Source: Acidimicrobiales bacterium (GTDB taxonomy: Bacteria > Actinomycetota > Acidimicrobiia > Acidimicrobiales > RAAP-2). Taken from it: a DNA stretch of 53,027 bases. Position 1 is the stretch's first letter. Every line of letters begins with the position of its first letter. Made by a program: the position numbers and the translations under genes. The stretch covers positions 1-53,027 of the forward strand of contig JANWIR010000071.1 of NCBI GenBank assembly GCA_025449805.1, written 5' to 3'. The notes beneath the pieces were generated by a model. It was not told the origin of the DNA, did no database searches, and was given only the letters and a program-made list of their open reading frames with translations. Shown here one piece after another: positions 1-53,027 of the stretch.

Positions 1-219
1 AAGGCGGGCAAGAAGATTAACTACGAAGGCGCCAGTGGCAGCATCGACTACAACATGTACCACAACACCTTCGGTCCTTACGCGCCGTTCGTGGCGAACG
101 CCTCGACCGGTAATGAGGTTCAGGGCAAGCCCCTGAGCGCCAAGGTGCTCGGTGACGTGACCAACTGCACGTCGACGAAGTCGTGCCTGGCGGCCTTGAT
201 GGCTGACGGATTGATTTAG
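1..219 (+). CDS. ABC transporter substrate-binding protein, C-terminal part (LivK type)
   Basis: Open from the window edge in frame 1, leaving 72 codons and a TAG stop. The piece contains INYEGASGSIDYN, the YEGASG-x-IDY/F signature found near the C-terminus of periplasmic leucine/isoleucine/valine-type binding proteins (Peripla_BP_6). It also has a Cys pair near the end (NCTSTKSC), like the Cys pair that ends the full-length paralogue at 12824-14185. A rho-independent terminator follows directly, so this is the last gene of its transcript. The ligand cannot be inferred from this fragment. The family call is good; the 5' part lies outside the window. Confidence 0.7.
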   Translation, partial: KAGKKINYEGASGSIDYNMYHNTFGPYAPFVANASTGNEVQGKPLSAKVLGDVTNCTSTKSCLAALMADGLI

Positions 220-224
220 GACGT

Positions 225-277
225 CGTGGTCTCGGGTGGCTCTTACGCGAGTCCTCCCGAGACCACGTTGTTTTTTC
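225..277 (+). terminator. Rho-independent terminator
   Basis: A perfect 12-bp inverted repeat (CGTGGTCTCGGG at 225-236, CCCGAGACCACG at 256-267) is followed by TTGTTTTTTC. It sits six bases after the stop of the binding-protein gene. It also shows that the next gene cannot start at 236, because that start would lie inside the terminator. Confidence 0.9.
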
Positions 278-316
278 TCAGATTCGCGACGAGAACGTTC
301 GTCGTGGAGGAATAGA

Positions 317-1510
317 TTGAAGAACGTAGGTGGTGACGTGAACCAATTGAACGAGTCGGGTCCGCTCAATGGCGTGCACGTCTTGGATCTCTCGCGCGTT
401 CTCGCCGGCCCCTACGCGACGATGATTCTGGGCGACTTAGGCGCCGACGTCATCAAGATTGAACAGCCCGGCTCGGGCGACGACACGCGACTGTGGGGCC
501 CCCCATTTATCGACACGCCCCAGGGACGTGAAAGCACGTACTTTCTTTCGACGAATCGCAACAAGCGTTCGGTGACGCTCGACATGAAGGACCCCGAACA
601 GTGGACCTTCATTGAACAGCTCGTCAAGTGGGCCGACGTCATCGTGGAGAACTTTCGCCCCGGCGTGATGGAGCGCTTGGGTCTCGGTGACGAGGCGCTC
701 GAGTCCATGAATCCCGGACTAATCCGACTTTCAATCAGTGGTTTCGGTGACGACGGTCCCGACGCTCGACGGGTCGGCTACGACCACATCTTGCAAGGCG
801 AGGGGGGCTTGATGTCGATCACCGGTGCCCCCGAGGGTCCCATGGTGAAAGTCGGTGTGCCGATCGCGGACATCGTCGCGGGGCTCTACGCCGTTATCGG
901 CGCGGTCGCCGGCCTGGTCGAGCGAAACCGTAGTGGTCGTGGGCAACGCGTCTCCACCTCGCTGCTGGCCGGACAGATTGGCATTCACACTTTTCAGGGC
1001 ACGCGTTACCTCGTCGGTGGCGAGGTACCCCCCTTGTCGGGTAATCAGCACCCGACGGTTTGCCCCTACGGGGTCTTCTACGCGAGTGACGCACCGATTG
1101 TGTTGGCCGTGGGTAACGACGCAATCTGGCGGCGCTTCGCCCCACTCGTCGGCATCGATCCACTGGACGAACGTTTCGCGACCAACGCGTTGCGCATTGC
1201 GCGCGTCGCGGAATTGAACGAACTCATGGCGCCCGCCCTCGCGTCAGCGACGGTGGCGCACTGGCTCCCGCTCTTTGACGCCGCGGGCGTACCGGCCGGC
1301 GAAGTGAAGAAGCTCGACGCGGTCTACGCGAGCGAGCAAGTGCGTCAACAGAATCTCGTGTGGAGCGTCGAACACTCGACCTTAGGCCCCATTGAACTAC
1401 CCGGTAGTCCTCTTCGCTTCGGTCGCAGCACCGTGTCAGCGCGACTCGCTCCGCCCACGTTGGGTGAGCACACCAACGAGGTTCGACGCGAATTCGGTCA
1501 CGATGAGTAG
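317..1510 (+). CDS. CoA-transferase family III (CaiB/BaiF) protein
   Basis: A 397-residue protein, the normal length for class III CoA-transferases, which move CoA between carboxylic acids in the cytosol. The N-terminus has the family block RVLAGPYATMILGDLGADVIKIE followed by P-G-x-G-D-D-x-R. The catalytic aspartate is probably Asp185 in VGVPIADIVAG. The TTG start at 317 is chosen because GGAGG (306-310) lies six bases upstream; a GTG at 338 is an alternative, and the longer frame from 236 overlaps the terminator. It is followed 24 bases later by an enoyl-CoA hydratase-like gene, so the pair probably activates and processes an acyl-CoA. The substrate is unknown. Carnitine, formyl or 2-methylacyl activity cannot be told apart from sequence alone. 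Confidence 0.85.
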   Translation: MKNVGGDVNQLNESGPLNGVHVLDLSRVLAGPYATMILGDLGADVIKIEQPGSGDDTRLWGPPFIDTPQGRESTYFLSTNRNKRSVTLDMKDPEQWTFIEQLVKWADVIVENFRPGVMERLGLGDEALESMNPGLIRLSISGFGDDGPDARRVGYDHILQGEGGLMSITGAPEGPMVKVGVPIADIVAGLYAVIGAVAGLVERNRSGRGQRVSTSLLAGQIGIHTFQGTRYLVGGEVPPLSGNQHPTVCPYGVFYASDAPIVLAVGNDAIWRRFAPLVGIDPLDERFATNALRIARVAELNELMAPALASATVAHWLPLFDAAGVPAGEVKKLDAVYASEQVRQQNLVWSVEHSTLGPIELPGSPLRFGRSTVSARLAPPTLGEHTNEVRREFGHDE

Positions 1511-1534
1511 GGCCGACGAAAGGTTGGTGACGTC

Positions 1535-2431
1535 GTGGCGCCCATAACGCGCATTGGTCGCTCAATGTCACTCGTCCAGAGTCGACTTGAATCTCGCTGG
1601 CGTCGGTCCCGACGCTGGATTCGTCACCGCCGCCGAACCCGCGTCGCGGCGCCTCCGGCGACGACCGTGTCGGTGGAGGACGTTGGCGGTGGCGTCACCG
1701 AGATTCGTCTACTCGGTGGCGAACGGCGCAACGTACTGGGACGTTCCACGATCACGGCCATTGAAGAAGCGGTGGCGAATCCTCTCGCCGGGACGCGCGC
1801 CTTCGTACTGACCGCCGAAACGCCAGACTTCTGTGCCGGTTATGACCTGATTGAGGCGTCGCGCGGCGTCGCGAGTGATCTCATTGCCCACGACGAAAAC
1901 TTTGCGCCGCTGCGTCGTTCCAAGATTCCCATTGTCGCGGCACTGCAGGGCAACGTCATTGGCGGCGGCTTAGAACTCGCGCTGTCGGCGGACGTACGCG
2001 TCGCCTCACCCGAGGTTCGTTTCGCAATACCGGCGTCGAAGCTCGGCCTCGTGTACTCCGAGACGGGGGTGCGCTTGCTCGTCAGCATGCTGGGCGAAGC
2101 CCTCGCGCGCGCCATGTTCGTTGGAGGTCGCGACCTCAAGGCGGAGACGGCCCTCTCGATTGGGCTCATCAGTGAGATGGTGGGCCGTGAGCAGTTGCGC
2201 GAACGCGCGATCGCCCTGGCTACTGAGATTGCCTCGTGGTCGACCCTCGCCTCGTCGGGCAATCGGCAGATTCTCGACGTCATTGCTGGACGCATCGACG
2301 CCGACCCGGCAGCTCTTCGTCTCGCGAGCTTCGCCGAGCACGGTGATCTGGCCCAGTCGATTCACCAATTCGTAACGCGCCGTCGACCGCCGGCCAAGGT
2401 GCCAACGCCGGTGATGCCGAGCGATTCGTAA
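1535..2431 (+). CDS. Enoyl-CoA hydratase/isomerase family protein
   Basis: Crotonase-fold protein. FVLTAETPDFCAGYDL forms the first oxyanion-hole block. PIVAALQGNVIGGGLELAL forms the second and carries the first conserved Glu. The second catalytic Glu of true hydratases, normally in a PE-x-KLGL block, is absent: the sequence reads IPASKLGLVY. That favours isomerase or other crotonase chemistry over classic hydration. The start is uncertain. From GTG 1535 the protein gains about 44 Arg-rich residues that do not look like crotonase; the homologous part begins near GTG 1667. An AAAGG lies 11 bases before 1535, a spacing like that of livH at 14280. It probably forms an operon with the upstream CoA-transferase. 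Confidence 0.8.
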   Translation: MAPITRIGRSMSLVQSRLESRWRRSRRWIRHRRRTRVAAPPATTVSVEDVGGGVTEIRLLGGERRNVLGRSTITAIEEAVANPLAGTRAFVLTAETPDFCAGYDLIEASRGVASDLIAHDENFAPLRRSKIPIVAALQGNVIGGGLELALSADVRVASPEVRFAIPASKLGLVYSETGVRLLVSMLGEALARAMFVGGRDLKAETALSIGLISEMVGREQLRERAIALATEIASWSTLASSGNRQILDVIAGRIDADPAALRLASFAEHGDLAQSIHQFVTRRRPPAKVPTPVMPSDS

Positions 2432-2592
2432 GTTCCACTGAGGGGTTCCAGAGCCGGTCCGCCGCGTCGGTGTCCACGAACGCGCCCGGTCGTTTCGACG
2501 CCGAGTCCCGAAATCGCCCCCGTCACCATCGCGACGCGGCCCAAAGGGTCGTGGTCGATCGCGACCTCGGGCGCGCGACTTGGTGCACCCAA
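2427..2592 (-). pseudogene. Short-chain dehydrogenase relic with internal deletion
   Basis: On the minus strand a TTG-started frame reads DHDPLGRVAMVTGAISGLGVET, the N-terminal strand and TGxxxGxG cofactor loop of an SDR. One frame over, directly afterwards, comes GAFVDTDAADRLWNPSVELT, which resembles the extreme C-terminus of retinol-dehydrogenase-like SDRs (a LWxxSxELT ending). The central two hundred or so residues, including the catalytic YxxxK, are missing. The two ends of one gene thus appear joined by a large out-of-frame deletion. The relic lies tail-to-tail with the enoyl-CoA hydratase gene and overlaps its stop. This is seen in the reading frames; the family match is from memory of the motifs. 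Confidence 0.55.
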
Positions 2593-2636
2593 TGGTGACG
2601 TGACGCGCGAAGCACCCGGGATTAGCGTGCGAAAAC

Positions 2637-3485
2637 TTGAGAACGCCGTTCGTCGCGACCGCGTGGCCCGACGTTAGGGTGACGGTGGACGCACCTTGGA
2701 CGGGGTGGGTCGTCGATGGGGGAGGCGTTATCGAGCGGAGCTATCCCCAACGCGACGTCACCGAATCACGGGTCCGCCCTCGCGCGCTGGCCCAGAGCCT
2801 CTTCGCGCCGCTACCGCGACGCTACGACGCACTCGCGTTCGTGCTCTCCCTGGGCCAAGATCGTCGATGGCGTCGAGCGATGGTTGACATGGTCAAGCCA
2901 GCTAAGCCTGGAATCGTCCTCGACGTCGCGAGTGGACCCGGCGCCGTCACGCGCGAGTTGCGACGTCGTGGGGTGCCACGCGTCGTGGCGCTCGACGTCA
3001 GTGAGGCGATGCTGCGACGGGGCGTGGCGAACGCCGCCCACGACAACGCGTTCGAGCAGGTCAAGTTTGTCGTGGGCGGAGCGGAGCAGTTGCCGTTTGC
3101 GGACGGCGCATTCGACGCGCTGACGTTCACCTATCTCTTGCGCTACGTCAGTGATCCCGCGGCCGTGTTGCGCGAACTGGGCCGTGTAGTTCGCCCCGGT
3201 GGCGTGATGGCGAGTCTCGAATTCGCGGTACCGCCTCGCGCGTGGTGGCACCTTTGGTGGGTTGGGTACACGCGTCTGGTACTCCCCGTGGCCGCGGCAC
3301 TGACTGGCGGGCGGGCCTGGTGGCGCGCTGGGCGATTCCTCGGTCCGAGCATTAGCGCGCACTACGACCGCTATTCGCTGGCCTGGACGCTCGACGCGTG
3401 GCGAGCGGCCGGCTTTCGCGAGGTCACCGTGCGGCGTATGAGTCTCGGAGGCGGTGTCGTGATGTCGGGGGTTCGCGAGTCGTGA
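2637..3485 (+). CDS. UbiE/MenG-like SAM-dependent methyltransferase
   Basis: Class I methyltransferase. Motif I is VLDVASGPGAVTREL and the acidic strand is VVALDVSEAMLRRG. LPFADGAFDALTFTYLLRYVSDP and VLRELGRVVRPGG are close to the UbiE/MenG family signature. The C-terminal part is rich in Trp and aliphatic residues, as in quinone methyltransferases that work at the membrane. It could be the demethylmenaquinone methyltransferase, which would fit a menaquinone-using actinobacterium, but the assignment is not secure. The start is uncertain: TTG 2637 is the longest frame, and GTG 2679 or 2685 are possible. The stop overlaps the next gene (GTGA), so the two are translationally coupled. Confidence 0.75.
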   Translation: MRTPFVATAWPDVRVTVDAPWTGWVVDGGGVIERSYPQRDVTESRVRPRALAQSLFAPLPRRYDALAFVLSLGQDRRWRRAMVDMVKPAKPGIVLDVASGPGAVTRELRRRGVPRVVALDVSEAMLRRGVANAAHDNAFEQVKFVVGGAEQLPFADGAFDALTFTYLLRYVSDPAAVLRELGRVVRPGGVMASLEFAVPPRAWWHLWWVGYTRLVLPVAAALTGGRAWWRAGRFLGPSISAHYDRYSLAWTLDAWRAAGFREVTVRRMSLGGGVVMSGVRES

Positions 3486-4261
3486 GCGACGCCGAGTCAC
3501 TGCGGTCGAACGACGGGTCGTCCGAGGGAGCCGCGTACTACGCGTCGCCGGGTTTCATTCGAAGCCCTCGACGACGTGAGTGGTGGAGTGTGCTGCATCC
3601 GCCCTACACGTTGCTGCATCTGTCACTGGTGGTACTCGGGGGGTGCCTGCGCGCGCCGGTGAACTACGGGTACCTCGCGGTGAGCATCGTGGCCTTCTTT
3701 TTAGGTCTCGGCGTAGGCGCTCACTCGCTGGATGAGTTGCACGGACGACCCTTGGGTACGACGATTCCTCGCCGCCAACTCTGGGGAGCGGCGATTGTGG
3801 GACTGGGTGGGGCGGTCGCCCTAGGCGTGGTTGGGGTGTTCCTCGTGAGTCGCTACCTCATCGTGTTCATGGTGATTGGTCTCGTGATCGCGATTGGTTA
3901 CAACCTCGAGATTGGTCACGGACGGTTACACACCAGTGGCGTGCTCGTCGTTGGATGGGGATCGTTTCCGATAGTGACGAGCTACTTTGCCCAGCACCGG
4001 ACCATAAGCGCGGCGGCTGTCGCGCTCGCGGGCTTTGGCGCGTTGTTGGTGCTGCTGCAACGCACGCTCTCGACGCCGGCGCGTCTTCTCCGTCGGCGCA
4101 CGGCGCACGTCGAGGCGCGCCTGTTGCTACGCGACGGTACTGACCTCGAGTTGACGAAGGCGACGCTCCTAGCGCCGCTCGAGACGTCGCTGCGCATTCT
4201 TTGTTGGAGCGGACCGGTACTCGCGCTCTCGATGTTGCTCGTTCGGCTCGCCGAAGCGTAG
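3482..4261 (+). CDS. UbiA-like polytopic membrane protein
   Basis: A 259-residue membrane protein with about seven hydrophobic segments. The motif AHSLDELHGRPLGT recalls the Asp-containing loop of UbiA prenyltransferases, and the whole matches the style of an uncharacterised actinobacterial UbiA-like family that I recall. The second Asp-rich loop of true UbiA enzymes is not obvious. The start at GTG 3482 overlaps the stop of the methyltransferase (GTGA), and the coupling suggests work on the same lipid or quinone. Longer frames from 3398 would overlap the upstream coding region by over 80 bases and are rejected. The function is otherwise unknown. Confidence 0.65.
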   Translation: MSDAESLRSNDGSSEGAAYYASPGFIRSPRRREWWSVLHPPYTLLHLSLVVLGGCLRAPVNYGYLAVSIVAFFLGLGVGAHSLDELHGRPLGTTIPRRQLWGAAIVGLGGAVALGVVGVFLVSRYLIVFMVIGLVIAIGYNLEIGHGRLHTSGVLVVGWGSFPIVTSYFAQHRTISAAAVALAGFGALLVLLQRTLSTPARLLRRRTAHVEARLLLRDGTDLELTKATLLAPLETSLRILCWSGPVLALSMLLVRLAEA

Positions 4262-4270
4262 CTCCGCTCG

Positions 4271-4807
4271 TTAAGTGGGCGAACTTTGCGTCGTCGTCGC
4301 GGGAGGTGGGAGCGTCGCGGCGGTCGGCGGAAAGCGGCCCGTCTCGGCACCCACGGCGAGTCCAATGTTGGCGACGTGAAGATGAATCTCCTCGAGGAGA
4401 TCGGTATTGGCCTTCACCTCGGCGATCAGCATCGTGTTTTCTTCAATGAGCTTTTTAATGTCGTCAGTGTTATTCGACGTGTGCAGCGCGACTTCGGACG
4501 CGATGGCGTCGGAGCGCTTGGCCGCAATCAGCAGGGCCGCCGCTTGAACGCCCGCGAGCATCGAGAGGAAGAGGTTCAACAAGATGTAGGGGTACGGATC
4601 AAAAGCCTTGTGGTGCAGCACGTGTTCTAAGAAGAAGGTGTTGACGATCGCCCAGGTAATCATGACCGCGAAGAATCCGAATACAAAGGGCCACGAACCC
4701 ATGACGTTTCGCATCCGGTCGGCCGCACGCTCGCCGAGCGAAAGATCTCCCCCCGATCGCACGCCCGGGTGATGGTGCCAATGGGTCTGCCAGCGTGCGT
4801 CGGTCAC
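4271..4807 (-). CDS. DUF1003 membrane protein
   Basis: A 178-residue protein with two hydrophobic helices (around WPFVFGFFAVMITWAIVNTF and PYILLNLFLSMLAGVQAAALL), the typical DUF1003 arrangement. A predicted coiled-coil tail follows (NNTDDIKKLIEENTMLIAEVKANTDLLEEIH), then a Pro/Thr-rich end. The family is widespread and of unknown function. The start is a GTG at 4807. The gene is convergent with the UbiA-like gene, nine bases away. Confidence 0.8.
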   Translation of the reverse strand: MTDARWQTHWHHHPGVRSGGDLSLGERAADRMRNVMGSWPFVFGFFAVMITWAIVNTFFLEHVLHHKAFDPYPYILLNLFLSMLAGVQAAALLIAAKRSDAIASEVALHTSNNTDDIKKLIEENTMLIAEVKANTDLLEEIHLHVANIGLAVGAETGRFPPTAATLPPPATTTQSSPT

Positions 4808-4899
4808 GACTCATTGTGACACACCGTCTTCGTTGCTGACCGAAAACCGTCGCGTCACGGCGGTACGCTGGGCGCCAGTTACGTAGTCAGGAGTGGGTC

Positions 4900-5760
4900 G
4901 TGATCGTGCCGCTCGCCAACGTACGACGTCGCTTTGTGCGGTACGTTGCTCAGCTTCGGGGGAATCGGAGCTCACGTTTGGTCGTGGGACTTTTGATCGT
5001 GAGCGCGAGCACGGGCGTACTCGCGGGAGCGAGGGATCTGGCGGCGGCGTCGTCCGCACCGCTACCCTGCACCGCGAGCCAGGTCCGTATCGCACTCACC
5101 ACGAACACGCCGAGCGCGGTGGTGGGACAGGTCGTTGTCGTGCGCGCGACCCTGACGAACACGTCGACCGTCACGTGCACCGTGACGATTGGCGCGACGT
5201 CGCCGACGTTCACCGTTTACGACCGAGCGGGCGTTGCGAGGTGGAGTTACTGCGACTCTCGCGTGCGGCCCGAAGTGTGCCCGCAGTACCTACGCCTCGT
5301 GACCCTTGCGCCTGGTCACCAGTTCGTGAAAACGGCGTCGTGGGCAACGTCCAAGGTCGCTCCGGTAACGCCGGCTGGGATCTATCGCCTCGAGTGTCGT
5401 TTCGTCGGTACGTCGATCGCGGCGTCGGCGCATTTCTACCTCGCGCGTTCGCCGTCGTCACCGAGAGTGATGACCGAAGCTGACGCGGGGCGGATTGTGA
5501 CGCTGAACGTGGGCCGCGAAATCGAGTTGCGATTCGCAACGTCGACGTACGTCTGGAGCACGCCGCGTCTCTCGACCACGACGGTGCTGACCGCCGTAGC
5601 CGGTGCGTCGCCTTCGACGCCGACGTACGTCGCCGCGTCCCCGGGGCGCGTCGCCGTGAGCACGATTGGGACGCCGCGGTGCTACCCACAGTGTCTTATG
5701 CCGAGTCGAATCGTACGATTCGTCGTCCGCGTACTTCAGCCCGTGCCCGCCGGCAAATAG
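4900..5760 (+). CDS. Secreted or anchored protein, possible two-domain peptidase-inhibitor-like
   Basis: A 286-residue protein with a basic N-terminus and a single hydrophobic helix at about residues 28-45, so exported or anchored. The first domain is a beta-rich region (VVVVRATLTNTSTVTCTVTIG ... LAPGHQFVKTASW) like intracellular-proteinase-inhibitor/BsuPI folds. The second (LNVGREIELRFATSTYVWSTP ... GRVAVSTIGTPRC) recalls the chagasin (I42) pattern. Both resemblances are weak and inferred. Several Cys residues could form disulfides outside the cell. AGGAG lies nine bases before GTG 4900. The last 25 bases overlap the convergent LprI-like gene. A plain immunoglobulin-like secreted protein is the alternative. 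Confidence 0.5.
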   Translation: MIVPLANVRRRFVRYVAQLRGNRSSRLVVGLLIVSASTGVLAGARDLAAASSAPLPCTASQVRIALTTNTPSAVVGQVVVVRATLTNTSTVTCTVTIGATSPTFTVYDRAGVARWSYCDSRVRPEVCPQYLRLVTLAPGHQFVKTASWATSKVAPVTPAGIYRLECRFVGTSIAASAHFYLARSPSSPRVMTEADAGRIVTLNVGREIELRFATSTYVWSTPRLSTTTVLTAVAGASPSTPTYVAASPGRVAVSTIGTPRCYPQCLMPSRIVRFVVRVLQPVPAGK

Positions 5761-6206
5761 AGCGTGTCGAGCGCCGTGAGGTGTGCTCGATTCAAGGTCA
5801 CGAGGCAGTTCGCGAACGCCACGGGCGCGAAGGATCCGCCGCCGTAGAGGTCGGAGGCACTCACGCACGTTAAGCGACGTGAACGCTGCCACGACGTCTC
5901 GGCCGTCACGAAGTCTTGGCGCGTCGTGCGGTTCACCAGCGTTCGAAAGATGACGCGACGCTGTTGATTGATGAGGGCGTCGAAATGCAGAACCTCCGCT
6001 TCGGCGCAACCCTCCAATCCGATGGTGGTGGATTGATCACACGTGAGCAGGGTGAAGGACTCGTGAAGGATTGGGGGAGCCGGAGCCTGGCTGCGCGGTG
6101 CACGGTGCCCCGAAGAGGTCGGGGCTGACGTTGCGATGCCGCGCGCCACCTCGCCCGCCGCGAAGGCGAGCAGCACGATGACGACGGTGACGAGAGTTCG
6201 ACGCAC
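5736..6206 (-). CDS. Exported LprI-like (DUF1311) protein
   Basis: A 156-residue protein with an N-terminal signal or anchor helix (LVTVVIVLLAFAAGEVA). The mature part fits the lysozyme-inhibitor LprI N-terminal (DUF1311) pattern: LTCDQSTTIGLEGC, then FDALINQQRRVIF, TAETSWQRSRRLTC, GGSFAPVAFANC and LNRAHLTAL, with four Cys residues at the expected places. LprI proteins of mycobacteria inhibit lysozyme at the cell surface; that role here is inferred. The start is a GTG. The 3' end overlaps the convergent secreted-protein gene by 25 bases. Confidence 0.65.
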   Translation of the reverse strand: MRRTLVTVVIVLLAFAAGEVARGIATSAPTSSGHRAPRSQAPAPPILHESFTLLTCDQSTTIGLEGCAEAEVLHFDALINQQRRVIFRTLVNRTTRQDFVTAETSWQRSRRLTCVSASDLYGGGSFAPVAFANCLVTLNRAHLTALDTLYLPAGTG

Positions 6207-6247
6207 GAAGAAAGTCTGGCAGTTGTAGTTTGCCCAGATGCGTCAGT

Positions 6248-7354
6248 TCAATCCTCGTGACCGGCGAGGACCGCAATGACGCGCACCATCTGGTGGAGTG
6301 AAAGGCGCATGCTCGCGCGACCAATCTGGAGTTCGTAGCGCTGCAGTCGCGTGCCCTCACTGACGAAGGGGTTGGCGAAGGTCCAGACCCCGTCGTGTGT
6401 CGCCAGGTGACGAACGCGCGCCTCCATCTGTGCTCGGGTGGCTGGGAAACGTAGATGCATTAAGGGGCTACGCACGTCGTCGGGCAAGACGTCGACATCC
6501 TCCACGGTACGAAGGGCCCTGGCCACGGCGCGGGCTCGTCGGTAGTAGGTCGCCATGTCCGCGGGTCGTTCACGTAGCACGCTGAGGGCCGACGCGGCGT
6601 AGGGCCAGAGCATGTAGGGACGCCCCCCGTGTCGCGTGCGCCAAATGGAAACTTCGTCAATGACGTCGGCGTCGCCCGCGACGCAACTACCTGAGATGCC
6701 CCCAAGACCCTTGTAGAACGAAACGTAGACCGAGTCGAAGAGAGCCGCCACGTCGGCGATGGACTTCTTGGCGGTGGCGGCGTAGTACGGCGCGGCCTCC
6801 CACAGTCGCGCGCCGTCGAGGTGCACGGCCGCGCCACGCTCGCGCGCCCATTCGACCTGGGCGTTGAGCTCGCGCCACGTGGGGAGATACCCGCCAATGT
6901 CTCGTTGCGGGAGTTCGAGCACGAGCACGGCGAGGGGCTCTTTGATCAAGTTGAGTTCTTCCAGCGTCACTGGTTCCAACGGCGCGAACCGAGAGCCCGC
7001 GAGAACTTCATTCAGTCCGTGCAGACGCGCGAAGGCATTCTCTTCGTGCGTGCGCAAGTGGCAGAGGGGGTGAAAGGCCACGTTGCGCCGTCCTCGACGG
7101 TCGGCGTGCACGCGCAGTGTGGCTTGTTGGGCCATGATTCCCGTGGGTAAGAAGAGAGCCTTTTCCTTGCCGAGGAGAGTGGCGACTTCGTGCTCGAGCT
7201 CTTCGACGACGCCGCCCTGGCCGTACACGTCGATTGCCGTGTCGTGGGGAATTTGAGCGAGCAAGGTCGTCACGTCGCGTGGTCCGTCACCACCGAGGTA
7301 GCGCGAGCACTGCTGGGCGAGATCTTGGAGCGAAACGCGGGGGGTACGGGCCAT
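6248..7354 (-). CDS. Threonine aldolase / beta-eliminating lyase family PLP enzyme
   Basis: A 368-residue fold-type I PLP enzyme. YGQGGVVEELEHEVATLLGKEKALFLPTG is the family N-terminal block, HLDGARLW (from about residue 178) supplies the PLP-ring aspartate, and SFYKGLGG carries the probable Schiff-base Lys215. L-allo/threonine aldolase, cleaving threonine to glycine and acetaldehyde, is the usual activity; other beta-eliminating specificities are possible. The ATG start at 7354 is supported by a TAGCCT hexamer exactly six bases upstream, which suggests a leaderless mRNA. Confidence 0.82.
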   Translation of the reverse strand: MARTPRVSLQDLAQQCSRYLGGDGPRDVTTLLAQIPHDTAIDVYGQGGVVEELEHEVATLLGKEKALFLPTGIMAQQATLRVHADRRGRRNVAFHPLCHLRTHEENAFARLHGLNEVLAGSRFAPLEPVTLEELNLIKEPLAVLVLELPQRDIGGYLPTWRELNAQVEWARERGAAVHLDGARLWEAAPYYAATAKKSIADVAALFDSVYVSFYKGLGGISGSCVAGDADVIDEVSIWRTRHGGRPYMLWPYAASALSVLRERPADMATYYRRARAVARALRTVEDVDVLPDDVRSPLMHLRFPATRAQMEARVRHLATHDGVWTFANPFVSEGTRLQRYELQIGRASMRLSLHQMVRVIAVLAGHED

Positions 7355-7360
7355 TGGCCC

Positions 7361-7366
7361 AGGCTA
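7361..7366 (-). promoter_or_regulatory. -10 element, probable leaderless start of the PLP lyase gene
   Basis: TAGCCT on the minus strand, six bases (GGGCCA) before the ATG. There is no ribosome-binding site in between. It fits the TAnnnT-N6-start pattern seen in front of seven other genes here. Confidence 0.55.
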
Positions 7367-7413
7367 GTGAGCGGGCAACTTCACGGCGAGACCGAGCTAG
7401 CGCCCGTCGCGCG

Positions 7414-8298
7414 TTACGCGTCGTCGCGCGGCACGCGTACGCACACCGCTTTCGGTCGCACCATAACGGTGTGTTTGCGACGAGGTCCTCGAGCACCACC
7501 ATCCAATTCGTAGGGCGTGTGCTCATCCAACGCGACTTCGAAGTGGCGACCTTGGGTCATGCGCGTAAAGGGCGAACGGTGGGCGTTACCCGTCACGAGC
7601 CGAGCGATAACGCGGGTCCATTGTCCTACGTTCTGCGCGGTCACGACGCCAATCTCGAGTACCCCGTCGTCCGGTAATCCGGCGGGGAAGACCGAGATGC
7701 CACCGGCAAGTGCGTTCATCTGTCCAAAGAGAACGCCGGTGGCCTTTCCTTCAAACCACGGCGCGCCGTCCACGCGAATTGTTGCCTCGCGCGCGTTGAC
7801 CCGCATCGCCTTGACGGCTGTCAACACGTACGCCGCTCGCCCGAATCGTTTCTTAAGTTTGCCGTCGACCTTTTGCATGACGACCGCGTCAAAGCCGATA
7901 CCCGCCATCACGGTGAAGCACTTGCCGTTCATGACGCCAACGTCGAGGCGTCGAGAATGTCCGTCAAGGGCGATATCGAGCGCGGCTTTCAGATCGACGG
8001 GAATGCCAAGATTGGTCGCGAAGAGATTCGCGGTTCCCGCGGGAAGTAACGCAATTTCGACATCGGTGTCGATCACGGCGTGCACGCAACGCTGCACCGT
8101 GCCGTCCCCGCCCCAAATAAGGAGCAAGGTGGCGCCTTGCGCCGCCGCCGTCTTGGCGAGCTTTGCGGCGTCACGACTACTGGACGCCTCGAACCAGAGT
8201 GGATCGTGATAGCCACGACTCGCAAGGCGCTCACGAAGTTCATCGAGGCCCCCGCCGAGAACCTTCTTCTTGTGGGCGATGACGCCGATGGAAGTCAC
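7414..8298 (-). CDS. Diacylglycerol kinase / lipid kinase family protein
   Basis: A 294-residue protein with the DAGK catalytic domain. GGDGT at residues 63-67 binds the nucleotide phosphates. LLPAGTANLFATNLGIP is the next conserved block, and GIGFDAVVM is the third. Such enzymes phosphorylate diacylglycerol or related lipids at the membrane (DgkB or YegS type). The C-terminal half, with DDGVLEIGVV, matches the second domain of the fold. The start is GTG 8298. It stands alone, in the same direction as the lyase gene 59 bases downstream. Confidence 0.85.
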   Translation of the reverse strand: MTSIGVIAHKKKVLGGGLDELRERLASRGYHDPLWFEASSSRDAAKLAKTAAAQGATLLLIWGGDGTVQRCVHAVIDTDVEIALLPAGTANLFATNLGIPVDLKAALDIALDGHSRRLDVGVMNGKCFTVMAGIGFDAVVMQKVDGKLKKRFGRAAYVLTAVKAMRVNAREATIRVDGAPWFEGKATGVLFGQMNALAGGISVFPAGLPDDGVLEIGVVTAQNVGQWTRVIARLVTGNAHRSPFTRMTQGRHFEVALDEHTPYELDGGARGPRRKHTVMVRPKAVCVRVPRDDA

Positions 8299-8662
8299 AC
8301 GTGCTCTTTCTGGAGTTCAACGCCACCGCGAACCCGAGACGGTGGTGTCACCCTCGGTTGGTCGCTACCGTGAGTCTTCCAGACAATGTGGACGCGTCAC
8401 AATCCCGTCGGGTCAGGCTCACCGATTGCCCTACGGCCACGCCGAAATCGCGCACCAACGATGGTGCACGACCCCCGTTCGCGCGACGCACTGGGCATTC
8501 GCGAGCCATTGTCGTTGATTGAGGATCGGCTGGGGGCTCCGTGGTAAAGCGAGAAAGTGCGAGCTCGACCACTCGCAACGCGTCGGTCGTGCGAGTGGTC
8601 GAGCTCGAGGGCCCATCTCTTCTCGAGCGCAGGTCGTCGTTACTTGTTACACGGCGCCGTAG
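8299..8662. other. Intergenic region with one perfect hairpin
   Basis: No convincing gene is seen in these 364 bases. Short frames exist on both strands but lack family resemblance and ribosome-binding sites. The only structure is the inverted repeat at 8561-8606. Confidence 0.6.
8561..8606. repeat. Perfect 17-bp inverted repeat
   Basis: GAGCTCGACCACTCGCA at 8561-8577 is the exact reverse complement of 8590-8606, with a 12-base loop. No T-run follows on the plus strand. It lies downstream of the minus-strand DUF6131 gene and could be a terminator stem, a protein-binding site or part of a small RNA. Confidence 0.75.
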
Positions 8663-8818
8663 CTAGAAGAAATGTCGCCGTCCTCCGACCGCGTGGCCGA
8701 GCGCGCCGAGCGTCCAAAGGACGACGCCAATGATCAACACGACGACACCGAGTGACCACAGAAAGGGAATCTGCAGAAAGAATCCCAACAGAAGAAGAAC
8801 CAATCCAATGCTTATCAT
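8663..8818 (-). CDS. DUF6131-like small membrane protein
   Basis: A 51-residue protein with two hydrophobic helices (ISIGLVLLLLGFFL and LGVVVLIIGVVLWTLGAL), then the ending HAVGGRRHFF, matching the short actinobacterial DUF6131 pattern of two helices and a terminal AVGGRRHYY-like tail. The ATG is preceded by AAAAGGAG at a normal distance. It lies 87 bases downstream of another small membrane protein on the same strand and may share its transcript. The function is unknown; such proteins often appear among stress-related envelope genes. Confidence 0.8.
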   Translation of the reverse strand: MISIGLVLLLLGFFLQIPFLWSLGVVVLIIGVVLWTLGALGHAVGGRRHFF

Positions 8819-8905
8819 TACGACTCCTTTTTTCGTGTCGACGCGCCGCGATTGGTCGCGAATTCGCCATTCGTACGGCGCGCCGAGAGATCGGTGATTC
8901 GTTGG

Positions 8906-9187
8906 CTAACGCTGCTCTTCGCGGAGCACCGTCGAATTCCCTGCGCTGTCGGTCGTCTCTCGTATCACCGAGTGCGGCGCTGGCCGCACGGCTCGGCGTG
9001 ACGACGCAAAGATGATGGTTGACACCACAAAGCCGAGGGCACCGGCAATCATAAGAATGACGCCGATCGTCGACAGTCGAAAGCCGTGATTTTGGACAAC
9101 GTTGGAATTTTGAGCAGTGACGGCCCAATACAAGACGGCACCAATCACCGTCGATATTCCGCTAATCACCATTCCGGGCAGTCCCAT
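8906..9187 (-). CDS. Small two-helix membrane protein, DUF6458-like
   Basis: A 93-residue protein. The first helix is VISGISTVIGAVLYWAVTA, the second STIGVILMIAGALGFVVSTIIF, then a basic and polar tail. The pattern of a GAxLxxAVT helix followed by xxTIGVILMIxG recalls the DUF6458 family. AAAGGAG lies six bases before the ATG, a strong start. Family assignment is from motif memory only. Confidence 0.65.
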   Translation of the reverse strand: MGLPGMVISGISTVIGAVLYWAVTAQNSNVVQNHGFRLSTIGVILMIAGALGFVVSTIIFASSRRAVRPAPHSVIRETTDSAGNSTVLREEQR

Positions 9188-9492
9188 AACATCTCCTTTA
9201 AATTTTCGTCATGAGTGCGTTGGCAACGCCACGCACGTTCTCTGTCGTGGGGGAACGACCGCGCGTCACGGAAAAAATGAAGTTCACAGAGAGTTCTCAG
9301 CAACGCAGTGCAATGGTGCGATATTTCTAAGACTTTGGCGCGAGGATACGACTTCTACGAAACTGCCAAGGCGTTGCCAACGGGGCGTTCGATGGCGTTC
9401 TTAATGTTGGGAAGCCAGTAGCCGCACTGTGGGTGCTGCGCGATCGAGCAACGCCACGCGCTGAGCATGTTCGTGATTAACGTTAAAGGCAC
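9188..9492. other. Divergent intergenic region
   Basis: These 305 bases lie between two divergent genes (8906-9187 minus and 9493-9879 plus). They are richer in A and T than the flanks and presumably hold promoters for both. I see no convincing gene, repeat or riboswitch. Confidence 0.5.
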
Positions 9493-9879
9493 ATGATGCA
9501 GACAAAATTCCGAGAGCGGGTAAGTCGTGCGTTGCGGACGTTGGACCGGGTCACGTCGCGGGTCAGTACTGCCATGTTCGTGGTGGCAGTCCTCGTTGGC
9601 GTCAACGTCGTTATGGCGTGGCATAACTTTCCCGATCGTTGGCAGATTGTGTACAGCACCATCACGAACACGGTGGTCGTAGTAATGCTCTTTGCGTTGA
9701 AACATACTGATAATCGACAACAGACCGCTCTGCAACTGAAACTGGACGAATTGATTCGTGCGATGCCCTCCGCCGACGACCACTTAGTTCAGATTGAGCA
9801 CGCACCCGAAGAAGAGCTCGGCGAACGCGAGCGCGAGCAAATTGCCGTGCACCAGGCGTTGCGATCCGATGAGGTCTAG
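9493..9879 (+). CDS. Low-affinity iron permease-like membrane protein
   Basis: A 128-residue protein with two hydrophobic helices, followed by the segment QIVYSTITNTVVVVMLFALKHT and then DNRQQTALQLKLDELI. The latter is close to the NRDxxAxQLKLDELI motif of the family annotated as low-affinity iron permease (PF04120). Transport activity in bacterial members is not well established, so the name describes the family. TAAAGG lies just before the ATG at 9493; a second ATG at 9496 is possible. The C-terminus is acidic and probably helical. Confidence 0.7.
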   Translation: MMQTKFRERVSRALRTLDRVTSRVSTAMFVVAVLVGVNVVMAWHNFPDRWQIVYSTITNTVVVVMLFALKHTDNRQQTALQLKLDELIRAMPSADDHLVQIEHAPEEELGEREREQIAVHQALRSDEV

Positions 9880-9966
9880 GTCGCGCGAGAAGCCTACCGA
9901 CAATGGCGAATCTCGGTTGCCGCCGTCCCCTAAGGACTACTTCGGCGGCGCGATTTTCGCGCCTTC

Positions 9967-9972
9967 TAGGAT
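9967..9972 (+). promoter_or_regulatory. -10 element, leaderless start
   Basis: TAGGAT followed by six bases (CGAGTC) and the ATG of the amidotransferase gene at 9979. No ribosome-binding site is seen. Confidence 0.55.
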
Positions 9973-9978
9973 CGAGTC

Positions 9979-10728
9979 ATGACCAAGCCTCTGATCGGCA
10001 TTACGGGACGTCGCTGGCCCGCCTCGACGCTCGGTTCTCATCTGCCCAAAGCGATGAACGACGTCACGTTCGATCTGCACTTTTCGGACTACCCCAAGTC
10101 CGTCGCGCTCGCTGGAGGCGTGCCGGTCGAGCTCGCGCGAGACGCTGACGTGAGCGAAATTCTCGATCGGATCGAGGGACTCGTACTCAGTGGGGGCGCC
10201 GACCTCGATCCCCGCCACTACGGCGCCGAGCCGGACGCAAATCTGGGTGCCTTGGAGCCCGAACGTGATGACTGGGAGTTGGCGTTATTGGAAGGTGCTC
10301 GCGAGCGAAACCTTCCAGTGCTCGCGATTTGTCGCGGATTTCAACTCGTCAACGTCGCCTTCGGAGGATCGCTGCGCCAACACGTTGAGGTGGACGAAGG
10401 CGCCGGACACCCGCAATGGGACCTCGACGGTCGCGCCGTTGCGCACGAGGTGCGCGTCGTAGGCGACACTCTCGCCGCGACGCTCTTCAATCCCGTACAT
10501 GGCGTGAACTCACTTCATCACCAAGTTGTCGATCGTGTAGGCGAAGGTCTCGTCATCTCGGCCGTCGCGCCAGATGGCGTGGTTGAAGGACTTGAAACAA
10601 CCGACGGTAACGTGCTGGCGGTGCAGTGGCATCCGGAGCTTCTCCACGCACCTGATCCAGCGTTTCGATGGATTGTTGACGCGGCGCGCAAGCGATTGAA
10701 TACCGTGATACTGCCAGACCAGCAGTAA
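9979..10728 (+). CDS. Gamma-glutamyl-gamma-aminobutyrate hydrolase family (peptidase C26)
   Basis: A 249-residue class I glutamine-amidotransferase fold. The nucleophile is Cys118 in LAICRGFQL; His218 and Glu220 in QWHPE complete the triad. LSGGADLDPRHYG and the N-terminal PLIGITG are typical of PuuD-like hydrolases, which cleave gamma-glutamyl amides in polyamine degradation. No polyamine genes lie nearby, so the natural substrate is open. Confidence 0.85.
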   Translation: MTKPLIGITGRRWPASTLGSHLPKAMNDVTFDLHFSDYPKSVALAGGVPVELARDADVSEILDRIEGLVLSGGADLDPRHYGAEPDANLGALEPERDDWELALLEGARERNLPVLAICRGFQLVNVAFGGSLRQHVEVDEGAGHPQWDLDGRAVAHEVRVVGDTLAATLFNPVHGVNSLHHQVVDRVGEGLVISAVAPDGVVEGLETTDGNVLAVQWHPELLHAPDPAFRWIVDAARKRLNTVILPDQQ

Positions 10729-10881
10729 CTTCGCGACTCCACCTGCCTCCAACGAATCCGCCAAACGCTGACGACGTCAAAGGACTGCCTAACCAATGAT
10801 GTCGTCGAGATTTCAAGCGAAGAGGTGGCGAGAACGTCAGCCCGGGCGGTCGTTACCGTTTCGCCGGTATTCGTAACGTCA

Positions 10882-11592
10882 CTAATTCCTGACGTTTGCA
10901 CGCAAGAAGTTGGCGACGTACTCCAGGTGTTCGGCCATGGCCTCTTGCGCTCCTCGACCGTCGCGATTGCGCAGTGCCTCGTATATTTTCACGTGTTGGA
11001 GATACGAATGGTGACGACGCTCGTACGAATCACCTCGGCGTTTCATCGTTCCCCACAGGTCACTCTTGCGCGCGGTCTCAATGAGTCCGTACATGCGTAA
11101 GAGCAGCGAGTTATGTGTCGCGTTCATGAGGGTGCGGTGAAAGGCTAAATCGCACATTTCGAATTCGTCGTAGTCACGGGCCTGCTCACAGGCGTCCACC
11201 GTTTTGGCAATCTCCTCAAAGTCTGATTCGGTGGCCTCAATCACCGCGACGAACAGTGCCATTGGCTCAAAAGCTTGGCGGGCAGCCATGACGTCACTTG
11301 GGCCAATATCGTTGAGCATGGACTGCAACGATGAAGGGTCATCTTCGAAGTTGACCATCGCCGCCACCGGGTCGTGCTTGAGATACGTCCCGCGTCCCAC
11401 CTCTCGCGAGACGACGTCTTCTGCCTCGAGGAGCGAAAGGGCGCTACGCACGGCCGAACGCGAAAGGTTCAACGTGTCCGCCAACGATCGTTCGGTGGGT
11501 AGTTGTGATCCCGTTTCTAGTCCACGCTGGGCCGCGTCGCGCAGAAGAATGGCCGCGACGTCGCGAATTTGATTCTTGGAGAGTGTTTGCAA
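10882..11592 (-). CDS. GntR-family regulator, FadR/FCD subfamily
   Basis: A 236-residue repressor-type protein. The winged helix covers about residues 5-72 (GSQLPTERSLADTLNLSRSAVRSALSLLEAEDVV), and an FCD ligand domain follows. CDLAFHRTLMN and the later His residues (HVKIY, AEHLEY) look like the Asp/His metal-binding set of FCD domains. TTG 11592 is chosen as start because GAGGAGGAG lies just upstream; a TTG at 11619 has no such site. It is divergent from the FAH/liv operon, and sequence elements shared by both intergenic ends suggest it controls the operon and itself. The ligand is probably an organic acid, which is inference. Confidence 0.85.
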   Translation of the reverse strand: MQTLSKNQIRDVAAILLRDAAQRGLETGSQLPTERSLADTLNLSRSAVRSALSLLEAEDVVSREVGRGTYLKHDPVAAMVNFEDDPSSLQSMLNDIGPSDVMAARQAFEPMALFVAVIEATESDFEEIAKTVDACEQARDYDEFEMCDLAFHRTLMNATHNSLLLRMYGLIETARKSDLWGTMKRRGDSYERRHHSYLQHVKIYEALRNRDGRGAQEAMAEHLEYVANFLRANVRN

Positions 11593-11617
11593 AATCTCCT
11601 CCTCACGTCGCAATCGC

Positions 11618-11638
11618 AACCAATTTTACCAATGTAAC
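11618..11638. promoter_or_regulatory. Candidate operator in front of the fadR-type gene
   Basis: AACCAATTTT (11618-11627) overlaps TACCAATGTAAC (11627-11638). Both words recur in front of the divergent FAH gene at 11841-11850 and 11823-11834. The repetition at both ends of the intergenic region suggests binding by the same regulator. Confidence 0.55.
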
Positions 11639-11732
11639 GTCTTTGCCAAAAAGGATCGCGCTGAATCGGTCATCACAACCATTACGACCAAATGCTACTC
11701 CAACCTGAAATAACTTCACAATCGGTGTGTTA

Positions 11733-11762
11733 GTGAATTTATTCACGAAAAAGTTTTCGTGA
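11733..11762. repeat. Two linked palindromes upstream of the FAH promoter
   Basis: GTGAA-TTTA-TTCAC (11733-11746) overlaps a second palindrome, TCACGAAAA-AG-TTTTCGTGA (11743-11762), with perfect 9-bp arms. They lie just upstream of the -35 element. The first also resembles the GTGAA-N4-TTCAC core of actinobacterial Rex sites. Confidence 0.6.
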
Positions 11763-11777
11763 TAGCCGCATTCCACG

Positions 11778-11806
11778 TTGACAGCCGACGCAAATCTGAC
11801 TACATT
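11778..11806 (+). promoter_or_regulatory. Sigma-70-type promoter of the FAH/liv operon
   Basis: TTGACA (11778-11783), a 17-base spacer and TACATT (11801-11806). The predicted transcript start, about 11813, abuts the palindromic operator at 11815-11835, a layout suited to repression. Confidence 0.75.
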
Positions 11807-11814
11807 CGAGAAGA

Positions 11815-11835
11815 GGTTACAGTACCAATGTAACC
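11815..11835. promoter_or_regulatory. Palindromic operator at the transcript start
   Basis: GGTTACA (11815-11821) and TGTAACC (11829-11835) are perfect inverted arms around GTACCAA. It lies immediately after the predicted start site of the FAH/liv transcript and shares TACCAATGTAAC with the regulator's own upstream region. Confidence 0.65.
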
Positions 11836-11862
11836 TATTAAACCAATTTTGAGGGGGAGATT

Positions 11863-12768
11863 GTGCGCTTCGCGACCATTCGAACGGATCGGGGACTTCG
11901 TCTCCACGTCAAGGGATCCAACGGCTACGTCGATCTCGGTGACGCGAGTTCTAACGAAACACTGTCGTCGCTGCACGGGCTCGCGAACTCGGGCGATCTC
12001 GGACTCGACGCCGCTCGTGCCGCGTCACAACTCGAAGGCACGCAGGTGGAGCCCCATCAGTTTGCAGCCGCGACCCCCGACGCGCCACGCGTCCTTTGTC
12101 TTGGCGTGAATTACGCCGAGCACGCGATTGAGGGCGGCCGCACCGTGCCCAAGTGGCCCGAGTCATTTGTGCGCGGCACTGGCAGCATGATTGGTCCGTT
12201 TGATGACCTCGTCGTGCCAATGCTCACGGAGCGATTCGACTACGAAGCCGAGCTCGCCATCGTCATCGGCAAGGGCGGACGCTACATCCGCGAGGCTGAC
12301 GCTTTTGACGCCATCTTGGGCTATACGGTGATGAACGATGGTTCAGCGCGTGAGTGGCAACGCAAGGCGACGCAATGGACGCCGGGAAAGAACTTTGAGG
12401 GGACGATGCCTATCGGGCCGGAAGTCGTGACGGTCGACGAAATTGACATTTCGGATCTGGCGATTCGCTCGATTCTCAACGGTCAAGTGATGCAAGACGC
12501 TCGTACATCGATGATGATCGTGAGCGTTGCGCGCGCGGTGGAGTACTTCTCGGGCTTTACGACGCTGCGTCCCGGCGACGTCATCGCCACCGGCACGCCG
12601 GGTGGCGTCGGATTCGCGCGCACACCGCCGGTGTGGCTCACGCCGGGCGACGTAATTGAAGTCGAAGTCGAAGGCGTCGGAAAGATTTCAAACAAGGTCG
12701 TTGCGGAGCAGGGTGCTCCGAGTGACTGGCCGTGGCGTGCCTTGGAAGTGGACACCACCAATTTTTAG
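11863..12768 (+). CDS. Fumarylacetoacetate hydrolase (FAH) family protein
   Basis: A 301-residue protein with an N-terminal FAH_N-like part and the catalytic FAH domain from about residue 80 (CLGVNYAEHAIEGG). The metal site is expected from DYEAELAIVIGKGG (Glu-x-Glu) and the later Asp in YTVMNDGSAREWQ. PGDVIATGTPGGVGFARTPPVWLTPGDVIEVEVEGVG is the conserved C-terminal block. Such enzymes cleave or hydrate acylpyruvate-like acids. It begins at GTG with GGGGGAG just before it and leads an operon with an amino-acid or organic-acid ABC importer, so it probably degrades the imported compound. Confidence 0.85.
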   Translation: MRFATIRTDRGLRLHVKGSNGYVDLGDASSNETLSSLHGLANSGDLGLDAARAASQLEGTQVEPHQFAAATPDAPRVLCLGVNYAEHAIEGGRTVPKWPESFVRGTGSMIGPFDDLVVPMLTERFDYEAELAIVIGKGGRYIREADAFDAILGYTVMNDGSAREWQRKATQWTPGKNFEGTMPIGPEVVTVDEIDISDLAIRSILNGQVMQDARTSMMIVSVARAVEYFSGFTTLRPGDVIATGTPGGVGFARTPPVWLTPGDVIEVEVEGVGKISNKVVAEQGAPSDWPWRALEVDTTNF

Positions 12769-12823
12769 TAGTTAAGAGTCTGCGTCAAGCAGGGAATCAC
12801 CAAATCAATATCAAGGGGGGAAT

Positions 12824-14185
12824 ATGCATTTCACAACTTTGGCGCGTCGGGGGGGAATCGCCGCGCGCTTTAAAAGACAACTGGCATTCTTCGCGTCGGT
12901 GCTAGCGCTGCTGGTGTCAACGCTGGGCATGCCAATTGCGCAAGGCACGGCGGGGGCGACCTCATTTAAGGGCTCGATCACCATCGCTACCGTGGCGCCG
13001 TTCACTGGCGTCGACGCGGCGCTTGGGCCAAAGTACGAAACGGCATGTTACGCAGCGTCGCAGGCGATTAACAGCGCCGGTGGCATCATGGGCAAGCAAC
13101 TCAAGTGCAAGACCGTTGACACCCGTGGCGACCCCGCGGACGCCGTGCCGGCAGTCCGTCAGATGTACGCGACCACGTCGAACCTCGCCCTCGTCATTGG
13201 TTGCACCTCCGACGAAGCCGCGACCGTGGTGCCCGTCTTTGGTGCCCACAAAACAGTTTCCTTCTGCATGACTGGGCAATCTGAGTTTGACGCGGTGCAC
13301 TTCCCGTACTTCTTCCGACTGGTTCCACCGGACGCGGCCGACTCGGTTGCCATGGTGCAAATCGCCAAGACGAAGGGCTACAAGAAGATTGCGTTGGCTT
13401 TCGGTAATGACGCCGGTAGTCAGACCTTCGTGCAGCCCGCGATCGACGCGATCAAGAAGGCCGGTATGTCCATCGTGTCGAACCAAACGCTCGACATCAG
13501 TGCAACCACCTTCCAAACGGAAGCGCAAGCAATCGTCCAGTCTCACCCGGACGCGATCTTGATGGAAGCGCTCGGCGCCGCTGGTGTGGCGTTGTTGTCG
13601 GAGATCTACCAGGCCAATGGCAACAAGATGATTCCCACGATTGGAACCTCGGCCATGATCGACCCGGTCTTCTTCTCGGGTGTCACGTCGGGGCCAATTG
13701 GAACGCAGACGTTCATTAGCAACTTCAACGCGGACAACCAGACGGTCAACGCGAGTGGTCCGGCGTACCCGCTGTACAAGAAGCTCGTCCTTGCGCAGTC
13801 CGGCAAGGTACCTGGCGTGCCAAGCTTCGCGGGTCTGTTGTCAGCTAACGGTACGGTGCACCTCTACGACGGCATCAACTTGGCGGCGCTGGCGATGACC
13901 ATGTCGGGTTCGACCCAGGGCTCAAAGTACAAGGCCGACATCATCAAGATTGCTCAAGGTCAACGTGGAGCGGTCAACGTCTCTAGCTACGCGGCCGGCG
14001 TCAGGGCGCTGAAGGCGCACAAGAAGATTCACTACGTCGGCGTTGGTGGTCAGTACTCCTTCGACGCCTATCAGACCGCGTTCGGTCCGTTCGAGAACGA
14101 TCAGTTCCTCGCCGACGGCACGACGGTGGCGGTAGGTGGTTCGTTGGGTTACTGCAACCTCACGACGTGTAAGTCCAAGCCGTAA
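12824..14185 (+). CDS. livK: ABC transporter substrate-binding protein, LivK type
   Basis: A 453-residue exported protein. A signal peptide occupies about residues 1-45 (basic start, hydrophobic FFASVLALLVSTLGMPIA, cleavage near GTAGATS). The mature part has the Peripla_BP_6 fold: ITIATVAPFTGVDAALGPKYETACYAASQAINSAGGIMGKQLK and LVIGCTSDEAATVVPVF are the ligand-binding edges. No lipobox Cys is seen, so retention at the surface is unexplained. The C-terminal Cys pair resembles that of the fragment at 1-219. AAGGGGGGAAT precedes the ATG. The ligand is unknown; co-transcription with the FAH gene argues against a simple branched-chain amino acid. Confidence 0.85.
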   Translation: MHFTTLARRGGIAARFKRQLAFFASVLALLVSTLGMPIAQGTAGATSFKGSITIATVAPFTGVDAALGPKYETACYAASQAINSAGGIMGKQLKCKTVDTRGDPADAVPAVRQMYATTSNLALVIGCTSDEAATVVPVFGAHKTVSFCMTGQSEFDAVHFPYFFRLVPPDAADSVAMVQIAKTKGYKKIALAFGNDAGSQTFVQPAIDAIKKAGMSIVSNQTLDISATTFQTEAQAIVQSHPDAILMEALGAAGVALLSEIYQANGNKMIPTIGTSAMIDPVFFSGVTSGPIGTQTFISNFNADNQTVNASGPAYPLYKKLVLAQSGKVPGVPSFAGLLSANGTVHLYDGINLAALAMTMSGSTQGSKYKADIIKIAQGQRGAVNVSSYAAGVRALKAHKKIHYVGVGGQYSFDAYQTAFGPFENDQFLADGTTVAVGGSLGYCNLTTCKSKP

Positions 14186-14194
14186 ATAAGTGCG

Positions 14195-14233
14195 GTGGGC
14201 TCGGCCGTGGCGTCACGCCACGGCCGAGCCCAC
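14195..14233 (+). terminator. Strong hairpin between livK and livH
   Basis: An 18-bp perfect stem with a 3-base loop (TCA), starting GTGGGCTCGGCC and ending GGCCGAGCCCAC, followed only by GTTTCACC. Without a clear T-run it may act as an attenuator or 3' stabiliser that raises livK mRNA above that of the membrane and ATPase genes. Confidence 0.75.
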
Positions 14234-14279
14234 GTTTCACCAAACTTCCCATTAACTCCTACGAAAGGCTATTGACGTC

Positions 14280-15155
14280 GTGAGCGTCTTCTTGTCGTCA
14301 TTGGGCTTCGGTCTTATCACCGCTGCCGTCCTCGCTATCGCCACCGTGGGTTTCACGATGCAGTTCGCCGTGACCAACGTCTTAAATCTGGCCTACGGCT
14401 CGGTGATGATTAACAGTGCGTTTGTTACGTACTATCTCAATCTCCACGCGCACCTCAACGCGTGGGTCGCGATGATTGGTGGTGTCGTGACGGGTTCCGT
14501 CGCGTCCTACCTCATCAATCGCTGCATCTTTACGCCGTTTCAACGTCGGAATCTTCCACCCATCACCATTGTGATTGTGGCGCTCGGCGTTGACCTTTGT
14601 GGCACTTTCGGGTTACAAGCGATCGTGGGCGGGAGCTACTTCAACTACCGCCAGTCCCCTGGACGCCAGTGGCACTTTTGGGGTATGTACTTCAGCACGT
14701 TGCAATTAACGATTATCGGTATTGCGGTCGTGGTTTTGGCATTAGTTCACTGGCTGTTGAAGTACACGAGGTTGGGTAAGGCGATGCGCGCGACGTCCGC
14801 CAACATGAATTTGGCGCGTAACTCTGGTGTGCGCACGCAAATGGTGATTTCAACCACGTGGATCATCTCCGGCGCCCTGTGTGGCTTGGCTGGAACGGTC
14901 TTCGCGATGGATACCGGGGTCTTTGACGCGACGAGCGCCCAGCTGTACATCGTCCTCCTCCTCTCCGCGATGTTCTTAGGCGGACCGGGCGAGCCCTACG
15001 GCGCGATGCTCGGCGCCGTCACGATTGGTGTGGCGACGGAAGTTTCGGCTGGATTTATAAATCCTCAGTACAAAGAGGTCATTGCGTTCGTGGTCCTGCT
15101 GGGAATGCTGATGTTTCGCCCCTACGGCATCTTTGGTAAGGAGAAGACCCTCTAA
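14280..15155 (+). CDS. livH: Branched-chain amino acid-type ABC permease LivH
   Basis: A 291-residue inner-membrane permease with about eight helices. VTNVLNLAYGSVMINSAFVTYYL near the N-terminus and YTRLGKAMRATSANMNLARNSGV, the loop that contacts the ATPase, are family hallmarks, as is the ending LMFRPYGIFGKEKTL. The GTG start lies 12 bases after GAAAGG. The stop TAA shares a base with the ATG of the next gene. Confidence 0.88.
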   Translation: MSVFLSSLGFGLITAAVLAIATVGFTMQFAVTNVLNLAYGSVMINSAFVTYYLNLHAHLNAWVAMIGGVVTGSVASYLINRCIFTPFQRRNLPPITIVIVALGVDLCGTFGLQAIVGGSYFNYRQSPGRQWHFWGMYFSTLQLTIIGIAVVVLALVHWLLKYTRLGKAMRATSANMNLARNSGVRTQMVISTTWIISGALCGLAGTVFAMDTGVFDATSAQLYIVLLLSAMFLGGPGEPYGAMLGAVTIGVATEVSAGFINPQYKEVIAFVVLLGMLMFRPYGIFGKEKTL

Positions 15156-16990
15156 TGTCCGCCATATTCTTCTATCTTGCGACGGTCCTCGTCTACGGCG
15201 CCGTGGACGCGATGGCCTGCCTCGCGCTCAACGTCGAATTCGGATTCGCCGGTCTCTCGAACTTTGGTTTCATCATCTTTCAAGCGGTCGGCGCCTACGT
15301 CGCGGCCGCGCTGTCGATGGGACCATGGAAGTCATCGAACGGCGGATTTCAGCAATACGTGTTTGGATGGCACCTGCCCTTTCCATTCCCGTGGATCGGC
15401 GCCGCGTTAGCGGGTGGACTCCTGGCCCTCCCGTTCGTCTTTCTCGTCGGCAAGCGCCTCCGTGGCGACTTTGCGGCGGTGGGACTCCTCGTGTCGGCCG
15501 TACTGCTCAATCAACTCGTCAATAACTACGTACCACTCTTCAATGGGGCCGCGGGCATTTCCATTGTGCCGGCGCCGTTCCAGGGCTTCTGGAATCCACA
15601 GTCGTTGGGCTACCAATTTGCCTACGGCGGCGTGGCCGCGGTACTCAGTATCTTGACCTACTTCCTGCTTCGACGAATCACCGAATCGCCCTACGGTCGT
15701 TCGCTGCGGGCCATGCGCGACAACGACATTGTCGCGGACTCGCTGGGCAAAAACCTCCGCGTGCAGCGCACCTCGATCATGGTGCTCGGCGGCATGATTG
15801 CCGGACTCTCGGGCGCCATCTTGGTGGGCTTCATTAATCTTTGGGCGCCTGGCGCGTGGGGCTACGCGGAAACAATCGTCCTTTTCGCGGCGATCATCGT
15901 AGGTGGCGCGGGGAATCACAAGGGCGCCGTACTCGGTGCCATCTTGGTGCCGCTCGGATTTGAGGAGATCACCCGATTCATCCCACCGCTGTCGAATCCG
16001 TCGCTGATTCCTGCGTTGCAGTGGGTCGCTATTGGTCTCTTGATCATCTTGTTCCTCTGGTTCCGCCCGAATGGAATCTTGCCGGAGCGCCGGCGCATCC
16101 TGAGTGGCGGCGAGGTTCTTGCCCCGGCACCCGCTACGTCGAACGATGACGGGGAACCCCTTATTAATTTGGGCAATCTCGACAACATGGACTTTCGCTC
16201 GCTGCTGCGCCTCAAGGGAGACGCGGGCGAACACGACGTGATCTTGTCGACGGAGGGCCTGTCGCGGTCGTTCCACGGGGTAACCGTCGTGTCGGACGTC
16301 TCCATCCAGATTCAGCGGGGTCGTCTGACGGGCTTGATTGGCCCCAACGGTGCGGGCAAGTCAACGACACTGGCGATGTTGGCGGGTACGCTCGCGCCGT
16401 CGAGTGGCAAAATCTTTTACGAGGGTCGCGACATTTCGTCCATGCCGTCACATCAGCGGGCGCAGGCCGGGATCGTTCGAACCTTTCAATTGGCCAGCGA
16501 GTTCAAGAAATTGACCGTGCTCGAAAATCTGGTGTGCGCAATTCCGCACCAGTCGGGTGACTCCTTCGTTGGTGCGGCGCGCGGACGGCGCCACTGGGGA
16601 CGTGAGGACCAGGAGAACATCGAGCGCGCCAAAGAGATGCTGGACGGTTTTGGTCTTTCGCAGTACGCGGACAGCTACGCCGGGGGCCTTTCGGGAGGTC
16701 AACGACGACTCGTTGAGATCATGCGAGCGTTGCTCGCTGAACCCAAGGTCCTACTGCTCGACGAACCAATGGCGGGCGTGCACCCCAACCTCGCGCACAA
16801 GATCGGTGATCAGTTGACCCGGCTCGTCGAGAGTGGCATGACCATTGCCATGGTCGAACACGAGCTGGCCATCATGGACGCTTTCTGTGATCCGGTCATC
16901 GTGCTCGCCGAAGGTCAAGTGCTAGCGGAGGGAACCATGGCGGAACTACGGGCAAAGGCGGAAGTAGTGGAGGCGTACCTTGTCGGGTGA
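15155..16990 (+). CDS. LivM-LivG fusion: ABC permease plus ATPase
   Basis: A 611-residue fusion. Residues 1 to about 310 are a LivM-type permease, including the loop SPYGRSLRAMRDNDIVADSLGKN and ending LWFRPNGILPERRR. A linker of about 50 residues follows. The LivG-type ATPase has Walker A GPNGAGKST near residue 396, signature LSGGQRR near 511, and Walker B VLLLDEPMAGV near 530. The family's usual separate livM and livG are thus one gene, fixing their ratio at 1:1. It overlaps livH by one base and livF by eleven. Confidence 0.9.
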   Translation: MSAIFFYLATVLVYGAVDAMACLALNVEFGFAGLSNFGFIIFQAVGAYVAAALSMGPWKSSNGGFQQYVFGWHLPFPFPWIGAALAGGLLALPFVFLVGKRLRGDFAAVGLLVSAVLLNQLVNNYVPLFNGAAGISIVPAPFQGFWNPQSLGYQFAYGGVAAVLSILTYFLLRRITESPYGRSLRAMRDNDIVADSLGKNLRVQRTSIMVLGGMIAGLSGAILVGFINLWAPGAWGYAETIVLFAAIIVGGAGNHKGAVLGAILVPLGFEEITRFIPPLSNPSLIPALQWVAIGLLIILFLWFRPNGILPERRRILSGGEVLAPAPATSNDDGEPLINLGNLDNMDFRSLLRLKGDAGEHDVILSTEGLSRSFHGVTVVSDVSIQIQRGRLTGLIGPNGAGKSTTLAMLAGTLAPSSGKIFYEGRDISSMPSHQRAQAGIVRTFQLASEFKKLTVLENLVCAIPHQSGDSFVGAARGRRHWGREDQENIERAKEMLDGFGLSQYADSYAGGLSGGQRRLVEIMRALLAEPKVLLLDEPMAGVHPNLAHKIGDQLTRLVESGMTIAMVEHELAIMDAFCDPVIVLAEGQVLAEGTMAELRAKAEVVEAYLVG

Positions 16991-17729
16991 TCTTTCAACT
17001 GCGGGACAGATACTGCGCGCGACGGGGCTCTCGGCCGGCTACGACGGCCGAGCCATTGTGCACGACGTGTCGGTCGAAGCAACCCCGGGCAAGGTGGTCT
17101 CGATCGTCGGACCAAACGGCTCGGGCAAGTCCACGCTCCTCAAGTCCCTCGTCGGCGTCGTTCCCGTTCTGGGCGGCTCCGTCAGCGTCGGTGACACCGA
17201 CATCACGAACATGACACCCGAACGGGTGGCCACGCTCGGGGTTGGCTACGTGCCGCAAATTGACGACGTATTTCCGCCCCTGACGGTGAAGGAAAATCTT
17301 GACATTGGCGGCTACCTGCTGCCGCGTCACGAGGTCGCGGCACGTATCGACTCGGTACTCGAATTCTTCCCGCGCCTGAAGTCCATGATGTCGCGGCGCG
17401 CGGGGAAGCTTTCGGGTGGCGAACGAAAGATGCTCGCGATGGGTCGAGTGCTTATGCTGCGACCGTCGGTACTGGTACTGGACGAACCAACGGCCAACTT
17501 GGCGCCACTCGTGGCGACGCAGTTACTCGAAGAGTACATCCGTGGATTTGCCGAGAAGGGTTCGACCGTGTTGCTGGTTGAGCAACGCGCCAAGGCGGCG
17601 TTGCGTGTATCGGACTGGACGTGCGTGCTCGGTGGCGGTCGTATCGTGCTCCAGGGTCCGCCTAGTGAGTTGGAGAACAATCCGATGTTCGTCGAATCGT
17701 TCCTCGGCGGCGGCGCGTCACGACGCTAA
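16980..17729 (+). CDS. livF: ABC transporter ATPase LivF
   Basis: A 249-residue ATPase. Walker A is GPNGSGKST near residue 44, LSGGERKMLAMGRVLM is the signature, and VLVLDEPTANLAP is the Walker B with the LivF-type continuation. VGYVPQIDDVFPPLTVKENL is the Q-loop region. The TTG start lies inside the end of livMG, so translation is coupled. It is the second ATPase of the importer and pairs with the LivG domain of the fusion. Confidence 0.9.
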   Translation: MSGDLSTAGQILRATGLSAGYDGRAIVHDVSVEATPGKVVSIVGPNGSGKSTLLKSLVGVVPVLGGSVSVGDTDITNMTPERVATLGVGYVPQIDDVFPPLTVKENLDIGGYLLPRHEVAARIDSVLEFFPRLKSMMSRRAGKLSGGERKMLAMGRVLMLRPSVLVLDEPTANLAPLVATQLLEEYIRGFAEKGSTVLLVEQRAKAALRVSDWTCVLGGGRIVLQGPPSELENNPMFVESFLGGGASRR

Positions 17730-17732
17730 GCA

Positions 17733-18431
17733 ATGACGACCACTCGGACGGTTAGTTCGTCATCAACATTTTGGTCACCCCACCGGCGCCGTGACGCGTT
17801 GGTGATTGTCCTGACGCTGGTAACGGGGATGACCGACGCGTTTGGACTGATTCGTCTCGGTGGGGTGTTTACCAGCGTGATGACCGGCAACATGGTCTTT
17901 TTGGGCGTGGCGACCGCGGAACAGAGTGGATCGATTGCGCTGCACACGGGCGTCGCCTTTTGCGCGTACGCGTTGGGCAGTTTCGTCGGCGCGCGCGTGG
18001 CTGGTCACGCGCCAGAGAACGAGTCGCACCCGTGGCCCCGGGCCATCGTGTGGGCGTTGGCGCTCGAACTCGCGATCTTCGCGGTCTTCGCACTCTGGTG
18101 GGAGCTGCTGCACGGCGCGCCCTCGCACGACATGACGTACGTCCTACTCGGGCTTAACGCCATGGCGCTGGGCGTGCAGAGTGCGGCGGTGCTGCGCTTT
18201 GGCATCAGTGGACTATCGACGACGTATCTAACGGGCACGTTGACGCAGTTCATCGCGGGCTTGACAAAAAAGAATGAATCGATTCAGGCGCGCTCCGGCT
18301 TCATTCTTTTGGCGCTCATCATTGGCGCCGCCGTGGGCGCGCTCGGTGCCCTGCACGCCACCCTGCTGGCGCCGTTCGTGCCGGTCGCCGTACTGACCAG
18401 CGTCGTGTCGGGGGCGTGGATTCTCTTTTAG
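17733..18431 (+). CDS. DUF1275 (YoaK-like) membrane protein
   Basis: A 232-residue protein with about six hydrophobic helices. VTGMTDAFGLIRLGGVFTSVMTGNMVFLG is the characteristic N-terminal DUF1275 block, and GLNAMALGVQSAAVLRFGISGLSTTYLTGTLTQ is the second repeat-like block. The function is unknown; the family is often described as putative transport. It starts three bases after livF, so it belongs to the same operon and may handle the same substrate. Confidence 0.85.
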   Translation: MTTTRTVSSSSTFWSPHRRRDALVIVLTLVTGMTDAFGLIRLGGVFTSVMTGNMVFLGVATAEQSGSIALHTGVAFCAYALGSFVGARVAGHAPENESHPWPRAIVWALALELAIFAVFALWWELLHGAPSHDMTYVLLGLNAMALGVQSAAVLRFGISGLSTTYLTGTLTQFIAGLTKKNESIQARSGFILLALIIGAAVGALGALHATLLAPFVPVAVLTSVVSGAWILF

Positions 18432-18573
18432 ATTGGGTCATCGCCGCTCAGTGCCGGATGAGCGTGATCGCTCGTTCGCGGTTGATCCGTTCGCGATAAC
18501 CGGGGCCTAGGCACGACGCGATTCGCCTTTCGGACTGTAGGTGGCCTTGTCGAAAAGGGCACGGGACTTTACG

Positions 18574-19164
18574 ATGAGCAACGTGGAGCGCGACCCTGAT
18601 CGCCCGAGAAAAAGCGATGACACGACGGACGCGCACGCCGCGTTAGATCGGTTCCTGGCCCAGCCACCGGAGCGCGGCTTCGACGATGTGCCAACCGAGT
18701 TACGGGTCACGGTCCCCGCGTCTCGACGCACCTTACGGCAGTTCATCCTCCACTTTCTGTTCGAGAAGGAACCGGGTTCCTCATCGTCGATCGCGCCCCG
18801 TCGGGCTGACGGATTGCGAACCAAGCTTTTTTCTTCAATGGCAATGGGCGCGGTCGCTAAGACGGCAAAGAATCTGCCGACGCTGTTTTGTCAGGCATCT
18901 GGCGAATCAATACAAAATCTGGTGGGCCGCCCGGGTCTCGATCCCGGCACCTTGGGAGTCTGGCCGGACCCTCCAATGGCGTCCGCCGTCGTTCAAATTA
19001 CCTGGTCAAGGTCCTCGTCGGGTCCACCGACGTCCACCGAAATCCTCGCGAATCTGGTGCCCTGGCTACATCATTGGCTACATGAACTTGGTGGCGACGC
19101 CGTTGGGGTTATGCGCTTTGACCACGTCGGTGGTGAGTCAATTGAACTTCGGATTGAGACGTGA
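18574..19164 (+). CDS. Doubtful hypothetical frame running through the tRNA-derived repeat
   Basis: Open frame of 196 codons. The first 75 or so codons (MSNVERDPDRPRKSDD onward, to about 18800) have chromosome-like codon use. The middle is the translation of a 36-bp tRNA copy (VGRPGLDPGTLG), and the last part belongs to the island. If a host gene exists, its 3' end has been replaced by the insertion. The tail TSTEILANLVPWLHHWLHELGG may belong to a different, element-borne frame that is continuous only in a circular form. No family is recognised and no ribosome-binding site is clear. Confidence 0.3.
   Translation: MSNVERDPDRPRKSDDTTDAHAALDRFLAQPPERGFDDVPTELRVTVPASRRTLRQFILHFLFEKEPGSSSSIAPRRADGLRTKLFSSMAMGAVAKTAKNLPTLFCQASGESIQNLVGRPGLDPGTLGVWPDPPMASAVVQITWSRSSSGPPTSTEILANLVPWLHHWLHELGGDAVGVMRFDHVGGESIELRIET
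18922..18957. repeat. attachment-site-like 36-bp direct repeat, distal copy (3' part of tRNA-Lys)
   Basis: Identical to 20512-20547, which is the 3' half of tRNA-Lys (T-arm, variable loop and acceptor strand). The match ends at GGGA before the anticodon. It marks the far boundary of a tRNA-integrated element of about 1.6 kb. Confidence 0.85.
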
Positions 19165-19309
19165 TGGTGTGGAGCGCCACGTGCGCCTCCCGTGCCGTAG
19201 ATTCCAACAAATCGTGCGTTGGTCGCGGGCATTCGCTTGGTGAAGTCGCCAACGTTCGAAACGTGGCTTGAGCAAATCTGAAAGTGGCATCACGTCCCTG
19301 ACTGAAACG

Positions 19310-20317
19310 TTACTGACGCCGCTGATGTTTACTCGCCAGATATTCGTCCACCCACGCGCGAGTACTGCGCCACTGTCCATCAGGACCTTTCTGCGCGCGA
19401 AGTCGTCCCCGTTCTATCGCGGCACGCAGTGAAACCACGCTGCGATCTTTAGTCGAGAGGGCTGCAATGGGAACGAGTCTGTTCGGCCCTGCGACCGCCG
19501 GGACGACAAAGCGGTACAGATTGTCCGTGATGGCGCGTGCGATGAGTTCCCCTAGCGGTCCCGGATCGCCTTCGTCGGCTCGTCGAAGTGAGCGCAGGTA
19601 CTTGGTCCGGTCTCGCTTGTAGATGATGACGGGAGGGTAACCCAAGCGAATCAACACGAGATTGAGCACGAGGCGACCGGCGCGTCCGTTGCCATCGAGG
19701 AATGGGTGGATTCTCTCGAATGCGGCGTGCGCAGCCGCCAGGGACTCAATGGGATTCTCCTCCTTGGTGACACGCGACAGTGACTTCAACCAGTCGGTCA
19801 TCGATGACTCGACTTCGACCCATGAAGGCGGCGTCATCCCGCCGGGGAAGGATTGGATGTCGTGTCGTCGAAAACTACCGGGTCGCTCCTCTGCTGTTGC
19901 GCTGGGGTGCGGAGCGACGCCCCACGCTGGACCGAGCGCGAGTTCGTGCACGTGGCGCACTTCGGTCATTGTGAGGAGAGCTCCGCTCACCCATTCGCTA
20001 GGTTCAAGAGCCTGCGTGTAGACCCATGTCGCGGCTTTTGCGTAGCCGCTCACCTCCATGTACTCGCGAAGTTCTTTGTTCCCGACCGCGAGACCTTGGG
20101 CCAGAAGGGCCTCGACTTGCTCGAGCACGAGAGTGTTGCCCTCGAGCGCGGTTGACTGATGAGCTTCTTGATACCAGATTGAAGTCCAGATGTCTTGCGC
20201 TTCAGCCGGGGACGGCAGACCCCCCATCCGATCGCGCAATTCTTCAACGGCGTCGCTGAGACTTTGATAAATCGACTCTCTCGGAGGACGACCTCGTCTG
20301 GAATTGTTGTGTTCCAC
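19310..20317 (-). CDS. Fic family protein, self-inhibited (class II)
   Basis: A 335-residue protein with the Fic motif HPFLDGNGRAGR at residues 204-215; all catalytic positions (His204, the Asp and Gly-Asn-Gly loop, Arg) are kept, so AMP-transfer activity is likely. The inhibitory motif S-x-x-x-E-G is present at Ser55-Gly60 (STALEG), before the Fic core, which defines class II. The C-terminal 60 residues (TKDRSVVSLRAAIERGRLRAQKG ... RAWVDEYL) look like a winged-helix or similar DNA-binding tail. The start is GTG 20317, eight bases after TATAAT with no ribosome-binding site, so a leaderless mRNA is probable. It lies alone inside the tRNA-flanked island. Target and role are unknown. Confidence 0.88.
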   Translation of the reverse strand: MEHNNSRRGRPPRESIYQSLSDAVEELRDRMGGLPSPAEAQDIWTSIWYQEAHQSTALEGNTLVLEQVEALLAQGLAVGNKELREYMEVSGYAKAATWVYTQALEPSEWVSGALLTMTEVRHVHELALGPAWGVAPHPSATAEERPGSFRRHDIQSFPGGMTPPSWVEVESSMTDWLKSLSRVTKEENPIESLAAAHAAFERIHPFLDGNGRAGRLVLNLVLIRLGYPPVIIYKRDRTKYLRSLRRADEGDPGPLGELIARAITDNLYRFVVPAVAGPNRLVPIAALSTKDRSVVSLRAAIERGRLRAQKGPDGQWRSTRAWVDEYLASKHQRRQ

Positions 20318-20358
20318 TAGAAATAATTATAACACAACAAAATATGATTGTTGTGTTA
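20304..20358 (-). promoter_or_regulatory. Promoter and palindromic operator of fic
   Basis: TAACACAACAA (20330-20340) and TTGTTGTGTTA (20348-20358) form perfect 11-bp inverted arms with a 7-base spacer. A third near-copy (TTGTTGTGTTC, 20304-20314) lies in the first codons of fic. The minus-strand -10 TATAAT (20331-20326) overlaps the first arm, so a bound protein would block transcription. Autoregulation by the Fic C-terminal domain is a plausible inference. Confidence 0.7.
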
Positions 20359-20400
20359 CTCTTTATTTTGCCTTCATTCAACAATTAAGGAGGAGGAGAT

Positions 20401-20457
20401 GTGTGGGACGTATTAACGAAGGAAAGTGTGGATCCGTCCGTTGTTTTGGCTGCATAA
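20401..20457 (+). CDS. Possible 18-codon frame divergent from fic
   Basis: GTG 20401 follows AAGGAGGAGGA, the best ribosome-binding site in the island, and encodes MWDVLTKESVDPSVVLAA before TAA. The same frame then continues open from TTG 20458 into the tRNA repeat. It may be the truncated start of a lost element gene or a short leader peptide. No family resemblance. Confidence 0.3.
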   Translation: MWDVLTKESVDPSVVLAA

Positions 20458-20511
20458 TTGGCTACATTCGAGCCCGAAAGATTATTTAACGCTGCCCTGA
20501 CCTGGGATTTA

Positions 20512-20547
20512 GTGGGCCGCCCGGGTCTCGATCCCGGCACCTTGGGA
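20512..20547. repeat. attachment-site-like 36-bp direct repeat, tRNA-side copy
   Basis: Covers the 3' part of the intact tRNA-Lys plus one flanking base; identical to 18922-18957. Confidence 0.85.
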
Positions 20548-20585
20548 TTAAAAGTCCCCTGCTCTACCCGATGAGCTAGCGGCCC
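20513..20585 (-). tRNA. tRNA-Lys (anticodon UUU)
   Basis: A 73-nucleotide cloverleaf on the minus strand. The acceptor pairs GGGCCGC with GCGGCCC, the D-arm is GCTC...GAGC, the anticodon loop is CTTTTAA (anticodon TTT), and the T-arm is CCGGG-ATCGAGA-CCCGG. The discriminator is A. CCA is not encoded (ACTA follows). Position 27-43 is a G-A mismatch. The gene is intact and serves as the insertion target of the adjacent island. Confidence 0.93.
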
Positions 20586-20788
20586 TCCACAGGCAATCTG
20601 AACCTTCTCGTGCCAGATCCCTGAAGGACAAAGAGTAGTTGATGGCGTTATACGTCACGCTTCCGTAGCGGGAGTTGCCCGTGACGTCGCCGCTTTGGTG
20701 GCAACGATGAGCTAGTCCATGCTTCTCAAATTGTTAGCCCGACGAAACGGCGACACGATTCATGCGCACCCTCGTGCGAGCCCGCGAG

Positions 20789-20794
20789 TAAGGT
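20789..20794 (+). promoter_or_regulatory. -10 element, probable leaderless start
   Basis: TAAGGT followed by seven bases and the GTG of the zinc-finger gene at 20802. No ribosome-binding site. Confidence 0.45.
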
Positions 20795-20801
20795 CTCAGC
20801 C

Positions 20802-20990
20802 GTGTCCGAGGCCGATAACGAAAGTGTCGTAAAGATCGAAGCGGTTTTGAACGACGTCGATCGGGCACTCGAACGGCTCCGCGCCGGCACGTATCGAACC
20901 TGTCAGGTCTGTGGCTCGGCGATCGATGAACAGTCCCTCCTTGACACGCCACTTTTGGCGAACTGCACCGCGCACCCTGAACTCAGTTAA
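20802..20990 (+). CDS. DksA/TraR-like small zinc-finger protein
   Basis: A 62-residue protein. ALERLRAGTYRTCQVCGSAID is the family signature leading to the first Cys pair, and LLANCTAHPEL supplies a third Cys and a His, giving a C-C-C-H set instead of the four Cys of classical TraR. A short N-terminal helix precedes it, but the long coiled coil that DksA inserts into RNA polymerase is absent. Actinobacterial relatives often act as transcription co-regulators; no target can be inferred here. Confidence 0.75.
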   Translation: MSEADNESVVKIEAVLNDVDRALERLRAGTYRTCQVCGSAIDEQSLLDTPLLANCTAHPELS

Positions 20991-21096
20991 TTCGTCGCAT
21001 CGTTCGCTCTTCGTTGCGATGCTGCGGACATCGCGGCAGACCGACGACCCTAAAACTCCTATTGACGAGGTCTTTTAGAATCACGTCCCAAACGAC

Positions 21097-21146
21097 TTGA
21101 CATTGATAGCAAAATGATGTTTTATTGATGTCAATGTTGATATCAA
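21097..21146 (+). promoter_or_regulatory. Promoter with palindromes in front of the ribbon-helix-helix gene
   Basis: TTGACA (21097-21102), 17 bases, TTTTAT (21120-21125), then eight bases to ATG 21134. TTGACAT (21097-21103) and ATGTCAA (21128-21134) are inverted arms spanning the promoter, and TTGATATCAA (21137-21146) is a perfect palindrome just inside the gene. The layout suits autoregulation by the encoded DNA-binding protein. Confidence 0.6.
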
Positions 21147-21589
21147 ATTACATCACGAGCGTGCGCGCCGATTTCGCCAACGTGGCGGCCCTCGCCAGCG
21201 ACGAAACCGCCGTGCTGATTGAACGGCTGGCGTCAACGCTGAGCCCTTCGTTTCAAAAGCACCTTCTCGACGCACTCAACACCGTGGTGCAGGAGCACAA
21301 CGTCGGCAATCCAGCGCCCCTCACGTTGACCGTGGACGGTGATGAAATTCGCCTCACGCGACTCCCGGCGAACGAACTTGAAGAGCCCGTCGCACCGAGC
21401 AACTACTCCGCCCGCATTGCGCTGCGACTGAGCGACGAACTTAAAGAGAGCATTGAGACGTTGGCCGGCGACGTTGGCTCCTCGGTGAACTCATGGATTG
21501 TGCGTTCCCTTGAGCGTTCGGTGCGCCAAGACGTTCCGAGCGCAGTGTTTACGGGAAAGCGGCAACTCCGCGGCCGTGGCCGCGCGTAG
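21134..21589 (+). CDS. Ribbon-helix-helix (HicB/Arc-like) DNA-binding protein paired with DUF4097
   Basis: A 151-residue protein. The N-terminal half is a helical domain (SVRADFANVAALASDETAVLIERLASTLSPSFQKHLLDAL), and the C-terminus is a ribbon-helix-helix motif (ARIALRLSDELKESIETLAGDVGSSVNSWIVRSLERS). Actinobacteria often carry this type beside a DUF4097 protein, as here. It is not a usual toxin-antitoxin pair, since no HicA-like toxin is seen. ATG 21134 is chosen because it fits the promoter as a leaderless start; ATG 21128 is possible. Probably an autoregulator, by inference from the palindromes. Confidence 0.7.
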   Translation: MLISNYITSVRADFANVAALASDETAVLIERLASTLSPSFQKHLLDALNTVVQEHNVGNPAPLTLTVDGDEIRLTRLPANELEEPVAPSNYSARIALRLSDELKESIETLAGDVGSSVNSWIVRSLERSVRQDVPSAVFTGKRQLRGRGRA

Positions 21590-21810
21590 AGAAAGAGTGG
21601 TGCTTCATGTACAGCGGGAATCTGCGTTACGCGCCCACGTCGCTCACGCCAAGTTTCTCGGAGCGACGTCATCGCTCGGGAAACTTTGAGTTCGTCGGTG
21701 GTGAGCGCCATCTCGACGTCGAGATTGTAAAGGCACCAGTGCCTCAAGGCGGTCACTGGTGGAGTTCTGAGCGACGTTACGTCGTTCGAAGCGTGAAAAA
21801 GGAGAGTGCC

Positions 21811-22671
21811 ATGTCCAATGATGTAGGTAGCACCAACGAGAGCCACGACCCAACGTCGTCGTTTGCTGTTCAACGCGTGGAACGATTTAGTAGCAACGAA
21901 TCGATCTCCGCGGTCGTCAGTACCAGGAGCGGCAACGTCACGGTGCGCGCGTCAACGAACGGCGAAATCTCCGTCACGCTGGGGACGAATAAGTCCGACG
22001 GCGCCGAACTACTCGATCAAGCACGGGTTCACTTTGACGAACGTCGTCACACCTTGGAGATTGACACGCTGCCCCACGGATCGGGACGATCAGGTGGTGG
22101 TCTACGCGCGGCGATGCGCGGCGAATGGTTTACGGGAAGTTCCGGTGACCTTGACGTGATCGTCACGATGCCCGAAGGTTCCGACTTACAGGTCGCGACG
22201 GCCTCGGGCGACACGATGGTGGGGCTCTCCCTGGGCGCGGTCAAGGTGTCAAGCGCGTCGGGTGACGTGGTCGCGCTCGACACCTTTGACGCGCTCGACG
22301 TCCGTACCGCGTCCGGCGACGTGTGCGCCGGACGGGTCCTCAGTCGTCTGAGTTTTAAGACGGCGTCGGGCGACCTGACCGTTGCGCACGCGGCGTCCAA
22401 AACGGACATCGCGAGTGCCTCGGGCGACGTCGAGATCACCGCGGCGGTGCCGGGCAAACTGGCCGTGAATTCCGCGTCGGGTGACGTGCTGGTGCACGTG
22501 GCGCCCGGTCTCGCCGTCGACGTCGCGGGTAACACGCTCTCGGGTCGCTTGGGCTCGGAGATCGATCTGTCGTCCGACGGCGCTGGCGACGTCGACGACG
22601 ACGATCAGGTCTCGTATATAAAGGTCAATACCGTGTCGGGCGACATCACAATCGACCGCGCCCGGCTGTAA
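21811..22671 (+). CDS. DUF4097 beta-helix repeat protein
   Basis: A 286-residue protein built of SASGD/TASGD-type repeats roughly every 20 residues: TASGDTMVG, SASGDVVAL, TASGDVCAG, TASGDLTVA, SASGDVEIT, SASGDVLVH and TVSGDITID. This is the DUF4097 parallel-beta-helix pattern. No signal peptide, so probably cytosolic. The ATG at 21811 has AAAAAGGAG six to seven bases upstream; longer frames from 21607 are unlikely. The molecular role is unknown. Confidence 0.8.
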   Translation: MSNDVGSTNESHDPTSSFAVQRVERFSSNESISAVVSTRSGNVTVRASTNGEISVTLGTNKSDGAELLDQARVHFDERRHTLEIDTLPHGSGRSGGGLRAAMRGEWFTGSSGDLDVIVTMPEGSDLQVATASGDTMVGLSLGAVKVSSASGDVVALDTFDALDVRTASGDVCAGRVLSRLSFKTASGDLTVAHAASKTDIASASGDVEITAAVPGKLAVNSASGDVLVHVAPGLAVDVAGNTLSGRLGSEIDLSSDGAGDVDDDDQVSYIKVNTVSGDITIDRARL

Positions 22672-22684
22672 TCGCGCGAGGGCG

Positions 22685-23101
22685 TTACTTCTTCGTCGCC
22701 CAGAAGATTTCGGCGATGGCGTCGATCTCGCTCAAGAGTCGGTCGGCGACCGCGACGTCGTTCGTCTTCTTGGCCTCGCCGGCGCTCTTGGTGGCCTTCC
22801 AGAAGAGGTCGTGGAGGTTCGGGTACTTCTCGAGGTGCTCGGGCTTGAAGTAGTCCGTCCATAGGACCCAGAGGTGGTGCTTGGTGAGCTCGCTGCGCTC
22901 CTCTTTGATGAGCGTGGCGCGGACCTTGAAGTCGGGGTCGGACGAGGCCGCGTACTTCTCCATGCAGGCCTTTACCGACTGGGCTTCAATCCTGGCCTGG
23001 GCCGGGTCGTAGACGCCACAGGGCAGGTCACAGTGCGCCGAAGCGACCAGGGGGGTGGTGGTGGCGTCGAGCCAGCCGTTAAAGCGAGAACGAATCGTCA
23101 T
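22685..23101 (-). CDS. sodN: Nickel superoxide dismutase
   Basis: A 138-residue precursor. The nickel hook HCDLPCGVY begins at His23; His23, Cys24 and Cys28 are the metal ligands after removal of a 22-residue leader. The mature 116-residue form is the usual four-helix subunit of the hexameric enzyme, which converts superoxide to peroxide and oxygen in the cytosol. GAAAGG lies seven bases before the ATG. The maturation protease gene is divergent, 87 bases away. All family residues are in place. Confidence 0.95.
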   Translation of the reverse strand: MTIRSRFNGWLDATTTPLVASAHCDLPCGVYDPAQARIEAQSVKACMEKYAASSDPDFKVRATLIKEERSELTKHHLWVLWTDYFKPEHLEKYPNLHDLFWKATKSAGEAKKTNDVAVADRLLSEIDAIAEIFWATKK

Positions 23102-23176
23102 AGTGGTGCCTTTCGTGCGTGAACGCGCTGGAACGTGCGCGAGTTGTCATCCTGCAGGATAGCCAGCCACCTGGGA

Positions 23177-23182
23177 TAACGT
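23177..23182 (+). promoter_or_regulatory. -10 element of sodX, leaderless start
   Basis: TAACGT, six bases (TCACTC), then GTG 23189. No ribosome-binding site. Confidence 0.5.
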
Positions 23183-23188
23183 TCACTC

Positions 23189-23497
23189 GTGAGCGCTCTC
23201 GTCGAGTTTTTCGTGCGCCGAGTTACCGTCGAAGGCTCATCCATGGCACCCACCTACTTGCCCGGCGAGCGACTGACGGCCTGGCGACGCTGGCGCGCGG
23301 TGCGCCCGGGGGACGTCGTGGTCGTGCGTGATCCGCGCGACGGCCAGCGGTGGCTCTTGAAACGGTGCGTGCAAGTCGTCGGTTCACAAGTGGATTTGCG
23401 CGGGGACAACGCCCAAGCGTCCACCGATTCACGTGATTTTGGTCTCGTCTCCAGTCGTCACGTGATCTACCTGGTTGCGACGCCGAAGTCACCCTAA
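23189..23497 (+). CDS. sodX: Nickel-type superoxide dismutase maturation protease
   Basis: A 102-residue S26-type peptidase. VEGSSMAPTYLPGERL carries the catalytic Ser (Ser18, before Met), and RWLLKRCVQVVG carries the general base Lys58. DLRGDNAQASTDSRDFG is the conserved signal-peptidase C-terminal box. There is no membrane anchor, as in known SodX proteins, which free the N-terminal His of SodN. The position divergent to sodN supports this. Confidence 0.92.
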   Translation: MSALVEFFVRRVTVEGSSMAPTYLPGERLTAWRRWRAVRPGDVVVVRDPRDGQRWLLKRCVQVVGSQVDLRGDNAQASTDSRDFGLVSSRHVIYLVATPKSP

Positions 23498-23528
23498 AGT
23501 CGCCCGTCGCTTTCCGAGTGCTCGCCGG

Positions 23529-23534
23529 TAGGCT
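23529..23534 (+). promoter_or_regulatory. -10 element of mshA, leaderless start
   Basis: TAGGCT, six bases (TCGGCC), then ATG 23541. Confidence 0.55.
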
Positions 23535-23540
23535 TCGGCC

Positions 23541-24758
23541 ATGGCTCGCCTCGCCGTGCTCTCGTACCACACGTCACCTCTGGCCCAACCGGGTACCGGT
23601 GACGGCGGCGGCATGAACGTCTACGTGCGCGAACTTTCGAGTGCGCTCGCCCGACTTGGTCACGAGGTGGACGTCTACACCCGACGCGACAGTCCGTTCC
23701 TGCGCGACGTCGTGGACGTTGAACCCGGTTTTCGGGTCCACCACGTCACCGCCGGTCCCGAGCGGGCCCTCGAGCGCGACGAACTACCCCAGTACGTTGG
23801 TTGCTACGCCGACGAGCTCGAAGCGCACTTCGCGATGGTCGGCGCACCCGACGTGCTCCACGCGAACTACTGGTTGAGTGGACTGGCCGGTCACCGTTTA
23901 AAGCACGCGTTGGAAATCCCCCTCGTCGTGACCTTTCACACGCTCGAGCGAGTCAAGGCCCACACGTTTGAGCCCGAGTCCGAGGACCGAGCCTTCCAAG
24001 AGGCCGCGATCATCGCCTGCGCGGACGCGGTGCTCGCGAGCTGTGACGTCGAGGCGGCCCAGTTCGAGCACTTCTATAACGCGGATCCCGCTCGCGTGAC
24101 CATCGTGCCCCTCGGCGTGGAGCACGCGTTCTTCTCGCCGGGTGATCGACCCCAAGCGCGACGAGCCCTCGGCCTACCGGACGAGGGGGCACTGCTCCTT
24201 TTCGTGGGTCGCCTGCAGGCGCTCAAGGGCGTCGACCTCGCCCTCGAAACCCTCATTGAGCTCCGTGAGCGAGGTCACGACGCGCGACTGGCCATCATTG
24301 GCGGACCCTCCGGTCCCGACGGACGCGCGGCCCTTGAGGCGCTCCACCGACGCGTCGACGAAGCGGGGGTCATTCATGAGGTGCTCTTTGTCGCGCCCCA
24401 GGGGCACCAGTTGCTCTCGACGTGGATGCGCGCCGCCGACGTGACGCTCGTTCCCTCGCGGGCCGAGAGTTTCGGTCTGGTCGCCTTGGAGTCGGCGGCT
24501 TGCGGCACGCCGGTGATCGCGAGTGACGTGGGGGGACTCTCGACGTTGGTCGTGCCGGGCGAGACCGGCTACTTGGTGAGCGAGCGTTCGCCGCGGATCT
24601 GGGCCGACCTCGTCACGCGCGCACTCGAACCCGCGACCGCGCTCGCGCTGAGCAACGAAGCAGTGCTGGTAGCGCGTCGCTACACCTGGCGCGGCGCTGG
24701 CGAAACCTTGGGCGCGCTGATCACGGCCCTCAGCCGTCAGCGCCTCGTGCACTGTTGA
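23541..24758 (+). CDS. mshA: D-inositol-3-phosphate glycosyltransferase (GT4)
   Basis: A 405-residue GT-B enzyme. The N-terminal block HTSPLAQPGTGDGGGMNVYV is diagnostic of MshA, which joins GlcNAc from UDP-GlcNAc to 1D-myo-inositol 3-phosphate in the first step of mycothiol synthesis. The C-terminal domain has GRLQALKGVDLAL and PSRAESFGLVALESAACGTPVIASDVGG, with the E-x7-E motif of GT4. A YbjN gene follows immediately, as in mycobacteria. The presence of mycothiol chemistry supports an actinobacterial host. Confidence 0.87.
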   Translation: MARLAVLSYHTSPLAQPGTGDGGGMNVYVRELSSALARLGHEVDVYTRRDSPFLRDVVDVEPGFRVHHVTAGPERALERDELPQYVGCYADELEAHFAMVGAPDVLHANYWLSGLAGHRLKHALEIPLVVTFHTLERVKAHTFEPESEDRAFQEAAIIACADAVLASCDVEAAQFEHFYNADPARVTIVPLGVEHAFFSPGDRPQARRALGLPDEGALLLFVGRLQALKGVDLALETLIELRERGHDARLAIIGGPSGPDGRAALEALHRRVDEAGVIHEVLFVAPQGHQLLSTWMRAADVTLVPSRAESFGLVALESAACGTPVIASDVGGLSTLVVPGETGYLVSERSPRIWADLVTRALEPATALALSNEAVLVARRYTWRGAGETLGALITALSRQRLVHC

Positions 24759-24759
24759 C

Positions 24760-25251
24760 GTGAGTCGCGCCCCCCTCGGTGGCGCCGACGACGAAGCCCG
24801 GGTTAACGACACTCTCGCCCAGTGGGCCACCACCTGGTCGCGTTCGTCGGCGCTCATTGGCGTCGAGCATCAGCGCACCGCCGACGACCGCGGGCACTTT
24901 CACTGGCTGGTACGACTGCGCGGTGACGAGCGTGAGGTCATGACCGTCTGGCTCGCCCTGCGCCAGCGCACGATCCACGTCGAGTGCGAGATCACGCCGG
25001 CCCCCGAGCGCAATCGCGAAGAGGTTTACCGCTACGCGCTCGTCAAGAACGCTGAATTACGCGAGGTCCACGTGGCGCTCGGCCCCGAGTCCGGGCTCTA
25101 CCTGATGACCCACGTGCCGATTCACGAATTCACGGTTGAGCGACTCGACGAGGTAATGGGCGCGATCGTGGTTTACGTCGATGAGCTCTACCCCACGATG
25201 ATGTCGAGCGCGTTCGCCTGGTTTCGACGCCGGGTCCGACGCGGAAGTTAA
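24760..25251 (+). CDS. YbjN domain-containing protein
   Basis: A 163-residue protein of the YbjN / type III secretion chaperone-like fold (HFHWLVRLRGDEREVMTVWLALRQRTIHVECEIT; YALVKNAELREVHVALGPESGLYLMTHVPIHEFTVERLDEVMGAIV). It has no catalytic motifs and probably binds other proteins. The GTG at 24760 comes one base after the mshA stop, so they are co-transcribed, and the same neighbourhood is known in mycobacteria. Confidence 0.8.
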   Translation: MSRAPLGGADDEARVNDTLAQWATTWSRSSALIGVEHQRTADDRGHFHWLVRLRGDEREVMTVWLALRQRTIHVECEITPAPERNREEVYRYALVKNAELREVHVALGPESGLYLMTHVPIHEFTVERLDEVMGAIVVYVDELYPTMMSSAFAWFRRRVRRGS

Positions 25252-25256
25252 CCGGA

Positions 25257-25262
25257 TAGCGT
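25257..25262 (+). promoter_or_regulatory. -10 element of proC, leaderless start
   Basis: TAGCGT, six bases (TTGGCG), then ATG 25269. This decides the start against the TTG at 25263. Confidence 0.55.
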
Positions 25263-25268
25263 TTGGCG

Positions 25269-26075
25269 ATGACTTATCGATTAGTGATTGTCGGCGGCGG
25301 ACGCATGGGCTCGGCGTTGGCCGAGGGACTGCGAAACGCGTCGTGGTGCGCCCCGGAAGAACTCTGCGTGAGTGTGCGTCGCGCCGAGTCGATTCCCGCC
25401 CTCGCCGAACGACTCGAGGGCGTGGCGATTTCGGTGGGGCTACCCACGGAGGGCGTCGACGCGTCGACGGGAGCCGTGATCTGTGTCAAGCCCGACTACG
25501 CCGAATCGGTGGCGACCCAACTGGCCGCGGCGAAGTTCACGCGGGTGCTTTCGGTCGTGGCGGGGCTGTCGTGCGCCCGTCTCGAAGCGGCCTTTCCCGG
25601 GCCGGTCGCGGTGGTGCGCTCGATGCCGAACACGCCGGTACTCATCGGCCGCGGCGTGACGGCTATTGCTGGCGGCTCGCGCGTGACGAGCGACGACCTC
25701 GCCTGGGCCGAGTCAATCCTGTCGGCGGTGGGCACTGTCGTGCGCGTCACGGAACGGCAGATCGACGCCGTGACGGGACTGTCGGGACCCATGCCGGCTT
25801 ACCTGTACTTGGTTATTGAGGCGCTGATCGAAGCTGGCGTGCACCAGGGCCTCGCGCACGACGTGTCGCGCCAACTGGTCGTGGACTCCTTCGTGGGTTC
25901 GGCCCTCTTACTCGCCGAGACGGGTCTGAGCCCCGAGGAACTGCGCGCGCAGGTCACCTCGCCGGGGGGCACGACGGCGGCCGGCCTGCGCGTGCTCGAA
26001 AGTCGCGCCGTGCGCTCGGCGTTCCTCGAAACCGTGGCCGCCGCGGCCGAGCGTTCACGCCAAATGGGCCGGTAG
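25269..26075 (+). CDS. proC: Pyrroline-5-carboxylate reductase
   Basis: A 268-residue enzyme. VIVGGGRMGSALAEGL is the NADPH-binding Rossmann start; VVRSMPNTPVLIGRGVTAIAGG and the C-terminal TSPGGTTAAGLRVLE block are typical of ProC, which makes proline from pyrroline-5-carboxylate. VTGLSGPMPAYLYLVIEALIEAGVHQGL is the substrate-binding part. It ends just before the rex promoter. Confidence 0.92.
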   Translation: MTYRLVIVGGGRMGSALAEGLRNASWCAPEELCVSVRRAESIPALAERLEGVAISVGLPTEGVDASTGAVICVKPDYAESVATQLAAAKFTRVLSVVAGLSCARLEAAFPGPVAVVRSMPNTPVLIGRGVTAIAGGSRVTSDDLAWAESILSAVGTVVRVTERQIDAVTGLSGPMPAYLYLVIEALIEAGVHQGLAHDVSRQLVVDSFVGSALLLAETGLSPEELRAQVTSPGGTTAAGLRVLESRAVRSAFLETVAAAAERSRQMGR

Positions 26076-26086
26076 TCCTCCACTAC

Positions 26087-26092
26087 TAGCGT
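26087..26092 (+). promoter_or_regulatory. -10 element of rex, leaderless start
   Basis: TAGCGT, six bases (GGAGGC), then GTG 26099. The spacer itself looks like a ribosome-binding site but is too close to the start to act as one. Confidence 0.5.
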
Positions 26093-26098
26093 GGAGGC

Positions 26099-26794
26099 GT
26101 GGTCACGCCGCGTCTGCGCTCGAAAAAGCTCTCCGAGCCGACTATTGCGCGCCTGCCCGTCTACCAACGCATCGCCGAAAGCTTCGCGCGACGGGGACTG
26201 AGTCGTATTGACTCCGAACAGATCGGCCAGCTCGCCGGCGTCACCGCCACGACCGTTCGGCGCGACCTCGCCGGACTCGGTTCGTTCGGTACCCGCGGCG
26301 CGGGCTACGACGTGTCGGTGTTGAACGAACGCATTGGCGAGGCCCTGGGCCACGACCGTTCCTACGACGTGGTAGTCGTGGGGCTCGGGAATCTCGGTCG
26401 CGCCCTCGTGAATTCGTCGAACTTCTTGATTCGCGGCGCGCGCCTCGCGGCCCTCTACGACGTCGACCCCTCGGTCATAGGCGTCGAAATTGCGGGCCAC
26501 GTCGTGCGCAACGTTGACGACGGCATCGTGCCGGCGACGGTGGGAGTTATCTGCGCGCCCGCGTCGGCGGCGCAGTTCGTCGCCGACCGCCTCGTCGAGG
26601 CGGACGTGCACGCGATACTCAACTTCTCGCCCCAAGTCGTCACGGTACCCATCGGTACCGCCGTGCACTACGTGGACTTCTCTATTGAACTGCAGATCCT
26701 CATGTACCACCTCAATAACGGCACCGGCCCCCTCGGGGGCGGGGTGCTGCACTCGTTGGGCATCGCCAGCCCGAGCGGCCGTCGACCCTCCTAG
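26099..26794 (+). CDS. rex: Redox-sensing transcriptional repressor Rex
   Basis: A 231-residue protein. The N-terminal winged helix is intact (RLPVYQRIAESFARRGLSRIDSEQIGQLAGVTATTVRRDLAGLGSFGTRGAGYDV). The Rossmann domain has VVVGLGNLGRALV for NAD(H), and the swapped C-terminal helix follows. Rex senses the NADH/NAD ratio and typically represses respiratory genes. Here it precedes hemA, an arrangement known in actinobacteria, so tetrapyrrole synthesis is probably under redox control. Confidence 0.93.
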   Translation: MVTPRLRSKKLSEPTIARLPVYQRIAESFARRGLSRIDSEQIGQLAGVTATTVRRDLAGLGSFGTRGAGYDVSVLNERIGEALGHDRSYDVVVVGLGNLGRALVNSSNFLIRGARLAALYDVDPSVIGVEIAGHVVRNVDDGIVPATVGVICAPASAAQFVADRLVEADVHAILNFSPQVVTVPIGTAVHYVDFSIELQILMYHLNNGTGPLGGGVLHSLGIASPSGRRPS

Positions 26795-26797
26795 CAT
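26792..26797 (+). promoter_or_regulatory. Possible extra promoter for hemA
   Basis: TAGCAT inside the rex end, 21 bases before the hemA GTG, with GGAGGG in between as ribosome-binding site. Confidence 0.35.
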
Positions 26798-26818
26798 GGT
26801 GGGGAGCGCGGAGGGCAC

Positions 26819-28081
26819 GTGGCACTGATTTCCATTGGCATTGATCACGAGCACGCGTCGCTCGATCTCCTCGAACGCGCGACCGTGCCCGAGCACGAGT
26901 GGAGCAAGATGTTGCGCACGCTCGTGAGCCACCGCAATATTCACGAGGCGGTCTTCGTGTCGACCTGCCTACGTACCGAGGTCGTGGCGGTCATTGACCG
27001 ATTTCACGGCGCGGTCGACGAAATTACGACGACGTTGGCCGAGGCGACCGGCGTCGCCGCGTTGGAATTTGAAGATCGCTTGACCGTCAACTACGAGCGT
27101 GACGTGGCCGCCCACCTCTTTAGCGTGGCGGCCGGGCTCAAGTCCGTCGTGCCGGGGGAGTACGAAATCTTGGGTCAGTTACGACGGGCCCTCGAACTCG
27201 CCATCGAAGAGCAGACCACGGGTTCGGAGATTACGGACCTCTTTCAGCGGGCCATCGCTTCGGGGCGACACGTCCGACACGAAACCTCCATCGCGCGCGG
27301 AACGTTGAGCTTCGCGCACGCCGCGGTGAGCGCCGCGACCGACGAAATTGGTGGCGACCTCGCGGGCGCCTCGGTCGTCGTCGTCGGGGCCGGTCAACTG
27401 GCCAGTGGCGTCGCGCGCAGCCTTCTCGCGCACCCCGAGCGGGTGTCGTCGCTACTCATCGTGAATCGCACGTTGGCGCGGGCCCAATCGTTGGCCGACG
27501 AGCTCGGTGACGATCGCGTTCGCGTTGGTGAACTTAACGACATTGCGTCGTCCCTGCCCGAGGCGCGACTCATTGTCACCGCCCTCGAGGCGCCCGCCCC
27601 CGTCGTGATGGCCCAGCACGTGGCGAACTTGACCCACGACCTGTTGGTGGTGGACCTCGGCGTTCCTCGCGCCGTCGCGCACGACGTGGAGGAAAATGCC
27701 TTCGTACGTCGGATTGATATTTCAACGCTGCGCGACCGGATCGATCGCGCGCTGGGCGACCGACGCGACGCCATCGCCGACGCGCAGCGCATTGTAGCCG
27801 CCGACGTGGAGCGATTCTTGGCCGACCAACGAGCGCGCGGCGCGGCGTCAATCGTGCGCGAACTGCGCGAGCACTTCGACGAAGTCGTCACCGGAGAAAT
27901 CGCGAAACGCGAACGGGACCTCGACGGGCTCAGTGAGGAACAGCGCGAAACCGTCACCTCACTTATTCGCAGCGTCGTAGCCAAGATCGCGCATCGCCCG
28001 ACGGTGGCGCTGAAGGAAGCGGCCGGGACGGACCAGGGAACTCGACTCAGCGAAGCGACCCGCCAGCTCTTCGATCTATGA
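26819..28081 (+). CDS. hemA: Glutamyl-tRNA reductase
   Basis: A 420-residue enzyme that makes glutamate-1-semialdehyde from glutamyl-tRNA. The catalytic Cys50 lies in VSTCLRTE; the usual motif is STCNR-x-E, so Leu replaces the Asn after the Cys. VPGEYEILGQLRRAL and the NADPH-binding VVVVGAGQLASGVARSLL are conserved, and the dimerisation helix is present. GTG start with GGAGGG a few bases upstream. The stop overlaps hemC (ATGA). Confidence 0.93.
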   Translation: MALISIGIDHEHASLDLLERATVPEHEWSKMLRTLVSHRNIHEAVFVSTCLRTEVVAVIDRFHGAVDEITTTLAEATGVAALEFEDRLTVNYERDVAAHLFSVAAGLKSVVPGEYEILGQLRRALELAIEEQTTGSEITDLFQRAIASGRHVRHETSIARGTLSFAHAAVSAATDEIGGDLAGASVVVVGAGQLASGVARSLLAHPERVSSLLIVNRTLARAQSLADELGDDRVRVGELNDIASSLPEARLIVTALEAPAPVVMAQHVANLTHDLLVVDLGVPRAVAHDVEENAFVRRIDISTLRDRIDRALGDRRDAIADAQRIVAADVERFLADQRARGAASIVRELREHFDEVVTGEIAKRERDLDGLSEEQRETVTSLIRSVVAKIAHRPTVALKEAAGTDQGTRLSEATRQLFDL

Positions 28082-28977
28082 CGCTGCGCTTGGCGACGCG
28101 TCGTTCGCCTCTCGCGACGCGCCAAGCCTCTGACGTGCGCGATCGCTTGGCGGCCAGTGGCGTAACGGCGGAACTGGTGTTCGTCGAAACCCAGGGTGAT
28201 CGTGATCGGACCTCGTCGCTCGCGCGCTTGGGTGGCGTGGGCGTCTTCGCGGTCGAGGTGCAGCGCGCGGTACTCGACGGCGCGGCCGACGTCGCGGTCC
28301 ACAGCGCCAAAGACTTGCCCTCGCAAACGCCCGACGGCCTTCTTCTCGTCTGCGTGCCCGAACGCCGCGACCCGGCCGACGTCCTCGTTGGTCGCTCCTT
28401 GGCGGGACTCGGTCCCGGCGCGACCGTCGCCACCGGATCGCCGCGACGACGCGCGTTACTGCTCGAGCGTCGCCCGGATCTCAACGTCGTGGAGTTACGC
28501 GGCAATATGGCGACGCGTCTCGCGCGCGCGGGCCACGACGGCGTCGACGCCGTGGTGGCGGCCGCGGCGGCCCTCGAACGACTCGATCAAACTGACCTGA
28601 TCGCCGAGCGACTCGAGCCGAGCTGGTTCGTTCCCCAAGTGGGTCAGGGCGCCATTGCGCTCGAGGTGCGCGATGACGACACCGTCACGATCGAGGTGCT
28701 CGCCGCACTCAATGATGAGAAGGCTCTACGCGCGCTGCGCGCCGAACGCGCCTACCTGCGCGAACTCGGCGCCGGCTGTCAGGTACCCACGGGGGCTAAC
28801 GCCACGGTGCACGACGACGAACTGACACTCTCGGGGGTCATGCTCGCACCCGACGGAGCCGCCAGCGTGCGCGACGTGCTGTCGGGCTACGACCCCGACG
28901 CGGTAGGCGTCGCACTCGCGCGACGGCTGCGCGATGATCTCGGTGGTGGCAACTTCTGGGCGCCACTCGACGCGTGA
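28078..28977 (+). CDS. hemC: Porphobilinogen deaminase
   Basis: A 299-residue enzyme assembling four porphobilinogens into hydroxymethylbilane. LRLATRRSPLATRQA, FAVEVQRAVLDGAADVAVHSAKDLPS and VATGSPRRRALL are family blocks; the cofactor-attaching Cys234 lies in LGAGCQVPTGA. Coupled to hemA by ATGA and to hemD by GTGA. Confidence 0.95.
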   Translation: MTLRLATRRSPLATRQASDVRDRLAASGVTAELVFVETQGDRDRTSSLARLGGVGVFAVEVQRAVLDGAADVAVHSAKDLPSQTPDGLLLVCVPERRDPADVLVGRSLAGLGPGATVATGSPRRRALLLERRPDLNVVELRGNMATRLARAGHDGVDAVVAAAAALERLDQTDLIAERLEPSWFVPQVGQGAIALEVRDDDTVTIEVLAALNDEKALRALRAERAYLRELGAGCQVPTGANATVHDDELTLSGVMLAPDGAASVRDVLSGYDPDAVGVALARRLRDDLGGGNFWAPLDA

Positions 28978-29669
28978 TTCGCGTCGCGCTGACGAGGGAG
29001 GAGGGGTCCAACGATGGACTTCGCGGCTACCTCGACGAGTCCTGGGACGTGGTGGAGGTGCCCGCGACGCGCACGTCGTACCTGAGCGACGAGGCTTTTG
29101 ACGCGTCGCTGCGCTCGCTGCGTCTCGTGACGTCCTCACCGTGGTTAGTCGCCACGAGCGCGCGCGGGGCGTCGTACGTGACGCGCGCGGCCCACGCCCT
29201 CGGTGTCAAAGCGCGGGTGGCGTGCGTGGGGGAACAAACCGCCCGAGCCGTCGAAGATCACGGCGTGCACGTTGAGGTGGTGGGGGAGTCGGGTGCGGCG
29301 GCGCTGGCGCCGTATCTGGACGGCGAGGTCGTGATCGTGGGCGCGTTGGAACGTCGCGGCGATCTGACCCAGTCGCTGCAAGCGCGCGACGTCGAGGTGC
29401 ACGAAGTGACGTGTTACGAGACGTTTGCGCGCGAACTTTCGCCCTCGGAGCAGCTGGCCCTAGGCGCCAGTGACGTGGTCTTCGTGGGCGCGCCCTCGGC
29501 GTGGCGAGTGCTGCGACCCTGGGTGAGTCACGACGCCGCGGTCGTGGTGCCGGGGGCAACCACCGCCAACGAAGTGGGTCCGCGTTTTACGGTTCTCCAG
29601 GGCTGGGACGCAACACTCCGTGATCGCTTGGCCTCGTGGGCTCGACCGCGCGAGGAGGCTCGCGAGTAG
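28974..29669 (+). CDS. hemD: Uroporphyrinogen-III synthase
   Basis: A 231-residue protein of the HemD fold, which closes and inverts hydroxymethylbilane. The family is poorly conserved; the supporting features are an N-terminal VALTREEG, the LVATSARGASYVTRAA block, ACVGEQTARAVEDHGVHVEVVGESGAAALAPYL, and ASDVVFVGAPSAWRVL near the end. Its place between hemC and hemB confirms the call. The GTG start overlaps the hemC stop. Confidence 0.87.
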   Translation: MIRVALTREEGSNDGLRGYLDESWDVVEVPATRTSYLSDEAFDASLRSLRLVTSSPWLVATSARGASYVTRAAHALGVKARVACVGEQTARAVEDHGVHVEVVGESGAAALAPYLDGEVVIVGALERRGDLTQSLQARDVEVHEVTCYETFARELSPSEQLALGASDVVFVGAPSAWRVLRPWVSHDAAVVVPGATTANEVGPRFTVLQGWDATLRDRLASWARPREEARE

Positions 29670-29675
29670 GAACAA

Positions 29676-29681
29676 TAGGCT
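29676..29681 (+). promoter_or_regulatory. -10 element of hemB, leaderless start
   Basis: TAGGCT, six bases (GGAGGA), then GTG 29688, just after the hemD stop. hemB can thus be transcribed apart from hemACD. Confidence 0.5.
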
Positions 29682-29687
29682 GGAGGA

Positions 29688-30668
29688 GTGTTTCCCGCCG
29701 AGCGACCGCGCCGCCTCCGTCGTACGCCCGCCCTTCGTCGACTCGTGGCCGAGACGACGCTGACGCCCGCCAACTTTGTCGCACCCCTCTTCGTCGCCGA
29801 AGGTCTGCGTGAACCGCGGCCGATCGCCACGCTCCCCGGTCACGTGCAGCACACCATCAATAGTCTGCGCGCCGAGGTCGCCGCGCTCGCGCGCGTCGGG
29901 GTGACCGCCGTCATCCTCTTTGGCGTGCCCGAGCACAAAGACGAAATCGGCAGCGGCGCGTGGAATCCCAACGGCGTTGCCCAGGTGGCCCTGCGGGCGC
30001 TACGTGACGATTTTGGCGACGACGTCGTGGTCATGGCTGATCTCTGTTTGGATGAGTACACCAGCCACGGTCATTGCGGGGTCGTGCGCGCCGACGGCAC
30101 GGTCGATAACGACGCGACACTCGAGCTCTACGCGCGCACCGCGATCGCGCAGGCCGAGGCCGGCGCGCAGGTCGTGGCCCCGAGCGGCATGATGGACGGA
30201 CAGGTCGGGGCTATTCGCGCGGCGCTCGACGCCGCGTCGCACGACGACGTCACGATTCTCGCCTACGCGGCTAAGTACGCGAGCGTTTTCTACGGACCGT
30301 TCCGCGACGCGGTGGGCGTGGAGATCGTCGGCGGTGGTGACCGCAAGTCCTACCAGCAAGATTTCGCCAATCGACGAGAGGCGTTGCGCGAGGCGCGCGC
30401 TGACGTCGAGCAGGGGGCCGATCTGGTGATGGTCAAGCCCGCGATGAGCTACCTCGACGTGGTGGCCGACCTGCGGCGTGAATTGACGGTGCCGCTGTGC
30501 GCGTATCACGTAAGTGGGGAGTACGCCATGATCAAGGCCGCCGCCGCGCAGGGCTGGATGGACGCCAGCGCCGCCGCGATCGAACAGCTCACGGCGGTAC
30601 GTCGCGCGGGCGCTGACTTCGTGCTGACCTACTTCGCGCGCGAACTCGCGGAAGAGTGGTCGCGTTGA
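29688..30668 (+). CDS. hemB: Delta-aminolevulinic acid dehydratase (porphobilinogen synthase)
   Basis: A 326-residue enzyme joining two 5-aminolevulinates. The Schiff-base lysines lie in YAAKYASVFYGPF and VMVKPAMSYLD. The metal region reads DLCLDEYTSHGHCG: two of the three zinc Cys are present and the middle one is Asp, the mixed type I recall from other Actinobacteria. FANRREALREA is also typical. The stop overlaps the start of hemL. Confidence 0.94.
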   Translation: MFPAERPRRLRRTPALRRLVAETTLTPANFVAPLFVAEGLREPRPIATLPGHVQHTINSLRAEVAALARVGVTAVILFGVPEHKDEIGSGAWNPNGVAQVALRALRDDFGDDVVVMADLCLDEYTSHGHCGVVRADGTVDNDATLELYARTAIAQAEAGAQVVAPSGMMDGQVGAIRAALDAASHDDVTILAYAAKYASVFYGPFRDAVGVEIVGGGDRKSYQQDFANRREALREARADVEQGADLVMVKPAMSYLDVVADLRRELTVPLCAYHVSGEYAMIKAAAAQGWMDASAAAIEQLTAVRRAGADFVLTYFARELAEEWSR

Positions 30669-31942
30669 CCACGACTAATCAGGCGTGGTTCGACCGCGCC
30701 CTCGCCGTCATTCCCGGGGGCGTCGACTCACCGGTGCGTTCGTTTCGCTCGGTTGGCGGCACGCCCTACACGGTCGCGCGCGGTGAGGGGGCCTACGTCG
30801 TCGACGTCGAGGGTCGGCGCTACGTCGACTTCGTACAGTCCTACGGCGCGTCCATCCTGGGCCACGCCCACCCGGCCGTCGTCAGCGCGCTACGCGAGGG
30901 GGCGACCCTCGGCACGACCTTTGGTGCGCCCACGCCGGGCGAGGTCCTCCTCGCCGAGGCGATTACCGAGCGCGTGCCCGGGGCGGAGCAGGTGCGATTG
31001 GTCTCATCGGGCACCGAGGCCGTAATGAGCGCCGTGCGTCTCGCGCGCGGACATACCTCGCGAAGTCGAATCTTGAAGTTCGACGGCTGTTACCACGGAC
31101 ACTCCGACGCGTTGTTGGTCGCGGGCGGTAGTGGTGTCGCCCAGTTGGGGTTGCCCGGTTCGGCGGGGGTGACCGCGGGCGCCATCGCCGACACGGTGGT
31201 GGCCCCCTACAACGTGGTGCCCACGCTGGACGAGAGTTTCGCCGTGGTACTCGTCGAACCGGTGGCCGCCAACATGAATTTGGTCGCGCCAGCGCCGGGG
31301 TTTCTTGAGGGGCTGCGCGCCGAGTGCGATCGCGTCGGCGCCCTCCTGATCTTCGACGAGGTCATCACCGGCTTTCGCCTCGCCCGAGGGGGCGCGGGCG
31401 CCTACTTCGGCGTCACGCCCGACCTGTGGTGTTTTGGCAAAGTCATTGGCGGCGGGTTGCCCGTGGGCGCCTTCGCCTCGACGCGTGCGATCTTCGCGTC
31501 ACTCGCGCCTAACGGTCCCGTGTATCAGGCGGGAACCCTTTCGGGTAATCCACTCGCCACCGCGGCCGGTACGACCGTGCTGTCGTTGGTCGGTGCGTCC
31601 GACCTCGACGCACTCAGTGCGCGCGTCGACAACTTCGCCAACGCGCTGGCCGCGACGATTCGCGACGCGGGTCTCGTCGCCGTGACGCCACGGGTCGGAC
31701 CGCTGCTCGGGCTGTACCTTTCGCGAGAAGAGTCGAGCGCGCCCACCAACTTCGCCGAGGCGAAGGTTCTGTGCGACAACGGTCTCTACGGACCGTTCTT
31801 TCACGCCATGCTCGACCAGGGCGTGGCCCTGGCGCCCGGCGCCTACGAGATCATGTTCGTGTCGCTGGCCCACGGCGAGCGCGAACTGGACCAGACGCTC
31901 GAGGCGGCCCACCGCGCCGCGCTCGTCGCACGGCGTTCGTGA
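30665..31942 (+). CDS. hemL: Glutamate-1-semialdehyde 2,1-aminomutase
   Basis: A 425-residue PLP enzyme converting glutamate semialdehyde to 5-aminolevulinate. ALAVIPGGVDSPVRSFRSVGG, FVQSYGASILGHAHP, LIFDEVITGFRLA and the PLP Lys in CFGKVIGGGLPVGAF are all present. TTG 30665 overlaps the hemB stop (TTGA) and has GGAAGAG eight bases upstream; GTG 30656 is a weaker option. With hemA it completes the C5 route in one cluster. Confidence 0.94.
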   Translation: MTTTNQAWFDRALAVIPGGVDSPVRSFRSVGGTPYTVARGEGAYVVDVEGRRYVDFVQSYGASILGHAHPAVVSALREGATLGTTFGAPTPGEVLLAEAITERVPGAEQVRLVSSGTEAVMSAVRLARGHTSRSRILKFDGCYHGHSDALLVAGGSGVAQLGLPGSAGVTAGAIADTVVAPYNVVPTLDESFAVVLVEPVAANMNLVAPAPGFLEGLRAECDRVGALLIFDEVITGFRLARGGAGAYFGVTPDLWCFGKVIGGGLPVGAFASTRAIFASLAPNGPVYQAGTLSGNPLATAAGTTVLSLVGASDLDALSARVDNFANALAATIRDAGLVAVTPRVGPLLGLYLSREESSAPTNFAEAKVLCDNGLYGPFFHAMLDQGVALAPGAYEIMFVSLAHGERELDQTLEAAHRAALVARRS

Positions 31943-33033
31943 CGACCCTACGCAGTGAGGGCTGGTCGGTACGTCCCACCTTCGTACCCGGCGGTCCGAC
32001 GCGGGACCTCTCGTTGTGGTGCGACGAGGCCGGACTCACGCAGATTGGCGGCGACCCGGTCGTGGCCTGGCAGACGCCGTGGCTCGAAATTGGCGCGTTG
32101 CAACTCGTGCGCACGTCGCGCGCCATGGCGCTGCTGGCGACGATTGACGCGGTGCGCTACTGCTGGCGACGCGGTTCGCTTGAGGACTTCGAGGCCTGGC
32201 GTGCGGTTGTGCTCACCCACGGCGGTACGGTGACACGCCAACGCCCACGAGCGGGCGTCCTCGCCGTGGTCGCCATGGTGCTCCTCGCCTCCTTCGGCGG
32301 CGCGATCGCGGCCTGGTTCAATCGGGGATCTGCCAAGAGTGCCGAGTTGGTCGGCGCGCGCGCGGTCAACCTAACGCTCGCGGATCTCCCGAGTAGTTGG
32401 TACGTGTCGCCGAACCCGTTGCTGGCCAACCTGGTGCCGCCGAGCAGTCAGGTCATCGTCGCGACGCCCACCACGCTCGCGCCCAAGGCCGGATCATTCT
32501 TTGACAAAGTGGCGACGACTTTTCAGTCGTGTCTAGGTGTCAGCGCGCGCGCTGACCGGGTCTACGGAGCGGCCGGCCAGCAGCCCGATTTCCAAGTCTC
32601 GTCCAACGTCTTTGCGACCACTGACTTCGGCGGAGCGGAGGTCGCGTCCACTACCCAGTACTACGCGACCACGACGATGGTTCGACGCGACCGGGCCGAA
32701 ATGAGTCGGACCAACTTTGGCTCGTGCTTGGCGACGTCGTCGGCGGTCATCGTGTTGACGGGCAACCACCTCAGGGTGCCGTCGCACGTGGCGGCGAGTA
32801 ACTGGCGGCCCGTGACGTTTCTTCACGGCTTTGCGCGTGGCGGCGTCGCGAGCCTCGCGGCGCCCGGCGTCGCCTCATCGTTGCAACTGGTTATGGCCGT
32901 TGTCGTCAGCGGTCATTACGAGGTCACCGTGAGCGGCGTGACGAGTTCGTGGACCAAGTCCGAGAGTTTCTTCAACGGCGTCGTGAACACCGTGCTCGCT
33001 CGCGTGAGTTCAACGAGCGCGACGGCGGTTTAG
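31939..33033 (+). CDS. Membrane-anchored protein of unknown function
   Basis: A 364-residue protein coupled to hemL by a GTGA overlap; longer frames would lie inside hemL. Residues 1-100 form a soluble Trp-rich region (FVPGGPTRDLSLWCDEAGLTQIGGDPVVAWQTPW). One hydrophobic helix follows at about 105-127 (AGVLAVVAMVLLASFGGAIAAWF), then a Ser/Thr-rich extracellular-looking domain with two Cys (QSCLGV, GSCLATS) that may form a disulfide. No family is recognised. It converges with and overlaps the iron permease gene by four bases. Confidence 0.6.
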   Translation: MTTLRSEGWSVRPTFVPGGPTRDLSLWCDEAGLTQIGGDPVVAWQTPWLEIGALQLVRTSRAMALLATIDAVRYCWRRGSLEDFEAWRAVVLTHGGTVTRQRPRAGVLAVVAMVLLASFGGAIAAWFNRGSAKSAELVGARAVNLTLADLPSSWYVSPNPLLANLVPPSSQVIVATPTTLAPKAGSFFDKVATTFQSCLGVSARADRVYGAAGQQPDFQVSSNVFATTDFGGAEVASTTQYYATTTMVRRDRAEMSRTNFGSCLATSSAVIVLTGNHLRVPSHVAASNWRPVTFLHGFARGGVASLAAPGVASSLQLVMAVVVSGHYEVTVSGVTSSWTKSESFFNGVVNTVLARVSSTSATAV

Positions 33034-33884
33034 GCGACGCGCTGCGCGTGACGCTTCGGGCGAACTTTGCCAATCGACACGAAGAGTCCGACGCACACGC
33101 CCAGGTAGACAATCCACACAATCCCCTGCAGAATCGTGGGGTGATCGGCGTAACCAAAGAACGAGTGGAGCACGTCGCCGAGGTTCGAACTTTGGGTGAT
33201 CGCTCCCGAGGTGTTCCACAAGACGTGGCGGCCGAAAGGGAGCCAGCCGAGTTGTTGAAGATTCTCCACCGCGTTGGCGAGTAGTCCGGCGGCGAAGACC
33301 ATGAGCGCAATCCCCATGACGCGAAAGAAGATTTTGTAGTTGAGTTTCGCGCCGAGACGATAAATCGCCACCGAGATGGCCGACGCGACGGCGAGACCCG
33401 CGACCGCGCCCACCAGCAGGAGCTTGCCGTGGGGCGCGGGGCCTTGGTGCGAACTCGCGAAGATAATGGCCAGGGTGAAGACCATCGTCTCGAGCCCTTC
33501 GCGTCCGACGGCCTGAAAGGCCAGGATTCCGACGCCGAAGCGTGAGCCCTTCGACAGCGCGACGTCGCTGCGGCCACGTAACTCACTACTCATCGTCCGG
33601 GCGTGACGGCTCATCCAAAAGGTCATGGCCGTCAAGACGGCCGCCGCGATGAGGTAGGTGATGGTCTCGAAGTAAGCCTGGACGTTTGAGCCGTTGTAGT
33701 GATCGATTAAGTAGTAGGCACCAACACCGCCGGCCAGGATGAGGCCGAAGGAGGCGGCGATCCCGATGAAGACGTCGCGAAAGCGGCGTCGCTCGCCAAT
33801 TTGGTCGAGGTACGACAACAAAATGGCCACGATCATCGAACCCTCGATGCCCTCGCGCAAAAAGATGACGAAGGTAGGAATCAT
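33030..33884 (-). CDS. FTR1-family iron permease
   Basis: A 284-residue membrane protein with seven hydrophobic helices. The two iron-binding motifs R-E-G-x-E are present: LREGIEGSM near the N-terminus and VGREGLETMVF in helix 4. Family members move ferric iron across the membrane after ferrous oxidation. EfeO and EfeB partners are not adjacent, so it may work alone or with distant genes. The ATG overlaps the TGA of an 11-codon leader frame (33881-33916), and no ribosome-binding site is seen, suggesting translation by reinitiation. Confidence 0.88.
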   Translation of the reverse strand: MIPTFVIFLREGIEGSMIVAILLSYLDQIGERRRFRDVFIGIAASFGLILAGGVGAYYLIDHYNGSNVQAYFETITYLIAAAVLTAMTFWMSRHARTMSSELRGRSDVALSKGSRFGVGILAFQAVGREGLETMVFTLAIIFASSHQGPAPHGKLLLVGAVAGLAVASAISVAIYRLGAKLNYKIFFRVMGIALMVFAAGLLANAVENLQQLGWLPFGRHVLWNTSGAITQSSNLGDVLHSFFGYADHPTILQGIVWIVYLGVCVGLFVSIGKVRPKRHAQRVA

Positions 33885-33916
33885 TGGGCGAAACGTTCGC
33901 GAACTCGCATACTCAC
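33881..33916 (-). CDS. 11-codon leader frame in front of the iron permease
   Basis: GTG-started frame encoding MSMRVRERFAQ, whose TGA overlaps the permease ATG (ATGA). TAGCCT lies seven bases upstream of its GTG, which suits a leaderless mRNA starting at this frame. The peptide is Arg-rich (three of eleven). It could simply load ribosomes or could sense something; the sequence alone cannot decide. Confidence 0.4.
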   Translation of the reverse strand: MSMRVRERFAQ

Positions 33917-33923
33917 CTATCCG

Positions 33924-33929
33924 AGGCTA
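33924..33929 (-). promoter_or_regulatory. -10 element of the leader frame and iron permease
   Basis: TAGCCT on the minus strand, seven bases before the leader GTG. Confidence 0.4.
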
Positions 33930-33951
33930 ACGGGGTTCGCAGATGTTGCGC

Positions 33952-35304
33952 TCACGCACTGAGGCGTGCCCGCTCGCGCGTGCCGTCGCCCAACAGCAAG
34001 TCAAAGACCTGGTCGGGAAGGACGTTCGTGAGGCGCACGAGCGCGCGATAGCCCAGCTCCGCCGGTCCGCGTTGGTCGTTACGCATGAGATTGGCCATCA
34101 CCGCGAGAAGTTCATTCATGACCGGCGCGACGCGCAGTCCCGCCCCGACGCACACCGAGAGAAGCTGGGGCTGGGAGATCAGGCGCACGAAGGCTCGCGC
34201 CACGCGGTAGTAGTCCCGGTAGGCCTGGTCGAGACGCTCGTCGTACAGTTCGAGCGCTTCGGGACGGTTGCTCACCAGCGCTTCGGCGACGACGCCGGCG
34301 GCGAGGCGACCGGTTTCGTAGCCGTAGGCGATGCCCTCACCGTTAAAGGGATTGATGGTGCCCGCGGCGTCGCCAATCACGAGGGTGTTCGCGCCCACGC
34401 GTGGACCGATCGCGAGGCCCATCGGGAGTCGTCCCCCCGTTGGGGCGCCCAGGTTGGTCGACTCGTTGAGGCCCCAGGCCTCACCGACCTGCGCGACGAA
34501 GTACTCCTGCAGTTTGGTGGTGTTGACGCCCTTCCAGGCGCCGCCGGTCGAGAGTAGTCCCACCCCGACGTTCACCCGACCGTCGCCCAGTGGGAAGATC
34601 CAGCCGTAGCCGGGGACCACGGCGCCGGTGGTGTCGCGAATGTCGAGGTGCGAGTCGATCCAACCCTCGTCGTGACGATCGCTCGTGTAGTAACCACGCA
34701 GCGCCATGCCCATGGGCCACGAACGATTACGCGTGGTGCCCAGTTCGCGCCCGAGGCGCGAGTTCTGCCCGTCGGCCGCGATGACGTAGCGCCCCTTGAT
34801 TTCGCGAAGTTCACCCGTCTCGGTGTCGCGCACGAGCACCCCGGCCGCGGCGCGCAGTTTCGTGGGGCTCGGGTCACCGGGTTCGAGCAGTCCCACGGCT
34901 TCGGCGTAATTGAGCACGGTGGCGCCGTGGGCGCGGGCGGTCTCGGCGACCAAACCGTCGAGGTTGAAGCGGGTAATCGTGTAGCCGTAGTTGGGAAACG
35001 TTGGGTGTTCAGGCCAGTTCATCTCGAGTGAGGCGCCAAAGCCGAAGGCGCGAAGTCCCTCGTAGCGATGGCCGTGCGCGATGAGCTCGTTTTCGAGGCC
35101 CATTGCTTGGAGTTGATAGACCGATCGAGGCGTGAGGCCGTCACCGCAGGTCTTCTCGCGGGGAAAGTGCTTCTTCTCGATGAGCAGCACCTTCCAGCCC
35201 GCGCGCGCGAGCCAGAACGCGCAACTCGAGCCACTCGGACCCGCGCCGATAATCAGAACGTCGTAGTGAGGAGTGGGCGTGGGGAGTTCGGCGAGACGTT
35301 GCAC
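33952..35304 (-). CDS. Geranylgeranyl reductase family flavoprotein (MenJ-like)
   Basis: A 450-residue FAD enzyme. YDVLIIGAGPSGSSCAFWLARAGWKVLLIEK is the FAD-binding start, CGDGLTPRSVYQLQAMG the family block, and VIGDAAGTINPFNGEGIAYGYETGRLAA the second FAD motif. In mycobacteria the MenJ member saturates one isoprene unit of menaquinone. Divergence from nuoA, as in other actinobacteria, supports a menaquinone role. GTG start with TAGGCT six bases upstream. Confidence 0.87.
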   Translation of the reverse strand: MQRLAELPTPTPHYDVLIIGAGPSGSSCAFWLARAGWKVLLIEKKHFPREKTCGDGLTPRSVYQLQAMGLENELIAHGHRYEGLRAFGFGASLEMNWPEHPTFPNYGYTITRFNLDGLVAETARAHGATVLNYAEAVGLLEPGDPSPTKLRAAAGVLVRDTETGELREIKGRYVIAADGQNSRLGRELGTTRNRSWPMGMALRGYYTSDRHDEGWIDSHLDIRDTTGAVVPGYGWIFPLGDGRVNVGVGLLSTGGAWKGVNTTKLQEYFVAQVGEAWGLNESTNLGAPTGGRLPMGLAIGPRVGANTLVIGDAAGTINPFNGEGIAYGYETGRLAAGVVAEALVSNRPEALELYDERLDQAYRDYYRVARAFVRLISQPQLLSVCVGAGLRVAPVMNELLAVMANLMRNDQRGPAELGYRALVRLTNVLPDQVFDLLLGDGTRERARLSA

Positions 35305-35310
35305 GACCCC

Positions 35311-35316
35311 AGCCTA
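35311..35316 (-). promoter_or_regulatory. -10 element of the MenJ-like gene, leaderless start
   Basis: TAGGCT on the minus strand, six bases (GGGGTC) before GTG 35304. Confidence 0.5.
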
Positions 35317-35368
35317 GGTGGACGCTCTCATTCGTTTTCGAGGGACCTCGTTGATTCTGGTAGAACTG

Positions 35369-35818
35369 ATGGACGTGGACCAGTACTTACCGATACTGGG
35401 GCTCCTCATTTTGGGGGTGCTCTTTGCGTCGGGTTCCTTCGTAGCCTCGTCGCTGCTGGCGCCGCGTAAGCGACCCTCGGACGCGAAGCTCGCCCCCTAC
35501 GAGTGCGGCATCGTCCCCGAAATCGAGCCCCCGCAGCGCTTTCCCGTGCGGTTCTACCTCGTCGCGATGATCTTCGTGATCTTCGATATTGAGGTTGTCT
35601 TCATGTACCCCTTCGCCGTTGTCTTCAAGCAACTCGGTACTTTTGGCTTGATCGAAGTGCTCGTCTTTTCGGCGACCGTCTTTGGGGCGTTGATCTTTCT
35701 GGTCTCTGAGGGAGCTCTTTCGTGGGGTCCCGTGAAGCACCTCGTTCCGGGGATGCCCTCGCGAACGAGCGCGTCCACCATCGTGCGTATTGGCGTCGAC
35801 GAGAATCGAGCGGCGTAG
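35369..35818 (+). CDS. nuoA: NADH-quinone oxidoreductase subunit A
   Basis: A 149-residue membrane subunit with three helices. [11 protein letters not shown] and [23 protein letters not shown] are invariant blocks of NuoA. It opens the complex I operon, which couples NADH oxidation to proton export with menaquinone as acceptor. ATG 35369 ([10 protein letters not shown]) is the likely start; GTG 35375 is possible, and the longer frame from 35318 has an unlikely N-terminus. Confidence 0.92.
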
Positions 35819-35820
35819 GC

Positions 35821-36378
35821 GTGGCGCTCGAAGATCTGCAACACAACTTCCTCACCGGTCGCGTCGAAGACTTGGTGCGTTGGGCGCGTCGAGCCTCAGT
35901 GTGGCCCGCGACGTTCGGTCTCGCGTGTTGCGCCATTGAGATGATGGCGGCCGGCGCCGCGGACTACGACCTCGCGCGTTTTGGCATGGAGGTCTTTCGT
36001 AACTCGCCTCGCCAGGCCGACTTGATGATCGTGGCCGGTCGCGTTAGTCAAAAGATGGCACCGGTGTTGCGCCAGGTCTACGACCAAATGATGGAGCCCA
36101 AGTGGGTTATCTCCATGGGCGTGTGCGCGTCGACGGGCGGTCTCTTTAATAACTATGCGATTGTCCAAGGGGTCGATCAAATCGTGCCCGTCGACGTCTA
36201 CGCGCCCGGGTGCCCACCGAGTCCCGAGACATTGATGCACGCCATTTTGACGCTGCACGAACAGATTCGTACCGGCGAAATCTTGCAACGTCGTCGCGAG
36301 GGACGCCCCACGCACATCCAGGCCGACGCCTGGACCCCCGACGTGCCCGTCACGGTGAGGGTGGGAACGCCGAAGTGA
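35821..36378 (+). CDS. nuoB: NADH-quinone oxidoreductase subunit B
   Basis: A 185-residue peripheral-arm subunit holding cluster N2, next to quinone. Ligand cysteines are seen in [19 protein letters not shown] and [14 protein letters not shown] 35821 starts two bases after nuoA; the longer frame from 35722 overlaps nuoA. The stop overlaps nuoC. Confidence 0.95.
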
Positions 36379-36869
36379 TCCCGCTTCCTCCGATGGCCCC
36401 CCCAGGCGTGGCGACCAGTGAGTCGCTGGCGAGTGACCTGAGCTGCTTTCCGACGCCCGACGCGTACGTCGCGCTCGTGCGCGCCTTCAAGGATGACGGC
36501 TTTGAGCTCTGCGCCGATCTGTGCGGGGTGGACTACCTCGAGCACCCGGGACGGAACCTGCCCGACAGTGTGGTCCCGACGCGATTCGAAGTTGTCGTGA
36601 ATCTCTTGAGCCTCTCGAAACGTCAGCGCGTGCGCGTGCGCGTGCAGGCCGGCGACGACGAGCCACGCGTCGCCTCGCTGTTTGACCTCTACCCGGGCAC
36701 CGAAGCAATGGAGCGCGAAGCCTTTGACCTCTTCGGGATCCTCTTCGACGACCACCCCGACTTGACGCGCATCTTGATGCCCGAAGAGTGGGAGGGCCAC
36801 CCCCTGCGCAAGGACTACGCGGTGGGTCGAGTGCCCGTGCAGTTCAAAGAAGCCCCGGGTCCGCGATGA
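36375..36869 (+). CDS. nuoC: NADH-quinone oxidoreductase subunit C
   Basis: A 164-residue subunit. The 30-kDa signature appears as [48 protein letters not shown] 36375 overlaps the nuoB stop (GTGA); ATG 36393 is the alternative. It is separate from nuoD, unlike the nuoCD fusion of enterobacteria. Confidence 0.93.
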
Positions 36870-38218
36870 GTGATCTCCACGTACGTAGCGCCGAGCGACC
36901 GGACTTTTTAACGGTCGAGACGTCAGAAGGAGCCCAGGGGCTCCAGGCGCGCGACGCGACATCGACGCTCGAACTCGGTCGCGAGTTGGGCGCGGTCTTG
37001 CGCGCGAATGGTCTCACCCTCGACCCCAACGACGTCGACCTCGAGCGGCGCGACGACGAAACAATGATCATCAATATGGGTCCGGCGCATCCCTCGACCC
37101 ACGGCGTGTTGCGCCTGATGCTCGAGCTCGACGGTGAGTTCGTCCTACGCACCAAGCCGGTGATTGGCTACCTGCACACCGGCATGGAAAAGACTGGCGA
37201 GGTGTTGACCTACGTTCAGGGTGGCACCAACGTCACGCGCATGGACTACCTCAGTCCGGTCGCCAACGAACTGTCCTACTCCATGGCCGTCGAGAAGCTC
37301 CTCGGTATAGAAGTGCCCGAGCGCGCCGTGTGGATTCGCATGCTGATGGCCGAGCTCAACCGCGTGGCGTCGCACTTGGTGTGGATGGCGACCAACGGCA
37401 TGGACCTCGGCGCGACGTCGATGATGATCTACGGATTCCGCGAGCGCGAGTTGATCCTGGCCTTTTTCGAGAAGACCGCCGGCCTTCGCCTCAACTTGAA
37501 CTACGTGCGCCCCGGCGGCGTGGCCGCTGACCTGCCCGACGGGTGGCAAGACGACGTGGCCATTATCTGCGACACCATCTTTGAGCGCAGCTTTGAGTAC
37601 GACCAACTCTTAACCGGTCAGCCCATTTTCCGCCAGCGCATGGAGGGCGTCGCGCCCATCACGGCCGAAGAGGCGCTCGCCCTGGGCGTGACGGGTCCGC
37701 TGCTGCGCTCGACCGGCGTGCCGTGGGACCTTCGCCGTACGATGCCCTACCTCGCCTACGACCAGGTCGACTTCGACGTCATCGTCGGTACCTACGGCGA
37801 CAACTTCGACCGTTACGCGATTCGCCTCAACGAGATTCGCGAGTCGATTCGTATCGTGCGCCAGTGTCTCGAAAAGATGCCGAGCGGCGACTACCGCAGT
37901 CAAGATCCCAAGGTCACCCCGCCGCCGCGCGCGCGCATCGGCGAGTCGATGGAGGCGCTGATTCACCACTTCAAACTCTTTACGGAAGGCTTCGCCGTAC
38001 CGGCTGGCGAGGTCTACTCAGCCATTGAGTCGCCGCGCGGCGAGTTGGGTTGCTACCTGGTGAGTGACGGCGGCCCCAAGCCCTACCGACTGCACGTGCG
38101 CGCCCCCAGCTTCGTCAACCTCCAAGCGGTGCCGCTGTTGATGCGTGGCGGATCGGTCTCCGACGCCATCACCGTCATCTCCACCGTTGACCCGATTATG
38201 GGTGAGGTCGACCGATGA
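36866..38218 (+). CDS. nuoD: NADH-quinone oxidoreductase subunit D
   Basis: A 450-residue 49-kDa subunit that forms the quinone pocket with NuoB. MGPAHPSTHGVLRLMLELDGE and GYLHTGMEKTGE are invariant. There is an N-terminal extension of about 65 residues before the homologous region (INMGPAHP), longer than in many NuoD. The ATG overlaps the nuoC stop; the frame from 36788 is rejected. Confidence 0.95.
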   Translation: MSDLHVRSAERPDFLTVETSEGAQGLQARDATSTLELGRELGAVLRANGLTLDPNDVDLERRDDETMIINMGPAHPSTHGVLRLMLELDGEFVLRTKPVIGYLHTGMEKTGEVLTYVQGGTNVTRMDYLSPVANELSYSMAVEKLLGIEVPERAVWIRMLMAELNRVASHLVWMATNGMDLGATSMMIYGFRERELILAFFEKTAGLRLNLNYVRPGGVAADLPDGWQDDVAIICDTIFERSFEYDQLLTGQPIFRQRMEGVAPITAEEALALGVTGPLLRSTGVPWDLRRTMPYLAYDQVDFDVIVGTYGDNFDRYAIRLNEIRESIRIVRQCLEKMPSGDYRSQDPKVTPPPRARIGESMEALIHHFKLFTEGFAVPAGEVYSAIESPRGELGCYLVSDGGPKPYRLHVRAPSFVNLQAVPLLMRGGSVSDAITVISTVDPIMGEVDR

Positions 38219-38829
38219 GCCACTTTCGCGTCGAGCTGCGCCAGCGCGCCGAAGAACTCGTAGCGCTCTACCCACGCAAGCGTTCGGCCATGTTGCCGCT
38301 GTTGCACCTGGTGCAAGAGCAAGACGGGTACTTGAGCGCGGCGGGTATCGCCGAGGTCGCCGAACTGACCGGCACGAGCGCCGCGGACGTGCGCGGGACG
38401 GCCGCCTTTTACGACATGTTTCACCTCGAGCCGGTGGGCAAGTACGTCGTGGGTATCTGCACGAACGTGGCCTGCCTACTCGCCGGCGGCCAGGAGTTGC
38501 TCGAACACGCGAGCGAAACGCTCGGCTGCGCGGTCGGCGCGACGTCCGACGACCACCTGTTCACCCTCGAAGAGACCGAGTGCCTCGCGGACTGTGACCG
38601 CGCGCCCTGCGTCCAGGTGAACCATCGCTACGTACGCACGACAACCGCGCCGGCCTTTGACGCCATGGTCGCGGACCTTCGCGAGGGACGCCTCGACGCG
38701 GACGTGCCCGCGCACGGCACGTTGATTCGCGTACGCCGCAGTGGGGGTCTTCGCGTAAGTCGTGAGGAACTCGCTGCCGAGCGCGCGAGTGCGCGCGCCG
38801 AGCGCGAACTTCGAGAGGCGAAGGGGTAG
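38215..38829 (+). CDS. nuoE: NADH-quinone oxidoreductase subunit E
   Basis: A 204-residue 24-kDa subunit with a 2Fe-2S thioredoxin-like fold. The four Cys ligands lie in GICTNVACLLAGG and TECLADCDRAPC. The start overlaps nuoD (ATGA). The C-terminal 40 or so residues are basic and acidic, helical, and go beyond the minimal fold. Confidence 0.93.
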   Translation: MSHFRVELRQRAEELVALYPRKRSAMLPLLHLVQEQDGYLSAAGIAEVAELTGTSAADVRGTAAFYDMFHLEPVGKYVVGICTNVACLLAGGQELLEHASETLGCAVGATSDDHLFTLEETECLADCDRAPCVQVNHRYVRTTTAPAFDAMVADLREGRLDADVPAHGTLIRVRRSGGLRVSREELAAERASARAERELREAKG

Positions 38830-38831
38830 TC

Positions 38832-40136
38832 GTGGCCGTGTTGGACGCTCCGCGCATCGTGTCGGCTCGCACCGAGTACGAGGACTCGCACACCCTGGCG
38901 CGCTTTCTCGCCACCGGCGGCAATGACGCACTGCGTAAGGCACTCACCATGCACCCCGAGGCGGTCGCGGCCGAGGTGGACGCGGCCTCGTTGCTCGGGC
39001 GCGGGGGCGCGGGCTTTCCGGCCGGACGTAAGTGGTCGATGTTGCGTAGGTCGGCGATCTCGTACCTCGTCGTCAACGGCGACGAATCCGAGCCCGCGAC
39101 CTTCAAGGACCACTTCTTGGTCGAGCGTGACCCCCACCAACTCGTTGAGGGCGTCACCATCGCCGCCTACGCCCTTCAGGTGAGTCAAGTCTTCATCTTC
39201 TTGCGCGGCGAATTCGCCCTCGGTCTTGAGCGCGTGCAACAGGCCGTCAACGACGCCTACGAGACCGGCGCACTCGGCAACAAAATCTTCGGTTCGAACT
39301 TCTCACTCGACGTGGTGGTGCACCCCGGCGCCGGTGCGTACATCTGCGGCGAGGAGACGTCGCTCATCGAGGCGCTCGAAGGCAAGCGCGGCTTCCCGCG
39401 CATCAAGCCGCCCTTCTTCCCGGCGGTGACCGGTCTCTACGGTGAGCCGACGGTTGTCAACAACGTCGAAACAATGTCCAATCTGCCCTGGATCGTGCTG
39501 CACGGCGGCGCGGCCTTCGCGGCGCTGGGTCAAGGTCGTTCGACCGGCACGCGGCTCTTCGCCCTCGCCGGACAGGTCAATCGACCCGGCGTCTACGAGA
39601 TCGAAATGGCGAAGAACACCTTCCGCGACCTCATCTTTGACCCCGCGCTCGGCGGCGGGCTCGCGCCCGGGCGCTCGGTGAAGGCGATCATTCCCGGAGG
39701 CGTTTCAGCGCCGTGGTTCTCGCCCGATCAACTCGACGTTCCCCTCGGTCAAGACGAGGTCGCCGAGCAAGGTTCGATGCTCGGCTCGGGCTCGGTGGTG
39801 GTGCTCGACGACTCGTCGTGCGTGGTGCGCGCGGCGTGGCGAATCACGAAATTCTTCTCGCGCGAATCCTGCGGCCAGTGCACACCGTGTCGCGAAGGTT
39901 CGGGGTGGATTGAACGGGCGATGTACCGTCTCGAACACGGCGGTGGTCGTGAGGAAGACCTCGATCTACTGCTCGACCTGTGCGACAACATCGCGCCCGG
40001 CCTGACTTGGCCCCCGCAGCAGACGACTATCTGCGTGCTGGGTCCGTCCATTCCTTCGTCCGTGAACTCCGCAATCTCGATGTTCCGCGACGATTTTCTC
40101 GCGCACGTGCGCCACGGAGGTTGCCCCCATGACTGA
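38832..40136 (+). CDS. nuoF: NADH-quinone oxidoreductase subunit F
   Basis: A 434-residue NADH-binding subunit. LLGRGGAGFPAGRKW binds NADH and FMN, GDESEPATFKD and GAYICGEETSLIEALEGKRG are conserved, and ESCGQCTPCREG gives cluster N3. It starts with GTG two bases after nuoE and overlaps nuoG by eight bases. Confidence 0.96.
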   Translation: MAVLDAPRIVSARTEYEDSHTLARFLATGGNDALRKALTMHPEAVAAEVDAASLLGRGGAGFPAGRKWSMLRRSAISYLVVNGDESEPATFKDHFLVERDPHQLVEGVTIAAYALQVSQVFIFLRGEFALGLERVQQAVNDAYETGALGNKIFGSNFSLDVVVHPGAGAYICGEETSLIEALEGKRGFPRIKPPFFPAVTGLYGEPTVVNNVETMSNLPWIVLHGGAAFAALGQGRSTGTRLFALAGQVNRPGVYEIEMAKNTFRDLIFDPALGGGLAPGRSVKAIIPGGVSAPWFSPDQLDVPLGQDEVAEQGSMLGSGSVVVLDDSSCVVRAAWRITKFFSRESCGQCTPCREGSGWIERAMYRLEHGGGREEDLDLLLDLCDNIAPGLTWPPQQTTICVLGPSIPSSVNSAISMFRDDFLAHVRHGGCPHD

Positions 40137-42732
40137 CGTCGTGCGAACCGTGGTGAACATCACCGTCAATGGTGTGGCCGTCGAGGCTAAACCCGGTGAA
40201 CTCCTCATTGAGGCCGCCGAGCGGGCGGGGAACTACGTCCCACGCTTTTGTTACCACCCCCGGATGGAACCGGTCGGGATGTGTCGGATGTGCCTCGTGG
40301 AGGTGGACGGCCCGCGCGGCGCCACGCTGCAGCCCGCGTGCTACCTACGGGTGAATGAGGGCATGAACGTCACCACCGACTCCGACAAGGTGAAAAAGGC
40401 CCAAGACGGCGTGTTGGAGTTCTTGCTGGCCAATCACCCGCTCGACTGCCCGGTGTGCGACAAGGGCGGCGAGTGTCCGTTGCAGGACCAGACGCTCGCG
40501 CACGGTTCGGGCGAGACGCGCTTTATTGAAGAGAAGCGCCACTTCGTCAAGCCCATTGAAATCGGCGAACTCGTACTTCTGGACCGCGAACGTTGCATCC
40601 AGTGCGCGCGGTGCACTCGGTTTTCCGCCGAGGTCGCCGGTGACGCCGAGATCGCGTTCTCGGGTCGCGGCGACCAGATCGAAGTCGCGCCGTCGCCCAC
40701 GAAGCCCTTCGACTCGATCTTCTCGGGTAACACGGTGCAGATCTGTCCCGTGGGGGCCCTGACCGCCAAGCCCTATCGCTTCACCGCGCGCCCCTGGGAC
40801 CTCGAACAGGTCGAAAGTACCTGCACGACGTGCGCCGTGGGCTGTCGCGTCGCGGTGCAGTCCTCGGGGAACCGCCTCACCCGTGTTCTCGGAGTGGACT
40901 CGGATCCGGTCAATCACGGTTGGCTCTGCGACAAGGGCCGCTTCACGCTCGACGCGATCGACGGTCACGAAGGGGAGAGCGACCTTCTGAGCGCCGCGAC
41001 GCGCGTGACCCAACCACACATTCGCCGTGACGGTGCGCTCGTGGCCGTGTCGTGGAGCGAAGCACTGCGCGAGGCGGCCCGTATCTTGAGCGACGCGGCG
41101 GCGACGCCCAACGGTGTGGGCGCCATCGGCGGCGCGGCGTTGACCAATGAAGGGGCCTTCGCCTGGGAGCGATTCGTGCGCGGCGTGCTCGGCAGTGACC
41201 ACCTCGACGCGCAGTACGGTGACGGACTCGACGGGGCCCTGGTGCAGGCGCTGCCCGGCGCCACCATCGACGAGGCCGCGAGTGCGAACACCATCGTGAC
41301 GTTGGGCGGCGACCTTCGCCAAGAACTCCCGGTGCTGTTCTTGCGACTGCGCGAATCGCTGGTGAAGGGCACCAGCAAATTGGTCGCGATTCGCGAGGGG
41401 GAGAACCCCTTCGCGGAGTTGACCTCGGTGGAGCTCAACGTGCGACCCGGGGAAGTGGCGCGACTGGCCTCGGCGCTGGCTGATGAGCACGTCGCCCTGG
41501 GCGTCGACGCGCTGAACAGTGAGTTCGAGCTCGCCGAAGCGCGCGCGCTCCTCGGCGGCGACGGCGCGGGCGTGGTCTTCGTGGTGGGTCGCGCAAACCT
41601 CGCCGAGAGTCCCGCCGTGACTGAGCGGGCGCTGCGGATCCTGGCCGAACGTTTTCCGGCGGCGCGCTTTCTCGTGGGCCTACGACGCGCCAACGTACGT
41701 GGCGCGCTGGACATGGGTCTCGCCCCGTCGCTGCGACCGGGTCGCACGTACCTCGCCGACAATGGTCGTGACGCGTTGGCCCAGCTGCGCGCGCTACGCG
41801 AGGGCGAACAATCGGCCGTGTTACTGCTCGGGGGCTGTCTCGTTGGCAACGTGCTTGACGACCAGGGCGCCCGCGACGCGCTCGAACGCGCCAACGTGGT
41901 CGTCGTGACGGGTCACGGCGGACAGACCTTGGCCTACGCCGACGTCGTCCTACCCGCCCTCGTCGCGCACGAGCGAGCGGGCACGGTCACCAACATTGAG
42001 GGTCGCGTCACCGCACTGGCGCCCAAGCTGGCCGGCCCCGGTTCGGCCTGGCACGACGTCGCCATCGCCGCCGAACTCGCGGAGCAGTGTGGCCAGTCCC
42101 TCGGTCTCACCTCCGTCGAACAGACCGCGCGCACGATTGAAGAGACCACGGGTTACCCCAGCGCCAGCGTGCTGACGGCCGGGGCGAGCGACGGGCTCTT
42201 GGTGGGCGGCTCGACCGACGGCGCGCGTCGTCGACCCCTCGACCCGATGGCGATTCCCGGCATCCGTTCGGTCGCCGGGAGTGGACTGGGCGAGTACGCG
42301 GGCGCGATCCGCCACCTCGACACACCACGCCGCGGTTCAGCCACCAGCGCGACGTTGCGTGACGTGGCGGCGGGACGCGAACTCGACGTACCACGTCCCA
42401 ACTCCTACGCCTTCGCGCTCGTGGTCGAGCGACGACTCTACGACCGCGGCATCGCGATGCAGGGCTCACCGGCGTTAGCGAACTTGGTGGCAACCCCCAC
42501 GATCGCCGTGTCGGCGAAGGATCTTGATCGACTCGGGGTGCGCGAGGGCGAATCCGTGAACGTCGTGGGCCCCCGCGGCACGATGGTGCTCACGGTGAGC
42601 GCTGCGTCGTGCGCCCGCGCCACGGCCCACGTCGCCTTTGGGGCTCGCACCGCCGAGGGCGCGACCCAGTCCTGGCACGCGCTCATCGATCCCGACGCGC
42701 TGGTCAACGAAGTTCGTTTGGAGACCCGATGA
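40129..42732 (+). CDS. nuoG: NADH-quinone oxidoreductase subunit G
   Basis: An 867-residue subunit. The N-terminal ferredoxin domain has CYHPRMEPVGMCRMCLVEVDG (N1b). CPVCDKGGECPLQDQ with the preceding His forms the next site, CIQCARCTRFS and a later ICPVGAL bind 4Fe-4S. A molybdopterin-oxidoreductase-like domain fills the rest; its CTTCAVGCRV cysteines (CxxCxxxC) could hold the extra N7-type cluster. The C-terminus has the ASP-decarboxylase-like molydop-binding fold. Confidence 0.95.
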   Translation: MTDVVRTVVNITVNGVAVEAKPGELLIEAAERAGNYVPRFCYHPRMEPVGMCRMCLVEVDGPRGATLQPACYLRVNEGMNVTTDSDKVKKAQDGVLEFLLANHPLDCPVCDKGGECPLQDQTLAHGSGETRFIEEKRHFVKPIEIGELVLLDRERCIQCARCTRFSAEVAGDAEIAFSGRGDQIEVAPSPTKPFDSIFSGNTVQICPVGALTAKPYRFTARPWDLEQVESTCTTCAVGCRVAVQSSGNRLTRVLGVDSDPVNHGWLCDKGRFTLDAIDGHEGESDLLSAATRVTQPHIRRDGALVAVSWSEALREAARILSDAAATPNGVGAIGGAALTNEGAFAWERFVRGVLGSDHLDAQYGDGLDGALVQALPGATIDEAASANTIVTLGGDLRQELPVLFLRLRESLVKGTSKLVAIREGENPFAELTSVELNVRPGEVARLASALADEHVALGVDALNSEFELAEARALLGGDGAGVVFVVGRANLAESPAVTERALRILAERFPAARFLVGLRRANVRGALDMGLAPSLRPGRTYLADNGRDALAQLRALREGEQSAVLLLGGCLVGNVLDDQGARDALERANVVVVTGHGGQTLAYADVVLPALVAHERAGTVTNIEGRVTALAPKLAGPGSAWHDVAIAAELAEQCGQSLGLTSVEQTARTIEETTGYPSASVLTAGASDGLLVGGSTDGARRRPLDPMAIPGIRSVAGSGLGEYAGAIRHLDTPRRGSATSATLRDVAAGRELDVPRPNSYAFALVVERRLYDRGIAMQGSPALANLVATPTIAVSAKDLDRLGVREGESVNVVGPRGTMVLTVSAASCARATAHVAFGARTAEGATQSWHALIDPDALVNEVRLETR

Positions 42733-43958
42733 ATCTCGCGAGCGTCGACCCTCTCTACAGCCACGGCGTCACCGGCGTCGTGCTCTTGATCGTGCTCATC
42801 AAAGTTCTCGTGGGCTTTGGCGCGATTATGGGCGCGGTGACGCTGATGATCTGGTTCGAGCGCAAGGCCATCTCCGACATGCAAAGTCGCATCGGTCCGC
42901 AACGCTGGGGCCCCTTCGGCATCCTGCAGACCCTGGCCGACGGCATCAAGTTGTTCTTTAAAGAGGACCTCGTCCCCGCCGAGGCCGACCGCTTCGTTTT
43001 CAAATTGGCGCCCTACCTAACCTTGGTGCCGGCACTCATTACGTTCTCCATCGTGCCGCTCGGGGGCACCCTCACCATTGGTGGGCACCGCGTCATGTTG
43101 CAGGTGGCGAATCCGCCAATGGGGATTCTCATCATGCTCGCGATGTCGGGCATCTCGGTGTACGGCGTCATGCTTGCCGGCTGGGCGTCGGGCTCGAAGT
43201 ACCCCCTCATCTCATCGGTGCGCGCGAGTGCGCAGATGATCAGCTACGAAGCGGCGCTCGGTATGACCATCGTGACGGTGATTCTGGTGACCGGCTCACT
43301 GTCCACCCACGACATCGTGACCGCCCAGGCACACGGCGTGTGGCACTGGAACTTGATTCGTCTCGGGTTCGTCCCCTTCGCCGTCTTCTTGATTGCGATC
43401 ACCGCCGAGCTCAATCGTCCGCCCTTTGACACGGTGGAGGCGGAGAGTGAGTTGGTTGGCGGATTCGCGACCGAGTATTCGTCGCTGCGCTTCGCGTTGT
43501 TCTACCTCGCCGAATTCATGAACACGATCACCATGTCGGCGATCATCGTGACGCTCTTCTTCGGGGGACCGGCGGGGTGGATTCCGCCCGTGCCGCACCT
43601 GAAGTGGATCTTTCCGATTATCTGGTTCGTCGCGAAGACGACCTTTTTCGCCTTTTGCTACATCTGGTTTCGAGCGGCCCTGCCGCGTTTCCGTTACGAC
43701 CAGGTCATGGACCTCGGTTGGAAGCGGTTGATTCCCTTGAGTCTGGGCTGGATGCTGATCGTGGCGGGATTCCTCGTTCGCCCGGGCTGGGGTCTGGTGA
43801 TGGCCGCGTTGGTGCTCCTCGCGTCCGTGGTACTCGCGCGCGCGTTTGATCTGGGGCATCGTCGCGAGGTGGGTCCCGACTCGGTGCTCGGCGCCGTGGG
43901 TCGACGTCCGTTGCCCGGTGAGGTACTGCGCACATTGACCGACCGTGAGGGGGCGTAA
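42729..43958 (+). CDS. nuoH: NADH-quinone oxidoreductase subunit H
   Basis: A 409-residue membrane subunit joining the arms, with eight or more helices. WFERKAISDMQSRIGPQRWGPFGILQTLADGIKLFFKED and AELNRPPFDTVEAESELVGGFATEYSS are near-invariant. The ATG overlaps the nuoG stop; the earlier frame from 42609 is inside nuoG. The C-terminal tail beyond the last helix is about 50 residues. Confidence 0.96.
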   Translation: MNLASVDPLYSHGVTGVVLLIVLIKVLVGFGAIMGAVTLMIWFERKAISDMQSRIGPQRWGPFGILQTLADGIKLFFKEDLVPAEADRFVFKLAPYLTLVPALITFSIVPLGGTLTIGGHRVMLQVANPPMGILIMLAMSGISVYGVMLAGWASGSKYPLISSVRASAQMISYEAALGMTIVTVILVTGSLSTHDIVTAQAHGVWHWNLIRLGFVPFAVFLIAITAELNRPPFDTVEAESELVGGFATEYSSLRFALFYLAEFMNTITMSAIIVTLFFGGPAGWIPPVPHLKWIFPIIWFVAKTTFFAFCYIWFRAALPRFRYDQVMDLGWKRLIPLSLGWMLIVAGFLVRPGWGLVMAALVLLASVVLARAFDLGHRREVGPDSVLGAVGRRPLPGEVLRTLTDREGA

Positions 43959-44713
43959 TGGCGAAGTCCCTCGACTTCTTCGGCGGCTTCAAGTTGACGA
44001 TTCGTCACCTCACGCGTCCGCGCGTGACGGTGAGCTACCCCCAGGCCAAGCGCCCCAAGCAGCCGCGTCAGCACGGTCGTCACGTCTTGAACCGCTACGA
44101 AGACGGCATGGAGAAGTGCATTGGTTGTGAGCTGTGCGCGGGAGTCTGTCCGGTGAACTGCATTCACGTTCGCGGACTCGATAACCCACCCGATCACCCC
44201 GTCAGCCCCGGCGAGCGCTACGGCTACGTCTACGAGATCAACTACTTGCGGTGCATTCACTGCGATCTGTGCGTGGAGGCCTGCCCGACCCAGGCGATCA
44301 CCGAGTCGAAGATGTTCGAGTTCTCCTTCACCAATCGGGCCGACGCCATTTACACCAAGGCCGAACTCCTCGTGGACGACCAGGGCTTCCCGCAGCGACT
44401 GCCCTGGGAAGACTGGCGCGAGGGCGAAGCGGCGATGACCGGCGGTTGGATGCGCGCCACCTCACCGTCGGGCGTAGCCGCCTACGAAGGCGTCGTGCAG
44501 TGGACCGGCGATTTGGGTGCCGGCGTGCGCGCCGCCGAAGCCGGCCAAAATGAGGCCGCGCGCGACGACGTCGCCACCGGTTCAAAGGCCCTGCGCCGGG
44601 TCTTTTCCAAGCACCTCCAGCCCGACGACGTGCCGAGCGATCTGCGTGGTCTGGTGGGACGACTCAACGAACTCAAAGCCAAACTGCCCAAGCGGACCAA
44701 GGCGGCGTCGTGA
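43958..44713 (+). CDS. nuoI: NADH-quinone oxidoreductase subunit I
   Basis: A 251-residue ferredoxin-type subunit with two 4Fe-4S motifs, CIGCELCAGVCPVNCI and CIHCDLCVEACPTQAI, carrying clusters N6a and N6b. The C-terminal extension of about 70 residues, acidic then basic, exceeds the usual length. Starts one base into the nuoH stop (TAATG). Confidence 0.95.
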   Translation: MAKSLDFFGGFKLTIRHLTRPRVTVSYPQAKRPKQPRQHGRHVLNRYEDGMEKCIGCELCAGVCPVNCIHVRGLDNPPDHPVSPGERYGYVYEINYLRCIHCDLCVEACPTQAITESKMFEFSFTNRADAIYTKAELLVDDQGFPQRLPWEDWREGEAAMTGGWMRATSPSGVAAYEGVVQWTGDLGAGVRAAEAGQNEAARDDVATGSKALRRVFSKHLQPDDVPSDLRGLVGRLNELKAKLPKRTKAAS

Positions 44714-45303
44714 TCGCGGCGGCCTACAGCGCAGCCGGCGTACTGGTCTTCGTGACGGCCTCGACCCTGATTCTGGTCGGGGCGATCGGGGTCATTGCCG
44801 TCAAAAATCCCGTGCACGCCGCGATCAGTTTGATCGTGACGCTCTTTGGCGTGGCCGTGGCCTTCGTCGCGCAGTCGGCCGACTTCCTCGCCGCGGTGCA
44901 GATCATTGTTTACGCCGGGGCCATTGTCGTGCTGTTCTTGTTCGTCATTATGTTCTTGGGCGTTGATCGACGCGACGACGTGCGCGTCGAAGCACTGGTG
45001 GGTCAGCGACCTCTCGCGCTCGCGGGCGTACTGATTACGATCGCCGGCCTGATTACCTTGATGGCCCGATCGCACTGGGTGACCGGCGCGACCAGCGTGT
45101 CGACCACCGGGGCGCCCCTCGCCACGGGTCAGGGTAACGTCCGACAACTCGGCACCGCGGTCTTCACGACCGACCTGTTCGCCTTCGAGGCGACCGCCGT
45201 GTTGTTGATCATCGCGGTCGTCGGCGCCGTGTTGCTCGCGCGTCGTGAACGGCGCGTGGACGACACCTTCGACGATGAGCGCAACGTGGAGGTGAGCTCG
45301 TGA
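44710..45303 (+). CDS. nuoJ: NADH-quinone oxidoreductase subunit J
   Basis: A 197-residue membrane subunit with five helices. [56 protein letters not shown] is the family core. GTG start overlapping nuoI (GTGA). Confidence 0.94.
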
Positions 45304-45605
45304 ACGTTCCCGCCGCGTGGTATCTGGTGGTTGGCGCGTTGCTCTTCGGAGTGGGCGCCTACGGTCTCTTGACGCGTCGCAGCGCCCTCATCATGTTCAT
45401 GTGCATCGAACTGATGCTCAACGCGGTCAACCTCACCTTCGTCACCTTCTCGCGCACCTTGAGTGACGTGGCCGGACAGGCCAGCGTCTTCTTCGTGATG
45501 GTGGTCGCGGCCGCCGAGGTGACCGTCGGACTGGGCATCGTGGTGGCGGTCTTTCGCCGTCGGGCCTCGACGTCAATCGATGAGATGTCGGAGTTGCACG
45601 GCTGA
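45300..45605 (+). CDS. nuoK: NADH-quinone oxidoreductase subunit K
   Basis: A 101-residue, three-helix subunit with Glu residues in membrane helices ([14 protein letters not shown] and [21 protein letters not shown]) that belong to the proton path. GTG start overlapping nuoJ (GTGA). Confidence 0.95.
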
Positions 45606-47476
45606 TGGCGACCCTCGCGACGCTCATTGTTTTGCTGCCCTTGGCCGGATTCTTGTACGTGCTGTCGGCGGGTGCGCGCCAGGGCGAGCGCGCCATTGGC
45701 GTGGTCGCGACCGGGGTCGTCGCCGGAAGCTTTCTCGCGTCGGTGGCGGCCTTCTTCGTCTTGATTCATCACGCGTCGCGTGAGGTCACGGTACAACTGT
45801 TCACTTGGTTTGACGTGGGCACCCTGCACGTGTCGGTCGCGCTGTTGGTCGACCCACTCTCTATCACCATGTGCCTTTTCGTGACGGGCATCTCGGCACT
45901 CATTCACCTGTACTCAACGAGTTACATGCACGGCGAAAAGGACTTTCGCAAGTTCTTTTTGTACCTCAACCTCTTCGTTTTTTCGATGCTCGTGTTGGTC
46001 TTGGCGAACAACCTGGTGCTGACCTTCGTCGGGTGGGAGGGCGTGGGCGTCTGCTCGTACTGGCTCGTGAGCTACTACTTCGATCGCGATAGCGCGGCGT
46101 CGGCCGGCAAGAAGGCCTTCCTCTACAACCGCGTGGGTGACGTGGGCCTGCTCTACGCGATGTTCTTGTTGTTCAATCACCTGCACACGTTGAACTACCT
46201 CGACGTCTTTCAGCGCGTGGGTTCGCTCTCGGGCTCGACGGCCACGCTCATCGTCTTGGCCCTGCTCCTCGGCGCCACCGGCAAGAGCGCGCAGATTCCA
46301 CTCTTTAACTGGCTACCCGACGCCATGGAAGGTCCCACGCCGGTCTCGGCCCTCATTCACGCCGCCACGATGGTCACCGCGGGCGTCTACCTGCTCGTGC
46401 GCATGTCGCCGGTCTTGACGCTGTCGTCGAGCGGCCGACTCACCATCGCGATAATCGGGGGCGTGACGGCCTTCGTCGCGGCCACCATCGCGACGGCCCA
46501 AAAGGACATCAAGAAGGTGCTCGCCTTTTCGACGGTCTCTCAGATTGGCTACATGGTGCTCGCGGTGGGCGTAGGCGCTTACGGGGCGGCCCTCTTCTTG
46601 ATGGTCGCGCACGCCTTCTATAAGGCCCTGCTCTTCTTGGGTTCGGGCTCCATCATCCACTCGCTCAACGGTGAACAGGACCTGCGAAAAATGGGCGCGC
46701 TGCAACGCTTCTTGCCCCTGACGTTCCCGACGTTCCTCGTTGGCTGGCTCGCGATCTCGGGCGTACCGCCCTTCGCCGGATTCTGGGCCAAGGGTGACGT
46801 GCTCACCAACGCCTACAGCCACGACAAACTGCTGTGGCTGTTGGGATTAGTAACGGCCATTCTCACCGCGTACTACATGACGCGACTGTTCGTGCTCACC
46901 TTCCGCGGCAACGAACGATTCCGCGAGGTGACCCATGGTCACGACCCCCACGAATCACCCTGGCCCATGACTCTGCCGCTGCTCGTGCTGGCCGCCCTCG
47001 CGGTGCTCGGGGGACTCATCGACCTGCCGTGGGCGCACGGTCGCAGCCTGGCCACCTTCCTCGCGCCAACCTTCGGCTACGTTGCGCCGACGCACGCACT
47101 TTCGACGACCACGCAGTGGGGGCTCGCGGTCGTCGACGTGGCCGCCGCCGTTATTGGACTGGTCGCGGCCGTCACCATCTGGCGCGATCGCGTGAGTTCC
47201 AACCGGTACGAAAAGACCTTCTTCGAAAAGGTGTGGTACTGGGACGACGCCTACGACGCGACGGTGGGTCGACCCTTGACGCACGCCGCCATCTACGCCG
47301 ATCGCGTGATCGAACCGCGCGTGCTCGACGGCGCCGTGGCCGGCGTCGCGGGTTCTGCCCGCCGTAGCGCGCTTGGTCTGCGCAAGGTGCAGTCGGGCTT
47401 CGCGCGTCACTACGCGCTGGCCATGGTGCTCGGTACCGCGGTCATCGTGGTGTACCTCGTCGCGAGGGTGGGTTAA
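45605..47476 (+). CDS. nuoL: NADH-quinone oxidoreductase subunit L
   Basis: A 623-residue antiporter-like subunit. GWEGVGVCSYWLVSYYFDRDSAASAGKKAFLYNRVGD, GKSAQIPLFNWLPDAMEGPTPVSALIHAATMVTAG and the lateral-helix C-terminus are present. The start shares a base with the nuoK stop. Confidence 0.96.
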   Translation: MATLATLIVLLPLAGFLYVLSAGARQGERAIGVVATGVVAGSFLASVAAFFVLIHHASREVTVQLFTWFDVGTLHVSVALLVDPLSITMCLFVTGISALIHLYSTSYMHGEKDFRKFFLYLNLFVFSMLVLVLANNLVLTFVGWEGVGVCSYWLVSYYFDRDSAASAGKKAFLYNRVGDVGLLYAMFLLFNHLHTLNYLDVFQRVGSLSGSTATLIVLALLLGATGKSAQIPLFNWLPDAMEGPTPVSALIHAATMVTAGVYLLVRMSPVLTLSSSGRLTIAIIGGVTAFVAATIATAQKDIKKVLAFSTVSQIGYMVLAVGVGAYGAALFLMVAHAFYKALLFLGSGSIIHSLNGEQDLRKMGALQRFLPLTFPTFLVGWLAISGVPPFAGFWAKGDVLTNAYSHDKLLWLLGLVTAILTAYYMTRLFVLTFRGNERFREVTHGHDPHESPWPMTLPLLVLAALAVLGGLIDLPWAHGRSLATFLAPTFGYVAPTHALSTTTQWGLAVVDVAAAVIGLVAAVTIWRDRVSSNRYEKTFFEKVWYWDDAYDATVGRPLTHAAIYADRVIEPRVLDGAVAGVAGSARRSALGLRKVQSGFARHYALAMVLGTAVIVVYLVARVG

Positions 47477-48973
47477 ATGCACTCCAGTTGGTGGCTCAGT
47501 GCTCTTCTCGTCGTACCGCTCCTGGGCGCGGCGGGAGCACTCTTACTTCGACGTACGGGTCGGGCCTACGGGGTCGCGCTCGCGAGCGCCGGGGTGGAGT
47601 TGGCGATCGCCGTGGCGGTCGCGTTCCTGTACAACCCGCACCTGAAGGGCACCGGGACCTTCGATTTTGCGACGCGACACGTACTCTCCGCGCCATTCGG
47701 CCTGGCCTACGACGTGTCGCTCGACGGCATCTCGCTGTTGATGGTCGTGCTCACCGCGTTAGTGGTCTTCGTAGCGCTGGCCGGTGCCCGCGAACGACGG
47801 CGCGAGGCGTCCTTCGTCACCTGGCTGCTGCTCTTGACCTCGGCGACGATGGGGAGTTTTCTCGCGCACGACCTGCTCGAGTTCTTTATCTTCTTTGAGT
47901 TCACCCTCGTGCCGTGCTACTTCATCATCGCCCAGTGGGGCGGTCCCGAGCGCGCGCGCGCCGCGCTGAAGTTCTTCGTCTACACCTTCACGGGATCGGC
48001 CTTCCTCTTCGCGGGGCTGCTCTACCTCGGCTTCGAGCACCAGCACCAGAGTGGTGGGGCGCTCACCTTCGCGAATGACGCGCTCGCGAGTACGACGTTG
48101 ACGCACTCGGCGTCGGTGTGGCTCTTCGTGGCCTTCGCGATTGCCTTCGCGGTGAAGTCCCCCCTGTGGCCACTGCACACGTGGTCGCCGTTGACCTACG
48201 CCGAGGCGCCCACCGCCGGCTCCATTGAGCTTTCGGCGCTCCTCGCGAAGCTCGGCACGTACGGCATGATTCGTTTCGCCGTGGGACTCTTCCCGGGAGC
48301 GCTGGCGAGCGTGCGGCCCATCATGTTGACGCTCGCCGTCATCTCCATTCTCTACGGATCGTTGGTGGCCTGCGCGACGCCGGACCTCAAGCGACTGATC
48401 GCCTACTCCTCGCTCGCCCAGATGGGCTTCATCATCCTGGGCGTGATGTCGGGCTCGAGGATTGCCCTAGTGGGTGCGTTGTTGTTGATGTTCAACCACG
48501 GCGTGATCACGATTGGCTTCTTCGTGATCGTGGGCTTTCTCGAACAGCGTCGAGGGACCTTCACGATCCGCGACCTGCGCGGTCTGCAAGGTCCCGCGCC
48601 GGTCATGGCCGCGCTCTTCACCGTGGTCATGCTGGCCTCGATTGGCCTGCCGGGGTTGTCCGGTTTTATTAGTGAGTACTTCATCTTGATCGGCACCTTC
48701 GCGACGCACGCCTGGTGGGCCGCGGTGGCCACGCTGGGCGTGGCCGGGTCGGCCGCGTACCTCCTTTGGGCCTACCAACGGGTCTTTCACGGACCGAGCG
48801 ATGAGGCCAACGCGCACGTGCACGACGTGACGAACCGCGAACGCTGGGTCTTGGTGCCCGTCGTGGTTCTGATCGTGGCGCTCGGCGTCTTCCCGCGTCC
48901 GGTCATTGATCGGATTACGCCTTCGGTGACCCAGTTGGTCGCCCACGTAGAGCCGGCGGGGCTGACCAAATGA
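47477..48973 (+). CDS. nuoM: NADH-quinone oxidoreductase subunit M
   Basis: A 498-residue antiporter-like subunit. LLEFFIFFEFTLVPCYFIIAQWGG contains the key Glu of the fourth helix region, and AVKSPLWPLHTWSPLTYAEAPTAGSIELSALLAKLGTYG is conserved. Starts directly after nuoL. Confidence 0.96.
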   Translation: MHSSWWLSALLVVPLLGAAGALLLRRTGRAYGVALASAGVELAIAVAVAFLYNPHLKGTGTFDFATRHVLSAPFGLAYDVSLDGISLLMVVLTALVVFVALAGARERRREASFVTWLLLLTSATMGSFLAHDLLEFFIFFEFTLVPCYFIIAQWGGPERARAALKFFVYTFTGSAFLFAGLLYLGFEHQHQSGGALTFANDALASTTLTHSASVWLFVAFAIAFAVKSPLWPLHTWSPLTYAEAPTAGSIELSALLAKLGTYGMIRFAVGLFPGALASVRPIMLTLAVISILYGSLVACATPDLKRLIAYSSLAQMGFIILGVMSGSRIALVGALLLMFNHGVITIGFFVIVGFLEQRRGTFTIRDLRGLQGPAPVMAALFTVVMLASIGLPGLSGFISEYFILIGTFATHAWWAAVATLGVAGSAAYLLWAYQRVFHGPSDEANAHVHDVTNRERWVLVPVVVLIVALGVFPRPVIDRITPSVTQLVAHVEPAGLTK

Positions 48974-50445
48974 CCCTCCACGTTCCCTCGATCCACTACC
49001 TGGCGCTGCTGCCGATCTTCATCTTTTTCGGCGCGGCCCTCGTGTTGATGGTGGCCTCGGCGCTAAGCGCCAAGAATTTTTCGCCGCGACTGGCGACCTC
49101 AACGACGGTGCTCGCGAGCGTCGCGGTGCTCGTGGTGACGATCGCGCAGTGGTCCTACGTCGCGCACCACGGCGCGACGACGACCATCGCCCACGCGTTG
49201 GTGTTCGACGACTTCTCGATTCTGGCGACGGCGGTCATCGCCGCGTCGATGCTGCTCAGCGCCCTCGTGGCGCACGATTGGGCGATTCGCGAACGCGTCG
49301 TTGGCGTGGACTATCACGTGCTGGCGCTCGCGGCGAGCGCTGGCGCCATGGTCATGGCCCAGGCCAACGACCTCGTGGTGATCTTCCTCGGTTTGGAGAT
49401 GCTGTCGCTGGGCCTGTACGTCCTGGTGGCTTTCGATCGACACCGCGCGGCCTCCTCGGAGGCGGCGCTGAAGTACTTCTTGCTCGGGGGCTTCGCGTCC
49501 GCGATCTTCGTCTACGGCGCGGCGCTGGTCTACGGCGCGACGGGTTCCACCAACGTCTCGTCCATTGCGTACTTCTTGGGCCAGAACATCTTGTTGCGTC
49601 CGGGTCTGCTCTACGCCGGTGGCGCACTGTTGTTAATTGGCTTTGCGTTTAAGGTGGCCGCCGTACCCTTCCACGCGTGGTCGCCCGACGTCTACCAGGG
49701 CGCGCCGACGCCGGTGACGGGCTTCATGGCCTCCATCGTGAAGGTGGGCGCCTTCGCCGCACTGATACGCGTTCTGCTGAGCGCCCTGGGCACGCAGATG
49801 GACACGTGGCGGCCGATTCTGTGGGCGTTGATCGCGCTCACCTGCCTGCTCGGCGCGGTCGTTGCGCTGGTGCAACGCGACCTGAAGCGCCTCTTGGCCT
49901 ATTCGTCGATCAACCAGGCCGGTTTCATGTTGCTCGGCGTGTGGAGCGCCAACGTCCGTGGCGTAGCGGGCACGATGTTCTACGTCGCGACGTACGCGCC
50001 AGTCGTGATCGCGACCTTCGCCATCGTCACCGTCGTCGGGGGCGTGGGTGACGAGCACCACTCAATCGAGCACTACCGCGGACTCGCGCGTCGCCAACCC
50101 TGGCTGGGGGCGGCGCTCGCGGTGTTGCTGTTGAGCCAGTTGGGCGCGCCGCTGACGGTGGGCTTCTACGCGAAGTACGCCGTATTAGTGGCCGCGCTCG
50201 ACGCCGGCGGCGGCGCCCTCGCGCTGATCGCCCTACTCAGTGCCGCGATCGCCGCGTACTTCTACCTTCGTTTCGCTCTCACGCTCTACGAGGAATCCGA
50301 CCACGACGACGCGTCGCGCGTCGCGGTGCCGCGTGCCAGTGTCGTGGTGATCGCCGTTGGCGTGATCGTTGCCGTACTCTTTGGACTCTGGCCCGGTCCT
50401 CTGGCGACGTGGGCCCAGCACGCGACGCTGCTTTTCTTGCCGTGA
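48970..50445 (+). CDS. nuoN: NADH-quinone oxidoreductase subunit N
   Basis: A 491-residue antiporter-like subunit. LVVIFLGLEMLSLGLYVLVAFDR, AALKYFLLGGFASAIFVYGAAL and AAVPFHAWSPDVYQGAPTPVTGFMASIVKVGAFAAL are typical. ATG overlaps nuoM. It ends the standard nuo order and its TGA overlaps an ATP-grasp gene. Confidence 0.96.
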   Translation: MTLHVPSIHYLALLPIFIFFGAALVLMVASALSAKNFSPRLATSTTVLASVAVLVVTIAQWSYVAHHGATTTIAHALVFDDFSILATAVIAASMLLSALVAHDWAIRERVVGVDYHVLALAASAGAMVMAQANDLVVIFLGLEMLSLGLYVLVAFDRHRAASSEAALKYFLLGGFASAIFVYGAALVYGATGSTNVSSIAYFLGQNILLRPGLLYAGGALLLIGFAFKVAAVPFHAWSPDVYQGAPTPVTGFMASIVKVGAFAALIRVLLSALGTQMDTWRPILWALIALTCLLGAVVALVQRDLKRLLAYSSINQAGFMLLGVWSANVRGVAGTMFYVATYAPVVIATFAIVTVVGGVGDEHHSIEHYRGLARRQPWLGAALAVLLLSQLGAPLTVGFYAKYAVLVAALDAGGGALALIALLSAAIAAYFYLRFALTLYEESDHDDASRVAVPRASVVVIAVGVIVAVLFGLWPGPLATWAQHATLLFLP

Positions 50446-51299
50446 GACGCGTCGCCGTCGCGACCTGCGCGGGTAAGAACGTCGACCCCGACAGTCCCCG
50501 TCTGCTCGCCGCGCTCGCCGACGCCGGCCTCCACGCCGAACTGGCGGTCTGGGACGATCCCGACGTGTCGTGGTCGAACTTCGACGCGGTGGTCGTGCGC
50601 TCAACGTGGGACTACGCGGCGCGGCGTGCGGCGTTTCTCGACTGGGCTCGCGGGGTTGCGCGACTCGAGAATCCCTACGAGGTGATCGCGTACTCAACGG
50701 ACAAGCACTACCTTCGCGAACTCGAGCAGCGGGGTATCCCCGTGGTGCCCTCGACGTTCTGTGACGTGGGGAGCGAGCCGCAGTTCCCCGATGGCGACTT
50801 CGTCGTGAAGCCCTGCGTGGGCGCTGGTTCGATGCTCGCCGACCGTTACGGCGCGCACGATCTCGCGCGCGCCCGCACCCACGTGGCGCAACTGCACGCC
50901 CAGGGTCGTGACGTGCTCATCCAGCCCTACGTCGATTCGGTCGATGAGGTGGGTGAGCGGGCGCTTATTTTCATCGACGGATCGTTCTCGCACGCGATGA
51001 CCAAGGGCGCCATGTTGAACGTCACGCAACTAGATCGCAACGCGCTCTTTCGTCGCGAGCAGATGTCGGTGGCGCACGCCGAACCCGACGCCCTCGACGT
51101 GGCCGACGCGGCGCTGCGCGCGGCGGGGGCCGACCACCTGCTCTACGCGCGCGTGGATCTGGTGCGCGCCAACGGCGGTTGGGTCCTCATGGAGCTTGAA
51201 CTCGCGGAACCCTCACTGTTCTTGAGCTTTCATCCTCCGGCCGCGACCAACCTGGCCGTTGCCCTTCACCGTCGTCTCGAGGCGTCGAGTCGCGCGTAG
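50442..51299 (+). CDS. ATP-grasp domain protein coupled to nuoN
   Basis: A 285-residue protein. DAVVVRSTWDYAARRAAFLDWA, DKHYLRELEQRGIPVVPS, FVVKPCVGAGSMLADR and YARVDLVRANGGWVLMELELAEPSLFL match ATP-grasp ligases of the RimK/DcsG-like group: the Lys in VVKP and the Glu-x-Glu near the end bind ATP and magnesium. GTG 50442 overlaps the nuoN stop (GTGA). Such enzymes join a carboxylate to an amine; the substrates are unknown. Its position suggests it is expressed with complex I, but no functional tie can be shown. Confidence 0.8.
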   Translation: MRRVAVATCAGKNVDPDSPRLLAALADAGLHAELAVWDDPDVSWSNFDAVVVRSTWDYAARRAAFLDWARGVARLENPYEVIAYSTDKHYLRELEQRGIPVVPSTFCDVGSEPQFPDGDFVVKPCVGAGSMLADRYGAHDLARARTHVAQLHAQGRDVLIQPYVDSVDEVGERALIFIDGSFSHAMTKGAMLNVTQLDRNALFRREQMSVAHAEPDALDVADAALRAAGADHLLYARVDLVRANGGWVLMELELAEPSLFLSFHPPAATNLAVALHRRLEASSRA

Positions 51300-51407
51300 C
51301 GCGACGCGCGACGGTGTGCGGTCCCATTGCCCACGTCGCGGCGGTGGTGACCGATTGAATGGCGGGCGGTACGCCCTGGCGACAACGGGTGACGTTCTCG
51401 AGCCTGC

Positions 51408-53027
51408 TTAGGGCGCGACGTCATTGAGCGCGTCGTCGTGGTCGCGGGCCGCCGCGAGCACCTCTTCGGGGACGACCGTGCCCGGTCGATTCGACGGGTC
51501 GTTCGCGAGCAGTCGACCAATCACGGGTATTTCGGTCAGGGACTCGGCGCGCAGCACCGCCGCGGCGACCGGCACGAAGCTCTCCGCCGCGGGATAGACG
51601 AGGTAGCGCGGCAGCCACGTCGGGTGGTACTTCGCGTTAAAGGTCCACAGTGACTCAATCGGCAAGATTCCCGAGAGACGCTTGAGCGCCCATCGTTCGA
51701 CGCGGGTGAAGGTGCCGTCACCACGTTCGCCGTCGAGCACCGAGCGAAAGGCCGCGAAGTTGAGGCTGAGTCCCCGGGCACCCTGGGCGCGCAGGTGCTC
51801 AATCGTTGAGCACAGCGCGAAGTCGATCAGGCCGTTGGGGTGTTCACCGGGGTCACGACGCATGAGGTCGAGGGAGTACCCGTTCATCGCCGGCGAGGGA
51901 ACGAACTGACACACCGAGGCCGGTTTGCCGTCGGGTCCGGTGACGATCGTGAGCAAGAGACCCTTGTCCTTGGGGTTAAAGAGGCGCCCGAGCATCATGG
52001 AGAAACCCCGCTCGCCCTCGCCGCGACGCAGCAGCGAGATGAGTTCCAAGATTTCGTTGACGCGCGCGGGATCGATCGTGGCCGGATCGACGAACTCGAC
52101 GCGATAGCCGTGGCGCGCGAGCCGCGTACAGGCCTGTCGCAGTCCCTTCATTTTGCCACCCTCGAGCGAGAACTTTTGGCAGTCGACGATTGCCTCGTCG
52201 CCCATGTAGAGATAGTGCAGTCCGGCCGCGTGGTAGATCGGGAGCCAATCCTCGCCGGCCCCCATGACGCCAATCGTCCAGCCGCGACCCTCGGCGTAGT
52301 GACGAAAGGCGCTGAAGACCTCGGATCGTTCCGCTTCGGGTCCTACGGGGTCGGGCGAAATCAACGCGACGCCGCCGTAGACGGCGTAGGCCACGAGTGA
52401 GTCGCGAAAGAAGAAGAACTGCTTGTCGTCGCGAAGCGCGAAGTAGTCAAGGGTGCCGCGTCCGTGTCGTCGCACGATCTCACGCGCGCGCAGTTCCGCG
52501 ATGCGTCGTTCGGTACTGCGCGCGGGGTGCGACAGTCGTCGGTCGACCACGGGTCGGGTCAAGAGGTAGAAGGTCGAGATGACGAGGCTGACACCGACGG
52601 TGAGGAGAGTCGGGTCCACGAAGTCGTCAACGCCGTCGGGTAGCCGGATGTTGTACTGGCCAAAGAGTCGTTCGACGCACGCCATGAAGATGACGCCGAC
52701 GTTGGGCATGTGGGTACGACGGGAGGCTTCGATCCCGAGGGTCGCCGCGACGACGGTCGCCAGGGCGACCAGGGCGAGCCGCGGTAGGGCCGCGCGAATG
52801 CTCGAGCGGTCGGTCGACGCTTCGAAGTTGTGGCGTTGGACGACGAGCAGGGCCAGAATCGCGGCCGCGACGAAGGACGAGTAGACGGTGCCACCGCGCG
52901 CCACGTGCGCGACGATGGTAATCGCGAGAAGGCTCACGGCTAAGAACCACGCGCGCCGTTGCCCCCGGCGCACGCCGCGCGCCAGCATGATCATGGAGAT
53001 ACCGGCAACGGCGGTAATCGCGGCCGC
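51408..53027 (-). CDS. DUF2156 / lysyl-phosphatidylglycerol synthase-type membrane protein, 5' partial
   Basis: Open at the window edge: the frame continues upstream of the ATG at 52994 for eleven more codons. The N-terminal part has four or more hydrophobic helices (WFLAVSLLAITIVAHVA, SSFVAAAILALLVV, LVALATVVAATLG, LLTVGVSLVISTFYLL). The C-terminal half is the DUF2156 GNAT-like domain (FFRDSLVAYAVYGGVALISPDPVGP, FVPSPAMNGYSLDLMRRDPGEHPNGLIDFAL, GARGLSLNFAAFRSV, PRYLVYPAAESF) of enzymes that transfer an aminoacyl group from tRNA to phosphatidylglycerol. No lysyl-tRNA synthetase domain is fused, unlike mycobacterial LysX. Confidence 0.85.
   Translation of the reverse strand, partial: AAAITAVAGISMIMLARGVRRGQRRAWFLAVSLLAITIVAHVARGGTVYSSFVAAAILALLVVQRHNFEASTDRSSIRAALPRLALVALATVVAATLGIEASRRTHMPNVGVIFMACVERLFGQYNIRLPDGVDDFVDPTLLTVGVSLVISTFYLLTRPVVDRRLSHPARSTERRIAELRAREIVRRHGRGTLDYFALRDDKQFFFFRDSLVAYAVYGGVALISPDPVGPEAERSEVFSAFRHYAEGRGWTIGVMGAGEDWLPIYHAAGLHYLYMGDEAIVDCQKFSLEGGKMKGLRQACTRLARHGYRVEFVDPATIDPARVNEILELISLLRRGEGERGFSMMLGRLFNPKDKGLLLTIVTGPDGKPASVCQFVPSPAMNGYSLDLMRRDPGEHPNGLIDFALCSTIEHLRAQGARGLSLNFAAFRSVLDGERGDGTFTRVERWALKRLSGILPIESLWTFNAKYHPTWLPRYLVYPAAESFVPVAAAVLRAESLTEIPVIGRLLANDPSNRPGTVVPEEVLAAARDHDDALNDVAP

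Follow-up and report, generated by a model that had tools for sequence, protein, structure and literature searches.

How does a 1.6-kb segment carrying a single fic gene come to lie between a tRNA-Lys gene and a copy of that gene's 3′ end? The window examined here, a 53,027-nucleotide stretch of DNA, is contig C71 of an Acidimicrobiales metagenome bin (1.36 Mb in 98 contigs, 75.9% complete). ARAGORN places an intact tRNA-Lys(UUU) gene on its minus strand (20512-20585), and the 3′ 36 bp of this gene (the proximal core, 20512-20547) recur on the plus strand at 18922-18957 (the distal core), where both the repeat search and the core survey recover them. The two cores are identical over 36 bp, agree at 39 of 41 bp if extended, and have a spacing of 1590 bp, which confirms what the original prediction had claimed of the tRNA and its repeated end. 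An intact tRNA gene with a co-oriented, displaced 3′ fragment is characteristic of tRNA-targeted islands, but instead of an integrase gene between tRNA and fragment only a 37-codon 3′ remnant is found. The AT-rich flanks reported earlier exist on the right (46% versus about 60% G+C) but not on the left (57-60% G+C).

The segment 18922-20547 is probably an internally deleted integrative element that is cis-mobilizable in form. Its ancestor would have carried a tyrosine integrase gene whose 3′ end abutted the tRNA and whose reading frame crossed the attachment core. Loss of most of this gene, together with neighbouring genes, would have left the 36-bp core and an arm-like repeat at each end, with fic as the cargo, and a related integrase belonging to another element at tRNA-Lys could in principle excise or re-insert what remains. 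The deletion, integrase binding at the arm-like sites and any present mobility are what we infer from this arrangement.

The sole long intact gene between the cores is fic (19310-20317, minus strand, GTG start), whose 335-aa product matches Pfam Fic (E 2e-16) and retains both the catalytic and the inhibitory motif, as predicted. Class II Fic enzymes are defined by the catalytic motif HPFx(D/E)GNGRxxR and by an inhibitory motif, (S/T)xxxE(G/N), located N-terminal to the Fic core. The first is present as HPFLDGNGRAGR, and HPFLDGNGR is invariant across nine aligned Fic sequences, that of the window included. The second is found N-terminal to the Fic core as STALEGN (S55-TAL-E59-G60-N61), which aligns with the inhibitory motif of FICD and from which self-inhibition is predicted. 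The gene appears constrained, with a dN/dS of 0.05-0.07 against five relatives at a dS of 1.6-2.2, which is near saturation. Foldseek with a structure model of the protein (pLDDT 61.5) returns FICD as the top matches; the model was set aside as evidence for self-inhibition because pLDDT falls below 50 over residues 48-64, the stretch of the inhibitory motif. SoFic, which is represented by a PADLOC model, is described as an anti-phage protein (PMC12249575). The window protein shares with it the Fic domain and inhibitory motif and matches the SoFic model over residues 17-249 of 335 (E 5.7e-28). The PADLOC model PDC-S04 matches nearly as well (E 9e-26), and among solved structures FICD is the closest relative and the SoFic chains score far lower (E 4e-7). 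Judging by motifs and homology, the protein is probably a class II, self-inhibited AMP-transferase of the FICD/SoFic kind, and fic is probably a defence or toxin-type cargo.

Upstream of fic lies an inverted repeat, AACACAACAA-N7-TTGTTGTGTT (20331-20357, strand not assigned), a possible operator that perhaps controls the gene. In each of the six close fic copies compared, the fic-proximal half keeps the same spacing to the gene, while the fic-distal half is less well kept among them. Of the promoter and operator once assigned to fic, it is thus the operator-like repeat that stands; a sigma-70 consensus scan found no promoter for the gene.

The proposed absence of an integrase holds for contig C71 at the level of PF00589, which has no match there (E 0.001), but not for the right end of the segment. 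Here, a remnant of an integrase gene 3′ end (20398-20511, plus strand) runs for 37 codons from 20401, with one in-frame TAA. It is identical to the C-terminus of a related integrase, that of genome G152, at 23 of these 37 codons before the core, and tblastn aligns the two at 75% over 57 codons, 20 of which belong to core and tRNA. Since this tyrosine integrase remnant adjoins the tRNA, an integrase was once present at the locus. G152 is also the nearest relative by flanks (83% identity to the window on the left, 79% on the right), and in the same neighbourhood it carries, next to tRNA-Lys, a 6788-bp element whose integrase is intact (PF00589 E 2e-22) and which also has an HTH_17 gene. The two elements have homologous ends and different contents: DNA similarity covers 18922-19082 and 20398-20585, and between these only cross-matches of cores and arm-like repeats are seen.

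BLAST identity of the ends, with core and tRNA included, is 87.6% and 88.9%; without them it is 84.8% on the left (125 bp) and 81.7% on the right (115 bp). Better conservation of the ends than of the flanks was therefore rejected (82-85% versus 79-83% once core and tRNA are removed), and the comparison gives no sign of selection on the ends, a result that bears on selection for mobility and not on the deletion. It counts against the deleted-element reading that in G152 the flanks do not directly adjoin the island: about 1.4 kb separates the left-flank match from the distal core, and the stretch between tRNA-Lys and the right-flank match is some 7.2 kb longer than in the window (G152:C49, 79406-86806). 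The search for an empty site among relatives, which had been suggested as a check, found none, because the sole relative with both flanks near tRNA-Lys is G152, which is itself occupied; neither excision, nor a circular form, nor an empty site was seen for the segment 18922-20547.

A second pair of repeats, located inside the cores, is new relative to the original prediction. Repeat and pattern searches identify paired 9-bp repeats with a period of 12 at both ends: on the left TGGCTACATCATTGGCTACAT (19063-19083, plus strand; two 9-mers), at +105 past the distal core, and on the right TGGCTGCATAATTGGCTACAT (20447-20467, plus strand), which starts 65 bp ahead of the proximal core. The pattern TGGCTNCATNATTGGCTNCAT occurs in three of 172 family genomes, namely that of the window (two copies), G095 (two, on one contig) and G152 (one). 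Among 91 segments cut from core to core in related genomes, whose rows share ancestry, a 9-mer repeat of period 12 stands at +105 in 29 (background 0.46 per offset) and, if only segments lacking a cognate integrase are counted, in 25 of 85 (0.42); the runner-up lag is 10, in eight rows at +61. At -65 the corresponding counts are 9 of 91 (0.17) and 4 of 85 (0.11). Both sites of the window sit at positions seen in integrase-bearing relatives, and we read the period-12 repeats as putative arm sites of the integrase. The segment has a core and an arm-like repeat on either side and lacks an integrase, and its form is that of a cis-mobilizable element, a status assigned here from layout. Further points against the main reading are the rarity of right arm-like repeats in integrase-less segments, the 4 of 85 just mentioned, and the origin of the assembly as a metagenome bin. 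Site-specific integration as such is supported by the core repeat, the arm-like repeats and the intact-integrase element of G152 with its homologous ends.

The segment could instead be a dead relic, formerly mobile and now fixed, and retained only for the usefulness of fic. The integrase is gone, the remnant contains an in-frame stop, and a cognate integrase is not seen in the window's own genome (no match at E 1e-40, in a genome only 75.9% complete). Four PF00589 matches exist in that genome, all on contigs other than C71, and the two that were checked are distant relatives (E 9e-10 and 1e-6 to a purpose-built integrase HMM trimmed to the catalytic part, excluding the read-through frame after the core). 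Yet the 36-bp cores are identical and the arm-like sites are placed as in integrase-bearing elements, and a relic of this kind seems to us unlikely. A viral origin was considered separately and rejected: exact core and core-plus-arm patterns are absent from the viral contig set, the integrase search of viral contigs returned one relative at 22% identity, and among phage records no match to the integrase reaches 60% identity (best 35%).

The core is widespread in the family. A 35-bp core pattern with up to three mismatches is present in 125 of 172 family genomes and is not a chance match, since the reversed pattern occurs in none of the 172. In the genus, the same search yields 266 copies in 81 of 99 genomes, tRNA copies included, often in tandem; by hand tally of these 99, at least two copies are present in 45, one in 36 and none in 18. 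One genus contig has ten copies if up to nine mismatches are allowed. One alternative needs none of this: a local duplication of the tRNA end, with no integration involved, would explain the repeat and nothing beyond it, and in view of the integrase remnant, the arm-like sites, the tandem cores of the genus and the homology of the ends to those in G152 it is barely credible. No description of such core arrays in this genus was found in the literature searched.

The segments analysed derive from 53 contig pieces chosen for at least two core copies or for fic, a subset of all such contigs. Cutting these yielded 92 segments, of which 91 (83 from the genus, 8 from other family genera) were kept after removal of one of 312 bp; a near-identical array in G078:C57 and G087:C96 was retained in both. 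Six of the 91 contain the cognate integrase domain in whole or in part, and 85 are without it, including all 35 shorter than 3 kb. The PF00589 profile search was limited to 15 genomes; elsewhere, integrase absence means no hit to the purpose-built HMM and the identity search. No PF00589 match (E 0.001) is found on the array contigs G084:C8, G097:C1, G083:C12, G153:C96, G078:C57, G122:C14, G104:C2 and G131:C33, though integrase 3′ fragments occur on some of them. The integrase genes of G169 and G115 stand at the outer edge of their arrays, outside any counted segment. Genus-wide, 13 near-full-length integrases are found at 57% identity or more (the G152 query included), 12 of which have a core copy or tRNA-Lys no more than 100 bp away; the exception is in G083:C54. 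Some cargo recurs in other arrays at 92-96% identity across part of the segment.

These arrays give reason to weigh a rival account of the window segment: the unit was integrase-less when it came, a small cassette that an integrase acting in trans inserted, as perhaps happened with many related units. The scarcity of cognate integrases between cores and the recurrence of cargo both speak for it, and it keeps some probability because both ends of the window segment look intact. In contrast, the homologous ends of the G152 element, diverged about as far as the flanks, fit inheritance at the site.

Several details of the arrays stand on their own. In four array loci, Rfam at the gathering threshold reports a tRNA and a TPP riboswitch and nothing else; the riboswitch lies inside an array segment (L090:14514-14640). 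In L094 (G122:C14), two tRNA-Lys genes at oriented positions 5824 and 7316 are 1492 bp apart within the array, which suggests that an entire tRNA gene is part of one unit, and in L088 (G097:C1:23599) a single core copy is reversed in an otherwise co-oriented array.

The ends of the segments can be sorted into types by single linkage of BLAST matches in register. Left ends form five groups (41, 16, 13, 3 and 2 members) and 16 singletons; right ends form ten groups (25, 10, 8, 3 and six pairs) and 33 singletons. The largest right group pairs with several left groups. Of the right groups with 25 and 8 members, 19 and 8 sequences were aligned; they have in common, directly before the core, a stretch like GCGACCGTTGGGATCCACGAGCGTGAACGTTC that is diverged in some members. 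In the fetched pieces, with up to six mismatches allowed, the core strand has 40 copies of this motif, of which 38 precede a core by 0-40 bp, and neither the opposite strand nor the reversed control has any; with up to eight mismatches it precedes 41 of 142 core copies, and genus-wide it is present in 28 of 99 genomes. The form GCGACCGTTGGGATCCACGAGCGTGAACGTT(C) stands ahead of integrase-less cores in L086 (G153:C96) and L088-L089 (G097:C1), and also at L090 (G103:C182) and at L095 and L097 (G106). A conserved right end of this kind speaks for cassettes inserted in trans. The window, however, belongs to the largest left group (41) and to the right group of integrase tails, so that its right end resembles that of integrase-bearing elements and not the conserved motif. 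Taken together with the G152 ends, this makes an integrase-less arrival unlikely for the window segment, and an internally deleted element remains the preferred reading.

In six integrase genes the frame is open across the core, and in the window it continues past the distal core for 68 codons plus a stop (18958-19164, plus strand), a peptide labelled 'IntC' here (E 1e-35 to an HMM partly seeded with the window sequence). Past the distal core, the integrase frame is the one open longest (median 54 codons versus 19 and 32, n=91), a test that is not independent across rows because left ends share ancestry. A recognisable read-through peptide exists in 43 of 91 segments, in the integrase frame in 38 of the 43. 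Given this frame, the integrase C-terminus would differ between the circular and the integrated form. The 'IntC' peptide as a conserved functional domain was rejected for weak amino-acid constraint, with the frame observation retained: its dN/dS is 0.36-0.86 in six pairs from four integrase-bearing elements, against 0.08-0.12 for the integrase (five computable pairs), and over 444 pairs the median is 0.63, many of the 15 lowest-dS pairs having values close to 1 or higher. A structure model of the peptide is of moderate confidence (pLDDT 71.5, pTM 0.43).

More broadly, the tRNA-Lys(UUU) end in this Acidimicrobiaceae genus may be a platform for cassettes, at which a few integrases would serve tandem arrays of integrase-less units in trans, with standard ends and a cargo rich in Fic, toxin-antitoxin and defence genes. 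We put this forward as speculation, and consider it unlikely. In such a scheme three elements would make up the standard ends: a right motif of 31-32 bp, the 36-bp core and a left end of one of a few types. As the frame of the integrase passes across the core and on into the adjoining left end, array order could set the integrase C-terminus, and so perhaps its activity.

The nearest known kinds are CIMEs, additive islands and the islands of Dehalococcoides. CIMEs are described as related to integrative elements, with two attachment sites and without integrase or transfer genes (PMC3146451), and the window segment resembles them in each of these respects; it differs in its 1.6-kb size, single cargo gene and visible integrase 3′ remnant, and its mobilisation in trans is putative. 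The ssrA islands of Dehalococcoides are reported as tandem, with copies of the target 3′ end between them and 15 lacking an integration module, and integration alters the 3′ end of their integrase gene because this gene overlaps the attachment site (PMC3146451). Tandem units parted by copies of the target end, integrase-less units and a frame over the attachment site are thus common to both, whereas the system described there uses the serine recombinase DsiB and a tmRNA gene in place of a tyrosine integrase and tRNA-Lys, and the segments here go down to about 1 kb. In 'Ca. Methylopumilus', fGI-2 at tRNA-Lys(ctt) is described as an additive flexible genomic island with repeats and segments of 0.33-42 kb (PMC10872708); recurring repeats of a tRNA-Lys end bound segments in both cases, but the phylum and the repeat are different. 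Phage Mx8 has attP within int, and the C-terminus changes upon integration (PMC6070905). There, too, the integrase frame crosses the attachment core; the extension found here, however, is weakly constrained and also present in integrase-less segments. The island finder Islander, as described, needs an integrase and discards candidates below 2 kb (PMC4383910), rules under which small integrase-less units would escape.

The distribution of fic bears on how the window segment came about. The original prediction held that fic in all relatives irrespective of the repeat would speak against an island; in fact, a member of its subfamily is found in 9 of 99 genus genomes, counting that of the window and one weak match, and so not in all relatives. 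Besides the window copy there are five at 81-85% identity (in four genomes), three at 60-61% and the weak one. Four of the five close copies have a co-oriented core copy 172-362 bp from the gene 3′ end (G131 362 bp, core exact; G079 217 bp, four mismatches; G149:C121 172 bp, one mismatch; G153:C98 327 bp, four mismatches; compare 352 bp in the window); for the fifth, G149:C181, the contig extends 295 bp on that side and has no core therein. In the 60% class, the G167 gene has a core on the same contig, 4.2 kb away; around those of G171 and G086, the fetched sequence contains no core. The fic genes of G079, G153 and G149 (two copies, of which one has a shortened frame; L068-L071) are divergent to a primase-helicase gene, which in G149:C121 matches AEP-TOTE (E 6.5e-78) and ResIII (E 6e-25); in the window and G131, fic is without this partner. 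Shrinkage of a larger island around fic is favoured because an integrase 3′ remnant persists and because relatives pair fic with a helicase that the window lacks. A further point against a cassette that arrived small comes from the nearest relative by fic, G131, whose segment is longer and includes an IS1595 transposase. The fic-helicase block starts 157-202 bp past the core in G149 and G079, where the left ends differ by eye; the same block behind different left ends suggests cargo exchange between element types.

Contrary to the original prediction, such a segment is not exceptional as the carrier of a Fic enzyme in this genus, where Fic is a common cargo of these segments. In 81 segments from the genus, together 391 kb, at least six Fic genes were counted, whereas the 162 matches in 201 Mb would predict 0.32, with the window and G131, which were fetched for fic, excluded; the Poisson P of 1e-6 is rough because arrays are not independent, and six may be an undercount because places were matched to segments by eye. 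Fic genes are present overall in 71 of 99 genus genomes, mostly outside core-to-core segments. Cargo was scanned with 133 of the 150 proteins of an ORF table plus the window Fic; the table holds mechanical ORFs of at least 110 aa, up to three per segment, and leaves out G087:C96, the window and segments above 6.6 kb. Among the families listed (the best 25 of 158 and 25 of 163), Fic is the commonest Pfam family in these 134 proteins, with six members including those of the window and G131. Single proteins match the PADLOC models for AbiE, AriA-type and Cas12f. Matches to Cas12f models can also be relatives of the transposon protein TnpB.

If the units move in trans, about 1.5 kb suffices to carry a single defence or toxin gene without a mobility gene of its own, and the genus, with its 266 cores (tRNA copies included) and 13 integrases, offers a natural series for the origin and upkeep of such units. 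Segments of about 1-1.3 kb (L085:9124-10105 and the short ones of L086 and L088) have ORFs that by eye resemble toxin-antitoxin pairs (PIN-like, GNAT-like and Doc); the GNAT-like ORF matches nothing, and the Doc-like ORF matches Pfam Fic.
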